Position numbers and translations under genes: made by a program | Origin: Thermogemmata fonticola | Lineage (GTDB): Bacteria > Planctomycetota > Planctomycetia > Gemmatales > Gemmataceae | Length of the DNA stretch: 64,000 nucleotides | Assembly (NCBI RefSeq): GCF_013694095.1 | Contig: NZ_JACEFB010000001.1 | Span: forward strand, 186,001-250,000 | Reading direction: 5' to 3' | The notes under the pieces: model-generated | Told to the model about the DNA's origin: nothing | Seen by the model: only the letters and a program-made list of their open reading frames with translations | The model's database searches: none | Part shown: positions 1 to 64,000 of the stretch, one piece after another | Layout: each line of letters starts with the position of its first letter | Numbering within the stretch: position 1 is the stretch's first letter

Positions 1-1
1 G

Positions 2-1057
2 CTCGGGATGTTTCTCGGAAGCCACCGCAACGGGGCCGGCGAGGTCGAGCCAGCGGCCCGGTCGGTGATGATCGAGTCGCCGACCGGCAGCGGCAAGACG
101 GTCATGGGGCTCTTGGTCGCCCGGGCGTTGCAGGACCTGGCCGGAGTCCGCGTCGGCTGGGTCGCCATGCGGCGGAACCTGCTCCAGCAGGCCGAGGCCG
201 AGAACCGGGCCAAGGGCATCGGCGTCGATCCCATCCGCTTCATCTCGATGTTCGAGAAGGACCCGCCTACCGACATCGACCTGCTGGTGCTGGACGAGGG
301 GCACCACGACGCCGCCGGCTCGATGGCCCATTTGCACAACGTCATCCGGCCCCGCTGGATTCTCGGCCTGACCGCCACGCCGTTCCGAACCGACCGGGTG
401 CAACTCTGCTTCGACAAGACGGTGAAGGACGCCGGCATCCATCGGCTCATCCAGGACGGCTTCCTGAGCCAGTACGACCACTACACCGTGCCCAAGTGGG
501 ACGTGGGCCAACTCGCCGACCTGTACTGCTCCGACCAGCAACGGTGGGGCAAGTCCGTGTTCTTCTTCCACTCAGTAGCCGACTGCCACGCCCTGGACCG
601 CCTACTCAGGGAGCGGGGCGTCCGCAGCGACGTGGTGACTGGGACGAGCGACCGGGAATCACAACTCGAAGCCTTCCGGCAGGGCGACTTGCAGGTGCTG
701 GCAAATTGCATGGTGCTGACCGAGGGATTTGACGACCCGAGCTTGCAGACCGCCTGGGTCCGCCCCTCCGGTCGCGGCCCGACGATCCAGATGGCAGGCC
801 GTGCCCTGCGGAAGTGCCCCGGCCTGGAGGCCAAGCAGGTCGTCCAATGCAAGCAGACCCGACATCCGTTCCTCAAAACGGCCCGGCCCCGTCAGCAATT
901 CCTATGGGAGCCAGACGGCTGGAAGTCGCTGACCATCAACCCCAAGATTCAAACCTGTGCCGAGAACGCATGCCGCGTCATCGCCCAGACGGTCGTGGAA
1001 CTGCCCGCCTTCCTCCAGCAGAAGCAGCCTCGCCGCCCCCGCCGGCTGCGGTTCTGA
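2..1057 (+). CDS. SF2 DEAD/DEAH-box helicase, 5'-truncated by window edge
   Basis: This is the C-terminal bulk of a superfamily 2 ATP-dependent helicase. Counting from the first in-window ATG at 8, the sequence shows Walker A PTGSGKT at about residues 25-31, a DEGH Walker B box at about 96-99, motif III GLTATPF near 120 and motif VI QMAGRALRK near 261. The reading frame is open to the window edge. Walker A lies unusually close to the first ATG, so the Q-motif and true start probably lie upstream. The C-terminal end (about 60 residues) is Arg/Pro rich. A DUF932 gene and a replication-like gene follow on the same strand, which fits a phage- or plasmid-type helicase on the integrated element. 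Substrate and role are unknown. Confidence 0.85.
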   Translation, partial: LGMFLGSHRNGAGEVEPAARSVMIESPTGSGKTVMGLLVARALQDLAGVRVGWVAMRRNLLQQAEAENRAKGIGVDPIRFISMFEKDPPTDIDLLVLDEGHHDAAGSMAHLHNVIRPRWILGLTATPFRTDRVQLCFDKTVKDAGIHRLIQDGFLSQYDHYTVPKWDVGQLADLYCSDQQRWGKSVFFFHSVADCHALDRLLRERGVRSDVVTGTSDRESQLEAFRQGDLQVLANCMVLTEGFDDPSLQTAWVRPSGRGPTIQMAGRALRKCPGLEAKQVVQCKQTRHPFLKTARPRQQFLWEPDGWKSLTINPKIQTCAENACRVIAQTVVELPAFLQQKQPRRPRRLRF

Positions 1058-1146
1058 CGTGGGGAATCCCTGGATTTTACTCCCCTCCCCAGCTTGTCAC
1101 AGCGAACCAAGGTTTCGGGGATTCCTTCTCGATTGGAGGTCTAAAG

Positions 1147-2364
1147 ATGGTCGCTTCGGGCAAGCGTTTCGACTACACCTTCTCCGCCGTCAACGACCTA
1201 GTGGTGCAGACCAAGCAGGACGAGCGGTCGGGCCAGCCGGTCGTGGCCGCCGTGCTGGTGAACGGCGAGCCACTGGAGCCAACCGAGCGGTTCTGGACGA
1301 GCCTCTACGCCCGCTACGGGTTCAACGGCTCGGTCTTCAAGTATTTCCGGCATGATGAGGTCTTCGAGCGGATCGCCCAGGCCGAGTCCGACCGCCTGCG
1401 GCTGTGCGTCGAGCGGGACGAGGCCGGCGGCAAGAACCGGCTCCTGGCCGTCAGCAGCCCGACCAAGCCCATCGTCCGCCACGACGACCTGATGGACACG
1501 CTCACCCGTTACGGCGGGCAAGGGGTCCGCTACGCGGATGGGATCGTGGAGTCCACCCACGCTCCGCGAGCCGGGTCCGGCAGCTTCCAGATCGCCGGTG
1601 ATGACTTCAGCAACCGTTTCGTGCTGGCCACCCCCATCGACGGGTACGGCCTGCCGAACGTCTACCTGTCACTCCTGCGGCATGTCTGCACCAACGGTGC
1701 GGTCGGCTACGCCAAGGCTTTCCGTTCCTCCCTCGCCATCGGCAGGGGCAATGACGATGTGAACTACTCCATCGTCCGTGCCCTGGATGGGTTCAACAAC
1801 GAGGAGGGGTTCGCGGCCCTGCGTCAGCGGTTCGACGCGGCGGCGAAGTCCTGGGCCAGCGTTTACGAGGCCCAGAGTCTCTACAAGCACCTGGTCAAGC
1901 TGCTGGCCCACCGGCACGTGGGCTGGGACGGGGCGGCGTTGGTCGGGTCGGCGAGCATCGCCCGCCTGCTCCACGCGACCGAGGCCATGGCAGGTCAGGC
2001 CCCGCAGCCCGGCACCGGCCTGGACGAGATCGGCAGCCCGCTCCTGGCCGCCTTCCACCGCATGACGGGCGACACCAGCCGGCTCTATGGCCTGGCGAAC
2101 CTCGACGCCCTGTCGGCCAAGCGGCAGCGGACGCTGCCGGTCCGGTGCAAGGTCTATGACCTGCTGAACTTTGCCAGCGAAGTCGCCACGCACCACGCCG
2201 ACGAGTACGGGTCGCGGTCATCCCAGGCGTGGCTCGGCTCGCTCGTCAGCGGCGAGTACGACCTGGAGAACTCCTGCGACAGCTTCGACGACTTCCAGGC
2301 GTTCTTCCTGGACCGCAAGCTCGATGGCGAGACGGCCCTGGAGCTTCAGAAGGTCGGGGGCTGA
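1147..2364 (+). CDS. DUF932 domain protein (phage/plasmid-like)
   Basis: A 405-aa protein resembling the DUF932 / TIGR03299 phage- and plasmid-associated family, whose molecular function is not established. The start at 1147 is chosen because a strong Shine-Dalgarno, GGAGGT, lies at 1135-1140. The frame is open further upstream but there it overlaps the helicase gene. The N-terminus reads MVASGKRFDYTFSAVNDLVV. A central DDFSNRFVLATPIDGYGLPN segment followed by a block with CTNGAV is typical of the family. The family is usually carried by mobile elements, in keeping with its neighbours. The family assignment is by recognition, not by a search. Confidence 0.7.
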   Translation: MVASGKRFDYTFSAVNDLVVQTKQDERSGQPVVAAVLVNGEPLEPTERFWTSLYARYGFNGSVFKYFRHDEVFERIAQAESDRLRLCVERDEAGGKNRLLAVSSPTKPIVRHDDLMDTLTRYGGQGVRYADGIVESTHAPRAGSGSFQIAGDDFSNRFVLATPIDGYGLPNVYLSLLRHVCTNGAVGYAKAFRSSLAIGRGNDDVNYSIVRALDGFNNEEGFAALRQRFDAAAKSWASVYEAQSLYKHLVKLLAHRHVGWDGAALVGSASIARLLHATEAMAGQAPQPGTGLDEIGSPLLAAFHRMTGDTSRLYGLANLDALSAKRQRTLPVRCKVYDLLNFASEVATHHADEYGSRSSQAWLGSLVSGEYDLENSCDSFDDFQAFFLDRKLDGETALELQKVGG

Positions 2365-2378
2365 CTTGCCCGCAACAG

Positions 2379-2428
2379 CATCGGCCCCCGCAGCCTGACT
2401 CCTGCGAGGCGGGCTGCGGGGGCCGATG
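2379..2428 (+). terminator. 17-bp perfect hairpin after the DUF932 gene
   Basis: Arms at 2379-2395 and 2412-2428 are perfect reverse complements (17 bp, very GC rich) around a 16-nt loop. The hairpin starts 15 bases after the stop codon at 2364. No T-run follows, so it could be a non-canonical terminator or an RNA-stabilising element. Confidence 0.6.
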
Positions 2429-2808
2429 TCGTTTCCCGGACGCGAGCCTCGCAGCCGTGTCGCACGGTCTGGTAAGTCTGCCGGCGTTACTGATGCTCCA
2501 CCAGCAAGCTCGGACAGGGGAGGCGTATTACGCGGTCATACACCGGCGGGATGGGTAAACTGGTCCCGCAACGTCCAGCCGGACACGACCGGGGCCGGCC
2601 CTCCTCGACTCCAACTTCCCCTTCTCCCTAACAGACAATTCGACTGGCCGCTCACGATAGCCGAGCGTGATGTTGGGTGGCCGGGTGCGTAGATACGGGC
2701 GGCGATAAGCCTCCGACAAAGATAGGTCGGCACTGAGCTTGTAGCGAAGCGAAATGGTGCCAGCCGACCGAGAGCACTCCCAGAAGGCGACTACGACCTG
2801 GCTACAAG
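2429..2808. other. Non-coding stretch between DUF932 and replication-like genes
   Basis: No supported gene. The short open frames here have no ribosome-binding site or recognisable product. The segment probably holds the promoter and leader of the replication-like gene at 2872; I could not pick out a convincing promoter. Confidence 0.4.
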
Positions 2809-2848
2809 CTGGCGGGCGAGGGGTGGCTCTTGGACCCTCGCCCGCCAG
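2809..2848 (+). promoter_or_regulatory. 14-bp leader hairpin upstream of the replication-like gene
   Basis: Arms 2809-2822 and 2835-2848 are perfect reverse complements (14 bp) with a 12-nt loop. The hairpin ends 23 bases before the ATG at 2872 and just before its GGGAG ribosome-binding site. That position suggests attenuation or translational control of the downstream gene, as is common for replication initiators. This role is inferred from position only. Confidence 0.5.
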
Positions 2849-2871
2849 TTCGCTTTCCTGGGAGTCGCAGC

Positions 2872-4110
2872 ATGTCCAAGACCATTCCACCGGCAGCAAC
2901 TCGCTACAAACTCATCCGCGACAGCATCCTCCCGATTCAGCAGAAGTGGCTCCTTGAGGTCCTGAACCGTTACCAGGGGGCCAATGACACCTGCTGGGTG
3001 CGACAGGAGACCCTCGCCCGCGACTGTTCCTATAGCGACACGCGGCAGGTGCGACGACTACTAACGGACCTGTTCCGGCTGGGCATCGTCTCGATCACGT
3101 CGCCCAACGGTGCGAATCACTGCAACCACTACTCGATCAATGAGCCGGCCTTGATCCGTCTCCAGCAGAGGACGCTCCCTCCGGCGGACACGGAAGACCC
3201 TTTCGACCGGACACGGAAGACCGCCCAGGCGGACACAGAAGTCCGCCCACTCCGGCGGACACAGAAGACCGCCGGAAAACCCCTAACCCGTTCAGTTAAA
3301 ACCCCAACGAAAACCGAAGACGGGGGCCGGGATGATCTTCGATCAGGGGAGGGGGGAGGGGGTGACTCACCCGGCTACTCTAGCTCCCCCAATCCTGCTC
3401 GGGAGGGGAACGCCTTCTCTGGCTCAAGAACGAGGGCCGCCCCTGATTCTGGCTCGCCCGACTCTGGATGGGATAACAACGCCCAACTCTCTGACTTCAT
3501 CAAATACCTGCCGAGCGAGGAAGTCTACGCCAAGGTTGAACTCATCCGGCTCTCTGAGAATGACAACCCGATGGTCCGGTCCACCAGGGACCCCAACTCT
3601 GTTGCTGCTGGTCACGTGACCCTCATGAAGGAGATCGAGACAGAGAGGGGCCGCCACCCCGACCCCTGGGAGATCGCGGACGCCACCAACGACCAGGTGT
3701 TCAGGGGATTGAAGCAACTCTCCTGGGGCCTCCTCGTTTCCCGCAAGGTGTTGAAGACAGGGAGATCAGCCAGGGAGGAATTCAAGTATCAGATCGTCCG
3801 CCGGATGAGGGACAAAGACTACTGTACTTCTCCCCTGGGCCAGAACTCCGCCGACGCCCATCACCGGAGAATCGAGGAAATGAAGAGGGACGCGGCCCTG
3901 TCCGGCGACAATCCCTCCAGGCCCTGCGGCCTCTGGAGTGATACCGTGGAGTCCGGCGACAACCACCTGTCCGGTCCGTCTCTGGAGGCCAACCCAATCC
4001 GGAGAAACCACCGGCTAGAGACGCTCCTGGAGTTGAAGAGGCTTAACCCGGATGATTCTGAACTAGACCAACTCATCCGCGAGGTTCAGGAAGAGACGGC
4101 AGAGGAGTAA
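2872..4110 (+). CDS. Winged-helix replication-initiator-like protein with internal iterons
   Basis: A 412-aa protein. The start at 2872 has GGGAG about 8 nt upstream. Residues about 20-100 form a helix-turn-helix/winged-helix module of the kind seen in plasmid and phage initiators (WVRQETLARDCSYSDTRQVR, then RRLLTDLFRLGIVSI). Residues about 105-175 are Pro/Thr/Asp/Arg/Gly rich and look like a linker. The C-terminal part (about 200-400) is helical and charged and I do not recognise it. Four 15-bp iteron-like repeats (3185-3270) lie inside the gene, immediately after the DNA-binding module, and are followed by an A-rich tract. This arrangement matches the phage lambda O gene, where the origin lies within the initiator gene. 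Replication initiation is an inference. Confidence 0.65.
   Translation: MSKTIPPAATRYKLIRDSILPIQQKWLLEVLNRYQGANDTCWVRQETLARDCSYSDTRQVRRLLTDLFRLGIVSITSPNGANHCNHYSINEPALIRLQQRTLPPADTEDPFDRTRKTAQADTEVRPLRRTQKTAGKPLTRSVKTPTKTEDGGRDDLRSGEGGGGDSPGYSSSPNPAREGNAFSGSRTRAAPDSGSPDSGWDNNAQLSDFIKYLPSEEVYAKVELIRLSENDNPMVRSTRDPNSVAAGHVTLMKEIETERGRHPDPWEIADATNDQVFRGLKQLSWGLLVSRKVLKTGRSAREEFKYQIVRRMRDKDYCTSPLGQNSADAHHRRIEEMKRDAALSGDNPSRPCGLWSDTVESGDNHLSGPSLEANPIRRNHRLETLLELKRLNPDDSELDQLIREVQEETAEE
3185..3270 (+). repeat. Four iteron-like 15-bp direct repeats (candidate origin)
   Basis: Copies of CGGACACRGAAGWCC begin at 3185, 3208, 3230 and 3256. They are spaced 23, 22 and 26 bp, about two helical turns. Because these spacings are not all multiples of three, the copies are translated in different frames, so the DNA and not the peptide is conserved. 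A comparatively A-rich tract follows at about 3274-3320. Confidence 0.7.
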
Positions 4111-4172
4111 CTCTCCTTCACCTTCCCTTCTGGGTTCCAAATTCGTCCCCTCCCCTGCCACAAAGATAAGAC

Positions 4173-4883
4173 ATGAGACTCCAGACGATCACCGAGGATG
4201 ACCGAACCAGCCGGGTCCACCGGCAGGCCAAGAAGCTACTGTCGGGGCTGATCGGCGACCTCGTGACCGACCCCGCCGCCGTCTACGACCACCTGATCCG
4301 GGGCATCTCTAACGTCAACCAGTTCCTGATGGAGGACCATGACTGGTGGGACGAGTTGTTCGGCCTGCTGAGGCCGTTCGACCCGCAGGCCCTGGAAGGT
4401 TTCTACGAGCAGACCCTCCGGCACGTCATGGAGTTGGTTCGCGGGCGTGTGAAGAGAGAGTTCGACCTGACGGAGGGGCTTGTCAGCGGCTTTCTGGGCC
4501 TGCTCAGGAAGATCGCCTTCTTCGTCATCAAGGCCGCCATTGCCGGCCTGGTCGCGGACAGCGACGGCCCAGAGCCTGAGCCTCCGGCCTCGGTGACGGG
4601 AAGGCGACATGCCCGCAGACGGGAGTACATCGGTTACCTGAACCTCGTGGCGGCAACCCACTTCATGGGTCAAGTGCTCGACCACGCCGAGGAGTACCGA
4701 CAGGGCAAGGCAAGCGAGAGGAATCACCAGAAAGGGGCACGCGATGCGGCTGGCAACGATCCGGGAAGAGAAGGCACGCGACGAGCGGTCGGAACGGTCA
4801 GCGGCCTCAACCCCCCGCAACGCCCAAGAGGCGGACGCCCTCTTCCGGAAGGGCCTTCGAGTGATGAGGACGGGGGACGATGA
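4173..4883 (+). CDS. Hypothetical protein
   Basis: A 236-aa protein that I do not recognise. The N-terminal about 150 residues look folded and helical, with a hydrophobic stretch near residues 105-125 (GFLGLLRKIAFFVIKAAIAGLV) that could be a membrane helix or an amphipathic core. The last about 50 residues are Gly/Pro/Arg rich and coincide with the 140-bp overlap with the next gene, so the natural C-terminus may be shorter or frameshifted. The opening MRLQTI resembles the MRLATI start of the next gene. It probably belongs to the element's small accessory genes. Confidence 0.5.
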   Translation: MRLQTITEDDRTSRVHRQAKKLLSGLIGDLVTDPAAVYDHLIRGISNVNQFLMEDHDWWDELFGLLRPFDPQALEGFYEQTLRHVMELVRGRVKREFDLTEGLVSGFLGLLRKIAFFVIKAAIAGLVADSDGPEPEPPASVTGRRHARRREYIGYLNLVAATHFMGQVLDHAEEYRQGKASERNHQKGARDAAGNDPGREGTRRAVGTVSGLNPPQRPRGGRPLPEGPSSDEDGGR

Positions 4884-5418
4884 GGCGGCGTTTCGGATCT
4901 TCGACCGCCTGAGCCGCTACGAAGGAGAGGCACCGCCGGGCCTGGTAGACGGTGCCAAGCTGGGCCGGGACCTGCTCGACCCCGACCTGACGCCCACCGA
5001 GAAGGCCGACCAGTTCTTCGACCTCTTCCCCGGCAGGATCATCCACATTTATAACGCCGACCAGGGCGACGAGCCGGCGGGATTGTCTCCGCCAGATGAT
5101 CGCGATGAGCCGGCACGGTCGGTCCTGCCGCTCGACCAGCCGACCATGACCTGGCTCACCCGCAACGACCTGTTCACGTCAGCCTTTCGCTCACTGGAGC
5201 GGGGCGACCTGGAGGAGGCCGACCGGGTTTTCGCCGAGTTTCTGGAGCGGACGAAGGACGACCCGTCCGCGTCCCTGCGAGCGACGGTCATGCTGGCCCG
5301 GAACGCCATCGAGGCACAGCGGTCGAGCCGAGAAAGTGCAACCGAACCGGAGCAGGTTATTTCGCGATGCCTTCATTCCCTGCTCAGCAGTTCTCGGCTC
5401 GAAGCCACATGCCGCTAG
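4744..5418 (+). CDS. Hypothetical protein, possible TPR-like
   Basis: A 224-aa charged, largely helical protein. The start at 4744 is preceded by AAAGGGG. Helical segments such as AQEADALFRKGLRVMRTGDDEAAFRIFDRL (about residues 27-56, quoted in part) and LFTSAFRSLERGDLEEADRV (about 142-161) have the A/G/Y-like spacing of tetratricopeptide repeats, but this is only suggestive. It overlaps the previous gene by 140 bp in another frame and is convergent with csb2, whose stop lies 10 bp away. No function can be assigned. Confidence 0.5.
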   Translation: MRLATIREEKARDERSERSAASTPRNAQEADALFRKGLRVMRTGDDEAAFRIFDRLSRYEGEAPPGLVDGAKLGRDLLDPDLTPTEKADQFFDLFPGRIIHIYNADQGDEPAGLSPPDDRDEPARSVLPLDQPTMTWLTRNDLFTSAFRSLERGDLEEADRVFAEFLERTKDDPSASLRATVMLARNAIEAQRSSRESATEPEQVISRCLHSLLSSSRLEATCR

Positions 5419-5427
5419 GTCGAAGCA

Positions 5428-6972
5428 TCAAGTTGCTCGTCGAAACAACCCTAATCCGAAGTGACAGGAATGACCGACGCAAAGGGGACCAGGAACTGGC
5501 TGTCCGAACTGAAGTCGGAAGCGGTAGCCGGGTCGCATCCTTGTCCCCCGTTCCTCGGAACGCCGCTGCCTTTCCGGAGGCGTCTCATGGATCGTCGTCC
5601 ACGTCGAGCCGCCTTCAACCCCTTCCACCAAGGGTTCTGGTAGCCCGAATCGCACGAGCAGTTTGCGGAGGCAGGCTTCGGGTGTCTCGCCTGGACGGCG
5701 GCGTCCGTTCCGCCGAAATCGCTGGCGGCCCGCCGGCAGGACGAACGGAGTAACCGACTGCCAGACCTGGGCCGGCGACCAGTAGTCTGCTGGCGGGGGG
5801 ACCGAGAATGGGAGAACGACCAAGCGGATCTGCCAGTCCATACTCCCCCGTTCCCACGCCAGAGGTAGTTCGGTAGCCGCCAGAAAGGCGTCGATCTCAT
5901 CATCCGTGAAGGGGGAGTTTCTCCAGCAGATCAAGCGGGTCGCCAGCCCCTCGGCGTCAGGGATGAGGGCGAAGAACGCCGTAGTCTGCCCATCCACTCG
6001 ATTCCCCGCACCGTCAAGGCCCCGGATCAACGAAAGGGCATCGCGTTCCTCGTCGGTCAACTCCCCATATCGTGTGGTCCGCCTATCACTGACCTGAAAG
6101 CACCGCTGCCGAATTACCTCCTCGCGGAACCGCTCGGTCAACTTGACCCAATGAGCTTCCGGCGGGTAGACCCTGCCTCCAACAGCGAATTGGAGAACCC
6201 GAACATCAGGCGGATACCGCCGCCGTGTCATAGGAACTGGCCTAACAGGCTTCTTGGTGGGAATCGTCGCGTAGTACCACGCCGTACCTGGCGGAATCCG
6301 ACGCTGCTTAAGCTGATCGCTGTCAGTGACGGCAAGCAGTGATTCCAGGTTGAGTTCTCGGTCCGGAATTGCGACAAGGACGGGGTTGCCAGTACCGGCA
6401 ATTCGCTCCAGGCGACAGTTTGGAGTGATCGTCCGCCCGTCGTCCACTATCTGAAAGCGGCAATAGCTTTCGGCACGCCCGAAGTAGAGCAGCCGCTGGA
6501 GCACCTGAGATAACAGCCGCTCCTCTTGGGAGTCCAATTCGGTAGCTTCCCAGATCCAGTAGACGGGATCGAGACGAGTGATGACTCGGTAGTGGTCTTG
6601 CACCAGCGTGGTCCCGACTTGCTTGAAGCTGTAATCGAGTACCTGCTTCGCACTGCCGGGAACCTTCTTGTACTTGTACTGCTCCTCCAGACCGACCGGG
6701 TGGTACTGGTGAATCGCACGCCCCCGCCAAGTGTTCTCGGGCAGCCGGAAGCAAGGGGCTTGCCGAGCCAGCTTGGATAGGACTCGATTTCGCAAGGCAT
6801 CGTCCGAGTCACCCGTCTCGCGACTATACTGAAACCAGCGAGCGGCGAGAGCACGGAGCAGCCGCCAGGGTGAAGGCGGCCACTCGCCGTAGGGGTCTTC
6901 AAACGGGTTCTGGTTCCAGCGAGTCGCATGAAACCGCCCGAGTGGGAAGGACTGTTCAAGCACTAGGGCCAT
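5428..6972 (-). CDS. csb2: Type I-G (I-U) CRISPR protein Csb2 (Cas5-Cas6 fusion)
   Basis: A 514-aa protein of the Csb2 / GSU0054 family. In type I-G systems it combines the Cas5-like Cascade subunit with the Cas6-like crRNA-processing activity. The start at 6972 is chosen over an upstream in-frame start because the protein then opens MALVLEQSFPLGRFHATRWN, the family's usual N-terminus, with GAGGAG just upstream. The following GEWPPSPWRLLRALAARWFQ block is characteristic. The extreme C-terminus GHSCHFGLGLF is the glycine-rich loop shared with Cas5/Cas6 RAMPs. The start overlaps the 3' end of csb1 by 17 bp, so the genes are translationally coupled. It is the last gene of a four-gene effector operon. 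Confidence 0.88.
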   Translation of the reverse strand: MALVLEQSFPLGRFHATRWNQNPFEDPYGEWPPSPWRLLRALAARWFQYSRETGDSDDALRNRVLSKLARQAPCFRLPENTWRGRAIHQYHPVGLEEQYKYKKVPGSAKQVLDYSFKQVGTTLVQDHYRVITRLDPVYWIWEATELDSQEERLLSQVLQRLLYFGRAESYCRFQIVDDGRTITPNCRLERIAGTGNPVLVAIPDRELNLESLLAVTDSDQLKQRRIPPGTAWYYATIPTKKPVRPVPMTRRRYPPDVRVLQFAVGGRVYPPEAHWVKLTERFREEVIRQRCFQVSDRRTTRYGELTDEERDALSLIRGLDGAGNRVDGQTTAFFALIPDAEGLATRLICWRNSPFTDDEIDAFLAATELPLAWERGSMDWQIRLVVLPFSVPPPADYWSPAQVWQSVTPFVLPAGRQRFRRNGRRRPGETPEACLRKLLVRFGLPEPLVEGVEGGSTWTTIHETPPERQRRSEERGTRMRPGYRFRLQFGQPVPGPLCVGHSCHFGLGLFRRAT

Positions 6973-8164
6973 CTGGCTCCTCGCTTTCCTCTTCAGGCTC
7001 GCCCTCGTCGGTCCCGGTCGTCGCATCTTCTTTACTCGGCTTGAAGAGGTCCCCGAAGGGGTAGTAGACGCGGGTGATCGGCTCGGCGGGGAACGTGGCG
7101 GCAGTAATCGCGGATCGAATGTCGATCAGCGGCAACTCCGCGGGAAGTGGCTCGTCGCCCTCCTTCTGCTCGTCGGTCGTGATCGAGACGTTCTGCATCT
7201 GCAGCTTGCAACCCGAACGGTAGGAGAAAGTCCTGCCGAGAAGTTGTTGAATCTTCCAGAGGGCGAAAGCGAGCAGGAACTCCTTCTGTGGGCGAGTAAG
7301 CCCAAGCGTCTTCTTCTCTTCTCCTTGGTTGACATCCCGGCCATAGGAGCGGAGCAGGGCCAAGTCGATGATGAACGTGGCCCGGATCTCTCGTGCCGTT
7401 TCCTCGTCCACGGCGAAGATCGGCTGGCCGGAGGTTGTCTTGCCGAGCCGGTCAAACTTCACGCCGGAGCGACCGACCCGAGCGGCCCCGATCGCTTCGA
7501 GATGAGCGGTCAGTATCCGGCTGATCTTGATCTGCTCCTTCGCGAACAGGACACCGTGAACCAGGGAGTTCGGATCGTACTTGAACAGGGTCTGGTAGAT
7601 CGACCACCACGCTTCCGGGGGAATGAAGTACGTCTTGTCCTTTTTCACCTCGATGATCTGGAACTCCCTGCGGAGCACGTCTCGGAAACTGGACTCCTCG
7701 GGCCGGCTTCCCGCCCCCAACCGCCTCGCGTCGAGGAAGTAGTCGGAAGCGATTCGGTGCCCCTCAGTCAAACTGGTCGTGACGACGCGATCACGCGGGT
7801 CGTCGGGCTTCAGCGTCACACTCCCGCCGTTGATGGTCGGGTCTCGATCCGTCACACACTTGACGTAGGGAAGCCCCGCCAGGTCCGGGTTCAGGTCGGG
7901 GTCGTTCTCGCCGGCCAAGCACACCTGTTCCAGGTGGTTGGCCATGCTCGCCGGACTGTCCACGATGCAGACCTTCTCGGACTGCCCGTCGGAACGCGGG
8001 GCGTCGTAGATGACGTGGCCGACCTCGGGAAAGCCAGCCGGTTGGAAGCGGTCGAGGCCAGCAGCAACACCCATCTGGGCCTGGATAATCAGGCATACCG
8101 GGCCTTTGGGGTCCAGCAGCTTGTGCTTCGTCGAAAGCTCGGAGATTTTCACGGCTGTCGGCAT
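6956..8164 (-). CDS. csb1: Type I-G (I-U) CRISPR protein Csb1 (Cas7)
   Basis: A 402-aa member of the Csb1 / GSU0053 family, the Cas7 backbone subunit that coats the crRNA spacer in type I-G Cascade. The N-terminus carries a conserved block around GVAAGLDRFQPAGFPEVGHV and residues SPASMANHLE, as is usual for Csb1. The C-terminus ends in an acidic, low-complexity tail. It follows csx17 after 14 bp and overlaps csb2 by 17 bp. Length and motif order are normal, with no sign of decay. Confidence 0.88.
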   Translation of the reverse strand: MPTAVKISELSTKHKLLDPKGPVCLIIQAQMGVAAGLDRFQPAGFPEVGHVIYDAPRSDGQSEKVCIVDSPASMANHLEQVCLAGENDPDLNPDLAGLPYVKCVTDRDPTINGGSVTLKPDDPRDRVVTTSLTEGHRIASDYFLDARRLGAGSRPEESSFRDVLRREFQIIEVKKDKTYFIPPEAWWSIYQTLFKYDPNSLVHGVLFAKEQIKISRILTAHLEAIGAARVGRSGVKFDRLGKTTSGQPIFAVDEETAREIRATFIIDLALLRSYGRDVNQGEEKKTLGLTRPQKEFLLAFALWKIQQLLGRTFSYRSGCKLQMQNVSITTDEQKEGDEPLPAELPLIDIRSAITAATFPAEPITRVYYPFGDLFKPSKEDATTGTDEGEPEEESEEPDGPSA

Positions 8165-8178
8165 AGGCGGAATGCTCC

Positions 8179-10284
8179 TTATTTCAGGTTCACTTTTTCG
8201 GGTACGAGCCAGCGGCTCAGGCCCCGTCGAATGTCGTGGTTTCTGAGGGGGACAAGGAGGGTGGCCGCCAGTCTCGCTGGAAGATCGTCATCGAACGAAC
8301 GACCGATCGATACATTCACAACGGAACGGCCCGCAGCTTGGTAGTAGTCCTTGGCGGCCTGGATCGCCTCGTCCAGATACCCAAACTGGATCAAGTTGAG
8401 AATGCGTCGGGCCAGGGCCGCCTTCGGCTCTTTCGGGAGCCAGTCGAAGAGACAGGACGGGTTTTCATGGAAGATGGGCCGCAACAAGCCCAGAAGGAGC
8501 AACTCGCCTGCGAAGGGGAGACGGTCGCGACGGACCTTGGGCCTCGCGGCCTTCCAGTCAATCAGGCTGAAGGCAAGGACCCACTCGGCTGCCTGGTCGA
8601 GGTTCAGGTCGTCGCCGCTCAGCAGCCGTGCGACCGTCTCCAAAGGTGCTAGGCATGTTCCGCCCAGGGCCAGGGGTTTACCCGGTTCCGTGTCGAGCAG
8701 ACGGCGGGACAGAACCTGACCGAACACGCGGAGCGGTTCCGCATCGTTCCACACCACTCGCGGTGGCCGATCCCCTGCTACGAAGGTTGGGTTTCCCCGG
8801 CGGTCCAGTTCAACGCCGAAGAGATTCGATAGGAGCGGGTAGGCCGTGCCCGCCCCGATGGACGCGATTGCCCGAGCCAGCAAGACCTCCTCGGGGCAGG
8901 GAAGATGCTCGGGCCAGGCTCGGGTGAACCAGTCCGGGTGAAGCCACGGCAACGGGGGGACCTTTTCGCGGAACGATTTGTTCCGGTCGATCCGGGCTTG
9001 CTGCCGGCTCAGGAGCAGCAACAGGTGTTGCCACCGCTCCGCTTCGTCCGGACGTTCGCTGACCCGAATGATGGCCGCCTCAACCGGCCCGCGAAGACCG
9101 CGAAAGCGTCCCCGTTGCTTGGAGTCTCGCGGTTCATACGGAAGGCGGTTCAGCCAGGGAATGAGCGAGGAGAGGAGCGTGGAGGCCGAGAGCCGATCCA
9201 CGTAGTCTGCTTTATCGGGCCGCGAAACGGTGATGTGTTCCAGCGGGACCGCCTCGTAGACCTTGGCACTGGTCGTCTGCCGCAGGTCGAACCGGACGAA
9301 CTCAGCGACACCGGCATCGGTCCCAGCAGCCAAGGCCGCGATCGCGAACTCGTGGGGAGCGTGGGCCGACCGATTCCCGAGCCGAGCCAGGCCACGCTTC
9401 AAAAGATGACGGACCTCCGTGATTGTCGCCGGACAATCCCAGAGTGGTGCCCAGAACTCCCCCTCTTTCGACATCCCGACTTCGCCGGGAGTCGTCGGCT
9501 GGGCCGGGTCACACACGAACGGGAAGACCGCGTATGGCCTTGCCCGGATGCTGAGCCGGCGGTTGACATCCCCTACGAGAAGAAGTGCCCCCTCGGCAGC
9601 GAGCAGGAACAGCCAGGGGGACAGCCTACCCTCTCGGAACCAGTCCTGTCCCGTGTTGAAAGACTTGTTGGCGAACACAAACCAGGTGCCGGCGGCAGAC
9701 ACGCTGGGCAGTTCAGCAGTGTCGTCCCCCGTAAGTGCGGCGTCCAGCCACGCCTCCGTGTTCAAGCGGGCCTTACTCTTTTTCGCCGAGGAAGCGGTTC
9801 GTGCCCCGCAAGTACCAGTCGTTCCCTTTGCTGGCTTGGTAGTCGGGCGAGCTTTCTTCAAGCACTCGCTCCACACGTCTGCGAAGTCACGCTGTCCCAG
9901 GGTTCCGCCTTTACCAAACACGGGGTTGAACTGGTTGCGGCTCAGTCCGACAAGATGGCACTCCAGCACCTGCACTTCCTGGACGGAGCGGCTGTTGCGT
10001 AGCCGCCAGACCTCCGATGAAGACTTGGCCTTGGTGTCGGCCTTCTGGGCGTCTCCCCACCATCGCTCGTAGCGGGTCGGCTGCCATGTATCAAGCAGGT
10101 AGCCCTTTATCTGCTCTTCAGTCAGCGATGCGTGCAAGAGCAGGAACCGTCGGTTACGCCAGCACCCCCGCACATCCGGCCAGTGCTGACCGACAGCAGC
10201 GAGCAAGCCGACTGCAGCGAAGTAGTGGCCCAGAGTGTCCGGGTGTAGGCCATCGAACCGGAGGACGCGAAGATCGGCTGTCAT
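8179..10284 (-). CDS. csx17: Type I-G (I-U) CRISPR protein Csx17 (Cas8-type large subunit)
   Basis: A 701-aa protein of the Csx17 family (Cas8u2), the predicted large subunit of type I-G Cascade, responsible for PAM recognition and Cas3 recruitment by analogy with other type I systems. The start at 10284 gives MTADLRVLRFDGLHPDTLGH, which corresponds to the family's N-terminal GL-P-L signature; the in-frame extension upstream lies within cas3 and is low complexity. The gene overlaps the cas3 3' end by 4 bp and is followed 14 bp later by csb1. The ORF is intact throughout. Confidence 0.87.
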   Translation of the reverse strand: MTADLRVLRFDGLHPDTLGHYFAAVGLLAAVGQHWPDVRGCWRNRRFLLLHASLTEEQIKGYLLDTWQPTRYERWWGDAQKADTKAKSSSEVWRLRNSRSVQEVQVLECHLVGLSRNQFNPVFGKGGTLGQRDFADVWSECLKKARPTTKPAKGTTGTCGARTASSAKKSKARLNTEAWLDAALTGDDTAELPSVSAAGTWFVFANKSFNTGQDWFREGRLSPWLFLLAAEGALLLVGDVNRRLSIRARPYAVFPFVCDPAQPTTPGEVGMSKEGEFWAPLWDCPATITEVRHLLKRGLARLGNRSAHAPHEFAIAALAAGTDAGVAEFVRFDLRQTTSAKVYEAVPLEHITVSRPDKADYVDRLSASTLLSSLIPWLNRLPYEPRDSKQRGRFRGLRGPVEAAIIRVSERPDEAERWQHLLLLLSRQQARIDRNKSFREKVPPLPWLHPDWFTRAWPEHLPCPEEVLLARAIASIGAGTAYPLLSNLFGVELDRRGNPTFVAGDRPPRVVWNDAEPLRVFGQVLSRRLLDTEPGKPLALGGTCLAPLETVARLLSGDDLNLDQAAEWVLAFSLIDWKAARPKVRRDRLPFAGELLLLGLLRPIFHENPSCLFDWLPKEPKAALARRILNLIQFGYLDEAIQAAKDYYQAAGRSVVNVSIGRSFDDDLPARLAATLLVPLRNHDIRRGLSRWLVPEKVNLK

Positions 10285-13052
10285 CGGTTCCTCCCCTTCC
10301 CCGGACGAGCACTTGCTCGGGCGTCCGCCACACGAAATAGCATCTCCAGAAAAGCCAGTTTGAATGGGCCAAGGGCGTCCGGCTGTTCCTGGTCGGCCCC
10401 GTCGCCAGCCGCCTCGTGCTCCTTGGGTAAGGTCCCGAGTAGGTCCTCCACAAGCGATACCCAGGACGTACTCGCGAGCCTGAACCTGCCGCCCTCGTCG
10501 TCCCACTGCCCGCTCGCACCGAACCGCCTCGGTTCCGTCGGGATCGGTGTGCTAGCCGGGATGAGTCCATCGACTGGAGAAAGTTCCTCTCCTTCGCGGA
10601 TGCCGAACACCGCGTCGGTTCCCCGGATCGAGCGGAGTACAGTTCGGACCTTGCCGTGGTGACAGGCGACCAGGTAGACGGCGAGGCCACTCAACGACGG
10701 GGCCGTTCCTTCCCGCCAGGCTTTCCAGGCAACGAGGGCACTCGCTGCCTCATGACGAAATCGCGGCTGGAAGGGAGTGTAGAGGCTCTTGCGGAGTCCC
10801 TTTTTCCGCTCGGCGGGCAGGTCTGGTTGTCCCAACAGCCACTTGATGTCAGGAAACTTCGCCCAGCAGTCGTCACCCGGCACGGCCAGCAGTGCGGCGA
10901 ATTGGTCAAGTAATCCCTGTACCTGCGGGTCGCTTTCCTTTTGCCGGCATTCTGCGACCTTCGGTCGGAGGCTCGCCAGGAACTGGTCGATAGCGTTCTT
11001 CCAGCGGACAGAGGCTTTTCCCACGTCATGCCAGGGAGCGGCCTTGGACAACGCCATTCCCTCGGGCCTGTCACTCAACTCGAACGCCTCAACCAGTTCA
11101 TTCGTCTCCGCCATCACGTCGGCGGTGTGATCGGCGAGGGACAGCCAGCCATGGCTCTCGCTGGTTCCGTCCGCCGTCAGCTTGTCGGGAACGGAGACCG
11201 TTGCCGGTTGATGCACGGTCGGAACGTCCGCCGGGTTTCCGGTCCAGCCGAGGTCCGGGTCGTAGCCGCCTTGCTTCTGCCAGAGCCGGAGCGTCATCCC
11301 CGGTCGGACTTCAGAGGCCCATCGGGTGATCCACTGGCCCGATTCGGCATCCCACTCGCGGGCGGTCCCTTTCGCCCCCAAGAACTGCTGGAGCGAGTAG
11401 AAGGGCACGGGGCAGAGTTCGTCCGCCATTGGTGCCGGCTCGCTGCGTTCCGGCGTCCGTGCGTCCCGCCAGAAAACGTAGGCGTCCACGTTCCGGTCCT
11501 GGTCGCGGACGAAACGAGAAACGTCAGTGAAGCCACCGGCCAAATCCGGCTCGGTCGCGAACAGGTCGAGGAAGTCGTGAGGCCGAATGACCGCTTCGTA
11601 CTCCACTTCGAGGCCCTGGCGGCTTTCCTCCGTCTTGAGTACAGCGTCAAGGGCTTCGCGGTAGGGACGGCGTTCGCCGTCTTGCTCCATCAGTTGTCGT
11701 ACCGACTCCAACAGTTTCCGGGCCGCCTCCAGGTCTCGCCTGAAGTACGGGCCGATCCGTTCGCGTTTCTTCTTGCTCTCGTTGGGTGCTCCCTTGTCGT
11801 TCTCGTCGGTGCTGCCGGGCATCCAGAACGTCGCCGCAGCACCGTCCTGTCTCCCCTCCCTGTTCAGCCGGCCCAGGCGTTGCACGTCCGACGGCCAGGG
11901 TGCGATCTCGCTCCAGAGTCGGACGCCGGAAATATCGATGCCAGCCTCGATGACCTGGGTCGAGACGAGGATCAGACCGGGGTGATCGTTGACCGCTCCC
12001 GTCTCCTTGCCCTGCCGCTCCACGAACCGCTGCAAACTCGCCATGTGACGCTGCCGATCCGGTGGTCGGAACCGGCTGTGAAGCAGGATCGCCGCTGGCC
12101 GAGCATCCCCGTCGCCGTTCGCTCCGGTTGCAATGGCCGCCTGGACCTGCCGAAACCAGTCTTGTGCAACGGGGACCGTATTGAGGATAAGAAGGGAAAT
12201 CCGGCCTGGTTGGTGCCGGTCAAGGACACCTGACCCGTCTCTCTTGCGGAGCGGTGGGGGGTCTTTCCGCACTTCAATGGTCTTCTCGGCTGCGAGCCTC
12301 TGCCGAACCGCCGGCTCCTGTTTCTCAGGTTCTTCGAGCGAGAACAAGCGTTTCGGATCGATCTTGGCCAGATCAAGGTCCTCGCGGTCCTTCGTCCTTA
12401 GCAGCGACTCGCCGAGCGTGGCCGACATCCAGAGGAAGTGGCACGGCAGCAGGGGTCGCCAGAACCTCTTCTGGAAGGCATCGACCTGAACCGTGGTCGC
12501 CAAGCCGGAACCCATCAACTGGACTTCATCCATGACCCACAGGCAGTCGTTCCCGAGCAGACCGAAGTGCATGGGCCAGCGGTAGCGGCTCATCCCGTAG
12601 CCCCGGTTCAGGAGGCGGGAGAGCAGCATGTCCTGGGTGCCGACAATGACCGCGTTTTTCTCGGGGTGCAGGTCCCAATCATCCGCCTGCTCGCCGCCCA
12701 TCAGCACGTGGACCCGGCAGGGTTCAGCCAACAGGTTCGCCTCAGACAGGTTGTGGGTCCACCGGCTTGCCGCCTCGGCGGTCTGAGTCACAAGAGTCCG
12801 CATCGGCAGACAGTAGACGAGCCGCCGAGGAACCGGCGAGGAGGGATGACCGCTTGTCCGCCGCCACAGCCAAGCGAGGATCACGGCGGCGGTCTTCCCA
12901 AGGCCAGTGGGCACGTCGAGGACTTCGGGAAGCGGATCAGCAGCCGCAAGGCGGGATTGGTACTTGTACGGACTCACCCCGGTGGCCGTGAGAAAGAAGG
13001 CTTCAAAAGTGGTCGGCGTTATCGCGGACACAGACGGCTCCGTGGGCTGCAT
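10281..13052 (-). CDS. cas3: Type I-G CRISPR helicase-nuclease Cas3 (helicase-HD order)
   Basis: A 923-aa Cas3, which unwinds and degrades target DNA after Cascade binding. Helicase motifs run first: Walker A VPTGLGKTA at about residues 47-55, the DEVQ box (WVMDEVQLM) at about 175-180, motif III MSATL, and motif VI QRLGRLNREG. The HD nuclease module is C-terminal: SLADHTADV, then PWHDVGKA, then ACHHGK supply the expected His/Asp metal ligands. The helicase-then-HD order is the reverse of Cas3 in types I-A to I-F and is typical of I-G. ATG 13052 is preferred over a TTG 30 bp upstream. It is the first gene of the operon. Confidence 0.9.
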   Translation of the reverse strand: MQPTEPSVSAITPTTFEAFFLTATGVSPYKYQSRLAAADPLPEVLDVPTGLGKTAAVILAWLWRRTSGHPSSPVPRRLVYCLPMRTLVTQTAEAASRWTHNLSEANLLAEPCRVHVLMGGEQADDWDLHPEKNAVIVGTQDMLLSRLLNRGYGMSRYRWPMHFGLLGNDCLWVMDEVQLMGSGLATTVQVDAFQKRFWRPLLPCHFLWMSATLGESLLRTKDREDLDLAKIDPKRLFSLEEPEKQEPAVRQRLAAEKTIEVRKDPPPLRKRDGSGVLDRHQPGRISLLILNTVPVAQDWFRQVQAAIATGANGDGDARPAAILLHSRFRPPDRQRHMASLQRFVERQGKETGAVNDHPGLILVSTQVIEAGIDISGVRLWSEIAPWPSDVQRLGRLNREGRQDGAAATFWMPGSTDENDKGAPNESKKKRERIGPYFRRDLEAARKLLESVRQLMEQDGERRPYREALDAVLKTEESRQGLEVEYEAVIRPHDFLDLFATEPDLAGGFTDVSRFVRDQDRNVDAYVFWRDARTPERSEPAPMADELCPVPFYSLQQFLGAKGTAREWDAESGQWITRWASEVRPGMTLRLWQKQGGYDPDLGWTGNPADVPTVHQPATVSVPDKLTADGTSESHGWLSLADHTADVMAETNELVEAFELSDRPEGMALSKAAPWHDVGKASVRWKNAIDQFLASLRPKVAECRQKESDPQVQGLLDQFAALLAVPGDDCWAKFPDIKWLLGQPDLPAERKKGLRKSLYTPFQPRFRHEAASALVAWKAWREGTAPSLSGLAVYLVACHHGKVRTVLRSIRGTDAVFGIREGEELSPVDGLIPASTPIPTEPRRFGASGQWDDEGGRFRLASTSWVSLVEDLLGTLPKEHEAAGDGADQEQPDALGPFKLAFLEMLFRVADARASARPGKGRNR

Positions 13053-13536
13053 CTCCTCGTTCCTGCCCGGCAGACGATTCAAACATTTGTGTTAATAAAG
13101 CCGCCTCCGGCTCGTTTTGCAATGTCCGCAGATCGAAAACCTGTCTCGGGTTGAGGAGCATTCCCAAAGGACCGTCTGGGAATCCCCGCGTTTGGGCCGC
13201 CGGAATACCGATCCGGCGGCGGCCTCCGCACCCTCTCCCGGCAAACCCCTGAGAATAGCGGCGGGCTGCCACCCCTTGCGGAATAGCCGAGCCGCCAATC
13301 GGTCTGCTCGAACCCTAAGTATTGGCGGGGAGGCTGTACGGGTCCCCTAGGCCCCTGGTCGGGTCCCCCGGCTCCGGCACGACATATTCCTCCCCGCATG
13401 GGGGCTTCGCCGGCCTGCCGCACTCGGCCCGACAATTACCCAGCCGCAGACGCTTTGTCACACGCCAGGATCACCCCCTCGTTGGGCCGCATCGGCTCCG
13501 CAAACGGGCGGGTGCCGTCCTGTGGAGGAGTGACCC
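13053..13536. other. Divergent intergenic region between cas3 and a hypothetical gene
   Basis: There is no supported gene and no CRISPR repeat. The region holds two small hairpins (7-bp arms at about 13160-13183 and 9-bp arms at 13196-13220), a possible cas promoter, and the GGAGGAG ribosome-binding site of the gene at 13537. Confidence 0.5.
13092..13122 (-). promoter_or_regulatory. Possible promoter of the cas operon
   Basis: On the minus strand a TTGCAA box (13117-13122) and a TATTAA box (13092-13097) are 19 bp apart and lie 40 bp upstream of the cas3 ATG. The match to a sigma-70-type consensus is partial and the spacing is long. Confidence 0.3.
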
Positions 13537-14217
13537 ATGCGGCGTGTGGAACTGCCCGGAAGAGACGGCGATGGCCCGAAGAGCGTGGTGGTGGTTAGCT
13601 ACGTCCCGCTGCTCACGGGCGAGCCGGGCCGCGTGCTGTCGGTCGGGGACGAGGAGTTCAACCGGCTGTTGGCCGAGGCCGACCGTCTCCCCAGCGGCCT
13701 GGCCGATGCCTGCCTGTGGATGGCCGACAACGGCGGCGTCTTCCCGGTCTTCGTGTTGCCGCAGGCCCACGCCATCGCCGACCACCTGCTGGTCTGGTCC
13801 GAGAACCGGCCCGGCGACTGGTTCGCCCTCGGCTTCGCCGAGCGGCGGGGCCGCTACGTCGCCGTCCTATTCCCGAACCTGGTCGGTTCGGTGGAGCGGT
13901 TCGAGGCCGCCCATTTCGCAAGGTACGGCGAGCCGTCGAGGGCGGCGAGTTACGAACTGCTGTTCCGGCCTATCGCCTTCGTGTCCGGGGTCCGCCACAC
14001 CTTCAAGAAGGTCAAGAAGCTGATCGGCAACTTGTCGATGGTCGGCTTCATGGAGCCGAACGACTTCGACCCGTCTTCGCCAGCCGCGTTGAACTTGGAC
14101 CGCATCCGGCGGGTCGGCCCGTTCAAGGTCTGCTGGAACGCCAGGCCGTTCGGCATGAGCATCGAGGCGGTCGTCAGCCAACTTGTCGCTTCTGCCAGCG
14201 ACCCCGAGAACAACTGA
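13537..14217 (+). CDS. Hypothetical protein
   Basis: A 226-aa soluble protein that I do not recognise. The start at 13537 has a strong GGAGGAG about 7 nt upstream, so it is very likely expressed. The protein looks like a single alpha/beta domain with no signal peptide or membrane segment. It includes a conserved-looking block AFVSGVRHTFKKVKKLIGNL at about residues 147-166. It is divergent from the cas operon and convergent with the recombinase gene. It may be an element-borne accessory gene; no function is assigned. Confidence 0.6.
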   Translation: MRRVELPGRDGDGPKSVVVVSYVPLLTGEPGRVLSVGDEEFNRLLAEADRLPSGLADACLWMADNGGVFPVFVLPQAHAIADHLLVWSENRPGDWFALGFAERRGRYVAVLFPNLVGSVERFEAAHFARYGEPSRAASYELLFRPIAFVSGVRHTFKKVKKLIGNLSMVGFMEPNDFDPSSPAALNLDRIRRVGPFKVCWNARPFGMSIEAVVSQLVASASDPENN

Positions 14218-14255
14218 GGCGGGCTGTCACCCGCCTCGCCCCCACTTACGGCTTC

Positions 14256-14870
14256 CTACCGGCTCGTTCTCCGATCCGGCGGAACGTATTCTTCCTTCAC
14301 CCACCTGTTGACCCGCCCGACACCGACGCCCAACTCGCGGGCAATCCGAATCTGGCCCCAGCCCTGGTCCCGCAGCCGGGTGGCCTTGTCGGCGTCGAAG
14401 GGCCGCTTCTTGGGGCCGATCTGGCTACCGCGTGCCCGAGCCGCCCGCATCCCGGCCTTCGTCCGCTCACGGATGATCGACAACTCGTAGTCAGCCAGGA
14501 CGCTGAACAGGCCCGCGACCATCCGGCCCGTGCTGGTGGACAGGTCGATGTTCTCCCGGAATGACACCAGCACTACGTCCCGCTCGACCAGCGTGGAGAG
14601 GATCTTTACCAAATGGGGCAGGGAGCGACCGAGCCGGTCGAGGGCATGCACGAACAGCACCTTGACCCGGCCCTTCTGGATCGCGTCCCACAGCCGGTTC
14701 CACGCCGGGCGGCTGTCCTTGGCCCCGGACACGCCCACGTCCACGAACTCCTGCACGTCCCGCCAGCCCCGGTTGGCCGCGTACTCCCGCAGGTCGCGGA
14801 GTTGCGGATCGACGGTTTGCTCGTCGGTGCTCACACGAGCATAAATGGCGACCTTGTGATTCCCGGCCAT
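14256..14870 (-). CDS. Serine site-specific recombinase (resolvase/invertase family)
   Basis: A 204-aa small serine recombinase. The N-terminal catalytic domain has the nucleophile region IYARVSTDEQTVDPQL (the Ser is at about residue 14), followed by the HALDRLGRSL arginine motif at about residues 75-85 and the helix-E region ENIDLSTSTGRM. The C-terminal about 45 residues form a helix-turn-helix (GWGQIRIARELGVGVGRVNR). Length and layout match Tn3-type resolvases and DNA invertases, not the large phage integrases. It could resolve dimers of the element or invert a segment; it is not the expected enzyme for integration into a tRNA gene, which is normally a tyrosine integrase. Confidence 0.88.
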   Translation of the reverse strand: MAGNHKVAIYARVSTDEQTVDPQLRDLREYAANRGWRDVQEFVDVGVSGAKDSRPAWNRLWDAIQKGRVKVLFVHALDRLGRSLPHLVKILSTLVERDVVLVSFRENIDLSTSTGRMVAGLFSVLADYELSIIRERTKAGMRAARARGSQIGPKKRPFDADKATRLRDQGWGQIRIARELGVGVGRVNRWVKEEYVPPDRRTSR

Positions 14871-15027
14871 TGCCGGCCTCCCTTTGCTGAGGAAAATGTC
14901 CGGAAGGATTTGGCAGCCCGACGCATTCCGTGAACGGGGTGGGATGTGAGCCGGTCACAATCCGGTGCCGGGGAAGGGAGAATCGGGAACGAACCGCCAG
15001 AGCAACGCTTGCGAAAGGGACCAGAAG

Positions 15028-15882
15028 GTGGGCCAGTTCTTCCGACCTCCCGGCAACGACCGCATCTGGTTCTACTCCGAGCGGGGCCTCCTGGCGTACC
15101 TGTTCCACGCGGTCCTTGAGGGTGACCTGTCGCTCGTTCTCGACAACGCAATGGACGGGACCGGCAGGAAGCTCCGCGAGGTCGTCGGACCAGTCGGTTT
15201 GCACCGCGTCCTGACCGAGTTCAGCCTCGGTAACACAGGCTTCGGCAACCCGGACGGAGCGATCCTGACGGCCCTTGGCCAGCCGAACACCTCGTTCGTG
15301 TTCGTCGAGGGCAAGCCGGTCAAGTTCTGGAAGTCGTTCCGAAAGCCAGAGCCGTCGGACAGCATCCAGGCGAAGCTCGCCGAGGCAGACGGCAGGAGAC
15401 TGGTCCGCCGCCTGGTCCGCGACTACAACTCGAAACTCAACGGCCAGCTTGAACTTCGCTGGCGGTTCGTCAATGCCCTACGAGCCTCCGCCGGCCAGGG
15501 CGAGATCAACGAACGGCACGTCACGTTGCGACCGGAGGTTCTCGCCAACGACGTGTTCTACTGGCGGCACCACTTCCAGCCCGACCCCGGCAAGCGGGAG
15601 CAGTGGCGGCGGGTCAGCCTGGCCGAAGACTTGGCTGGACTGCGGCAGTCGCTGGGTGCGGTGCGGGAGTTCTACCTGCTGGCGATCACCACCGACTCGA
15701 CGTTCCCCCAGCAGGAAATGAGCCAGGTCCGGCTCTTCGACGGGACGGGTCAGCCGCTCGCCGATGCGGGCAACCGCCTCTTCTGGATGTCCCTCGACCG
15801 GGTGAAGGAGCGACTGGAGCGGTGTGGCAGCGACGGCTGCTGGTTGCGGCTCGTCAACAGCCAGTGGTCGAAGGTGCCCTAA
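15028..15882 (+). CDS. Hypothetical protein
   Basis: A 284-aa protein that I do not recognise. GTG at 15028 is chosen because GAAAGGGA lies about 9 nt upstream and the product then begins MGQFFRPPGNDRIWF; an ATG at 14965 gives a low-complexity extension. The protein is charged, has no signal peptide or membrane helix, and contains a conserved-looking RRLVRDYNSKLNGQLELRW block (about residues 108-130). A GC-rich hairpin (15885-15907) directly follows its stop codon. It lies within the mobile element. Confidence 0.55.
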   Translation: MGQFFRPPGNDRIWFYSERGLLAYLFHAVLEGDLSLVLDNAMDGTGRKLREVVGPVGLHRVLTEFSLGNTGFGNPDGAILTALGQPNTSFVFVEGKPVKFWKSFRKPEPSDSIQAKLAEADGRRLVRRLVRDYNSKLNGQLELRWRFVNALRASAGQGEINERHVTLRPEVLANDVFYWRHHFQPDPGKREQWRRVSLAEDLAGLRQSLGAVREFYLLAITTDSTFPQQEMSQVRLFDGTGQPLADAGNRLFWMSLDRVKERLERCGSDGCWLRLVNSQWSKVP

Positions 15883-15884
15883 GG

Positions 15885-15907
15885 CCGGCGGATGTCACTA
15901 CCGCCGG
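15885..15907 (+). terminator. Hairpin directly after the stop codon
   Basis: 7-bp perfect arms, CCGGCGG (15885-15891) and CCGCCGG (15901-15907), with a 9-nt loop, followed by GGGCTTTCC. It is a likely terminator for the hypothetical gene, without a strong T-run. Confidence 0.5.
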
Positions 15908-15909
15908 GG

Positions 15910-16236
15910 CTTTCCGTTCGCTTCCTTTGGCCTGGAAGCGGCAAGACGGCCCGCTGGCCTTCGCGGCGGCTCGCGTGGCCGAGGAGGGCTAAGGAAAGTC
16001 CAGGACGGTCGGCGGTTGTAGCAGGCGGGCAAGAGCGGGGTCGAGGCGGGGCAGTCTGGTCGTCGCGAGGCAAACAGGCCGTCAACGAGTGACTACAGGT
16101 CTGGTCGCACCGGGCCTGGCCGAGCAGCGAAACTGCTCGGCCAGACCCACGTCGGGCAGACCTGCACTCGCTCTCAGCGAGTGCTTGCCACGTCCCAGAA
16201 GATGATCGGCATGGACCTGGGCACTATTGCGGTCGA
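15910..16236 (+). ncRNA. Candidate structured non-coding RNA region
   Basis: No gene fits here, yet the sequence is rich in structure. There is a 12-bp perfect hairpin (arms about 16115-16126 and 16132-16143, 5-nt loop CGAAA) and a 9-bp hairpin at about 16162-16182. Upstream lie motifs reminiscent of RNase P RNA in the same order: AGGAAAGTCC near 15990, AAGAGCG near 16030 and GCAAAC near 16070. The essential 3' ACAGAA strand of that RNA is not visible. The strand is assumed from motif order. Confidence 0.3.
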
Positions 16237-17613
16237 TCAATCGGGCTTGCAGGTCAGCCGGGCGTACTCGTCATCGGCCCATGTCAGCCCGAACTCCTTC
16301 ATCATCGACCGGAACCTCTCCCAGAGGGCCGGGTCGTCAAGCTCGAAGGTCACGGCCTCCTGGCCGTCCGCTGCCTCGATCCAGCCCCGCCGCTCGTCGG
16401 TGTTCACATCGAGTTGCAGAATCGGGCGGTCATCCAGATGAATCCGCACCACCCGCACCTGGTTGTTGTCCACAACGACGCGGGGGTGCTGGCCGGTGCT
16501 GCCGACGACCGCTGCCCGCATTAACTCACCCACGGCCAGGGCCGTCGCCGTGCAGAAGCCAAGGCGGGGACGGGGGAGTGCCCAGAAGGTCCGGGTGGTT
16601 TTCCCGTCGCCCTCCTTCCAGTCAACGACACCTATCCTCCGCTTGGCCCGCTCGACGGTCTTCCGGGCGAGGGAGTTCTCCTGGGCGAGCCGGAAGACCT
16701 CGTTGGACATCATCGGCCCGTTGCCCAGGAGCCGGTAAATGAAGTCCTCCGCTTCCTGCATCTTGGACTTCTTGGCCGACCCCAGACTGAAGCCGACCGG
16801 CGGCTTGTACACCGACCACTCGACCGTGATGATGCCCGCGTCGTCCCTCACGGTGCGGTAGCAGACCGGGGAACCACGGGAGAGGTTGCCTTTGAAGTTG
16901 ACCAGCCGGTGCGTGAAGGGCCTCTTCTGCGGGTCATCCTCGACACGCAGACCTGACCGGGCTGCCCCGATGATGCCGATGCTGCCGGCCCCCTGGTACT
17001 CGGAACGCCCGCCGGCCTTCCGCTGATGGCGGACAAGGACGACGGCCAGCCGCCACTTCTTCGCCATCTCCTGGAGCGGCCCGAGAACCTTGCGGGCGGA
17101 CTGGTCGTTGTTCAGGCTCGTGCCGAAGAAGGCGGTGATGGGGTCGATGACCAGCAGCCGAGCGGACATTCTCTTGACCGCCGACTCCACTTCCCGCAGG
17201 TCGTCCGGCAGGATCAGGGATTCGATGAAGGCGATTCGGTCGAGATCCGCCCCGACGGCCTGGAGGCTAGGGACGACTTTGCTCTCCGTGTCGTCCTCGC
17301 CCTGGACAATGACTACTCCCGCCGGCTCGACGGCGGAATCCCGGAAGGGGATCGACAGCCCTGCCGAAACGCAGGCGGCGATATCGTAGGTAACGGTGCT
17401 CTTTCCGTGGCCGGGGTCGCCCTCCAGCACAGTGAGCGACCCGACTGGGATGTGGTCGGACCACAGCCATTCGACTGCGGCGGTCTTGATCTCGGAAGCC
17501 TTCTTGAAACCCGGCTTAGTGGATTGGCCGAGTTGACGAACTCGGCCAACTTGGTCAAGTCGGTCAACGTGGGCAGGGGGTCGATCCCCTGGTTGGGAGG
17601 TGCGTGGAGACAT
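16237..17613 (-). CDS. RecA-fold AAA ATPase, RepA-like
   Basis: A 458-aa ATPase of the RepA/DnaB-like RecA superfamily, common on plasmids and phages as a replicative helicase or loader. The start at 17613 is chosen because GAGGAA lies about 6 nt upstream; frames further upstream are low complexity. Visible motifs are Walker A GDPGHGKST (about residues 64-72), a QGEDD segment after strand 2, Walker B LLVIDPITAFFG (about 135-146), and an RHQRKAGG loop typical of this ATPase group. The C-terminal about 180 residues include a helix-turn-helix-like region. A 23-bp tandem repeat lies 200 bp upstream. Together with the iteron gene at 2872 it suggests the element replicates, or once did. Confidence 0.78.
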   Translation of the reverse strand: MSPRTSQPGDRPPAHVDRLDQVGRVRQLGQSTKPGFKKASEIKTAAVEWLWSDHIPVGSLTVLEGDPGHGKSTVTYDIAACVSAGLSIPFRDSAVEPAGVVIVQGEDDTESKVVPSLQAVGADLDRIAFIESLILPDDLREVESAVKRMSARLLVIDPITAFFGTSLNNDQSARKVLGPLQEMAKKWRLAVVLVRHQRKAGGRSEYQGAGSIGIIGAARSGLRVEDDPQKRPFTHRLVNFKGNLSRGSPVCYRTVRDDAGIITVEWSVYKPPVGFSLGSAKKSKMQEAEDFIYRLLGNGPMMSNEVFRLAQENSLARKTVERAKRRIGVVDWKEGDGKTTRTFWALPRPRLGFCTATALAVGELMRAAVVGSTGQHPRVVVDNNQVRVVRIHLDDRPILQLDVNTDERRGWIEAADGQEAVTFELDDPALWERFRSMMKEFGLTWADDEYARLTCKPD

Positions 17614-17808
17614 GCTCTTTCCTCGCATCGAGTACGCACCGACAGCCGGACCGTCAGTGCGGAACTCATCGCGAGGAAAGGCGACCCCGAAGCTCGTGGT
17701 CAAGTCCTTCGCGAACACCGGCGAGACGACGACAGACCCGTCCGGTGCTTCCGGCTACCACCATTCTAGCCGGGGCACATAAAAAGTACACGGGCCACGG
17801 AAGAGCAG
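17614..17808. other. Non-coding upstream region of the RepA-like gene
   Basis: No supported gene. The segment probably contains the RepA-like gene's promoter; a convincing promoter could not be identified. Confidence 0.4.
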
Positions 17809-17851
17809 TCCGGGGGTGCTGGTCAGACGAATCCGGGGGTGCTGGTCAGAC
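17806..17851. repeat. Two tandem 23-bp repeat units
   Basis: The 20-bp core TCCGGGGGTGCTGGTCAGAC occurs at 17809-17828 and again at 17832-17851, giving a 23-bp period. The position about 200 bp upstream of the RepA-like gene suggests protein-binding (iteron or operator) sites. Only two copies exist. Confidence 0.6.
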
Positions 17852-18065
17852 AAATCGGGCCACCCCTCGGATACGCCGCCGGATACGCCGTCCCCGACCG
17901 CCAACGCCTGGCAAAGGCGACCAGGGACGACTACGCGAACATGCTCAATCGGGCGACTGGAGGGGACGAGCGGGGAGGGGCCAGATCTTCTGAAAACCAA
18001 AAGGCCGAACCCCTGGGAATACCGCTCGCGACGGGCTTCCCAGGGCGTTCGGCCATTCCAGCAAG
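17852..18065. other. Non-coding segment between tandem repeat and tRNA
   Basis: No supported gene. Short open frames lack ribosome-binding sites. This is the last element sequence before the tRNA-Ser boundary and may contain integrase-binding arm sites; none can be recognised by eye. Confidence 0.35.
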
Positions 18066-18152
18066 CGGAGGGAGTGGGATTCGAACCCACGGTCGGGTCG
18101 CCCCGACGGTGCTTTTCAAGAGCACTGCCTTAAACCACTCGGCCATCCCTCC
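18066..18152 (-). tRNA. tRNA-Ser(UGA)
   Basis: A complete 87-nt class II tRNA on the minus strand. The acceptor stem GGAGGGA pairs with TCCCTCC, the discriminator base is G, the anticodon stem GTGCT/AGCAC encloses loop CTTGAAA with anticodon TGA, and there is a long variable arm and T-loop GTTCGAATC. No CCA is encoded. It lies at the boundary between element and chromosomal genes, beside a broken second tRNA-Ser. Confidence 0.95.
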
Positions 18153-18170
18153 ACGGACCCCCGGAGGGGG

Positions 18171-18209
18171 TTTCAAGACCGGTGCAATCAACCGCTCTGC
18201 CACCCTTCC
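18171..18209 (-). pseudogene. 5' half of a second tRNA-Ser(UGA), broken after the anticodon loop
   Basis: On the minus strand the sequence opens with acceptor GGAAGGG, continues through a D-arm with compensating GCA/TGC pairs, and reaches anticodon stem CCGGT and loop CTTGAAA. The expected ACCGG 3' stem strand is replaced by CCCCC and no T-arm follows. The next complete feature, 19 bases on, is the intact tRNA-Ser(UGA). This is the signature of a tRNA gene split at the anticodon loop by integration. Confidence 0.75.
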
Positions 18210-18559
18210 TACTCGTACATGCTAAATTATATCGTATGAGTAACCCCGGAGTGAAAACAATCACGCGAGCTGCCGATACATGGTACCCGGTAGCTTCCTT
18301 GAGTTTTAGGGTACGATACCATTGACCCTCCAGCCGCGGAATATCAGATTCATCCACGAAACGAATCCGCTGCACGGGATGAATCCCAAAAAAACAAGAT
18401 TGAGTGAACAGAATACTAACGAAACAGTCATACTGGGTGGTGTTCTGCGACGAGACAGAGACTCGGCTATAAATTCTGGGCTGGAGACGGAATAGACCAT
18501 AGAGTTCGCTGTCGTCTTCGACCTGGACTGCTTTCCCGCCTTCGAGGAGAAGTTTTCCG
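18210..18559. other. Chromosomal intergenic region upstream of the dehydrogenase gene
   Basis: No gene is supported. The region is more AT rich than its surroundings and should contain promoters for the tRNA gene (minus strand) and the dehydrogenase gene (plus strand). GAGGAG at about 18542-18547 is the ribosome-binding site of the next gene. Confidence 0.5.
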
Positions 18560-21500
18560 ATGCGACTTGCACTTCCTGGGATTGCCATCGTGTTCCTGTT
18601 GGCGTGGTGGGGATGGAGCATGCCGACCTTGGCGCAAGTGCCTTCAAGCGCTTCACCCCTGCCAGAAGACTTTGCCCAGCCGCAATCTCCGCCGCGGCCC
18701 GCCCCTTTCCCCGTCCGCCTGGTAGACCAGGGACAATGGGATCCGCGCTTGAAAGGCTACTACCTGCCGGAAGGATTCCAACTGGAAATCGTCATCAGCG
18801 AGCCGGAGGTGATCAATCCCGTGGGCATGACCTTCGCTCCTGATGGCACGCTGTTTGTCCTCGAATGGCGGCCCGATCCCGTCACGGGGGACCGCTGGTA
18901 TGAAGTGAAGGAAACGTTCCGCTATCGTGACGGTAGCACGCGCCAGGTCGCCACCATGAAGAAGTTCACCTTCGACCTGGTCAAGCAGTTCACCTACAAT
19001 CCAGCCACGGGGAAGTTCCATCCTCCCAAGGTGATCATCGCCGAAGAGCTGCCGTCGTCGATCCTGTACCATGATGGCTGGCTGTACGTGACCGGGCGAG
19101 GTACAGTCCGGCGTTGGCGGCAGGGAGTCCAGGTCGGGATCGGCGGCCCCGGTACGGAACGTCCCGTCAACCCTAACGATCCCTGGAGCGTGCGGGAAAT
19201 TATCGCTCAGGGTTTTTGCGGCTTCCACCATCATCAGGTCTCTGGGCTGACCATCGGAAATGATGGGCTACTCTACATCACCAGTGGCGATGATGACAAC
19301 TATGTGGAAGGGTCGGATGGAAGCCGGGCGACAGTGCTCCGGACGGGAGCGGTCTTTCGTTGCCGCCTGGACGGTTCCCAAATGGAAGTGTATTCCATCG
19401 GCTACCGCAATCCTTATCGCGATCTGGCCCATGATGACAAATTCAATTGGTTCCACGTGGATAACGACAATGAAGACGGCAGCAAGTTCATGGGCTGCCG
19501 CATTCTGCATGTCGCAGAAGGAACCGATTTCGGCTGGCGGCTGCTCCTGGGAGCGCGATGCTGCCGCCCGGATCATACCCGCGGGGCCATTGCCGGGGAG
19601 TTGCCGGGAAAAGTCCCACCGATGCTCAAGACCGGTCGCGGTTCTCCCGCCGGTTTGATGATCTACCATGATACCCGAATCCCGCCCCAATATCGCGGCT
19701 TGCTCTACTATCCGGATGTTTTCCGGAAATTGGTGCGAGCTTACAAGGTGGCTCCGGAGGGAGCGACATTCAAAATCACTCATGAGATGGAATTTTTCAA
19801 AAGTGATGACCCACTCTTCCGTCCCTGTCAGATGATCATTGGCCCGGATGGGGCCATCTACGTGTGCGATTGGCGCACGGATTCGGGAGGGGCCGGGAAG
19901 CTCTCCGGCGATGGGCAACACGGCCGTATCTACCGCATCACTTGGCAGGGCACAGCCGAGCAAGCGGCACTTCCCCGCCGCGGCATGGACTCCTGGTGGA
20001 AGATTCGGCAATTGCCTCTGCCTCAACTGATCGAAGCTCTGGGTCGGCCCGACCTGACCGACCGCGTGGAAGCCCGCAAGGAATTGGTCCGCCGGGGTGC
20101 CGAGGCGCGGGATCAGGTGCTGGTGTACCTGCAACGGGGTGGCTTCCGGGATCAGGATGAAGCCCGATTGCCGGCCTTGGGGGTGCTCATGGCGGGATGG
20201 AATGCCGCTGTGCAGAACTATTTTCTCCACTGCCTCCAGGACCCATCGCCGGATGTTCGCCGGTGTGTCGTCGAGGGTTTGGCTCTTTACGCTGATCGCT
20301 CCGACCCGCGCTTGCTCGAAGAATTGCTCAAGAAACTCGGCGATCCGGAGCCGGCCGTGCGGCGTGCCGTGGCCCTGGCCCTGGGGCGCATCGGCGGACC
20401 TCCCGTCGCTCAAGCCTTGGTCAACAATTACCTAGCGGACCTCAAGGGGGACCCCTTCCTTAAGGATGGCTACCTCCGCGCCTTAGAGCGGCTAGGTAAG
20501 CCGGGAATCGAAGCCATACTCGCCCTGGCTGCCAGCGGGGACCGAGAGCGGAACATCGCCGTGGAGATGTACCAGGCTCTGCGCAGCCGAGAGGCGGCGG
20601 AACTGCTCCCCCAATTGCTCGAACGCCCCGATCTGTCGGTGGCCCAACGGGCGGCCTTAGTTCGCTCCTTCGGGAATTACCTCTTCGATCCGCCGTTGTC
20701 TTTACGCCCCCTCACCGAGTATCTCCAGCGTCGGCCGGGGGAACATCTCGACGTCGTGCGAGCGGCTATCGAAGTGTTCGCTGCCAGTGGTGAGGAAAAC
20801 TCCCAGCAAGCGGTGCAACTGGTGGAGCGGCTCCTGCGAGACCCACGGGCCGAAGCCCGTCGTGTCGGTATCACCGCGGCAGAAGACTTGCGCTTGCGCC
20901 CCGTCGTGCCCCTGTTGATCGAATTGGTGACTCATGACCGCCACTCGGAAGCGGATCGCCTCGCTGCGGTCCGTGCCCTGCGGATGATCAACGACCCCCG
21001 TGCCGCCCCAGTGCTGCGGGACATCGTTCAGGGCGGGTATCCCGCGGTCGTCAAAGTCGAAGCCCTCCAGGCCCTGAGACTGATGAGGCCCGCGGAAGCC
21101 CAGGCGATCGCCCAACGCTTGCTCGATGAAGCCGACCCCCAACTGCTCGCCGAAGCAATCGCCATTCTGACCCCCACTAAAGCGGGTGCCCGGCTTGTGG
21201 CGGAGCGCTACCTCGCCCGGAAGATTCCGCAAGACTACTATCCGCAAATCACCGAAGCGCTCCAGAAATTCGCTGATGACCCTGCCTTAGCGAAGTTGCG
21301 CGCTGAGGTCCTGCGCGGCGGGCTGCTCTTGTCCTTGGAACCCGGCCAAATCGAAAAGATCCGCCGCCTCGTGGAGGAAAAAGGCAATCCCAAACGGGGG
21401 CGGGAGATTTACCTGAACGCCCGTTTGGTCGCTTGCGTCAGTTGCCATCGCTTGGAGGGAGTCGGCGGCGCAGTCGGACCAGACTTAACCCGCATTTGGG

Positions 21501-22261
21501 ACACGATGTCTTTGGACAAAATCTTGGAGTCCATCCTCGATCCGAGCCGCGAGATTAAGGAAGGCTTCCAAACTTACCGCCTGACCACCACGGAAGAGCA
21601 GGTCTTCACGGGCTTGAAAGTCCTGGAAAACGGCCGGGAAGTGGTGCTCCGGGAGTCCACCGGGCGCGACATCCGCATTTCCCGCGAACAGATCGAATCC
21701 CTGACGCCCTTGAAAGTCTCCCTCATGCCGGACAACGCCGTTGCCTTGCTGAGCCTGGATCAATTTATCGACCTGCTCGCTTTCCTCAAGAACCGCCAGG
21801 AGCAGGAGGCCTTGCGAGGGATGGTCGTGGAAGTACAAGCCAGTCCGGCGATGCGGCCGTCTCCGAATAATGGACCTCCTGCCATCGCTGATTCCTCCTG
21901 GCGCCTGATTGCTGCGGAAGCCAACGGGGATCTGGCCTTAGATTCCCTGCTCCCAGAACCCCGGAGTGTGGCCTACCTGCGCGTGTATGTCCACAGTCCC
22001 AAGGATCAAACCGTGCAACTCATTGCCCAAGGGACTGGTTTGACCCGCCTCTGGCTGGAGCAAAAGATCATGGGGCGGGAAGTGGCGGGCCAGCCGCTCC
22101 AGCAGCCGCTCCCCCTCAAAGCCGGTTGGAATGGGTTGATCCTGGAGGTACGGCGGGATCAACAGCCGCCGCGCCTCACCTTGCAGGTGCAGGGGGAAAA
22201 CCTCCGCGTGGCCTCCCGTCCTCTCGATCTGCCGGCTAACCCGAATCCTTCCGGTCGCTAA
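18560..22261 (+). CDS. PVC-type membrane-bound dehydrogenase with HEAT repeats and haem domain
   Basis: A 1233-aa exported protein. Residues 1-26 form a signal peptide ending in LAQ. The next about 400 residues form the beta-propeller of the Pirellula/Verrucomicrobium 'putative membrane-bound dehydrogenase' family (TIGR02604-like), related to sugar dehydrogenases. From about 470 to 900 there are HEAT-like repeats. A C-terminal domain of the matching haem-binding family (TIGR02603-like) contains one c-type haem motif, CVSCH, at about residue 959, and a downstream GPDLTRIWD segment. Such proteins are abundant in planctomycetes and probably oxidise carbohydrate-derived substrates in the periplasm, passing electrons to the haem; the substrate is unknown. 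A GAGGAG ribosome-binding site precedes the ATG. Confidence 0.87.
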   Translation: MRLALPGIAIVFLLAWWGWSMPTLAQVPSSASPLPEDFAQPQSPPRPAPFPVRLVDQGQWDPRLKGYYLPEGFQLEIVISEPEVINPVGMTFAPDGTLFVLEWRPDPVTGDRWYEVKETFRYRDGSTRQVATMKKFTFDLVKQFTYNPATGKFHPPKVIIAEELPSSILYHDGWLYVTGRGTVRRWRQGVQVGIGGPGTERPVNPNDPWSVREIIAQGFCGFHHHQVSGLTIGNDGLLYITSGDDDNYVEGSDGSRATVLRTGAVFRCRLDGSQMEVYSIGYRNPYRDLAHDDKFNWFHVDNDNEDGSKFMGCRILHVAEGTDFGWRLLLGARCCRPDHTRGAIAGELPGKVPPMLKTGRGSPAGLMIYHDTRIPPQYRGLLYYPDVFRKLVRAYKVAPEGATFKITHEMEFFKSDDPLFRPCQMIIGPDGAIYVCDWRTDSGGAGKLSGDGQHGRIYRITWQGTAEQAALPRRGMDSWWKIRQLPLPQLIEALGRPDLTDRVEARKELVRRGAEARDQVLVYLQRGGFRDQDEARLPALGVLMAGWNAAVQNYFLHCLQDPSPDVRRCVVEGLALYADRSDPRLLEELLKKLGDPEPAVRRAVALALGRIGGPPVAQALVNNYLADLKGDPFLKDGYLRALERLGKPGIEAILALAASGDRERNIAVEMYQALRSREAAELLPQLLERPDLSVAQRAALVRSFGNYLFDPPLSLRPLTEYLQRRPGEHLDVVRAAIEVFAASGEENSQQAVQLVERLLRDPRAEARRVGITAAEDLRLRPVVPLLIELVTHDRHSEADRLAAVRALRMINDPRAAPVLRDIVQGGYPAVVKVEALQALRLMRPAEAQAIAQRLLDEADPQLLAEAIAILTPTKAGARLVAERYLARKIPQDYYPQITEALQKFADDPALAKLRAEVLRGGLLLSLEPGQIEKIRRLVEEKGNPKRGREIYLNARLVACVSCHRLEGVGGAVGPDLTRIWDTMSLDKILESILDPSREIKEGFQTYRLTTTEEQVFTGLKVLENGREVVLRESTGRDIRISREQIESLTPLKVSLMPDNAVALLSLDQFIDLLAFLKNRQEQEALRGMVVEVQASPAMRPSPNNGPPAIADSSWRLIAAEANGDLALDSLLPEPRSVAYLRVYVHSPKDQTVQLIAQGTGLTRLWLEQKIMGREVAGQPLQQPLPLKAGWNGLILEVRRDQQPPRLTLQVQGENLRVASRPLDLPANPNPSGR

Positions 22262-22352
22262 TCCCTCGGATTCCCACCGGTTGATTAGGAGCGGGACAAG
22301 GGAATCGGGTGGATTCCTCTCATTCCGATGGGTTTCCGATCGGTTCCAACTG

Positions 22353-22379
22353 TAAAAATAAAGCAGGGAGGTCCCCTGC
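22353..22379 (-). terminator. Rho-independent terminator of the receiver-like gene
   Basis: On the minus strand a GCAGGG/CCCTGC-type stem (arms 22363-22368 and 22374-22379, 5-nt loop) is followed directly by a T-rich run (22353-22362). It lies 56 bp past the end of the minus-strand gene. Confidence 0.8.
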
Positions 22380-22434
22380 CTTCCTGGACAGCTTCGCTCC
22401 AGTGTGCTTCGGCAACCGTCCCGCTTTATCTCTG

Positions 22435-22842
22435 TCACTGGCAGATTTCCCGCAAAAGAGCGGCCAGCCCTTGATGGCCATTCACGTAAGTCGCCCCGAC
22501 AAACCGAGCAAATCGCGCCGCCGCGGGATCAACCCCCGTTCCGACCAGCAGGATACGGATTTTGGGCCGGGCTTGTTTCACTTTCGCCGCGATCAAGAAG
22601 CCGCTCTCGTCCCGCGTGTGCAAAGGCAGGATCACGACCTGCGGCCGGCGGGAAAGAATCGCGCAAGCCAGTTCGCTGGAACCGGTCAAGCGGAACACCT
22701 CCCAACCAGCTTGGCGGCACAACGCTGCCAGTTCCCCACTCCACGGCATGGAGCCGACAATAACGAGCCGCTGCTTCTGCGGTTCCACAATCCATCCCGT
22801 GGTGTAGGACTCGATTTTCCGGCCTTCGCGTGTGGCACACAC
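22435..22842 (-). CDS. Degenerate response-regulator receiver-like protein
   Basis: About 135 aa with the alternating alpha/beta pattern of a CheY-like receiver domain: LVIVGSMPW (strand 1), RPQVVILPLHTRDESG (strand 3), IRILLVGTGVD (strand 4) and GATYVNG (strand 5). The phosphoacceptor Asp expected after strand 3 is a Pro (ILPLHT) and the acidic pocket of strand 1 is missing, so it is probably a pseudo-receiver that acts by protein contact, not phosphotransfer. GTG 22842 is chosen because AAGGAG lies 8 nt upstream; a GTG at 22875 is an alternative. No output domain is fused and no histidine kinase adjoins. A terminator follows. Confidence 0.6.
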   Translation of the reverse strand: MCATREGRKIESYTTGWIVEPQKQRLVIVGSMPWSGELAALCRQAGWEVFRLTGSSELACAILSRRPQVVILPLHTRDESGFLIAAKVKQARPKIRILLVGTGVDPAAARFARFVGATYVNGHQGLAALLREICQ

Positions 22843-22875
22843 CGCTTCATCTCCTTTCGGGTTGGTTCCCGGCAC

Positions 22876-23245
22876 GGAAACTTCCCTCAGAGGGTATTTC
22901 GTTGCTCCGGCAGGAACCTTTCGCCCTCCGTGGATTCTGACTCTGAGGCCTTAGACCTAACTTTTGGCATCTCGTGAGTTAGGCCCAAGGAGTACGGTCA
23001 TCCAAGCCGAACGGCCGGCAGCATCCACATCCGATCCAGCCGAACGGCTCTTGGTGCTTATTCCTCTTTACCCAGGACAGATTTTGTTGCTCCTTGTCAC
23101 CGGCCATTGCGAAACCTACACCGATGTTCGAGAAGGAGGAGGAAAGGGGGTTGGGACCCGCCCTCTCCCCCTGCGGGACGCATCGGGACAGGAGAAGATA
23201 AGAATCCGCCGGAGCAACGTCGAGGGGCCGGGAACGAGACCACGG
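22876..23245. other. Non-coding stretch at the left edge of the defence island
   Basis: No supported gene. A 10-bp sequence, AGCCGAACGG, occurs twice near 23008-23048. The segment separates chromosomal genes from the hsdM remnant and may contain the insertion junction. Confidence 0.4.
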
Positions 23246-23584
23246 GGAAACCAGTACGAGACCGCCGATGCCCTCCGCGCCAACATGGACGCGGCCGAGT
23301 ACAAGCACGTCGTCCTCGGCCTGATTTTCCTCAAGTACATCTCCGATGCCTTTCGAGGAGCAGTACCCCAGCCCAGGCTCCAGGCCAAACGCTCGCAGGG
23401 GGCCGACCCGGAAGACCCGGTTGAGTACCAGGCTCTCGATGTTTTATATGGGTACCGCGGATAATCGCTCTCGAACCCCTGCAATCGGGCGAAAGAGCTG
23501 ATGATCGGCAAGATCGTGGACGATGCTGTGCTGGTCATCGAACAGGAAAAGCCGTTGGTGATCAGTCTGCTGGAAGGGATTTGA
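23246..23584 (+). pseudogene. Remnant of a second type I methyltransferase gene (hsdM)
   Basis: The segment encodes [20 protein letters not shown] and then [11 protein letters not shown] (23255-23350 region), the classic N-terminus of HsdM. It then degenerates and hits a stop at 23462-23464. A further piece reads KIVDDAVLVIEQEKPL (about 23512-23560), also HsdM-like, in another frame and ends at 23584. There is no catalytic domain. The HsdM family differs from the intact copy that starts at 23587, so this is a leftover from an earlier RM system. Confidence 0.7.
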
Positions 23585-23586
23585 AC

Positions 23587-27296
<3,710 letters not shown>

Positions 27297-27300
<4 letters not shown>

Positions 27301-30194
27301 CCCTCCCCAGTGAACGCCGCACCGTCCAGAACCCCTTTATCCGCTACGCCCAGGAGGCCGGCTGGACCTACCTGCCGCCCGAAGAGGCCCTGCGCCTGCG
27401 CGGCGGCGAAGAGAGCGCCGTCCTGCGTGCCGTGCTGGTGGCACAGTTGCAGCGCCTCAACCCCGGCGTGGTGGATTCAGTTGCCAAAGCCGAGGAGGTC
27501 ATTGCCCGCCTGCTGCGCGTGCGGCCGGATATCGAGGGCAATTTAGAGGCTTGGGAATACCTCAAAGGATTGAAAACCGTCTTCGTGGAAGCTGAACGTC
27601 GCGAAAAGAACTTGCGCCTGCTGGATTTGGCGCACCGGGAAAACAACGCTTTCCACGTCACCGATGAATTCATCTTTAGCAACGGCCGCTTCCGCATCCG
27701 CGCCGATGTGGTGCTGCTGGTGAACGGCATACCGGTCATCGTCGTGGAGACCAAGGCTGCCAGCCGCCTGGAAGGCATCGCCGAGGCGCTCGATCAGGTT
27801 CGCCGCTACCACGCCGAAGCCCCCGAACTGATGGCGCAGGCGCAACTCTTCACGCTCACTCATCTGATTCAGTTCTTCTACGGTCCCACCTGGAATCCCT
27901 CACGCAAAGCGCTCTTTAACTGGAAGGACGAACAGGCCGGCGATTTCGAAACCCTGGTTAAGACTTTCCTCGCGCCGCGGCGCGTGCTGCGAGTACTCAG
28001 CGATTACATCCTTTTTGTGCGCAAAGATGGCGAATTGAGCAAAGCTGTGCTGCGTCCGCACCAGATGCGCGCTACTGAGAAGGTCCTGGCCCGCTTGCAG
28101 GATCCCCAAAAACGCCGTGGCCTGATCTGGCACACCCAAGGCTCCGGCAAGACCTACACCATGATCACCGTGGCCAAGGCGCTTCTGGAAGACTCGCGCT
28201 TTCAAAACCCCACGGTGCTCATGATCGTCGATCGCAACGAACTGCAGCAGCAACTCTTCCAAAACCTGCAGGCCACCGGTTTGGGGCATGCGCGGGTAGC
28301 CGAAAAAAAAGAGCACCTGCAGCAGCTGCTTCGGCAAGATACGCGCGGGCTGATTGTCTCGATGATCCATAAATTCGACGATGCCGATGCCAATCTGAAC
28401 ACCCGCGCCAACATTTTCGTGCTCATCGACGAAGCCCACCGCTCCACCGGCGGCGATTTGGGCAATTACCTCATGGGCGCGCTGCCCAACGCCACCTTCA
28501 TCGGCTTCACCGGCACCCCGATTGACAAGACGAGCCACGGCAAGGGCACGTTCAAGGTCTTCGGCGGCGGCGACCCCGGCGGCTATCTGGACAAATACTC
28601 CATCCGCGAGTCCATCGAAGACGGCACCACTGTGCCGCTGCACTACCAGATGGCTCCCAACGACCTGATCGTCGACCGCGAGACGATGGAGCGCGAGTTC
28701 TGGGCCGCAGCCGAACTCGAGGGCGTGGCCGATGTCGAGGAACTCAACCGCGTGCTCGACCGCGCCGTCACGCTTCGCAACATGCTCAAGAACCCGGAGC
28801 GCGTGGCGCGCATCGCCGCCTTCGTGGCCGACCACTTCCGCCGCGTGGTTCAGCCCATGGGCTACAAGGCCTTCCTGGTGGCCGTGGATCGCGAGGCCTG
28901 CGGCCTGTACAAAGAGGCGCTCGACCGACACCTGCCGCCTGAATGGAGCCGTGTGGTCATCAGCCGCGGACACAACGACCCGCCTGCGCTCAAACGCTAT
29001 CACCTAAGCGACGAGGAAGAGGCCGCCGTGCGCAAGGCCTTCCGCAAGGCCGACGAGCCGCCCTACCTCCTCATCGTCACCGAGAAACTGCTCACCGGCT
29101 ACGACGCGCCCATCCTCTATGCCATGTACCTGGACAAACCCATGCGCGACCACGTGCTGCTCCAGGCCATCGCCCGCGTCAACCGCCCGTATGAGGATGA
29201 TTCGGGCCGCCGCAAGACCAACGGCCTGATCCTGGACTTCGTGGGCATCTTCGACAACCTGGAACGCGCCCTGGCCTTCGATTCCCAGGACGTGGAGGGG
29301 GTGATCGAAGGGCTGGAGGTGCTGCAGGAACACTTTGACCGCCTGATGACCCGAGCGCGCGCCGAGTTCTTGCCCATTGCTCAAGGACCCACCGCCGACA
29401 AAGCCGCCGAGTCCGCTCTGCTGCACTTCCGCGACAAAGAAGTACGCGAGGCTTTCTACCGCTTCTTTCGCGAATTGGAAGAGACCTACGAAATTCTCTC
29501 TCCCGATCCTTTCCTGCGGCCCTATCTGGAGGACTACCAGCGTCTGGTGGAGTTGTACCGCCTGCTGCGCAGCGCCTACGAGCCAGGCGTGCCAGTGGAC
29601 AAGTCGTTTCTGCGCAAGACCGCGGAGATCGTCCAGCAGCACACTGCTACCCGGACCTTGCGTGAACCGAGCGCTACTTACGAAATCGGTGCTGCAGCCC
29701 TGCTCGCTTTGATTCGCGAGGAGAAGCCAGAGACGGTCAAGGTCTTCAATTTGCTGCGCGAACTCCATCGCTTGATGGAAGAACAAGGCCGCCAACAGCC
29801 CTATCTCATCCCTATCGGTGAGCGAGCAGAAGCCATCCGCCAAGCGTTTGAGGCGCGCCAACTCAACAGTCAGCAAGCGCTGGCCGAACTGGAGAACCTG
29901 GTTCAGGGCCTGTGGGAAGCTGAGTCCCAGCGCAAGGAGAGCAATCTTTCCGCGCAAGCCTTTGCCGTAGCCTGGTGGGCGCGGGTGCAAAAGAGCATGA
30001 GTGCAGAAAAAGCCGAGTGCTTAGCCGCTGCCGTGGAGCAGATCTTCCAGCAATTTCCCCACTGGGCAGCCAGCAGCCACCAGGAACGGGAACTGCGCCA
30101 GGCGCTCTACAAGCCCCTGATCGAGGCCGGCGTTCAGGAGATGGTGGCCTGGGCCGACGAGATGCTCACCCTGCTGCGGAGGATTGCCTCATGA
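27297..30194 (+). CDS. hsdR: Type I restriction endonuclease subunit HsdR
   Basis: A 965-aa motor and nuclease subunit that translocates and cuts unmethylated DNA. The N-terminal PD-(D/E)XK nuclease shows RADVVLLVNGIPVIVVETKA (the Asp near 137, E-T-K near 151-153). SF2 motor motifs follow: Walker A TQGSGKT at about residues 280-286, DEAH at about 378-381, and FTGTPID motif III. The C-terminal about 300 residues are helical, as usual. The start overlaps the RAYT stop by ATGA and the stop overlaps the metallopeptidase start by ATGA. Length and motifs are normal, so the RM system looks functional. Confidence 0.94.
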
Positions 30195-30547
30195 TGCAAC
30201 CATCGCCGCTGGCTGAAGCCATCACCCGCGACCTGCTGATTGCTGAAGCATACACGTGGGCGCGGCGCATTGGCGTAGCCGATCGCCTGCAGGAAGTCCA
30301 CGTGCGGCCGATGCGTCGCAAATGGGCCAGCATCTCCACCCGTGGCAGGCTCACCCTGAGCAGCGATCTATTGAGGCAGCCGGCCGCCTTTCGCCGGGAG
30401 GTGTTGGTACACGAACTGGTGCACCTCAAATTGGGTCACGGTTTGCATAACGCGCTTTTCTATGCCTTGGTGCGAGCTTATTGTTCGAGCGAGGGGCAGG
30501 ACACGAAAGAAAAGCACCCTACCCTTGCGCTGAACCGAAACCATTGA
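30191..30547 (+). CDS. M48/YgjP-type (DUF45) metallopeptidase
   Basis: A 118-aa small metal-dependent hydrolase. The zinc motif HELVHLKLGH lies at about residues 74-83, after the KWASISTRGRLTLSS strand typical of DUF45/YgjP proteins. It overlaps hsdR by 4 bp, and such genes are commonly found next to hsdR. The role in the system is not established; processing or turnover of an RM subunit is conceivable. It is shorter than full-length YgjP (about 230 aa) and seems to lack the N-terminal portion, which is common for the RM-linked version. Confidence 0.75.
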   Translation: MMQPSPLAEAITRDLLIAEAYTWARRIGVADRLQEVHVRPMRRKWASISTRGRLTLSSDLLRQPAAFRREVLVHELVHLKLGHGLHNALFYALVRAYCSSEGQDTKEKHPTLALNRNH

Positions 30548-30608
30548 AATCCGGTTCCAGCTCTGATGGGGCTCAACGTTGTTGATGTGTGTCCGTTGGG
30601 ATTCTGTG

Positions 30609-31727
30609 TTATTCCACCGTCGTAGCCAAGTTCTCTATCCAGCCTATCAAGCGGGCTTGTTGAGAGAGACGGGTAGGTAGCCCGATCCAGCGCCGGCTTT
30701 CCGCCGCCTGGGACTGCTCCGCAACAAGCAACGCCGGTGACTCGCCATCCAGATCACGACGCAACTGTGAAGCCAAGTCTTGCTCATCCAGCAGCGCACG
30801 CCAGGCTTCCGGATTAGGACTAAACAGTTTCGCAAGATCGTCCAGTTTTAATTCACTAACGGATGGTTTTTTCGATCCACCCACGAGCAGCTGCTCTAGC
30901 AACGCGAGACCCGGGAATGGCTCGCCAGGGGCAAAAGGGACTCCGTCGGAATTTTCGGGAGGAACTGGACGGGACCAAAGGCGAGAGGTAATTTCCCAGA
31001 CACCAGAACGTAGCGACGCCCAAACTAGGGCAATCACGTCCAGGCGACAGCGGGTGACCAGCACTTCCTCTTTTGCCACTGGAGCGTCTGGCGAAGTGGA
31101 CGACTTGGTAGTGTTGTTTGCAGGCGGTGGCTGTTCGTCACGTAACGGCAAAATCCGCACCGTGGCGGGGCATCCGCGTTTTAGGCCTTCGACCTCAGAC
31201 CATGATGCGATCTCTTGATACCGTTCGGCAAGTTCGCCCTGCAACTTGTGGATATCTAGCTCTACAAGATCGCGCAATCGCATACGTGGTAAGATGGGAA
31301 GGAGGATTTGACGTTCGGGCCAATAGCATACTAGTCGGCGTGTCCGGCGCCAAATCGGCGGGTCATTGTTACCCGTTTCAAACCGCGGAGCACCCTCTGG
31401 GACCCTCCATCTCCCTGCCATGTCGCTGACGACAGCGCCCATTTGCTGGAGATCACTTAGGACAATTTCGACAACTCCGGTGGGGAGGCAGAGTAGGCAA
31501 GCAATCTCGGCGGCGGTAGGTTGTTTGAGGACCGACACTGCTTCCTGAATGAACCCACGCAGGGGATTTTGCGGAGGCTGACCCTTGACGAGAACCGGGG
31601 TTTCATAGAGCACTACCTCAAGAGGCTCAGGGGCAATGGCAAGCACAAGTCGCCCCTTCGTCCCCTGAAGGGTTCCTTCGATCTGTCTAATCAGACGCTC
31701 GACGATTTTCCACCGTTGTGGTTGCAT
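30609..31727 (-). CDS. Winged-helix protein, third gene of candidate defence operon
   Basis: A 372-aa protein I cannot assign to a named family. Residues about 67-112 have a winged-helix pattern (TAAEIACLLCLPTGVVEIVL, then MAGRWRVPEG), suggesting DNA binding. The remainder is mixed alpha/beta with an acidic, proline-rich linker near residues 205-225. There is no signal peptide or membrane helix. The start lies only 3 bp after the helicase stop, so the two are cotranscribed. It may be the regulator or DNA-recognition subunit of the operon. Confidence 0.6.
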   Translation of the reverse strand: MQPQRWKIVERLIRQIEGTLQGTKGRLVLAIAPEPLEVVLYETPVLVKGQPPQNPLRGFIQEAVSVLKQPTAAEIACLLCLPTGVVEIVLSDLQQMGAVVSDMAGRWRVPEGAPRFETGNNDPPIWRRTRRLVCYWPERQILLPILPRMRLRDLVELDIHKLQGELAERYQEIASWSEVEGLKRGCPATVRILPLRDEQPPPANNTTKSSTSPDAPVAKEEVLVTRCRLDVIALVWASLRSGVWEITSRLWSRPVPPENSDGVPFAPGEPFPGLALLEQLLVGGSKKPSVSELKLDDLAKLFSPNPEAWRALLDEQDLASQLRRDLDGESPALLVAEQSQAAESRRWIGLPTRLSQQARLIGWIENLATTVE

Positions 31728-31730
31728 TTC

Positions 31731-34700
31731 TTACCCGCTCCAGCGAGTTTGCCATTTCTGCGGGACCTTCAAAAGACCACCACGTCCGTGTGCGAATACA
31801 AACAGAGCGTGGAGATGATCGCGCGTCTCAGCCTCGTCGCCAGTAACGTCGCTGCGCTTGCGGGCTAGTTCCACAGTGCTTCCATCGGCAATAACAAGGA
31901 GCAGGCAACGCGCTCGCGAGAACGCCACATTAAGCCTTTGACGGTTATCAACGAAGCCTAATCGCCCCTGCGAGTTGCTCCGTGTGCAAGTGAAGATAAT
32001 CAGATCCCGCTCCTGCCCTTGGAAGCTGTCCACAGTCCCGACATGAAGAATGCCCGCACTTAGCAGCTTGTTTAGCTTTTGATCTTTCCGGAGCAGGTCT
32101 CTGATCTTCTCGACTTGCCGGCGGTATGGTGCGATCACCCCAAGGGTGGGGACGCTAGACTCTTTGTCGTCCGCTTTGTCAACTTGGAACTCTGGTAGCT
32201 TGGCAAAAGCACGAAGAATGAACACAGCAAGCTCCTGCTCAAGCGAGTTGACATAACCCGTCCCTAGTCTCTTCTCCTGACGGTCGGGAAGCTGTTGTGT
32301 GTCGAGAACGAGGAGATTCGGACGGTCGGGAAGAAAAGCCGGTCTTGGCATCGTATGGTTGGCTACATGCGGGAAGTCGTGCAGGCGGCCACCGTAGAAC
32401 TGTTGGGAGACGAAAGCAGATATATCAGGATGCATCCGACCCTGGTGGTCGAGGAAAACGTAGCGACCGCTTTTCTCAAACGGCTCTTGCAACTCCTCGA
32501 AAAGCGAGCGAGTGATTACCTTGGGGTCAAGTCCCTCACGTCTCAAGCGTTTCTGCAATTCATCGTCGCTATAGGGTGGTAGCTGCTGGTGGTCACCGAC
32601 CAGCACCCACTTCTCGCCGCGGATCAACGGCACGAGCAAGCGGCGCGCCTCCTCCTTGCCGGCTTCGTCCACAATAACGTAATCGTACACCACGGAACGA
32701 AGCTCGCGGTGGGTGGCACACCCGATAGTGGTTGCACACACCAGATTGGCGTTGGCGATCAGCAGTTCGGAGAAGAATCGGGGGTTTTTCTGCAGAAATT
32801 CCAGCCAACGGCGTAGCAAGCGGACGCATTCCTCAGGACGAGTCCCTTGCGCCCGTAATTGCCGCCAGGCACGGACACGTCCTTCCTGACAGTTGAAATC
32901 TATGGGTAATTCCCGCTCCAGCGCCGGATGACATTCCCATGGACCGAGATTCAGCAATTCTCCATTTTGCAGCGCAAACGACCAGGATACCGCATCGCAA
33001 GCTGCACCATCTTCTAGGATGTCCCAAACCTGGCGATCCCGTCGCAAAGCCTGCCTGAATTTCTCGAGCTTCTTGCCTACTTGTTGTTCTAATTTTTCTC
33101 GGTACTCAGTGTTGAAGCAGTCGAGAGTGAAGCCTCGGAGGTGCTCAGGAATCCGGTGTGTGGAACCGACGCGATAGGGGGCGATACCTAGCTCCATTAC
33201 CAGGTTTGTTCCTCCTCTTGGCGTGACCAAGCGCTCCAGCACGTTGTCCACCGCGACGTGAGTTGGAGCGACGAGCAGCACCTTGAAGCCGGGATTCTTT
33301 CTGTGCATGCGAAAGAGTTGGCGGAGGATTTCGAGAATCACCGTGGTCTTGCCGGTGCCCGGCGGTCCCTGAATCAGCGTCATGTCCGGACCAAAAATGG
33401 CGGCCCGTACCGCCTCCTCCTGTTTTGCGGACAATGGCGTCAAAGGGGGAATCGGCAAGGGCGGCCACGGTGATGTGATCGGGTCGAGCTGCTCGGGGCT
33501 GCTCAGGATGGTCCGGAGGGTGTTCAGCGTCATGTCGTCTAGAGTCAATTCTTCGCCAACGATGCCTCGCTTCTCCGCCTGATTCTGCTGGTCCAGGTCG
33601 AGGAGATCTAGGGCGTTGTCGATGAGTCGCAATTGGGTATCCGGCAGGAATAACCGAATGTTCTCCCGTTCCTTATCCTCCGCTGCTGCACTATCACAGA
33701 CCCGCTCGATCAACGCCAGCCCGCGAGGGGAGTCACAACCGACATTCAAAACAATCTCTCCTACCCCATCCTCGGTGCCTTGGACGGAACGAATGATGAG
33801 CCGGGCGTAATCCTCACCCACTCGCAACTCCAGGGGATATCGATCCCAATGGATGCCCTCCGGATTTAGGCTCACCAGGCCGTCGATCCACTCTTTGACA
33901 GTTTCTTGCTTCTCGGGAATCAGCAAATAGTCTGGGCCCTCACGTTTTAAACAAGTCACACCAACTTCCAGTGTATCACGTTCCAACTCGCACACTTTCC
34001 TCCAACTCGCGATCCGTTTGGACAGCTCGGGAGTTTTGCCGATGAGCCACTCCTCGACGGTTTTGATCCGCGTTGCGATTTCCTGCTGTTGGCCTTGCAG
34101 CACCAGCAACTCGCGGATCAGCTCCGGTGCATTCCCAGCTAGCGGGGTTCGGCCAGGCACGCCTTCCTCCCACCGGGCCACGATCCGAGCAAAGGGCGAT
34201 AACGCTAAATCGGCTTTGCGGGTGCCAATAAGCATCCAATCTGAAATGCCTATCAGAGGTTTCTGGGGTGTCAATCGAATTTGGCACTGCAGCCCTTCCG
34301 GCACCGCGACGAGGACATCGGATTCCTGGCCCGTGACCTCGTAGAGATGGAGGCCACGGGTCATCGCTTGACAAAGCTGTTCAGGTGTGAGTTTGTGTTG
34401 TTGCAACTCCTCCTTGCTTCGCTCGGAGACACACAACCGGATGAAACCGGCATGCAATTCCCGTGGTGACCAAGTGATCCTCCAAGAGTGGTAGGCCCGT
34501 TCGGCGTTGGAGATTTGGACCAGCCAATTCTCACTTCGAACCTCTGTATCATCAGCTTGGGAGGCGGGTAACCAGACCGCGGAGAGCCGACACAGCAAAT
34601 CTACACTATAAGTCTTTCTCTCAAGTGAGGTTAATAGCCAATGTCCGACATCGGTGTTCTCAAAGGATGCTTGGTAGATGTTAAGAAGAATATCATGCGA

Positions 34701-35423
34701 TGGTAAAAATAACTGGAGGCCGGTCTTGCCTGTTTTCCGATGGGTCAACAGCTTGACGACGAAAACCTCTGTGTTACTTGCAAACAGGTCGTCGAGCACC
34801 TCGTCGGAAAAGGCGTCATCCTGCCGCAGTTTTTTAGACACATGCAGCACCTGTGTCCCCGCATCGATCACAGGTGGCTGCCAATTCTTGACGCAATCTT
34901 CGTACTGTTTGTTGATCTCTTTGATTTGGTCTAACAACCTCGTGGCATCACTAGTGAGGTCATCTTTCCTCAGTCCTCGATCGACGTGCCAAATGGCGCG
35001 CAACACAGCCAGCGGATGCCCCTTCGGAGGGCTTGCGTCGACTTTGAGGAGTCGCCAGTCTCTGGGTCCTGGTGGTTCTGGCTCATGGCTCAGGACGATA
35101 CGAAGTCGCCCCTGGTCAATCAGGCCGACTACTTTGCCACCGATGCCTCTGTCGGCTGGCTCTACCCCGACAACTTCCAGCCCTTGGTTGAGGCTAGCCA
35201 CCACACTACGGCGATCTTTCCCAATCTTACGTAGCATCTCCTCCTGATTCTTGAATATGAAGAGCCGGAACGGGCCGACGGACAACAGTGTCAAGGCCGC
35301 TACCCGTTCTTTCCGCAAGCGCTGCAATTCCTCGTACTGGGCGACAATGTCCGACCTTTTGCCACGTAAGAGGTATTGGTACAGGGGCAGATCGCGAAGC
35401 CCAGTCGTAGGCGTGTCGGTCAT
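31731..35423 (-). CDS. SF1 helicase (UPF1/DNA2/NAM7-like) with large N-terminal region
   Basis: A 1230-aa protein. The C-terminal half is an SF1B-type helicase: Walker A QGPPGTGKTT at about residues 683-692, Walker B DEAG at about 922, motif III GDHQQLPPY, motif V/VI VDSFQGQERDLIIF near 1131 and VAFSRAR. The first about 650 residues lack a recognised domain; they may bind nucleic acid or the partner proteins. The last few residues are GGLLKVPQKWQTRWSG. The start overlaps the stop of the TM-FGE gene by ATGA. The helicase family is frequent in defence loci, where it acts on phage nucleic acid; the role here is inference. Confidence 0.85.
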   Translation of the reverse strand: MTDTPTTGLRDLPLYQYLLRGKRSDIVAQYEELQRLRKERVAALTLLSVGPFRLFIFKNQEEMLRKIGKDRRSVVASLNQGLEVVGVEPADRGIGGKVVGLIDQGRLRIVLSHEPEPPGPRDWRLLKVDASPPKGHPLAVLRAIWHVDRGLRKDDLTSDATRLLDQIKEINKQYEDCVKNWQPPVIDAGTQVLHVSKKLRQDDAFSDEVLDDLFASNTEVFVVKLLTHRKTGKTGLQLFLPSHDILLNIYQASFENTDVGHWLLTSLERKTYSVDLLCRLSAVWLPASQADDTEVRSENWLVQISNAERAYHSWRITWSPRELHAGFIRLCVSERSKEELQQHKLTPEQLCQAMTRGLHLYEVTGQESDVLVAVPEGLQCQIRLTPQKPLIGISDWMLIGTRKADLALSPFARIVARWEEGVPGRTPLAGNAPELIRELLVLQGQQQEIATRIKTVEEWLIGKTPELSKRIASWRKVCELERDTLEVGVTCLKREGPDYLLIPEKQETVKEWIDGLVSLNPEGIHWDRYPLELRVGEDYARLIIRSVQGTEDGVGEIVLNVGCDSPRGLALIERVCDSAAAEDKERENIRLFLPDTQLRLIDNALDLLDLDQQNQAEKRGIVGEELTLDDMTLNTLRTILSSPEQLDPITSPWPPLPIPPLTPLSAKQEEAVRAAIFGPDMTLIQGPPGTGKTTVILEILRQLFRMHRKNPGFKVLLVAPTHVAVDNVLERLVTPRGGTNLVMELGIAPYRVGSTHRIPEHLRGFTLDCFNTEYREKLEQQVGKKLEKFRQALRRDRQVWDILEDGAACDAVSWSFALQNGELLNLGPWECHPALERELPIDFNCQEGRVRAWRQLRAQGTRPEECVRLLRRWLEFLQKNPRFFSELLIANANLVCATTIGCATHRELRSVVYDYVIVDEAGKEEARRLLVPLIRGEKWVLVGDHQQLPPYSDDELQKRLRREGLDPKVITRSLFEELQEPFEKSGRYVFLDHQGRMHPDISAFVSQQFYGGRLHDFPHVANHTMPRPAFLPDRPNLLVLDTQQLPDRQEKRLGTGYVNSLEQELAVFILRAFAKLPEFQVDKADDKESSVPTLGVIAPYRRQVEKIRDLLRKDQKLNKLLSAGILHVGTVDSFQGQERDLIIFTCTRSNSQGRLGFVDNRQRLNVAFSRARCLLLVIADGSTVELARKRSDVTGDEAETRDHLHALFVFAHGRGGLLKVPQKWQTRWSG

Positions 35424-37549
35424 GTCAATGGCTCCACCCCAAGGTCAACCGCAACCCGGAATCCTATAGGTGCGGTGAAGGCGCCGGTGATCGGTTCCAT
35501 CCCCACACGGTGAGCCAAATGGTAATCCCTCGGATTGAATTCGGGATTTCGTCCGCGAACGACACGCAAGGTCTCCTCCCAAAACTGCGACGATGGCTCC
35601 ATAACTGGATCGAACACGACCAAATTATTGTCGTAGGCCGAGCTGTTGAATGCGTCCTGAGTCCACTCCAGGATGTGGCAGATGTGGACTCCGTAGGGAG
35701 AGATGCATTCTTCCTTCCAATCTTTGCCTGAAGGGTAACGCCTTTCGTCCACGCTTCCCCTCGCTGCCTTTTCCCATTGGGCTTCGGTTGGCAGATGCCC
35801 TCCCTTGACTGCCCACTGGGCATATGCCTGTGCTGCAAACCACGTCACATGAATGGCATACGGGTGGTCCTGCGGTACATCGTCGGGCAAACCCTGGACC
35901 GGGAAGAATCCACGTTCGACCCGCAGGATACCTCCCTGGTTTTTAACCCATCGCTCAAAGGACTTTTGGGAGACCGGTTCAACATCGATGAGGTAGCTTC
36001 CCAAATGTACTCGCCGTTTTGGAGAGGTTTCTTTGGCATGATCAGCCCCACGGCAAAATGAACCAGCGACGATCAAGACCATGATCGCGCCGTCCGACTT
36101 ACGGCGAAATTGCATTGGCTTGCCCTTGGGTACTGGAAGGCGTTGCATCCCAAGGTCTTCAATGCGGCTTAGCAGCTTCTCCATAAGCTCCGACCGCTTC
36201 TCCATAAGCTCCGACCACAAACGCGCCAGTACGCGGTCGCGGGCTTGCAGGATTCGATCAGTTTGGACGGTGGTAAACCCGGCTTGGACATCGAGACGAC
36301 GGGTTTGTTGATCTAGCATGCGCAAGTCTTCGGGAGTTCCCAACCGCTCAGCAGCGTCACAAGCAGCAATCAACAAGGCTGGACGCTTCGCGGCAATCGA
36401 AAAGACGTATTGGAGATGGTGGCGGAACTGATTGACGCGATCGAGGTCATGGTACGCTCCACGCGATGTCAATGTAGGCTGTTTTCGCAATGACGGATCG
36501 CTGGCCAGCACAGCAGCGACTGCACCGATGGTCTCTGCGAGGCAATAGTCGTATTTCGGGTCAGGTGAGGAGCGATCTAGCTCAACCAGTCGGTTCAGGT
36601 GCTTCAGAAGCCAATCAGCGATAAAGTCGCAGGCTAACGGCTCTGTCTGCCAAGCCTGTAAGCCTCGATCGTTCTCTCCAAACACACGTTCGAGAACCGC
36701 TACCGCCCCTCGGCAACGATTGGGCATGACTGGTCCTAGGTTCCATTCCGTACTAGACAGTTCCACTCGCAGGTAAGGAAGACAGGCAGCTCCAATCCGA
36801 TCTGCCTGCATCAACAGCACCTGTTCGTGGGGTTCGGGTTGCGGGTTATCCGGTGAGGTTCCGCAACGAAACCCATACGGCGAGGGGGGCCTGTCTTCCT
36901 CGGTGAACAGGCTGGCCACATAATTGAGCCGCTGGCTGCCTCGCTCAAACCAGGCCGCGATGAGGGCGAACACGACTCCGGAGTAAATCAGAGACAGTAT
37001 AATACTCACCCACCCTGGCCAAGGCGATTCTTCTTCCCCAACGACTGAACGGAGGAGGGTTGTAAGTGGCGGCAAGGGAGTGGTAATTTGAATCAAACTG
37101 GTCCGAACGGCAGATTCCCAATCTCCGAGCCCCCACGCCGCCAGAGTAACCCCTGTTAGCAGGGCGAACAGAACCACCGACGTGAAGGGGAATTGAAGGA
37201 AGAACTTGAAGTAAGAAACAGGAACCGGTCGTTTCCCGGAACGCAGATCTTCATAAGCCGCCTCGGCCTTGAGGTAGCTCCAGACATAACAAAAACAGAT
37301 AGCCATCAGGAGGGGTAGAAACGATAAAAAGCAGGCGAGGACGACCTCTCCTCTCGAATCAAGCTTTGTTGACGTGTTTGGCAAAGCGAATGTCAAGAGC
37401 AAGGCAGCAAGAAACAACACGATGGCAGTAGCTAAATCGGTCAACAAGCTTCTCTTCAGCCACTGATACTTAGCGCGACGCCACCAGCGGCCTACCGTGC
37501 GACCAAAACGGTTAGAGAAAGTCTCAGGAAAAAGGGCTTGGTTTGGCAT
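35420..37549 (-). CDS. Four-TM protein with C-terminal FGE/sulfatase-modifying-factor-like domain
   Basis: A 709-aa membrane protein. Four hydrophobic helices lie at about residues 39-57, 68-92, 119-140 and 178-199. A helical cytosolic region follows (about 210-480, including a repeated SELMEKRSELMEK segment). The C-terminal about 220 residues have the formylglycine-generating-enzyme-like C-lectin fold: GGHLPTEAQWEKAARG, then HICHILEWTQDAF and a terminal GFRVAVDLG. The catalytic cysteine pattern of true FGE is not evident, so sensing or binding is more likely than sulfatase activation. First gene of a tightly packed operon. FGE-like domains are known in planctomycete conflict systems. Confidence 0.78.
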   Translation of the reverse strand: MPNQALFPETFSNRFGRTVGRWWRRAKYQWLKRSLLTDLATAIVLFLAALLLTFALPNTSTKLDSRGEVVLACFLSFLPLLMAICFCYVWSYLKAEAAYEDLRSGKRPVPVSYFKFFLQFPFTSVVLFALLTGVTLAAWGLGDWESAVRTSLIQITTPLPPLTTLLRSVVGEEESPWPGWVSIILSLIYSGVVFALIAAWFERGSQRLNYVASLFTEEDRPPSPYGFRCGTSPDNPQPEPHEQVLLMQADRIGAACLPYLRVELSSTEWNLGPVMPNRCRGAVAVLERVFGENDRGLQAWQTEPLACDFIADWLLKHLNRLVELDRSSPDPKYDYCLAETIGAVAAVLASDPSLRKQPTLTSRGAYHDLDRVNQFRHHLQYVFSIAAKRPALLIAACDAAERLGTPEDLRMLDQQTRRLDVQAGFTTVQTDRILQARDRVLARLWSELMEKRSELMEKLLSRIEDLGMQRLPVPKGKPMQFRRKSDGAIMVLIVAGSFCRGADHAKETSPKRRVHLGSYLIDVEPVSQKSFERWVKNQGGILRVERGFFPVQGLPDDVPQDHPYAIHVTWFAAQAYAQWAVKGGHLPTEAQWEKAARGSVDERRYPSGKDWKEECISPYGVHICHILEWTQDAFNSSAYDNNLVVFDPVMEPSSQFWEETLRVVRGRNPEFNPRDYHLAHRVGMEPITGAFTAPIGFRVAVDLGVEPLT

Positions 37550-37779
37550 AAGCTAAGCAAACCTCTGCACAACTTATCGCAACTGGATGTTGGTTGGACA
37601 AACCCAATTGTCGCCAAATTGTACTGATACACAATGTCATAAAAGACTAGAATAGGTTGCATAGGAATATAATAGCACCTTCAATGATTCGCTAAGACTG
37701 TGAGAGAGTGTTTCAAAAGTCAAGCGGTTCAACAGTTTCAGCAGGCAGCGGATGCTAGCACAGTCGACCACAGCTTCGC
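37550..37779. other. AT-rich upstream region of the candidate defence operon
   Basis: No gene. It is distinctly AT richer than its surroundings and contains several TATA-like words (such as TATATT near 37666 on the minus strand). It probably holds the operon's promoter and the outer end of the decayed insertion sequence; exact boxes are not assigned. Confidence 0.4.
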
Positions 37780-38390
37780 TGAAAGCCACCGCCTCCTCCT
37801 CATCGCACCCCAAACGGCGTTAGCAACCCAGCCAAGCAAACAGACACTCCACCACCCCACCATGAGGCAGGCTGACCCCGCTTTGCACCCCCCTGCGGTC
37901 GACGCACAAGGTCAAGCCACCAACCCCACTGCACCCGCACGTCACCCACGATGCCCTCGTCTCCACCCTCGGCCCCCATGCCAGGGCAAACTTGCCGCCG
38001 GTGACGTCCGGGATGCCTACGCTGTACACCACGACCACCAGCCACAATCCCAGGGTGCCCACCTCAATACCCCGCTTGCGGGGTCGGGGGATGTCTGGAC
38101 ACTTTGGCGGTCGATGATCCCGGCGCTAGGGCTGGGGAGACGACCAGCCTTTTGGCAGACCTGCCCTACCAGCACAGCGTTGATCGGCTCCTTCAGTCCG
38201 CTGTCCGTCCAGCGACGGAAGTAGCCAGAGACGGTCTGCCCAGGCGGGAAGGCTGTGGGCAAAATTCGCCAAGGGCAGCCGGTGCGGATGACGGAGAAGA
38301 TGGCGTTGACGATGTGGCGTGGTGACCATGTGCGTGGGCGTCGATGTTTGGATGTGGGAGGGATGGGTTGCAGGGTTGGCCATGTGGTAG
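37780..38390 (-). pseudogene. Decayed IS5-family transposase
   Basis: Minus-strand translation gives RHIVNAIFSVIRTGCPWRIL, then FPPGQTVSGYFRRWTDSGL and SAGIIDRQSVQTSP, all hallmarks of the IS5-group DDE transposase N-terminal half. The frame then breaks near 38050 and resumes with TLGLWLVVVVYSVGIPD, with the intervening KKVKGRKRHILVD-type block deleted. Many substitutions and no intact frame, so the element is dead. Terminal inverted repeats were not identified. Confidence 0.75.
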
Positions 38391-38938
38391 ACTTGAGGTG
38401 GGTCGGGTAGGTGGGTTGGACTTTGGGCGTTCTTCTGGCCTACCCGGCCATCCAGGAACTTTCAAAATACTCTCTGAAGGGCTACGACGGAATGAAAGCC
38501 CACGAGAGGACGATCTCACCACGAGAGGTCTACTGCATTCCTGAAGCCCTCGATCGACTGATTGCACCCTACACGGCTTTGGAGAAGCCTGACGAAGTAA
38601 AGAAATCCAAAGCTCTGCGTGCTCAATATTCCACGATCCAGAGGGGGGGGAAGAAACCACAGTAACTTGTGTTCGTGAAGCTAGCTAACAGGTGCAGGCG
38701 GAAGTCGTCGATGATCTCTTCGACCTGCTCTACAAACGCATTATGGATGGAACACCAGGGTCACGCGAATTCGTTTTGCATAGCCAAGTCAATGGCGAAG
38801 TCGTTAGGTTCCCTTAGTCGCGGCCCAGAACCTTGCTACCCACCGATTAGGGCACGATGTCTACCCTCAGCGCAGTCATCTTCGAAAGTGCAAATTATTG
38901 AGCCAGAGCACGATATTTGGTGTATGATAACGCGATGA
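38391..38938 (+). pseudogene. Fragments of unidentified genes
   Basis: Two short open stretches are visible on the plus strand: one ending at about 38665 containing GYDGMKAHERTISPREVYCI, and one at about 38694-38817 reading QAEVVDDLFDLLYKRIMDG and on to a stop. Neither has a ribosome-binding site or a family I recognise. They may be pieces of one gene broken by the adjacent insertion sequence. Confidence 0.3.
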
Positions 38939-38962
38939 ATGAATATTCCAGGAGGCAAGCTC

Positions 38963-39907
38963 ATGGGCAAAGCGCGCATTTCGATCGGGACGTGGGCCTA
39001 TCTGTTCAACCAGAAAGAGCCGACGAATGACTTCCATGTGATCCTGCATCGCTTGCAAAGCCTCGGCTATGACGGCGTGGAGTTGGGGAGTTTCGGGCCG
39101 CATCCGTCTCCGGCATCTCATCCGACCAAAGCCCAACGAGCGCGCCTGAAGCAGGAGATCGCCGATCATGGTTTAGCTCTCTCCGGCATCGCCATTGACC
39201 TCTGGGCCTTCAAGAATCCCGGAACGTCGATCCTGGATGACCCGCCCTCCGCGTACCTGACGGCCTTTCTCGGCTGGTGCAATTTTGCGGCGGATGTGGG
39301 AGCACAGACCATCCGCGTCGATACCGTGGTGGCTCCGGATTACTTCGAGAAGGACCCCGAAGGCCAAAAAATCGGCCGCCAAAAGGGCCTGGAGCGCATC
39401 GCGGCGGTGTGGGACAAAGCGAGCAAAATGGCGGCAGACTTCGGCTTGAACGTGTGCTGGGAGTTCGAGCCAGGCTTCGCTTTCAATAAGCCCTCTGAAA
39501 TCCTGCAACTGGTGGACATGGTCCGCAGCCGGGGGAACAACAACTTCGGCGTCCTGTTCGACACCTGTCATGCGCACATGTGCGCAGCCGTGGGAGCCAA
39601 CCAAGTGGGACCGCGCGAAACCTTGCCTGGAGGCGAACTGGAACTTCTCGAAAAGCTCAAGGGGAAGATCACCCACGTCCACCTCATCGATTCCGACGGT
39701 ACCCTCAACGAGCACAACACCAGCACGCATAATCCCTTCGGTACCGGCCGGCTCAATTTCGACAAACTGCTGCCCGCCTTGCGACAAGCAGGGGTGCCTC
39801 ACGACTGGTGGTGCGTCGATTTGTGTTTCTGGCCTGACGCTTGGAACGTGACGGAACAAAGTAAGAAGTTCCTGGATCAAATGCGGGAAAAATACGCCGC
39901 CGCATGA
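38963..39907 (+). CDS. Sugar phosphate isomerase/epimerase (xylose-isomerase-like TIM barrel)
   Basis: A 314-aa protein of the AP-endonuclease-2/xylose-isomerase-like TIM barrel superfamily, abundant in planctomycetes. The start at 38963 has AGGAGG 7 nt upstream. Barrel-strand motifs are VELGSFG, the metal-binding region VCWEFEPGF (a Glu near 170), VLFDTCHAHM (Asp/His near 200), KITHVHLIDSDG (His near 235), and a distal WWCVDLCF. Divalent metal ligands appear conserved, so an isomerase or epimerase acting on a sugar or inositol derivative is likely; the substrate is not predictable. It stands alone with no pathway neighbours. Confidence 0.8.
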   Translation: MGKARISIGTWAYLFNQKEPTNDFHVILHRLQSLGYDGVELGSFGPHPSPASHPTKAQRARLKQEIADHGLALSGIAIDLWAFKNPGTSILDDPPSAYLTAFLGWCNFAADVGAQTIRVDTVVAPDYFEKDPEGQKIGRQKGLERIAAVWDKASKMAADFGLNVCWEFEPGFAFNKPSEILQLVDMVRSRGNNNFGVLFDTCHAHMCAAVGANQVGPRETLPGGELELLEKLKGKITHVHLIDSDGTLNEHNTSTHNPFGTGRLNFDKLLPALRQAGVPHDWWCVDLCFWPDAWNVTEQSKKFLDQMREKYAAA

Positions 39908-40229
39908 GGAGTACACACACTGCGCGGAATTGGGCCAGCTCCCATCACGGCCCAGATAACTACCCTGGTCCTGGTCGTTCCTTCCCGTTCTCGATAGGAC
40001 GCCACTCACGAGGAAGGCGGCGTTTCCCGGCTTGGCCCGTATTTCCCGGCCTGGCCCGTACACGCCCAAGCCTCATTCTGCTGCACCTGCCCAAATCCGG
40101 CGGCTGACTTGGATTTATTCCGACTCCGAATTATCCCTACCCCCTTGGCCACGCTGGACAATAGCCTGGGAGGAGGAGCCACCGCCCGATACAATAGAGA
40201 AAACGCCCTTCGACTCTGAGGGCTTCATC
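39908..40229. other. Intergenic region with a 19-bp tandem repeat
   Basis: No gene. TTTCCCGGCTTGGCCCGTA at 40023-40041 repeats immediately at 40042-40060 with one difference. The end of the region carries the leader of the gene at 40230. Confidence 0.5.
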
Positions 40230-40673
40230 ATGCAAGACCTGCGGCAATTCGACCGGGATGGCATCCACTTCCGCTATCCAGCAAACTGGAAACTGGAGCT
40301 GGACGAGGACGCCGGCAGCGGAGGCTGGACGGTGACTCTCACCAGTCCGCAGACTGCCTTTGCCCTTTTTGCCCTGCGGCCGGATGCTCACAGTATCGTG
40401 CAACTCGCCGATGAAACCCTGGCGGCGATCCGTTCCGAATATCAGGAATTGGACGCAGAAGATTGTGTCGAAACCGTGGCGGGGCAGATGGCGGTCGGGC
40501 ATGATATTGACTTTGTGACCATCGACACACTCAGCATCTGTCGGACGCGCTGCGTGGATACACCGGCGGGGCCGCTGTTGATCTTGCGTCAGGTCAGCGA
40601 GTACGACCGCCAAAAAAACGAACCCGTCCTCGACGCCATACTCGCTTCCTTGACAGTGGATGACGACGAGTGA
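40230..40673 (+). CDS. Hypothetical protein (DUF1795-like)
   Basis: A 147-aa protein without signal peptide or membrane helix. The pattern RDGIHFRYPANWKLELDED, followed by alternating strands and a final EPVLDAILASLTV helix, resembles PsbP/DUF1795-type small alpha/beta folds, but this is a loose match. It overlaps the small membrane protein gene by GTGA, so the two are probably cotranscribed. Function unknown. Confidence 0.6.
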   Translation: MQDLRQFDRDGIHFRYPANWKLELDEDAGSGGWTVTLTSPQTAFALFALRPDAHSIVQLADETLAAIRSEYQELDAEDCVETVAGQMAVGHDIDFVTIDTLSICRTRCVDTPAGPLLILRQVSEYDRQKNEPVLDAILASLTVDDDE

Positions 40674-40906
40674 TCACAGCCCTTGTCATTCTCCTGCTCC
40701 TGCTCGCCGGTGATCTGTTCTTTTGCTTTGTGTTGCTTCTGTTCGTGTGGTATCACCAGCGCCGCGAGAGCCAAGCCCAGCAGGAGGAGGCGGACGCCGC
40801 CGCTCAGCCGGACCCCTCGCTCGGCTGCCTGATAGCATTCAGCTTGGCGGGTGCCGCCCTGTTATTACTTCTGGCCTGGCTGTTATGGCCTTCGATCCGA
40901 ACATGA
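40670..40906 (+). CDS. Small two-TM membrane protein
   Basis: 78 aa with two hydrophobic helices (about residues 4-27 and 52-73) joined by a Gln/Glu/Ala-rich loop. GTG start overlaps the previous gene's stop codon, supporting translational coupling. No known family. Confidence 0.55.
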   Translation: MITALVILLLLLAGDLFFCFVLLLFVWYHQRRESQAQQEEADAAAQPDPSLGCLIAFSLAGAALLLLLAWLLWPSIRT

Positions 40907-41014
40907 CGATATAACCGGCTTGATCGCCAAATTCCGCGAAGCCGGCAGGCTGCGGGTGCCGAGTAGGATCAGGGGGCCAAGTGGAGCCAAGCAGCGATCG
41001 CATACAATGGCTTT

Positions 41015-43015
41015 ATGCATCCCTATGGTTACGTGCGGGTAGCCGCCGCGACGCCACGCTTGCATTTGGCCGATGTCGCCTCGAACGTCGCGGAAACGTT
41101 ACTGCTCCTCGAACAGGCCGAGGCGCTGGGGGTCAATCTCCTCGTCTTCCCGGAGTGCCACCTCACAGGTTACACCTGCCATGACCTCTTCCACCACGAG
41201 ACGTTGCAGCGGAGGGTTTTGACCCATTTGCAGCACCTGATCCGGGAGGGCAGCCGACGCTACCGGGGAGTCGCAGTTTATGGCACGCCGTGGGCAGTCG
41301 ATGGCCAGGTCTTCAACGTCGCAGTGGTGGTTCAGGGAAGCGAGATTCTGGGGATTATTCCGAAGAGTTACCTGCCCACTTATAAAGAGTTTTATGATCG
41401 GCGTTACTTCAGCGCCGCGGGGCACGCTCTCCGGCGGACGATCTCATGGGAGGGGCAGGAAGTCCCCTTCGGAGCCGATCTATTGTTCTGCTGTCGCTCG
41501 TGGCCGGAGCTAATTTTCGCCGTGGAAATCTGCGAGGACCTGTGGGTTCCCATTCCGCCTTCCTCTTCTGCGGCTCTGGCGGGCGCCATGATCCTGTTGA
41601 ATCTGTCGGCGAGTAATGATCTGGTGGGGAAGGCGTCTTATCGCCGCCAACTGGTGGTGAGTCAATCGGGGCGGTGTTTGGCTGCCTACGTTTACACCTC
41701 GTCCGGTGTTGGGGAATCCAGCACGGACTTGCTCTTCGGCGGGCATGCTCTGATTGCGGAAAATGGAACGCTCCTCGCGGAGAGCGACCGCTTCTCGTAC
41801 ACGGGAGGTTTGACTGCCGCTGATGTCGATCTGCAACATCTCTGGCACGACCGCTGCCAGATGACCAGTTTCCATGACAATCGCTTGGCCCATGCGCAAG
41901 AGTGGCGGCGCATCCCCTTTTCCTTGGAACTGTCACCCCGTTCGCCGGAGTTATTGCGCGCGATCGATCCGCAGCCCTTTGTGCCCGCGGACCCGGCAAG
42001 CCGAGATGAACGCTGCCGGGAAATCTTCCACATCCAGGTTTCCGCCCTGGCTCGGCGGCTGGAGCAGACCGGCACGCCGCCAGTCGCCATTGGCGTGTCC
42101 GGCGGCCTCGACTCGACCCTGGCCTTGCTGGTGGCCTGCAAGACAGCGGATCTGTTGAAACTGCCCCGCCGCCACATTCACGCCCTCACCCTTCCAGGAT
42201 TCGGCACGACCGAGCGGACGCTCTCCAATGCCCGCAGCTTGATGGAGGCGTTGGGCGTCTCGGCCCAGGAAATCGACATTCGGGAAATATGCCTGGAACA
42301 AATGCGTGCTCTGGGCCATGCGCCCTTCGGCATCCCCCTGACCGGAGAAACCGTGGAGTCGTTCAGCGACAAGCTGCGGCGTTTGCCGGCCAGCCGGCGG
42401 TACGACCTCGTTTTTGAGAACGTACAGGCCCGTGTGCGAACCTCTCTGTTGATGAATACCGGTTTTGTCATCGGCACGGGGGACATGTCCGAACTGGCCG
42501 TCGGGTGGTGCACCTACAACGCCGACCACATGAGCATGTACAACGTCAACGTCAGTGTGCCGAAAACGCTGGTTCGCTTCCTGGTCCGCTGGGCTGCCGA
42601 GCACGAATTTCAGGGGAATACCCGGAAAATACTACTGGATATCGCCGATACTGTCATCACGCCGGAGTTGTTGCCTCCCGATGCTTCTGGGAACATCGTG
42701 CAATTGACCGAGGAGGTGGTCGGGCCTTACGAACTGATTGACTTCTTTCTGTACCATTTTCTGCGTTTCGGTTCCTCACCGGAGAAAATCCTCTATCTGG
42801 CCCGTCAGGCTCGTTTCTCGCGCCCCTATTCGCCGGAGGAACTGAAGCACTGGTTGCGGACCTTCCTGAAACGCTTTTTCGCCCAGCAATACAAGCGAAG
42901 TTGCTTGCCGGACGGACCGAAGGTCGGAACAGTCAGCCTCTCCCCTCGCGGGGATTGGCGGATGCCCAGCGATGCCGCCGTCCAAGAATGGCTAGCCGCC
43001 ACGGAGCCAACCTGA
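41015..43015 (+). CDS. nadE: Glutamine-dependent NAD+ synthetase
   Basis: A 666-aa two-domain enzyme making NAD+ from nicotinic acid adenine dinucleotide, glutamine and ATP. The N-terminal nitrilase-type glutaminase (about residues 5-290) shows the Glu in VFPECHLTG, the Lys in PKSYLPTYKEFYD and the catalytic Cys in EICEDLW (about residue 172). The C-terminal synthetase has the ATP-pyrophosphatase P-loop SGGLDSTLAL at about 363 and GTGDMSELAVGWCTYNADHM. Length is normal for the two-domain form. No strong ribosome-binding site precedes ATG 41015. Confidence 0.94.
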   Translation: MHPYGYVRVAAATPRLHLADVASNVAETLLLLEQAEALGVNLLVFPECHLTGYTCHDLFHHETLQRRVLTHLQHLIREGSRRYRGVAVYGTPWAVDGQVFNVAVVVQGSEILGIIPKSYLPTYKEFYDRRYFSAAGHALRRTISWEGQEVPFGADLLFCCRSWPELIFAVEICEDLWVPIPPSSSAALAGAMILLNLSASNDLVGKASYRRQLVVSQSGRCLAAYVYTSSGVGESSTDLLFGGHALIAENGTLLAESDRFSYTGGLTAADVDLQHLWHDRCQMTSFHDNRLAHAQEWRRIPFSLELSPRSPELLRAIDPQPFVPADPASRDERCREIFHIQVSALARRLEQTGTPPVAIGVSGGLDSTLALLVACKTADLLKLPRRHIHALTLPGFGTTERTLSNARSLMEALGVSAQEIDIREICLEQMRALGHAPFGIPLTGETVESFSDKLRRLPASRRYDLVFENVQARVRTSLLMNTGFVIGTGDMSELAVGWCTYNADHMSMYNVNVSVPKTLVRFLVRWAAEHEFQGNTRKILLDIADTVITPELLPPDASGNIVQLTEEVVGPYELIDFFLYHFLRFGSSPEKILYLARQARFSRPYSPEELKHWLRTFLKRFFAQQYKRSCLPDGPKVGTVSLSPRGDWRMPSDAAVQEWLAATEPT

Positions 43016-43121
43016 CAGAACCCCCAGGCCGAGTTGCTCATCGGGTTAGCAGACGACTCCCCCCAGCGGCGGGTGATGACGGGATGACGAAACTGACCGC
43101 GGTGTTTGGATTTTTCCCCCC

Positions 43122-44096
43122 TTATACTCCGGAGCTAGGAAATGGGTCCCGCAACCGCCCTTCGGCCAGGCGCGCTGCCAATTCCACTGCGCGCACCAGG
43201 CTGCTGACCTCCGCCACGCCCTTCCAGGCGATGTCGAAGGCCGTGCCGTGATCGACTGAAGTCCGCACAATCGGCAGTCCCAGGGTAACATTCACCGCTT
43301 CCTCAAAAGCCAGAGCCTTGAGGGGGATAAGCCCTTGGTCGTGATACATGCAGATGTAGGCATCTGTGCGTTGGCGGAGAGAGCGAATGAAAGCGGTGTC
43401 TGGGGAGAGGGGACCTTCGACGCGATACCCTTCGTGAGCGGCCTGTGATACCGCCGGAGCAATGAAGCGCTCCTCTTCCTGGTCTCCAAACAAGCCGTGC
43501 TCCCCGGCATGGGGATTGAGACCGCATACCACGAGGCGAACTTCCCGTTGGCGGAGGCGTCGCATTGCGCGGGCCGTCAGGCGGATCGTTTGGAGGATGG
43601 ATTCAACACTCAACAAGCGCGGGACTTCTCCGTAGCCGACGTGACCTGTGACTAAGGAGCAGGTGATCGCCTCACTGGTCAGCATCATGCACGTGAAGGG
43701 GCTGCGGGTCTTATCGGCGAGCAATTCCGTGTGGCCGGGATAAGGGACGCCGGCCTGATGCCACGCCTCTTTGTGGATGGGGCCGGTGCAGATCGCTGCT
43801 ACGCGACCTGCGAGGGCATCCTCGATCGCTTGACAGACGTAGCGATACGAGGCTTCGCCGCAGGGGGCTGCGATACGGCCCGGCGCCACGGCGTCCAAGC
43901 CTGGAATATCACGGACCCACTCCGCCGCCGGTTCAGGCCAACCGAGCTGCCGAGCAACCCGGCTTAGGAGAGAGCGATCCCCGTAGATGATCGGCTGACA
44001 GATTTCGTGGACGTGGGGGAGTTGCAGCAGGCGCAAGCACAATTCTGGACCCACTCCGGCGGGATCGCCCATCGTGACGGCTATCACAGGCTGCAT
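43122..44096 (-). CDS. pdxA: 4-hydroxythreonine-4-phosphate dehydrogenase
   Basis: A 324-aa NAD-dependent enzyme of pyridoxal-phosphate synthesis (DXP-dependent route), which oxidises 4-phosphohydroxy-threonine. The N-terminus is [13 protein letters not shown]. Metal-binding His residues are visible in [23 protein letters not shown] and [12 protein letters not shown], and length is normal. AAGGAA lies 8 nt upstream of ATG 44096. It is convergent with nadE, with no terminator evident between them. Confidence 0.94.
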
Positions 44097-44363
44097 GCTT
44101 GAGTTCCTTCTGTCTGGATCGATGTCATTCCGCTGATATTATCGGCTTCGGCTTTTGGAAGTCCGTGAGTAACCCTCGGGAAAGAGGGTGTGCACCAGAT
44201 GCCCGCGGTCCGACCGAAAATCAAAGCTCCGTACCGTTTGGCTTCGCGACGCTAGACTGGTATGATGATGGCTGAACCCGCCGGTTCGCTGGCAACCCCA
44301 CGGTTGCCGCTTGAGTGTCCTCCCTGCTTAATGTCCCCTGTCTTTTCGGAGTGAACGGCTGCC

Positions 44364-45617
44364 ATGAGAAGCGTATGGTTTTTGTTGGGTCTGGGAATCG
44401 TTGTGGTTAGTTTGGCCAGCTTGTCGTCCGCGGCGGATTGGGACCGTTTCCGTGGTCCGAACGGTTCCGGCATCGCCGACGGACCTTTGCCTCCGATTGA
44501 CCCTGCCAAACCTTTGTGGAAGACAGCCATACCCGGAAAAGGAAACGGTTCGCCGATTGTGGTGTCGGGCAAGGTGTATCTGCAAAGTGCCTCTGCCGAT
44601 GGAAAGAATCGCTTTTTGATCTGCTTGGATGCTGCCAATGGCAAGGTGTTATGGACCAAGACTCATCGCGGGAGCGCTGCCAAGACCCATGTCAAGAATT
44701 CGCTGGCTTCCAGCACCCCAGCGAGTGATGGCAAGCATATCTATTGTGTCTGGTGGGATGGTTCCGGTGTCGCCATCCATGCCTACGATCTGGAAGGCCG
44801 GGAGTTGTGGCATACTTCCTTGGGCGGTTATGTGAGCCAGCATGGTCCGGGATTTTCCCCCATCGTGCATCGGGGGATGGTCTATGCCAATGTGGATGAC
44901 GACGAGCATGCCGAGCTGATCGCCCTGGATGCGGCGACGGGAGAGCGGAAATGGATAGCACCCCGGAAAAAGGAACGAGCCTGTTATTCCACACCCTTCA
45001 TTCTGCGCCGCCCCGGCCATGATGAAGAACTCGTGGTCGGCACGACCCATCAGATCACCGCTTACGACCCCGCCAGTGGTCAGGTGAAGTGGGACTACAC
45101 CCTGACTTGGCCCAAAGGGCAGATGCCCTTGCGCGTCATCGGCCATCCGATTTATGTCGAGGATCGCTTGATCATGGCATGCGGTGATGGCAGCGGCGCG
45201 CGCTACATGATCGCCTTGGACCTAAGCGGCCAAACTCCGCGTAAAGCCTGGGAACTGCAACGGGGCACCCTTCCCTATGTTCCCTGCATGCTCACGCGGG
45301 ACGGCCTGCTCTTTTGGATCGGCGATCACCGCGGCTCCCACGCCACCTGTGCCGACCCGCGAACGGGCAAAATCCTCTTCAGCGAGCAGATCATGATTAA
45401 GGAATCGTCCGCCTCGCCGATCCTGATGGGGGATCGCATTCTGGCCATTGCCGACACTGGGGAGTTCGTCGTCTTCAAGGCCCAGCGGGAATACGAGGAG
45501 CTGGCGAAAGGCCATCTGGGTCAAAAGGTGATTGCGACTCCTGCTGCCGCCGATGCCCGGCTCTATATCCGCGGCGAGACGCATCTGTTTTGCTTTGGAA
45601 AGACCGGGGCGCCTTGA
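44364..45617 (+). CDS. Secreted PQQ-like beta-propeller protein
   Basis: A 417-aa exported protein. Residues 1-24 form a signal peptide (ending LSSAA), followed by DWDRFRGPNGSG, the usual opening of planctomycete PQQ-propeller proteins. About six to seven blades with repeated A-x-D-x-x-T/S-G-x-x-x-W-type motifs follow (LICLDAANGKVLWTKTH, IALDAATGERKW, TAYDPASGQVKWDY). It resembles the BamB/quinoprotein fold, but PQQ-binding residues cannot be confirmed, so it may be a scaffold and not an enzyme. Confidence 0.85.
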   Translation: MRSVWFLLGLGIVVVSLASLSSAADWDRFRGPNGSGIADGPLPPIDPAKPLWKTAIPGKGNGSPIVVSGKVYLQSASADGKNRFLICLDAANGKVLWTKTHRGSAAKTHVKNSLASSTPASDGKHIYCVWWDGSGVAIHAYDLEGRELWHTSLGGYVSQHGPGFSPIVHRGMVYANVDDDEHAELIALDAATGERKWIAPRKKERACYSTPFILRRPGHDEELVVGTTHQITAYDPASGQVKWDYTLTWPKGQMPLRVIGHPIYVEDRLIMACGDGSGARYMIALDLSGQTPRKAWELQRGTLPYVPCMLTRDGLLFWIGDHRGSHATCADPRTGKILFSEQIMIKESSASPILMGDRILAIADTGEFVVFKAQREYEELAKGHLGQKVIATPAAADARLYIRGETHLFCFGKTGAP

Positions 45618-45767
45618 CCAACCGCCGGGGTGGACCCTGGCTGGCTTCTGCTCCTGGGGTGGGTGGACCCTGGCTAGCCTCTTCCCCCGCCGTCAAGGCA
45701 GCCGGTTGGAGACACAGGTGACTCCGCGTGCCCCCCTTCCCACCCCACCGGCGGATAGAATGGGGAT

Positions 45768-48113
45768 ATGAACGCGATCCTGCTCACCGGGGCGGCCTTG
45801 GTGGGGCTGCCCATCCTCGTCCATCTACTCCTGCGGCAGGAGCCGAAACGTCTGCGCTTCCCCGCCTACCACTTCCTCACCCAGAAACTGCGGACCAATC
45901 AGCGGAAGCTGCGCCTGCGGCACCTGCTGCTGCTGCTTTTGCGAATGGGGCTGATCGCTCTCTTCTGCCTGGCCCTGTACCAACCGGTGTTGTACAGCGA
46001 GCGCATCCACTTCTTCGGCGAGCAGCCGGTCGCCGCGGTGTTGATTCTCGATACCAGTCCGAGCATGGGCTTGCTCCACGAAGACAAGACGCGCCTGGAG
46101 GAAGCCCGCCGCCGCGCTCTAGAGTTCCTCGACGAGCTACCGGCGCGCTCCGCCGTAGCCATTCTGACCACCGATGATCCTCACGGCCGTTGGACCGACA
46201 TCAGCGAAGCCCGTTCTCTGGTGCAAGGGCTGGATCAGCCGGTTGCTTCCAGCGGTTCAGTCAGTGCCGCCCTAGCCAGTGCTTACCAACTGCTGGCTAA
46301 AGTCGAACCGCCAGAGGGGGACGATCCCAATGCCTGGAGCCGATTGATTGTGCTTTACACGGACTGTACAACGGGTTCCTGGGACCCGGAGCGCACCGAG
46401 GACTTGGCTCGCTTGCGCGATTCGCTGCCGGACCCCAAACCGGTCCACACCGTCATCGATGTCGGCGTCCCTCAGCCGATCAATTTTGCCCTCACCTCGG
46501 CCCAGATGAAGCCTCAGATTATTGCCGCCAATCAACCGGCCATCATCACTTTAACCGTCACAGCTGCCGGTCCTGCCGGGGAAGAGGCTCCGGAGATCGT
46601 CGTCAGCGCCGAACTCGATCAAGGACAACAGGTCCAAAAGAAAACCCTGCGCGTGCCGTATGGTCAATCCCGCCCCCTGCGCATCGAGTTCCAAAATCTC
46701 GCTCCCGGCCTGCACAACGCTACCTTCCGAATCGAAAACACCGACCGCCTTATAGCGGACAACAGCCGCTATCTGACGTTCCAGGTAGGAGCCGACCGGA
46801 ATATCCTCACGATCAGCGACCGGCCAGAAGATGCCTTGTTCTGGCAAGCGGCTCATGCTGCCAAGGGAGAGTTCGACTGCCTGGTCGTCACGCCGGAGCA
46901 AGTCCGCCGGAACGCCGACGGACGAGTCCTGGTCGAATATCCCGATCCCGGCAATCCCAAGGCTCAAGTGCAGGAAGAGTTGAGCCGTTTTGATTTGATC
47001 ACACTGCTCAACGTCCGCCATCCAGGTCTATCCAGTAGAGGCGGAACCTTATGGGACAAGCTGCGCCCTTACGTGCAAGCGGGGGGGAAACTATTGATCA
47101 TCCCTGGACCGGAGCTGGAGGCAGAGGAATACAACAGTGCCGTGGATCTAATGCCGGCGCAGATTGGGAAGGTGATCGATACCCGCCAATTAGACCCGTC
47201 ACCGCCCCCCCAAGCGGCACCCGGCTGGCCGGAACCCCGCGACGGCACTAGCGGAGTCACATGGCGCCTCGATGACCGTACCTTACAGCACCCGTTGTTG
47301 AAAGACCTGCAACTCTGGCGGCAAAAGGGTAACGTCACGGAAGTGGTCAATCCCCGGCGTACCTGGAAGTATTATTCCGTGACTCCGGCGCCGGAGGCTG
47401 CCGTCATCGTCCGTTACAACGACCATGCAGATCCGAATCAGCAGCGGCCTGCCGTCTTGGAACGAGGCATCGCCGATCCCAAAGAGGAAGGCAAAATCAA
47501 GGGGCGCGTCCTGTTGCTCACCACCCGCCTGGACGTGCCCAGCAGCGAGCATCCCCCCTGGAACGATTACTGGGAGACCGAAGGTTCCAAGTGGTACGTC
47601 GTCTTCCCTTACTGGCTGGCCCGGTATTTGGCCGGAGACATCGCCGATGCCAACTTCAACTACACCTGCGGAGATGTCGTCATTCTGCCGCTGCCGAAAA
47701 CCGCCATCCCCCGCGGCAGCAAGGCCATCCTGCAAGGGCCGGGTGTGGTGGGAAGCGACCAACTCCTGGAGCTGGGCGAACAGCAAACGGAATTGCGCTT
47801 GGGACCGCCGCGCGTCTCTCAGCCGGGACATTACACGGTCAGTTTGGAAAGTCTGGGCTGGCGCGAAGCGTTCAGTCTTAACCTTCCTCCCCAGGAATCG
47901 CTCCTGGAGCGCCTCTCACCCCAGCTTTACGAGCCTCTCACAGGACCCAACAGCGTCGTCACTTTGGACAAAAACCGCACTCTACGGGAGATGATTGAGC
48001 GCACCTTTGGCGGACCGATCGAGCTATTTCCCTGGCTACTCCTAGTCCTGTTTGCCGTCTATGCCACGGAAGCCATCTTGGCTAACCGCTTTTACGCTTC
48101 CCGCCGCCGCTGA
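45768..48113 (+). CDS. BatA/VWA-domain membrane protein
   Basis: A 781-aa protein with an N-terminal BatA-type membrane segment (LTGAALVGLPILVHLLL) followed by a second helix (LLLLLLRMGLIALFCLALY). A von Willebrand A domain comes next with the MIDAS-like DTSPSMG at about residues 97-103. A long periplasmic region and a C-terminal helix (FPWLLLVLFAVYATEAIL) before a short basic tail complete it. Typical of planctomycete aerotolerance-like BatA operons, though the MoxR/DUF58 partners are not next to it here. Metal-dependent protein binding is likely. Confidence 0.8.
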   Translation: MNAILLTGAALVGLPILVHLLLRQEPKRLRFPAYHFLTQKLRTNQRKLRLRHLLLLLLRMGLIALFCLALYQPVLYSERIHFFGEQPVAAVLILDTSPSMGLLHEDKTRLEEARRRALEFLDELPARSAVAILTTDDPHGRWTDISEARSLVQGLDQPVASSGSVSAALASAYQLLAKVEPPEGDDPNAWSRLIVLYTDCTTGSWDPERTEDLARLRDSLPDPKPVHTVIDVGVPQPINFALTSAQMKPQIIAANQPAIITLTVTAAGPAGEEAPEIVVSAELDQGQQVQKKTLRVPYGQSRPLRIEFQNLAPGLHNATFRIENTDRLIADNSRYLTFQVGADRNILTISDRPEDALFWQAAHAAKGEFDCLVVTPEQVRRNADGRVLVEYPDPGNPKAQVQEELSRFDLITLLNVRHPGLSSRGGTLWDKLRPYVQAGGKLLIIPGPELEAEEYNSAVDLMPAQIGKVIDTRQLDPSPPPQAAPGWPEPRDGTSGVTWRLDDRTLQHPLLKDLQLWRQKGNVTEVVNPRRTWKYYSVTPAPEAAVIVRYNDHADPNQQRPAVLERGIADPKEEGKIKGRVLLLTTRLDVPSSEHPPWNDYWETEGSKWYVVFPYWLARYLAGDIADANFNYTCGDVVILPLPKTAIPRGSKAILQGPGVVGSDQLLELGEQQTELRLGPPRVSQPGHYTVSLESLGWREAFSLNLPPQESLLERLSPQLYEPLTGPNSVVTLDKNRTLREMIERTFGGPIELFPWLLLVLFAVYATEAILANRFYASRRR

Positions 48114-48315
48114 TCAACTCCGGTTATCTTGGGTAGGGTATGCTTTCTTTTCACTCAGGGATGATGAAAGCGACTCTTCCTTCAGGCTTCCGCACTGTCT
48201 CTGCGTGCAGTCCTGCCGTGGGAGTGTTGAATAATCCGGGGAGGTTCGCCGTCCAAAGGGTAGAAGTGGAGAGGTTCCACTTCGGGATCTTGGGGTTTTC
48301 TCTAGGAGAGTGGCG

Positions 48316-48858
48316 ATGCGTCTGTTTTACACCCTGACGGCAGCCCTACTGGTGGTGGGCGTCTCCGGTGTCCGAGCCGAGGAGATCAAATCGGGGCCGA
48401 CCGACAAAATTGGCGGAGCATTTTTCGTCAAGGCGATTACGGGGGAGAAGAAAGGGGAATCCTTGTGCTATGTTTGCAAGTTCAATGGGGAAGCCCGGCC
48501 GGCGGTGGTGCTGATCTTCACTCAGAAAGCGGATGACCACCTGGCGGAGCTGGTTAAGGCGGTCGACGCCGTGCAGAAGAATAACAGCAAGCTCGGCACC
48601 GTTGTGGTGGGCATCCGGGGCGTGGAAGCCTCCGACTTCGAGAAGCTGCAGGCGACACACAAGCTCACCACCGCTCTGACTATCGCTGAGGAGAAAGAGG
48701 GACCGAGCCGCTACAAGCTCAACCCCGAAGCGGCGGTAACGGTGCTCGTGTACAAACAGGGCGGCACCATCGTTAAAAACTTCGCTTTCAAGGACACGAA
48801 GAGCGCTGCGGAAAAGGCCAAGGACATTGCTGTGGCAGCGGAGGAAGCCCTCAAATAA
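48316..48858 (+). CDS. Secreted thioredoxin-like hypothetical protein
   Basis: A 180-aa protein with a signal peptide (residues 1-21, ending GVRAE). The CYVC pair at about residue 54-57 and the following alternating strand/helix pattern suggest a thioredoxin-like fold, but the motif is not a standard CxxC active-site context. ATG 48316 is preferred over GTG 48310 because AGGAG lies about 7 nt upstream. A strong terminator follows. Function unknown. Confidence 0.65.
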   Translation: MRLFYTLTAALLVVGVSGVRAEEIKSGPTDKIGGAFFVKAITGEKKGESLCYVCKFNGEARPAVVLIFTQKADDHLAELVKAVDAVQKNNSKLGTVVVGIRGVEASDFEKLQATHKLTTALTIAEEKEGPSRYKLNPEAAVTVLVYKQGGTIVKNFAFKDTKSAAEKAKDIAVAAEEALK

Positions 48859-49177
48859 CCGGCCCTTCCCTTCGCGTTTCGCACCGACCAACTTTGCGAT
48901 GCTTTTCTCACACCGGGGAGACATGCTCTCGTCCCAGGAGCAAGTCTCTTCGGTGTCTTTTTGGACAATATCGCAACACGGAATCCATTCGCTCAGCTGA
49001 TCGGCAAATCGCGTGTTCGGAATGCCTCCAGGTCCAGGACGGCGGTCTGAAAACAGATTCGGGAAAATGAGCACGGGACAGGTCCAGGCACGCGGACGGG
49101 ATGGGCAGCAGCACGCATAATATCCCCAGTGTGGGTGAGGACAGAAGCAGAGCGGAGGAGATGCCGGGAGGCACACC
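48859..49177. other. Intergenic region with a terminator
   Basis: It contains the rho-independent terminator at 48911-48962 and, at the end, GGGAGG (about 49163) as ribosome-binding site for the next gene. Nothing else is supported. Confidence 0.6.
48911..48962 (+). terminator. Rho-independent terminator of the thioredoxin-like gene
   Basis: A stem between 48911-48922 and 48944-48955 (12 pairs, two of them G-U in RNA), with an inner 5-bp stem, followed by a TCTTTTT run at 48956-48962. Confidence 0.75.
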
Positions 49178-52100
49178 ATGATGCGCGGCCTAGGTCGTTG
49201 GTTGTTCCTCGGAGGTCTTTTAGGTTGGGGCTTGTTGCAGGGACCTGAAGCTTCGCCGGCCTCGCAAACGGCTTCCTCGTCAGTTCAACCGCGGCCCATC
49301 CGAGAGGACCCGGAGGTCAAGATCGATTACGACATTGTTTACGTCCGCACACCGCGTAAGGGGGATCGTGTCGGCACGAATTGGGCGGAGATTTCCAACC
49401 CGCACTTTATGGATCCCGGCGGGGATTTGGTCCTGCTTCATCCGGACGGCACGGAAGAGGTGCTGGTCCGCGGCGGGAACGGTTCCGTGACGGACCCCAT
49501 GGTTTCCTTCGATGGAGAATGGGTTTATTACAGTCTCTTTCATGATCTGCGAGATGCCAGCCCCTCCTGTGCCAGTGCTAGCGGCGCGGATATTTACAAG
49601 ATTCACCTCAAGACGCGCCAGATCGTGCGCCTGACACGTCAGGAATTTGCTCCGAACACCGGGGCGGCGAACTGGTCGGACGACTTTCGCACTCCCCAGG
49701 AAGGCAAGAACTGGCTTCCCTACGGGGTGTTGAATCTCGGCCCCTGCCCCCTTCCCGGCGGCAAAGTGGTATTTACGAGCAATCGCCACGCTTTCCGGCC
49801 TCCCAAACGGCTGCCGCACACCTTGCAGCTTTTCATCATGGATGATGATGGCTCCAATGTGGAATGCATTGGGCATCTCAATTTGGGCTGTGCCTTGCAT
49901 CCGGTCGTGCTGCGCGATGGCCGGATTATGTTCTCGACCCTGGAATCCCAGGGTTTACGGGCCTCAACCTTGTGGGGTTTGTGGGTCATCCATCCCGATG
50001 GCACCAATTGGGGGCCGCTGGCCAGTGCTTTCCTTCCGGGTGCAAGTCCCACGGCGTGGCATTTTCAAACTCAGATTTCCGACGGTTCCATTGTCGCCGA
50101 GGAGTATTACAACCAAACAAGCAGCGGGTTTGGGAGTTTTGTCAAATTCCCGGTGGAATTGCCTCCCGGCACGCCGGCGTTCGGTCCCGCTTGGACTGAA
50201 GACCCCCGCAATCCACCCTTGGTTCACGGGCACAAGGACAATGGCCAACCACGCATTCGCCGCTTGCCGTTCAGTCCCTTCGGGATCGAGTCGCTGACTC
50301 GCTTTGCTCGGGCGGATGAAGGGCCAGCCGATTTTGCCATGCCGGGCCGACGGACAGGACCGCGCTTGGGCAAAGTGACTCACCCCGCGGCGGCTCCGGA
50401 CAATCACCTCCTGTGCGTTTGGTCGCCTGGTCCGGTCAACGGCGGTTACACCGTGCACGTCCCCGCCCCGGATGGCGGCATCTATCTCATTAAGAAATCC
50501 CAGCCGGTAGACTCTCCCGGTCAACTGCTGCTGATTAAGAATGATCCGAATTACAATGAGCAGTGGCCGAGAGCGGTCGTGCCGTACAGACGCATCTACG
50601 GTGTAGATGAGCCGAAACGCCTCCCCCCTTTGGCCAATGACGGCTCCCGGTCACCGCATCTACCTGCCGGCACGCCCTTCGGTCTCGTCGGCACCTCCAG
50701 TTTGTACAAGCGGGAAAGTTACCCGAATGGCCGCGTGCCTCCCGGTCAGGTGACGGCCAGTTTCGCCGGTGGTTCCGACCCCACGGGTTATCAGGACCTC
50801 GACCCGTTCAATCTCCTGAGCGATGAGCCGCTGTCCTGGAACTGGTTCAATCAAGGAGCGGATGCCGGACGGTATCGCAACGAAGATATTCACGCCATTC
50901 GTATCCTGGTCATGGAACCGACCACAGACCGCGCGAAGGGTCCCAAGAGTGGGCGGACGTTCCGCAGTCATGCCAACGAACGGCTCCGCATCCTCGGCGA
51001 AATCCCGGTGCGTAAGATCGGCCGCGGACCGAACGGCCAGGAGCCTCTGGATCCCGATGGTCACCCGGACACAAGTTTCCTGGCCCGGATTCCCGCCGAT
51101 GTGGCTTTCACCTTTCAAACCCTGGATCGCCGCGGTATGGTCCTCAACATGGCCCAGACGTGGCATCAGGTGCGTCCGGGAGAAGTCCGCCATGACTGCG
51201 GCGGCTGCCATGCCCACAGCCAGAAACCGACGGACTTTGCCCGCACCTACGCCGCTCGGCCGGATTACCAGGTCTTTGATTTGACCCGCCAAACGCCGCT
51301 GTTGACCAGCAAGGCCCACGATCAAAGCGGGCAGCGCTGGGATGCCACAGATACCACCGGCTTGCGTTACGTCCCCCGCGTGCACAACGTCGAGTTCTGG
51401 CGGGATGTCAAGCCGATCCTCGAACGCAGTTGCGTCCCCTGCCACAGCGGGCCGAAACCAGCGGCGGAACTCGACTTGGGAGACTTCCGCACCGTCCGCC
51501 TGCCTGATGCTGACGATGTTCCCGGCACCTATTACCGCTTGGCGATGGATCACGCCGGTCGCTTCGGGTACAAACCCCTCGCCGGAGCTTGGCGCGCTCC
51601 GAATGCTTCCCGTTACATCCGCATGTTCCAATCACGCCGCAGCCTGCTCATTTGGAAAATCTACGGCGAACGCCTCGACGGCTGGAGCAACGATGATTTT
51701 CCCACAGAAACCAAGCCCGGCGACCCTAGCACCCTCCAACTCAAAGGCCAGCCTGTCCCCAATACTGCAGCCAACCGTGCTCGTGCTGATCTCGATTTCA
51801 CCGGTAGCATCATGCCGCCACCGGAGGCTGTCCGCAGCGGCAAAGCGGCGCCCTTGTCCGACGAGGATAAACTGACCCTTGTCCGCTGGATTGACTTGGG
51901 ATGCCCCATCGATCTCGATTACGATCCTCAACGTCCCCAAGACCCCGGTTATGGCTGGATGCTTGACGATCAGCGTCCCACGCTCACCCTGAGCATCCCC
52001 AAAGCCGGGGACAACCCGCCGCTGGCACGCATCCTCGTCGGTATGCACGACTACGGCAGCGGCTTGGACCTGGACAGCTTCTCCGTCATCGCTGACTTCC

Positions 52101-52279
52101 CGCTCCAAGGGCAGCCACCTGGCCAGAATCTCGCCCCCCTGTTCCGCGCCCGCGGTGATGGTGTCTATGAACTGACGCTCAATCCGCCCGTGACCGTACC
52201 GCGAGGGCGGATCATCGTCGCGGTCAAAGATAAACAGGGGAATATCAGTCGCATCGAGCGGGTGTTTTCCGCCAGGTAA
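49178..52279 (+). CDS. Secreted TolB-like propeller protein with two c-haem motifs
   Basis: A 1033-aa exported protein with an N-terminal signal peptide (about residues 1-30). A PD40/TolB-like beta-propeller spans about residues 50-480 (DGEWVYYSLFHD, GGKVVFTSNRHAF, LRDGRIMFSTLE). Two c-type haem motifs follow: CGGCH at about residue 673 and CVPCH at about 752. The arrangement resembles the hydrazine-synthase alpha-subunit-like family found widely in planctomycetes that are not anammox bacteria; hydrazine synthesis is not implied. It probably handles electrons in the periplasm. It is convergent with the S9 peptidase gene. Confidence 0.7.
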   Translation: MMRGLGRWLFLGGLLGWGLLQGPEASPASQTASSSVQPRPIREDPEVKIDYDIVYVRTPRKGDRVGTNWAEISNPHFMDPGGDLVLLHPDGTEEVLVRGGNGSVTDPMVSFDGEWVYYSLFHDLRDASPSCASASGADIYKIHLKTRQIVRLTRQEFAPNTGAANWSDDFRTPQEGKNWLPYGVLNLGPCPLPGGKVVFTSNRHAFRPPKRLPHTLQLFIMDDDGSNVECIGHLNLGCALHPVVLRDGRIMFSTLESQGLRASTLWGLWVIHPDGTNWGPLASAFLPGASPTAWHFQTQISDGSIVAEEYYNQTSSGFGSFVKFPVELPPGTPAFGPAWTEDPRNPPLVHGHKDNGQPRIRRLPFSPFGIESLTRFARADEGPADFAMPGRRTGPRLGKVTHPAAAPDNHLLCVWSPGPVNGGYTVHVPAPDGGIYLIKKSQPVDSPGQLLLIKNDPNYNEQWPRAVVPYRRIYGVDEPKRLPPLANDGSRSPHLPAGTPFGLVGTSSLYKRESYPNGRVPPGQVTASFAGGSDPTGYQDLDPFNLLSDEPLSWNWFNQGADAGRYRNEDIHAIRILVMEPTTDRAKGPKSGRTFRSHANERLRILGEIPVRKIGRGPNGQEPLDPDGHPDTSFLARIPADVAFTFQTLDRRGMVLNMAQTWHQVRPGEVRHDCGGCHAHSQKPTDFARTYAARPDYQVFDLTRQTPLLTSKAHDQSGQRWDATDTTGLRYVPRVHNVEFWRDVKPILERSCVPCHSGPKPAAELDLGDFRTVRLPDADDVPGTYYRLAMDHAGRFGYKPLAGAWRAPNASRYIRMFQSRRSLLIWKIYGERLDGWSNDDFPTETKPGDPSTLQLKGQPVPNTAANRARADLDFTGSIMPPPEAVRSGKAAPLSDEDKLTLVRWIDLGCPIDLDYDPQRPQDPGYGWMLDDQRPTLTLSIPKAGDNPPLARILVGMHDYGSGLDLDSFSVIADFPLQGQPPGQNLAPLFRARGDGVYELTLNPPVTVPRGRIIVAVKDKQGNISRIERVFSAR

Positions 52280-52345
52280 ACCAGCGCAACCCCTGCTTGA
52301 GTCGGCCCCCTTGTTGATCGAGGCTGCTCTATTCCTGCCATCTCA

Positions 52346-52419
52346 CCGGCCAAGGGGTACCACCAATCCATGCCGCATAGCGGCGAAGGAGGGGGTACTG
52401 TCCCTCTCCCCCTGGCCGG
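52346..52419. repeat. Long-range inverted repeat between convergent genes
   Basis: Arms 52346-52357 and 52408-52419 pair over 12 bp with one mismatch. The location between the convergent genes ending at 52279 and 52451 suggests a shared terminator, although no T-run is present. Confidence 0.4.
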
Positions 52420-52450
52420 AGACGGGCGTTGCTCTGCGTACCGAAACGGG

Positions 52451-54622
52451 TCAATCCGGAATGGTAGGCTGAAAAGCTAGGTTTTTGACGAGAAAGGCCC
52501 ACTGGTCGGCGATTTCTTCGATGATTTTGCTTGTGGGTTTACCTGCCCCGTGGCCTGCTTTCGTCTCGATGCGAATGAGGACAGGGGCAGGGCCGGTTTG
52601 CATCGCTTGCAGAGCTGCCGCGAATTTGAAGCTGTGGCCGGGCACCACGCGATCATCTGTATCTGCCGTGGTCACCAACGTCGCCGGATAGCGGCGCGGG
52701 CCATTCCGCAGCAAGGCGTGATAGGGACTGTAGCGGTACAGCTCACGGAACTCTTGAGGATTTTCCGAGGAGCCGTAGTCATCTACCCAATAGCGCCCCG
52801 CGGTGAACTTGTGAAAGCGGAGCATGTCCATGACGCCGACCGCAGGCAAACAGGCGCCGAAGAGGTCCGGCCGCTGCGTCATGCACGCTCCGACCAGCAG
52901 TCCGCCGTTGCTTCCCCCCTGAATGGCGAGCTTCTCCGGGCGGGTGTACTTCTCCCGGATCAAGTATTCCGCCGCTGCAATGAAGTCATCAAAGACATTC
53001 TGCTTCTGCAACCGAGTGCCCGCGCGATGCCAGGCCTCGCCGTATTCCCCTCCGCCGCGGATGTTGGCGACAGCGAACACTCCGCCCATTTCCATCCATT
53101 GCAAACGACTTACAGAAAATGCTGGTGTCAGCGGTATGTTGAATCCGCCATAACCATACAGCAAGGTTGGGTTATTGCCATCGAGTTTGATCCCCTTCTT
53201 ATGGGATATAAACATAGGCACACGCGTACCATCTTTGCTGGTGTAGAAAACTTGCTTGACCTCATAATCATCTGGATTGAACTTAACCTTAGCACGCCAA
53301 TACAATCGGCTTTCACCCGTCAAGATGTTATAGGAGTATATACTCGGCGGTGTGGCAAAACTGGAAAAGGTATAGAAGGTGATCGTATCACTTCGCTTGC
53401 CGGAAAAGCCGCTCGCCGTGCCGATCCCCGGTAAATCCACCTCACGAATGAAGCGGCCCTCCAAGTCATGAATCTTGACCTGAGTGCGTGCATCCTTCAG
53501 GTAGATACATATGAAGACATTGCCGACGAGATTGACATCCGTCAATGTGTCGGCTGTTTCGGGAATGAGTGTCTTCCAGTCCTTCTTTTCCGGCTTGCGA
53601 GTATCAATGGCAATCACTTGGTATTTTTGTGCATTGTAATCCGTCAAGAAATAGAAAACTGGGCCATCGTTACCAATGAAGAAGTATTTATTGTCATGGT
53701 TGTCGATCAATTCGATAGGCAAACCGTAAGGTTCCTGCAAATCCTTGTAGACGATGCGCACTTTGCGGCTGGTGGTGCCATCGTTGACGGAAATGATCAG
53801 GTAGCGGCCATCCTCGGTCACGGTGGCATTGATCCCCCAGCGGGGTTGGTCCGGCCGGTGGTAAACGAGAACATCCTCGCTTTGCGGAGTTCCCAAACGG
53901 TGATAGTAGAGCTTCATGTTCAGGTTCAGGCCCTGGAAGGCGGCGCCCGGCGGAGGTTCCGGAAAACGGCTATAGAAGAAGCCTTTACCGTCCGCGGTCC
54001 AGCTTGCCCCGCTGAACTTGATCCACTTCAGCTCATCGGGGAACATCTTCCCGCTATCGACATCGAGCACTTTCCAGGTTGTCCAATCGCTGCCCGCTTC
54101 AGCGACTCCATAGGCGAGGTAACGGCCATCGTCGCTCAAAGCGGTGCCGGAAATCGCCACGGTGCCGTCTTTACTCCAGGTGTTGGGGTCGAGCAACAGG
54201 CGGGCTGGCCCATCTAACTGCTCGCGGACGTAGAGCACGCTTTGGTTTTGCAAGCCGTCGTTGCGGGTGAAGAAGTAGCGTCCCCCCACCTTGACGGGGG
54301 CGGACATTTTCTCGTAATTCCACAAGTCGGTGAGGCGGCGGCGGATCGCTTCCCGTTGGGGAATGCTTTCCAAATAGGCAAAGGTGACCTTATTCTGCGC
54401 TTCTACCCAAGCGGCCACGTCCTTCGACTGACGGACATCATCCTCTAGCCAGCGATATGGGTCGGCCACCGACACGCCATGATAATCCTCGACCACCTCT
54501 ACTTTTCGGGTTTCGGGATATTGAAGGGCTGGTTGCCGTTGTCCCCACGCTTCCATCAGCACAAACCCTCCGAGTAGGAACACTCCCACCGCGCTCAGTT
54601 TCCAGAATGGTGTTCGAGGCAT
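52451..54622 (-). CDS. Prolyl oligopeptidase (S9A family), exported
   Basis: A 723-aa serine peptidase that cleaves short peptides after proline. ATG 54622 gives an N-terminal signal/anchor helix (FWKLSAVGVFLLGGFVLM) followed by the family opening YPETRKVEVVEDYHGVSVAD and DPYRWLED. The seven-bladed propeller occupies the middle, and the C-terminal alpha/beta-hydrolase shows the nucleophile motif GGSNGG at about residue 570, the Asp in ADTDDRV at about 652 and the His in KAGHGAG at about 691. All catalytic residues are present. The start overlaps the HAD gene by 28 bp, so they may form an operon. Confidence 0.92.
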   Translation of the reverse strand: MPRTPFWKLSAVGVFLLGGFVLMEAWGQRQPALQYPETRKVEVVEDYHGVSVADPYRWLEDDVRQSKDVAAWVEAQNKVTFAYLESIPQREAIRRRLTDLWNYEKMSAPVKVGGRYFFTRNDGLQNQSVLYVREQLDGPARLLLDPNTWSKDGTVAISGTALSDDGRYLAYGVAEAGSDWTTWKVLDVDSGKMFPDELKWIKFSGASWTADGKGFFYSRFPEPPPGAAFQGLNLNMKLYYHRLGTPQSEDVLVYHRPDQPRWGINATVTEDGRYLIISVNDGTTSRKVRIVYKDLQEPYGLPIELIDNHDNKYFFIGNDGPVFYFLTDYNAQKYQVIAIDTRKPEKKDWKTLIPETADTLTDVNLVGNVFICIYLKDARTQVKIHDLEGRFIREVDLPGIGTASGFSGKRSDTITFYTFSSFATPPSIYSYNILTGESRLYWRAKVKFNPDDYEVKQVFYTSKDGTRVPMFISHKKGIKLDGNNPTLLYGYGGFNIPLTPAFSVSRLQWMEMGGVFAVANIRGGGEYGEAWHRAGTRLQKQNVFDDFIAAAEYLIREKYTRPEKLAIQGGSNGGLLVGACMTQRPDLFGACLPAVGVMDMLRFHKFTAGRYWVDDYGSSENPQEFRELYRYSPYHALLRNGPRRYPATLVTTADTDDRVVPGHSFKFAAALQAMQTGPAPVLIRIETKAGHGAGKPTSKIIEEIADQWAFLVKNLAFQPTIPD

Positions 54623-55359
54623 GGTCCGGCCCTCCGCAGGTGGTTGAAATTGTCCCGGTCCGACTCTATGGCATATGACTCCTGACACCAGATGGTCAAA
54701 AGAGGTCTGGCGTGGTTCAGGTCCGGGAAAAGCCAGTCGGGGTTGTGGTACGCGAGGGCTTCCAGGCTATGCCAGCCGGTGGCCACAGCCACCGCTTGAG
54801 CACCGATGGCCCGGGCACTGCGAATATCCAAGGGGGTATCTCCCACTACCCAGATGTTTCGCGTCGAGCCATGAGCTGCGCCCGCCGTCACTCCCAGATT
54901 TTGCAAAGCGGCGCGGGCCACGTCATCGCGATCTTCGTGATCGTCGCCAAAACCGCCGCCAGCGAAATAGTCCCACAGTCCGAAATGCTGGAGTTTCCGC
55001 TGCGCTCCCTGACGGATGTTGCCCGTGAGCAAGCCCAGAAGCACTCCCGGTGTTGCAGATAATTGTTGGAGGACCTCCGGAACAGCAGGGCAGACCGTGC
55101 CGCCTCGTTGCCGTAACATCTCCGGCAAAAGGTGAAGGTAAGCCTCCTGGAGCCGGCGGATGTTCTCTTCCTGCGGATAAATCCCATGCAGCGCTAGCAA
55201 GTCCCGCGCGATGGCCCGATCCGTCCGCCCCGCGTAGGGAACGCCGTCTTTCACCTCGCGGAGTCCGAAGACCGAACGCAGGGCTTCCTCCATCGCGGCT
55301 TTGCCCGCTCCTCCCGTGCGTACCAACGTGCCATCAATGTCGAAAAGAACCACGTGCAT
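54595..55359 (-). CDS. HAD-family phosphatase (phosphoglycolate-phosphatase-like)
   Basis: A 254-aa haloacid dehalogenase-like hydrolase. Motif I is FDIDGTLVRTGG (nucleophile Asp at residue 7), motif II is LLTGN near residue 115, and motif IV is VVGDTPLDIRSAR near 175; the cap domain between them matches Gph/PGMB-type enzymes. It probably dephosphorylates a small sugar or phosphoglycolate. The last 28 bp overlap the peptidase start. The start is ATG 55359. Confidence 0.85.
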   Translation of the reverse strand: MHVVLFDIDGTLVRTGGAGKAAMEEALRSVFGLREVKDGVPYAGRTDRAIARDLLALHGIYPQEENIRRLQEAYLHLLPEMLRQRGGTVCPAVPEVLQQLSATPGVLLGLLTGNIRQGAQRKLQHFGLWDYFAGGGFGDDHEDRDDVARAALQNLGVTAGAAHGSTRNIWVVGDTPLDIRSARAIGAQAVAVATGWHSLEALAYHNPDWLFPDLNHARPLLTIWCQESYAIESDRDNFNHLRRAGPCLEHHSGN

Positions 55360-55573
55360 ATGGAAAAGTATATGGAAGCGAGGAAAAACAGCGTCCTTTT
55401 ACGACGTCGTTCCCTTTTCCCGCCGCATTCCCTCCAGGAATCTAGCAACAGAATCCTAGATGACGCGGGCAATCCAGCTATTCCGGCAGCCGGTGAATGG
55501 CAGCGGTCAAGGTCGGCAAATGGCCTCGGCGCGGTGAATTGAGGCCGCAGAAGGCAGCGAGCGGCATCGGCAT

Positions 55574-55601
55574 AAAAAACAGGGGCGGCATAACACCCCT
55601 G
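55574..55601 (-). terminator. Rho-independent terminator of the kinase gene
   Basis: On the minus strand CAGGGG pairs with CCCCTG (arms 55580-55585 and 55596-55601, 10-nt loop) and is followed by TTTTTT (55574-55579). It begins 46 bp past the kinase stop. Confidence 0.85.
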
Positions 55602-55646
55602 CCCCGGTTTTTTGCGCCGCGATCTACGCTGTTGCGGAACCTGCGG

Positions 55647-58600
55647 TCACGACGATTTCTTGGGCGGGACCAATTCCACGATTTCGACCTCGCGAATCCA
55701 GAGAGTGTTCCCTTCCCCAACGGTGGTGTTGTCGATCACCATCCGGACGTGAACGTTATCGCTGGCCGGTGGCCGCTGGAAGATGAGGGTGGCTGTCCGC
55801 CATCGATTTTGGCTGTCATCCAAGCGGACAGAGGCAATCCCTTTGTAGCCAGGAACCAAGTGGACAATGGCTTGCCCTCGACCGTCATTGTGGGTCAGGT
55901 AGGCGACCTTCACCTTGTAGTATTTGCCGGGTTCGAGAGGGAGTTTCATGCGGCTTTCTAAGTCGAAGTAGAACTGAGCGGAGATGGTATCATTCAGTCC
56001 CGTCAGTCCCAAGGCGGGGACATCATCGACCAGAGCGCGTCGGAACTCGCCAATGGAGCCGTCTTTCCAGCACTGGCAGCCGATGCCATCCGGCAACTGC
56101 TCGGTCTCGCCGTTGATCCGCTGGAATTTTTCTTTGACGACGCGGAAGGGGGGGATAGCGGCCACGTCGAGGCGGTACACACGCGGTCCTTCGGGCCAGC
56201 GGCTGGGATCATCTTGAGAGCTAGCTGCTGAGGTGGACGGTGGAGGATTACGGAACCCTGTGGGCGCGGTTCCTCGTCCCGCATCCGTGATCGTGACCGA
56301 ACGGACGAAAAGGATATTGCCGCGACCGGGCGTACTGGCATCGACCAGACAGCGCAACGGCAACTCGCCGCGGGTGGCCACCAGATCCACGGTATTCCAG
56401 CGGTCATTCGAGTTGGGCAGATCGGTGCGGAAGGGGACCTTCCAATCCTCGTAGTTTTGGAAGTAGATGTGCCCTTTGGCAGAACCAGCCGTGCGGTATT
56501 CCACGCGCAGTCGGACCCTTTGGCCAGGGGTCAATTTCACCCCGACCGCCTTTTCTAGCTCGATGCCGATTTGTGCGGAGAGCACTTCGTTGACATTGAC
56601 GATCCCGATCGCCTTGCTTCCCGCCACGGTGGTACAAGTCCATTCACTAACGGTTTCGGGCTTCCAGCCGCCGAAGTACACCCCCGCAATGGCTGGGTCT
56701 TCGTCGCCGCTGGTGATCGATCGCCCCTGCTTGACGTTTTTGAATTCCGGCAGGTCAGCCGCCCGGAGCTGGAAGAGGATCGGTTCTGTGACCGTGGCGG
56801 AGGGCAACTCCGTCACCTTGAGGTCCCGAATTTGGACGTAGGCTTGAGGGTTGTCGTCGTTGTTGTGGAATTCAAAGAAGCCGCCGGTGGCACCTCGGAG
56901 GTCCGCGATGATGCTCTCCCGCCTCCAGCTTCCCTGCGTCGGTTGGGGGCGGTAAACATCCCAAGCAGGCCGGCTATCGTTGGACTTGAAGCGAATGTTG
57001 AATTGCTGGGGCTGAGTAGTGCAGCGGTATTCCAGCTCCAGGCGGCACACACCGGTGGGGCACTCAAATTCGGGCGTGAAGAGCATGGCTGAACCGCGTC
57101 CCTTGAGGTTGCGGATGCTGAGCGCGGGCCGTCCTTGATCTTCGGCCAGTGTGAACTCCATCTCGGTTTCCACACGCCAAGGCCGGGCGCGCCAGCCAGA
57201 CGGAGCTTCTCCTTCCCGGGAGATTTCCCGATAGTGCCGCTGATTCGTGTTGGGGTCTTGTCGCAGGCCGCAGATAATTCGGAAGGGGCGCTGCTGCCGC
57301 AAATCCATGAGGAAGAGGGTGCGTTCTTCCCGCGGCTGTGGAGGAGGTTCCAGCTCCACAATCCGCACCGCGGCGATGGCTACAGGAACAAGCGCGTTCC
57401 CCGCTGCTTCGATGGCACAACGCAAAGGTTCTGCTTGACGCGTGAAAGGCAGCTCGGCGGTCATCCATTGCGTGCCCGTGGCAGGAAAGATCCGAAAGCC
57501 GGCACTGCGATAGTCCTTGATCGTATGCACCGAGGCTTGAATCTGTCCCGTGGTGCGGTAGTCGATCCGCAAGGCGTATTTGCCGGACGGAGCGAGTTGC
57601 AAGCCGAGTCCTCCCTGCCCCGCGTCCCGTTCCAGCTCGAAAGCGATCTGCGCCCCTGTGGCCGTGCTATGGCGAACGATGGTCAGGCAGTCTTTGCCAT
57701 CGATCGCGGTCCGCGTGAATTCCGCCTCGGTCTCCGGTTTGAGAGCGTAGATGGCAACACCGGCGGGCCAACGCGGGCGTTGCCCTTCGAGGACTTGCCC
57801 CCCACGTAGCCGCACCCGGAAGGGAGCTGTATCGGCTGCTTTCCATTCGTAGATGACACGCCCGCTACTCAGGGGCGGTGGAGATGGCGGATTCTCGCGG
57901 GCCGGCGGTGGTGTATGCTGGCCCGGCGGTTCTGTTCTGAGCGGTGGGGTCACGGGCGTACCCGCCACTGGCTCGCGGCGGCCACCCAGGTGCCAAGCGG
58001 CAATGGCTCCCACGGCCAGGAGCAGCGCTAATCCCGCCGCGCCGAGAAGTATCCCACGCCGTTGCCTGGGCCAGAGCCGCTGCCACGTGTTCCGCTGCTG
58101 GACGGAACTCCCTCCCTCGGCGGACGTCCCTCGATTCAAACCGGCCTGACTCGCTAAGGCGGAAACCAGAGACGATGCTCCCGATCGGCGTCCGGACAGG
58201 GGCAGGGTCTGCTGTAACGCTGAGTTGCCCGTACGCGGCGTCTCAACTCCTGCCAAGCGAGTCTGGCTCAACTCCCCTAAGCGCACCGAGCTGCCACTGA
58301 GGTTTCCGCCGGTGAGATTGACCGCGACCTCCGGTTCCTGGCCGATCTTCGTATGGGAGATGCCCGCGAGCACGCGTGTGCTTCCCGCTGTCCACGGTGC
58401 TAATGCTGCGATCACCTCAGCGGCCGTCTGATAGCGATCTTCCGGCCGCTTGGCCAGCATCCGTGCCACCACGTCGCATAATTCCTTCGGAATTCGGCTG
58501 TCCAAACTGCTGAGCCGCGGCGCACTGCGGAGTTGATGTTGCAGCAACTTTTGGGTGGTGTTCCCCTCGAATGGCGGCTTGCCAATGATTAGGGCGAACA

Positions 58601-59399
58601 AAGTCGCGCCCAGGGAGTAGATGTCGGCTCGCCCGTCGATGTTCGGCTGATTGAGGGCCTGCTCCGGCGCTATGAAGTCCGCGGTTCCGACCACCGCGCC
58701 TTTGTCTAAGCGTTCGGTCAAATTGTCGGCAGTGTTGTGAGAACGGGCTAGCCCCATATCCAGGATTTTCACCACTCCTTGTTTGTCCCGCATAAGATTG
58801 CCGGGCTTGATGTCCCGGTGGATGAAGCCGCGCTCATGGGCGTGTTGCAAGCCAGCAGCCGCCTGAGCGATGTACTCCACCGCCACCTCGTAGGGTAACG
58901 CCCCATCCCGTTCCAATACTTGTTGGAGCGTCTCTCCGTCCACATACTCCATGATCAGATAAGGCACGTTGTTATGCCGGGCCACGTCGAAAATGCGGAC
59001 GATGTTGGGATGGTCCAAAGCGGCAGCCGCCCGCGCTTCCCGGATGAACCGCTCCAAGGCTAAACGCTGATCCTCCCCTTGCGCCGGCACCAGCACCTTG
59101 ATCGCCACCTTGCGGTGCAGTTCCACATGCTCGGCTAGGTACACCGCGCCCATGCCACCCCGGCCGATGATGTCCTGCACCATATATTGGTTGATGCGGA
59201 ATCCCTTGTAGCGCCCCGCCAAGAGTTGCCGGGCTTGGAAGGGCGTCAAAATGCCGCGCTGCACCAGGGCATCCGCGACCGCTTGCGGTTCCTCCGGGAA
59301 GTCTCTCAGCTTCAAGTGTCCTAACTGCTCTTCGGTCAGGATGCCGCTTTTACGTAATAAGTCCCAGAACTCCGACACAGATGTGGGAGACACAGGCAT
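55647..59399 (-). CDS. Transmembrane Ser/Thr protein kinase with large periplasmic region
   Basis: A 1250-aa Hanks-type kinase. After about 60 residues, the kinase domain shows the Gly-rich loop GRGGMGAVY near residue 73, catalytic HRDIKPGNL near 193 and DMGLARS (DFG variant with Met) near 215. A single membrane helix lies at about 450-475 (LLGAAGLALLLAVGAIAAW). The periplasmic part contains repeated about 180-residue beta-rich modules, each with an opening such as VIYEWKAADTAPFRV, ILFQLRAADLPEFK or VYRLDVAAIPPFRVV. These may bind carbohydrate or ligand. ATG 59399 is used; ribosome-binding site weak. Confidence 0.9.
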   Translation of the reverse strand: MPVSPTSVSEFWDLLRKSGILTEEQLGHLKLRDFPEEPQAVADALVQRGILTPFQARQLLAGRYKGFRINQYMVQDIIGRGGMGAVYLAEHVELHRKVAIKVLVPAQGEDQRLALERFIREARAAAALDHPNIVRIFDVARHNNVPYLIMEYVDGETLQQVLERDGALPYEVAVEYIAQAAAGLQHAHERGFIHRDIKPGNLMRDKQGVVKILDMGLARSHNTADNLTERLDKGAVVGTADFIAPEQALNQPNIDGRADIYSLGATLFALIIGKPPFEGNTTQKLLQHQLRSAPRLSSLDSRIPKELCDVVARMLAKRPEDRYQTAAEVIAALAPWTAGSTRVLAGISHTKIGQEPEVAVNLTGGNLSGSSVRLGELSQTRLAGVETPRTGNSALQQTLPLSGRRSGASSLVSALASQAGLNRGTSAEGGSSVQQRNTWQRLWPRQRRGILLGAAGLALLLAVGAIAAWHLGGRREPVAGTPVTPPLRTEPPGQHTPPPARENPPSPPPLSSGRVIYEWKAADTAPFRVRLRGGQVLEGQRPRWPAGVAIYALKPETEAEFTRTAIDGKDCLTIVRHSTATGAQIAFELERDAGQGGLGLQLAPSGKYALRIDYRTTGQIQASVHTIKDYRSAGFRIFPATGTQWMTAELPFTRQAEPLRCAIEAAGNALVPVAIAAVRIVELEPPPQPREERTLFLMDLRQQRPFRIICGLRQDPNTNQRHYREISREGEAPSGWRARPWRVETEMEFTLAEDQGRPALSIRNLKGRGSAMLFTPEFECPTGVCRLELEYRCTTQPQQFNIRFKSNDSRPAWDVYRPQPTQGSWRRESIIADLRGATGGFFEFHNNDDNPQAYVQIRDLKVTELPSATVTEPILFQLRAADLPEFKNVKQGRSITSGDEDPAIAGVYFGGWKPETVSEWTCTTVAGSKAIGIVNVNEVLSAQIGIELEKAVGVKLTPGQRVRLRVEYRTAGSAKGHIYFQNYEDWKVPFRTDLPNSNDRWNTVDLVATRGELPLRCLVDASTPGRGNILFVRSVTITDAGRGTAPTGFRNPPPSTSAASSQDDPSRWPEGPRVYRLDVAAIPPFRVVKEKFQRINGETEQLPDGIGCQCWKDGSIGEFRRALVDDVPALGLTGLNDTISAQFYFDLESRMKLPLEPGKYYKVKVAYLTHNDGRGQAIVHLVPGYKGIASVRLDDSQNRWRTATLIFQRPPASDNVHVRMVIDNTTVGEGNTLWIREVEIVELVPPKKSS

Positions 59400-59767
59400 G
59401 GCGACACTCACTTCTCACAAATGTTGAGGACAGATAGCAACTATCAACAATAACTGCTCCATGTCGAGCATAGTGCGCAAAACTTGGCTTCGAGAAAAAA
59501 CCGCTGTAAATCCGAGGACCTGGCACCGCCGACGCTCTCTTCCTGTTGTCCTGAACCGAATTTTTCACTCGAATCCAAAACGGAGCCATAAGAGTTTGCT
59601 AAGAGTGCGAAAGAGGGGAAAAGTATACGCACCTCAGCTCGGTCTAAACTCAGAAAGGAAATCTCATAAGCATCGGTGCTCCTAATACTCGCCGTAGCGG
59701 GCAGTCTTGTGTCCGCAAGATGACAGGACAGGGGAATATCACTCTTCCTCAGCGAAATGTCCCGCAC
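59400..59767. other. Intergenic region between kinase and mgtE
   Basis: No gene or clear terminator is visible. It should contain the kinase promoter and the 3' end of the mgtE transcript. Confidence 0.4.
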
Positions 59768-61174
59768 TCAGAAGAAGAAAAGGCGGACGAATTGGAAGAA
59801 GATCACGATACCGAGGACGTCCGAGAGGGTGGCGATCAGAGGGGCGGACATCAGGGCCGGGTCCATTCCCACGGATTTGATCAGCACCGGCAGCATGGCA
59901 CCGACGAGCGCGCCAGTCATGCAGATGCCCATCACGGCTCCTGTCACCACGCCGACCAGGTGCCAGAAATTTTCCGCCGGGACTTTTTCCAGGATCGCGT
60001 TAGGCGTGGCGAAATAGGTGCGCGCGATAGCCAGAAGGCCGAGGAAGGCCGCCAGGGCCGCTGCCATGACGATCTCCCGCCGCAGGACGCGTAGCCAATC
60101 CCGCGTCCGCACTTGCCGCAAGGCCAACGCACGGATGACCAGCGTGGCCGCCTGAGAACCGGCGTTCCCTCCGACCGACAAGCACAGCGGGACGAAGACC
60201 ATCACGAAGGCTACCGTTTCCAGCAGCGTTTCAAAGTGGGCCATCGCCTCAATGGTGAACATTTGGAGGATGAAGAGCACGGCCAGCCACTTGGCCCGGT
60301 TCTTCCACACATGCGTGAAGCGGGCTTCCAGATATCCTTCTTCGATTGGCACGACACCGGCTTGTTTTTGCAAGTCTTCTGTCGCTTCACGGGTGACCAC
60401 GTCGAGGATGTCGTCATGGGTGACGATGCCGAGCATGCCGAATTTGTCATCCACAACCGGCATGGCCAGGAAGTCGTAGCGGGCGAAGGTCTCAGCGGCG
60501 CTTTCCACGTCGGTGTCGTGGCGGAGGGTGACCACCTCGGTTTCCATCAGATCGCGGACCAGTTCCTGACGGGGCGCAAGGATCAGGTCCCGCAGTGACA
60601 GAACGCCCAAAAGGCGGCGCGGGGAAAGGCTGCCGTCCGCGCGACGGACCGGTTCATCCAATACATAGATGTAGTAGATGGTCTCCTTATCCGGCGCTTG
60701 CGCGCGCAACAGATCGATTGCTTCGGCAGCCGTCACATGTGCGGGCACCCAAGCATAGTCAGTGGTCATCAAGGCGCCCACCGTGTTGTCGGCATAGGGA
60801 AAGAGGGAGGCAATATCCCGCCGCTCCGCTTCGTCGATCAGCCGCAGGAGGGCTTCGCGGACTTCCGGCGTCAGTCGTTGCAGCAAGTCCACCCGGTCGT
60901 CGTGGGACATGCGGGCGATCAGCTCCGCCAGTTGCGGGCGGACCTTCCGAGCCATCTCCACTTGCAAATGGGGAGGCAGATACTCGAAGATAGCCGCTTG
61001 CTTGCGCAGGTCCGCATGACTGAGAATCTCCCAAATCTGCTCCGGGGTGAACTCCCCTTCCAGAGCTTCCGCTACTGTCGCTGGGTGCAAAGACTCGCAA
61101 AACGCCTTGAGACCCAAAGCATTCTGCTCTTGCAACATGTGTTTGACTTCCGGGCTAAACAGAGGATGGGACAT
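59768..61174 (-). CDS. mgtE: Magnesium transporter MgtE
   Basis: A 468-aa channel. The N-terminal superhelical MgtE_N domain (about residues 20-140) is followed by two CBS domains (about 145-265; LMETEVVTLRHDTDVESA, DDKFGMLGIVTHDDI). Five membrane helices lie in the last about 165 residues, ending in FFQFVRLFFF. The pore segment VGGNAGSQAATLVIRALA is conserved. Acidic Mg-sensing residues of the N and CBS domains are typical. GGAGAG precedes ATG 61174. Confidence 0.93.
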   Translation of the reverse strand: MSHPLFSPEVKHMLQEQNALGLKAFCESLHPATVAEALEGEFTPEQIWEILSHADLRKQAAIFEYLPPHLQVEMARKVRPQLAELIARMSHDDRVDLLQRLTPEVREALLRLIDEAERRDIASLFPYADNTVGALMTTDYAWVPAHVTAAEAIDLLRAQAPDKETIYYIYVLDEPVRRADGSLSPRRLLGVLSLRDLILAPRQELVRDLMETEVVTLRHDTDVESAAETFARYDFLAMPVVDDKFGMLGIVTHDDILDVVTREATEDLQKQAGVVPIEEGYLEARFTHVWKNRAKWLAVLFILQMFTIEAMAHFETLLETVAFVMVFVPLCLSVGGNAGSQAATLVIRALALRQVRTRDWLRVLRREIVMAAALAAFLGLLAIARTYFATPNAILEKVPAENFWHLVGVVTGAVMGICMTGALVGAMLPVLIKSVGMDPALMSAPLIATLSDVLGIVIFFQFVRLFFF

Positions 61175-61295
61175 GATCGCTCTCCGTTGACGCAGTCGAG
61201 GTCCAGTGGAACTGCGAAACCCTGCGGGTGCAAACGTTGCGGGCCAAGCAGGTTGAAACGCTGCGAATCAAAATGCCCGCTTGGATCGCGCCGCC

Positions 61296-62168
61296 TCAAT
61301 TCAGACGGATGTTGTCGATAAGGCGGGTCGTGCCCAGGAAAACCGCCACGGCCGCGAGGGCCGGGCGGTCGATCTGTTCCAGGGGTTGGAGACTATCCGC
61401 GTCCACGATTTTGGCGTAATCGACCCGCGCCTCCGGGATGGCGGACAAGGCCTGGTGCAAGTCTGACTCCAGGCGGGCCGCTTCCCGTTCTCCCTGTTGC
61501 ACCCGTGCGCGTAGCTCCAACAGGGCTTGGTAAATCCGCGGTGCGACTTGACGCTGGGCAGCGGTCAGATACCGGTTGCGCGAACTGTAAGCCAGGCCAT
61601 CGGGTTCCCGCACCGTCGGCAAAGTTCGCAGTTGCACGGGAAGATTCAGATCATGGATCATCTGGCGAATGATCCGGGCCTGTTGGTAATCCTTCTCACC
61701 AAAATATGCCACGTCCGGCTGAACAATCTGGAACAGTTTCAAGACGACAGTGCACACGCCGCGGAAATGGGACGGTCGGCTGGCGCCGCAGAGTACTTGA
61801 TCTAACTCCGTCACTTCGACGTAGGTTCGATAGGGAGGCGGATACATCTCTTCGACCGAGGGGGCGAAAATCAAGTCGGTCCCTTCCTCCCCACAGAGCT
61901 GCTGGTCCGCCTCCAGGGTGCGCGGATAACGGGCGTAGTCTTCGTGGGGTCCGAACTGCGTCGGATTGACAAAGATGGACACCACCACATAGCCGCACTC
62001 TTGCCGGGCTGCGCGGATCAAAGCCGCATGGCCGGCGTGGAGCGCTCCCATGGTCGGAACGAAGCCGATGGTCTGCCCTGCTCGCCGGGCTTGAGTTACC
62101 TGCTGGCGCACCGATTCGATCCGCTCCACTACCAACGGCTTGCGGGGACCATTCATACCGACACTCAT
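61296..62168 (-). CDS. panC: Pantothenate synthetase (pantoate-beta-alanine ligase)
   Basis: A 290-aa enzyme joining pantoate and beta-alanine with ATP to make pantothenate. The first HxGH motif appears as PTMGALHAGHAALIRAAR (about residues 38-55), the second block as SIFVNPTQFGPHEDYARYPR, and the KMSKS-like loop as YSSRNRYLT (about 185-193). The start overlaps the CYTH gene's stop by ATGA (a second Met at 62156 is a possible start), so the two are translationally coupled. Confidence 0.93.
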   Translation of the reverse strand: MSVGMNGPRKPLVVERIESVRQQVTQARRAGQTIGFVPTMGALHAGHAALIRAARQECGYVVVSIFVNPTQFGPHEDYARYPRTLEADQQLCGEEGTDLIFAPSVEEMYPPPYRTYVEVTELDQVLCGASRPSHFRGVCTVVLKLFQIVQPDVAYFGEKDYQQARIIRQMIHDLNLPVQLRTLPTVREPDGLAYSSRNRYLTAAQRQVAPRIYQALLELRARVQQGEREAARLESDLHQALSAIPEARVDYAKIVDADSLQPLEQIDRPALAAVAVFLGTTRLIDNIRLN

Positions 62169-62776
62169 GATGTCACCTTAGAGTCATTGGCATCAGGACT
62201 CGATTGAGCATGATCTAAGTTATTCTGGGTTTGCGCTTCCAAAACCATCTGCAAATACGAACGCAATTCCCGCTGGTGCAATCCTAATTCCTGGGTGATC
62301 TGCAAGAGTGTAGCTTTAGCTTGCTCGTAGTTCTCATCTTCTGTCAGGATTTCCACTTCGACAAATGAGCCAACTTGGTATACATCGTCAAAGCAAATCT
62401 CGACGGGAAACCCCCGCCGTTGCAAGCGATAGACCTGGCGGCGTTTGGACACCGTAGCGACGTAGCGGAAGCCGAGGGCGATGAGAAAGTCCCGCGCCTG
62501 CCGGGCCGTCTCTTGGCCATTGGCCAAAGGCACCTCGATTTCCGGCCTGGTTTTCGTCTGCGAATCCCGCCGCGGACCCTTGTAAGTCAGGCGATTGGTC
62601 TCCCCAACACAGCGCAAGCGCAACGCCTCATCTGTCTTGCGGAAGTCCTTGTGCGGCGCGTTGAAGTAGTGGTCCGTCTCGATCCGTTCGCTTGGCTCCT
62701 CTGCCCCCCATTCCGCCAAGCGTTGGCGCAAGGCATCGGCATCGGTCAGGCGGTAGCGAATTTCTACTTCCAGCAT
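62165..62776 (-). CDS. CYTH-domain protein (class IV adenylate cyclase-like)
   Basis: A 203-aa protein with the N-terminal EVEIRYRL motif (ExExK with Arg in place of Lys) and interior RLRCVGETNRLTYKGPR, SKRRQVY and FVEVE strands that build the triphosphate tunnel. Members are class IV adenylate cyclases, thiamine triphosphatases or inorganic triphosphatases; which activity applies is unclear. The C-terminal extension is acidic. It is upstream of, and overlaps, panC. Confidence 0.8.
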   Translation of the reverse strand: MLEVEIRYRLTDADALRQRLAEWGAEEPSERIETDHYFNAPHKDFRKTDEALRLRCVGETNRLTYKGPRRDSQTKTRPEIEVPLANGQETARQARDFLIALGFRYVATVSKRRQVYRLQRRGFPVEICFDDVYQVGSFVEVEILTEDENYEQAKATLLQITQELGLHQRELRSYLQMVLEAQTQNNLDHAQSSPDANDSKVTS

Positions 62777-62973
62777 CTGAGATACCTATTCACTGCATGC
62801 TTCATATTAACTTCAATAATAAGACCACAACACAATTATCCCATGAGAAATCTCTAGAATCTACACGGTATATCATCGTGTTTTCGACATTTAGTATCGA
62901 GCTATCTTCCTGGAGCGAGGCAGTAGGGTCTATATAACTCGTTCTCCTCCTGTTGTGTTCCCAGGCAGGTCCC
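62777..62973. other. AT-rich intergenic region
   Basis: Nothing is supported except the promoter of the CYTH-panC operon, expected here; no box can be assigned with confidence. Confidence 0.35.
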
Positions 62974-64000
62974 TTATGGTGTCAGACCGATATGCCCCAG
63001 TGCCAAGCGCAGGAAGTGATCGGCCAGGGTGGCGCTGGCCTCATCGGCTTGTCGTTGCCAGGCTGCCCACTCCGTCTCGGACAGCTCCGGCGGGCATGGC
63101 GGCGTGCTAACCTCAAAGTAGGCCTTGGCCTTGGGTTCGGTGCCGCTGGGCCGCAGGCAGATCTTCCCTGTCATTCCCCTGTCACCTTGTAGGAGAAAGA
63201 CGAGGAAGTTCCGAGCGGCGCGATCCGTGTCGCCCTGGTAGGGGCCTAAACGTCCCTGTTCATCGAGCAGGTCCTCGAAGCGCGAAACATTCCAGCCAGC
63301 GATGCGGGCCGGCGGCGAACGGCGCAGTTGATCCATCATCCGCTGCATCTGCTGCTTCCCCTCGACTCCCGTAAGGGCGATGTTGCGTAGCTCGTTGCGG
63401 AAGTAACCGAAGCGGCGATGCAGTTCTGCCAGCAGGGCTGGTAAGGTGGATTGGCGGCGCTTTTGGTCCAAGGCGGCTTCCGCGAGCAATAAGGCCGCTC
63501 CTGCCGAGTCCTTATCCCGGATTTCCGGGGTCACCAGTACGCCGTGGCTTTCTTCCGTGGCAATGACGAAATCTTCCAGGCTGCCGCGCACGTCGCCGTA
63601 TTGTCCCGTGCTTTCCAAGCGTGCCAGTACATCCGCGTGGTATTTGAAACCGACCAGCAAGTCGTTGATCACCTGGGCACCGAAATGCTGGCCGATCCGG
63701 GTGATCAGGCCCGTCGTCACGAGCGTGGTGATGACGATGGGGGCGTTCGGCAGCGCTTCGCGGGAGGCGAGTTGCTCCAGTTTGAACCAGGTCAGCAAGG
63801 CAGCGATTTCCTGCCCTGTGAGGAAGTGGTACGGCGGTCCGCCTTCAGGCCGAGTACTGGCGAGACCGCCGAGGCGATCCGCATCCGGGTCGGTGGCGAT
63901 GACCAGGTCGGCGGCGTGCTCGCGGGCCACCGCTTCCGCCCGATCCAGGCACTCCGGCACCTCCGGGTTCGGAGTTTTCGTTACGTTCGGGAATTGACCA
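62974..64000 (-). CDS. Phosphohexomutase (phosphoglucomutase/phosphomannomutase), 5'-truncated by window edge
   Basis: C-terminal 341 residues of an alpha-D-phosphohexomutase that interconverts hexose 1- and 6-phosphates. The frame is open to the window end, where the sequence reads PNPEVPECLDRA. The metal-binding loop is ATDPDADRLGG, the sugar-binding loop is ATEESHGVL, and the phosphate-binding loop is RPSGTEPKAKAYFEV. The catalytic phosphoserine lies upstream outside the window. EESHG in place of GEESGH/GEMSGH suggests the PGM2/PMM-type branch. Confidence 0.9.
   Translation of the reverse strand, partial: GQFPNVTKTPNPEVPECLDRAEAVAREHAADLVIATDPDADRLGGLASTRPEGGPPYHFLTGQEIAALLTWFKLEQLASREALPNAPIVITTLVTTGLITRIGQHFGAQVINDLLVGFKYHADVLARLESTGQYGDVRGSLEDFVIATEESHGVLVTPEIRDKDSAGAALLLAEAALDQKRRQSTLPALLAELHRRFGYFRNELRNIALTGVEGKQQMQRMMDQLRRSPPARIAGWNVSRFEDLLDEQGRLGPYQGDTDRAARNFLVFLLQGDRGMTGKICLRPSGTEPKAKAYFEVSTPPCPPELSETEWAAWQRQADEASATLADHFLRLALGHIGLTP

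What the first reader, a model, noticed from the sequence alone, without database searches (positions are those of the whole stretch)
30609..37549. Three-gene operon (4-TM/FGE-like protein, UPF1-like helicase, winged-helix protein): candidate undescribed defence system
Seen: three genes on one strand joined by a 4-bp ATGA overlap and a 3-bp gap, so they work together. The products are a 4-TM protein with a C-terminal FGE-like domain lacking evident catalytic cysteines, a 1230-aa SF1 helicase with about 650 unassigned N-terminal residues, and a winged-helix protein. The operon sits in a defence island next to a type I RM operon and a decayed IS. Known: SF1 helicases and FGE-like domains both recur in conflict systems. 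Inference: a membrane-anchored sensor coupled to a nucleic-acid-processing helicase, with the winged-helix protein as regulator or DNA binder. The combination is not one I can name.
Basis: partly seen in the sequence, partly recalled or inferred. Interest (0 to 1): 0.82.

Follow-up and report, generated by a model that had tools for sequence, protein, structure and literature searches.

The report
Mokosh-like helicase operon with membrane protein
A rare three-gene operon of Gemmataceae bacteria, found mostly inside antivirus gene clusters, looks like the helicase-plus-adaptor half of the known Mokosh phage-defence system, but with the usual DNA/RNA-cutting partner replaced by a membrane protein and with a helicase module that has been swapped between lineages.

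Summary
In detail: genes at 37549-35420, 35423-31731 and 31727-30609 (-), joined by ATGA and a 3-bp gap. The same order recurs in three other Gemmataceae; a fifth is decayed and lacks gene 1. I found no trio outside the family. It is patchy (5 of 95 genomes), low in GC3, and beside RM, CRISPR or Hma/DISARM-like genes in three of four non-decayed loci. The trio has no name in PADLOC, Pfam or NCBIfam, but it is not an orphan. The helicase's best PADLOC match is Mokosh MkoA (helicase part only), and gene 3's N-terminal ~110 residues are homologous to MkoB's pre-nuclease domain. The kinase and PLD nuclease that define Mokosh are absent; gene 1 (4 TM, FGE-like domain without the catalytic cysteines) takes the third place. 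The 'unassigned' helicase N-terminus holds about three tandem copies of one domain. The middle copy exists as two ~20%-identical types whose distribution conflicts with the helicase core's history, so it looks swapped, like a recognition module. Best reading: a Mokosh-like helicase/wHTH chassis with a membrane partner, probably anti-MGE. Defence activity is inferred. A related helicase+wHTH pair in non-defence synteny is the main caveat.

The parts
35420..37549 (-). Gene 1: 709-aa membrane protein, candidate effector or membrane tether
   Evidence: ORF; 4 TM; PF03781. Same protein in G001, G024 (broken) and G090, none of the other 145 relatives apart from a spurious TM match
36890..37549 (-). 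4-TM region (residues 1-220); basic N-terminus, C-terminal part predicted cytoplasmic by the positive-inside rule
36125..36889 (-). conserved middle region (residues 221-475), no family match
35423..36124 (-). FGE-like (C-type lectin fold) domain, residues 476-709, without the catalytic cysteine pair of FGE
31731..35423 (-). Gene 2: 1230-aa UPF1/MkoA-like SF1 helicase
34914..35318 (-). N-terminal repeat R1 (residues 36-170)
   Evidence: R1-R3 hhalign score 52.5, best of 80 shuffles 18.5
34488..34913 (-). repeat R2 (residues 171-312): swapped module with two allelic types (window+KatS3mg105 vs IIL30+SKYG125)
   Evidence: R2-R3 score 34.0, null max 24.6
34104..34487 (-). repeat R3 (residues 313-440); fold weakly RelE/BrnT/colicin E5-like
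33459..34103 (-). stalk and 1B barrel (residues 441-655), like Sen1/UPF1/SETX
   Evidence: (Z 7.1-7.4)
31854..33458 (-). SF1 helicase core (residues 656-1190) with intact Walker A, DEAG and RMHP motifs
30609..31727 (-). Gene 3: 372-aa wHTH partner of the helicase
31374..31727 (-). MkoB-N-like beta + wHTH domain (residues 1-118)
23581..30547 (+). flanking type I RM operon (HsdM, HsdS, HsdR) and YgjP-like peptidase: context, not part of the trio
37820..38383 (-). remnant of an IS4/IS5-type transposase upstream of gene 1: context
   Evidence: (DUF4096)

Best explanation
The trio is a lineage-restricted variant of the Mokosh-type helicase/wHTH chassis, working against phages or other mobile DNA. 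Shown: conserved three-gene unit; helicase core of MkoA type with intact motifs; gene 3 N-terminus homologous to the MkoB N-terminus; no kinase and no PLD nuclease; gene 1 in the third place; repeated helicase N-terminus with a swapped middle module; defence-rich neighbourhoods. Inferred: the helicase N-terminal repeats recognise the invader's nucleic acid or nucleoprotein, R2 setting specificity; gene 3 couples the ATP-driven helicase to its partner; gene 1, anchored by 4 TM with the FGE-like domain in the cytoplasm, carries out the response at the membrane (permeabilisation or growth arrest) in place of the PLD nuclease.
For: Helicase best PADLOC hit MkoA, E 1.7e-111, residues 633-1185. Gene-3 HMM over 95 Gemmataceae genomes finds, outside the trio, only one protein (E 6.8e-4), directly 3' of an MkoA-like helicase in G062. 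That G062 wHTH and the one in Azospirillum match PADLOC MkoB N-terminus (E 6.8e-12, 9.2e-8). Profile comparison gene 3 vs MkoB-N: score 33.7, null max 17.6; without the bridging sequences 24.0, null max 19.2. Third partner varies in relatives: PLD in G062 and Pontibrevibacter, CorA-like 2-TM protein in Azospirillum. R2 swap: quartet sites 20:1:0 in R2 vs 3:5:7 in the core, Fisher p 4e-6. Defence neighbours: RM; HmaB-like MTase, HmaA/DrmD-like helicase and Cas1-Cas4 in G024; type I-G CRISPR in G090. In a comparison set, 10 neighbours of the non-defence pair gave one weak transporter hit. GC3 0.56-0.62, hsdS 0.56, other long genes 0.65-0.86.
Against: No activity test exists. The SKYG125 copy has no defence gene within 5-7 kb. 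A related helicase+wHTH pair in Gemmataceae lies in ordinary chromosomal synteny. Trio helicase placement among deep lineages differs between trees, and holding all Mokosh-like helicases as one clade was rejected (p-AU 0.019). Without bridging sequences the gene 3-MkoB match is modest. Gene 1 as effector rests on its position and TM segments only.
Confidence: 0.5

Rival explanations
1. Reversed roles: the cytoplasmic FGE-like (C-type lectin fold) domain of gene 1 is a membrane-anchored sensor, and the helicase with gene 3 is the effector that unwinds or remodels invader nucleic acid.
For: FGE/CLec domains are proposed antigen sensors in conflict systems (PMC10907252), and FGS domains occur in planctomycete conflict systems (PMC7159879). 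The domain is conserved but lacks catalytic cysteines.
Against: No diversification: no RT in the genome, no second copy of the 3' end, and the FGE domain is among the more conserved parts of gene 1 (64-68% vs 36-60% in the TM part). The part that looks exchanged is in the helicase.
Confidence: 0.25
2. Not immune: a helicase/wHTH nucleic-acid or transcription-related machine with a membrane regulator, which sits in islands merely because they are permissive sites.
For: A related helicase+wHTH pair, with altered helicase motif II, lies in ordinary synteny in many Gemmataceae; its wHTH matches gene 3 better than MkoB does (score 49.0 vs 33.7).
Against: The trio itself is patchy (5 of 95), decays, and lies near RM, CRISPR and Hma/DISARM-like genes. 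Module swapping fits conflict better than housekeeping.
Confidence: 0.2
3. A degenerate or orphan set: gene 1 is an unrelated passenger next to a helicase/wHTH pair.
For: The trio is rare; gene 1 is missing in RYN_437 and broken in KatS3mg105.
Against: ATGA coupling and the order kept at 42-66% identity in several genera. Gene-1 HMM finds it only in trio genomes, apart from one short TM match to an ABC permease.
Confidence: 0.05

Closest known systems
Mokosh type I (MkoA + MkoB)
   Same: UPF1-like helicase core of the same family (PADLOC MkoA E 1.7e-111); wHTH domain homologous to the MkoB N-terminus; helicase gene directly followed by the wHTH gene
   Different: No Ser/Thr kinase and no PLD nuclease; three tandem N-terminal repeats instead; extra 4-TM FGE-like protein encoded first in the operon
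Three-gene Mokosh-like loci with separate wHTH and PLD (G062 contig 29; Pontibrevibacter plasmid NZ_CP049815)
   Same: No kinase found in the G062 helicase; helicase gene followed by a 365-425 aa wHTH protein; G062's helicase is the nearest non-trio row by path in both trees
   Different: PLD nuclease as third gene, sigma54-type ATPase nearby, no TM-FGE protein, unrelated helicase N-terminus
Azospirillum lipoferum AZO_p1 locus (kinase, helicase, wHTH, CorA-like)
   Same: Helicase + wHTH with a membrane protein instead of PLD, next to brxL/pglZ-like genes
   Different: Has a separate kinase gene; the membrane protein is a CorA-like 2-TM protein, unrelated to gene 1
FGE/CLec (FGS) sensors of conflict systems and DGR targets
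   Same: C-terminal FGE-fold domain without enzymatic cysteines; TM forms exist
   Different: No reverse transcriptase or template repeat; partner is an SF1 helicase rather than STAND or MoxR-vWA
UPF1/IGHMBP2/Sen1 helicases
   Same: Same core and 1B/stalk arrangement
   Different: N-terminal repeats absent from those; operon partners

Membership tests
Mokosh type I | MkoA-type UPF1-like helicase | tested here: met
   PADLOC MkoA E 1.7e-111 over residues 633-1185 only
Mokosh type I | Ser/Thr kinase domain on MkoA (annotated in the canonical cyanobacterial and Arthrobacter loci read here) | tested here: not met
   No kinase match in gene 2 (Pfam); residues 36-440 are a different repeated domain
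Mokosh type I | PLD-family nuclease (MkoB C-terminus) | tested here: not met
   No PLD in genes 1-3; no PF13091 match within 50 kb of the trio in four genomes
Mokosh type I | MkoB N-terminal wHTH domain | tested here: met
   Transitive HMM matches; profile scores above all 80 shuffles
Mokosh type II (MkoC) | helicase and PLD in one protein | tested here: not met
Formylglycine-generating enzyme | FGE fold domain | tested here: met
   PF03781 E 4.5e-25; FGE structures matched
Formylglycine-generating enzyme | catalytic Cys-x4-Cys near the C-terminus | tested here: not met
   No Cys after residue 624, and no C-x4-C in the three aligned FGE domains
Diversity-generating retroelement target | reverse transcriptase and template repeat in the genome | tested here: not met
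   No PF00078, no second copy of the gene-1 3' end
Anti-phage defence system | protection against phage | not testable with these tools
   context only

The most novel reading that the evidence does not exclude
A membrane-acting branch of Mokosh-like immunity. The helicase carries exchangeable recognition repeats (possibly of RelE/BECR fold) in its N-terminus that are swapped between strains, as HsdS target domains are, and on recognition it signals through the MkoB-N-like wHTH adaptor to a 4-TM pseudo-FGE protein that disables the membrane.
Probability: 0.3. Interest if true: 0.8.

Novelty: new variant of a known kind. Interest (0 to 1): 0.6.

Why it matters
It suggests that the helicase/wHTH half of Mokosh is a general chassis to which different effectors (PLD nuclease, CorA-like, TM-FGE) are attached, and it points to a modular, swapped sensing region in a UPF1-like bacterial helicase. 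That makes two open questions testable: what MkoA-type helicases recognise, and whether an effector exchange changes the mode of immunity.

Tried and rejected
DGR target: rejected (no RT, no template copy). Active FGE or EgtB: rejected for lack of catalytic cysteines and weak, partial NCBIfam matches. Hidden PLD nearby: none. Viral or plasmid spread: no N-terminus match in IMG/VR or in the phage records, no gene-1 match in plasmids. AlphaFold of gene 3 (mean pLDDT 39.8) and of the helicase N-terminus (52.2) is poor, so fold matches are leads only; RelE/BrnT/colicin E5-like hits for R3 reach Z 4.9-6.6, inside the range the tool calls common. Foldseek with the N-terminus: nothing under E 0.001. 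Homology of R1-R4 to the N-termini of the G062, Pontibrevibacter and Azospirillum helicases: none (its whole-N-terminus comparison failed and is not used). Gene 3's C-terminal 250 residues against the partner wHTH proteins: none (score 11.5, null mean 13.8). Two-row R2 profiles alone do not match R1 or R3, so R2 as a third copy rests on the pooled profile. G137 hit of the gene-1 HMM is an ABC permease. Paper search for 'PLuB' gave only unrelated papers. 'Mokosh' papers in the library mention the system, but I found no three-gene TM-FGE form in them.

Full report
OBSERVATION. The three ORFs are exactly where stated. Gene 1 (35420-37549, -) stops inside the ATGA that starts gene 2 (31731-35423, -); gene 3 (30609-31727, -) starts 3 bases after gene 2. 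Pfam gives FGE-sulfatase for gene 1 (4.5e-25) and AAA_11/AAA_12 for gene 2 from residue 664 on; gene 3 has only sub-threshold matches. NCBIfam and PADLOC name no complete system; gene 2's best PADLOC hit is Mokosh MkoA (1.7e-111) over residues 633-1185 only, and genes 1 and 3 have none.

DISTRIBUTION. A scan of 84,980 species genomes with the helicase N-terminus gives only four loci, all Gemmatales/Gemmataceae: KatS3mg105, SKYG125, Gemmata sp. IIL30, RYN_437; with the window this makes five. HMMs of gene 3 and of the helicase N-terminus find only the window's own copy in 392 genomes drawn across the phylum; gene 3 is in 5 of 95 family members. Nothing in IMG/VR. IIL30 and SKYG125 are intact with the same order and near-identical junctions; KatS3mg105 has frames broken in genes 1 and 2; RYN_437 has a broken helicase, an apparent transposase upstream and no gene 1. 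Gene 1's N-terminal HMM finds it only in the four genomes that keep gene 1, apart from a short TM match to an ABC permease.

CONTEXT. Window: type I RM (HsdM, HsdS, HsdR) and a YgjP peptidase, gene 3 being about 60 bp from the latter's end. KatS3mg105: HmaB-like methylase, HmaA/DrmD-like helicase and a HEC-01A/AriA-like ATPase on one side, Cas1-Cas4 and Cas5b on the other. IIL30: Cas3g, Cas8g, Cas56g upstream and a weakly TIR-effector-like gene 146 bp downstream, with a tyrosine integrase further on. SKYG125: no defence gene in the flanks held. So three of four; the sample is small and the loci were not compared with random loci. As a small comparison, ten neighbours of two loci of the related non-defence pair gave one weak transporter hit. 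The trio's GC3 (0.56-0.62) is, with hsdS, the lowest among long genes of the window.

RELATION TO MOKOSH. The gene-3 HMM, run over 95 genomes, found outside the trio only one protein, E 6.8e-4, in G062, lying directly 3' of an MkoA-like helicase and followed by a PLD protein. That G062 protein matches PADLOC's MkoB over its first ~120 residues (6.8e-12), and an HMM of seven canonical MkoB N-termini also reaches it (1.8e-5 among 2,102 ORFs). Profile-profile: gene 3 N-terminus vs MkoB-N 33.7 against a shuffled maximum of 17.6; without the bridging proteins 24.0 against 19.2. The remaining 250 residues of gene 3 show no detectable relative. Canonical Mokosh loci read here carry a kinase-helicase followed by a PLD protein. 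The trio has neither kinase nor PLD. By those defining parts it is not Mokosh; it shares its chassis. The third component varies elsewhere too: PLD in G062 and a Pontibrevibacter plasmid, each with a separate wHTH gene of 365-425 aa, and a CorA-like 2-TM protein in an Azospirillum plasmid beside BrxL and a pglZ-like gene.

TREES. Tree 1 puts the trio with G062 and Pontibrevibacter (93/96), apart from IGHMBP2-type helicases (95/93). Tree 2, with the Gemmataceae pair added, puts the trio as its own deep lineage. In both the nearest non-trio row by path is G062. The trio falls inside neither canonical MkoA nor IGHMBP2; deeper order is unresolved, and one clade of all Mokosh-like helicases was rejected (p-AU 0.019). 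Unrooted trees with long branches: treat with caution.

HELICASE N-TERMINUS. Residues about 36-440 contain repeats: R1 vs R3 52.5 (null max 18.5), R2 vs R3 34.0 (24.6), R1 vs R2 26.5 (18.2); segment R4 (440-600) matches none. R1-R3 is firm; R2 as a third copy depends on pooling both R2 types. Residues about 480-600 resemble the 1B/stalk of UPF1, Sen1 and SETX (Z 7). R3's model resembles RelE/BrnT/colicin E5 RNases (Z up to 6.6), a lead only. R2 is special: window vs KatS3mg105 55%, IIL30 vs SKYG125 47%, all cross pairs 20-23%, while in the core KatS3mg105 and IIL30 are closest (79%). Quartet sites are 20:1:0 in R2 against 3:5:7 in the core (Fisher p 4e-6). R3 leans the same way more weakly (8:1:1). 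The plain reading is exchange of a module between lineages, as seen for specificity domains; that R2 determines specificity is inference.

GENE 1. Four TM peaks, a basic N-terminus and an acidic third loop suggest a cytoplasmic FGE-like domain (positive-inside rule). The FGE domain keeps the core of the family but has no Cys after residue 624, so the catalytic Cys-x4-Cys of FGE (established knowledge) is absent. No RT and no second copy of its 3' end: not a DGR target. FGE/FGS domains are proposed as sensors or effectors in conflict systems, including planctomycete ones (PMC10907252, PMC7159879).

MECHANISM. Most likely (0.5): the helicase recognises invader nucleic acid or nucleoprotein through its N-terminal repeats; the wHTH protein couples it to gene 1; gene 1 acts at the membrane in place of the PLD nuclease. 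Chassis homology, absence of kinase and PLD, and the R2 swap are shown; sensing, coupling and membrane action are inferred. The strongest counter-evidence is a related helicase+wHTH pair in ordinary synteny in many Gemmataceae, with altered motif II in those checked: the pairing alone does not prove immunity.

VERDICT. A new, rare variant of a known kind, better placed than 'undescribed', with one unexpected feature (the swapped repeat) that deserves a bench test.

Noticed in passing
L085 7469-11385; also L086, L087, L091, L094; helicase alone called in L089, L092, L093: A second helicase + wHTH pair recurs in Gemmataceae among ordinary chromosomal genes; motif II is altered in those checked (e.g. 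VEDAE) while Walker A is kept. The helicase groups with the G062 Mokosh-like one (100/98). It may be a domesticated, partly inactive relative of Mokosh.
   Followed up: partly
L032 5057-13509 (Azospirillum lipoferum AZO_p1): SpoIIE/PP2C-kinase, MkoA-like helicase, MkoB-N-like protein and CorA-like membrane protein, next to brxL and a pglZ-like gene: possibly a Mokosh-like locus with a CorA-like partner instead of PLD.
   Followed up: partly
L041 8547-10346 and L045 10498-11919: Both helicase-wHTH-PLD loci have a sigma54-type AAA ATPase gene nearby (Pfam-checked in L045, read from sequence in L041), perhaps their regulator.
   Followed up: no
L030 580-2097 and 2302-5449: RYN_437 copy: transposase-like ORF upstream, helicase split over several frames, gene 1 absent.
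   Followed up: partly
L023 16460-17431: Gene 146 bp downstream of gene 3 in Gemmata IIL30 weakly resembles TIR effectors in PADLOC (1.6e-6); no Pfam match.
   Followed up: no
window 26626-27300: ORF overlapping both hsdS and hsdR, no Pfam match at 1e-3; the sequence reads like a REP-associated tyrosine transposase (inference).
   Followed up: no
L049 2842-9256 (Polaromonas plasmid): Large Mokosh-type helicase plus MkoB-like protein embedded between pglX and pglZ of a BREX-1 operon.
   Followed up: no
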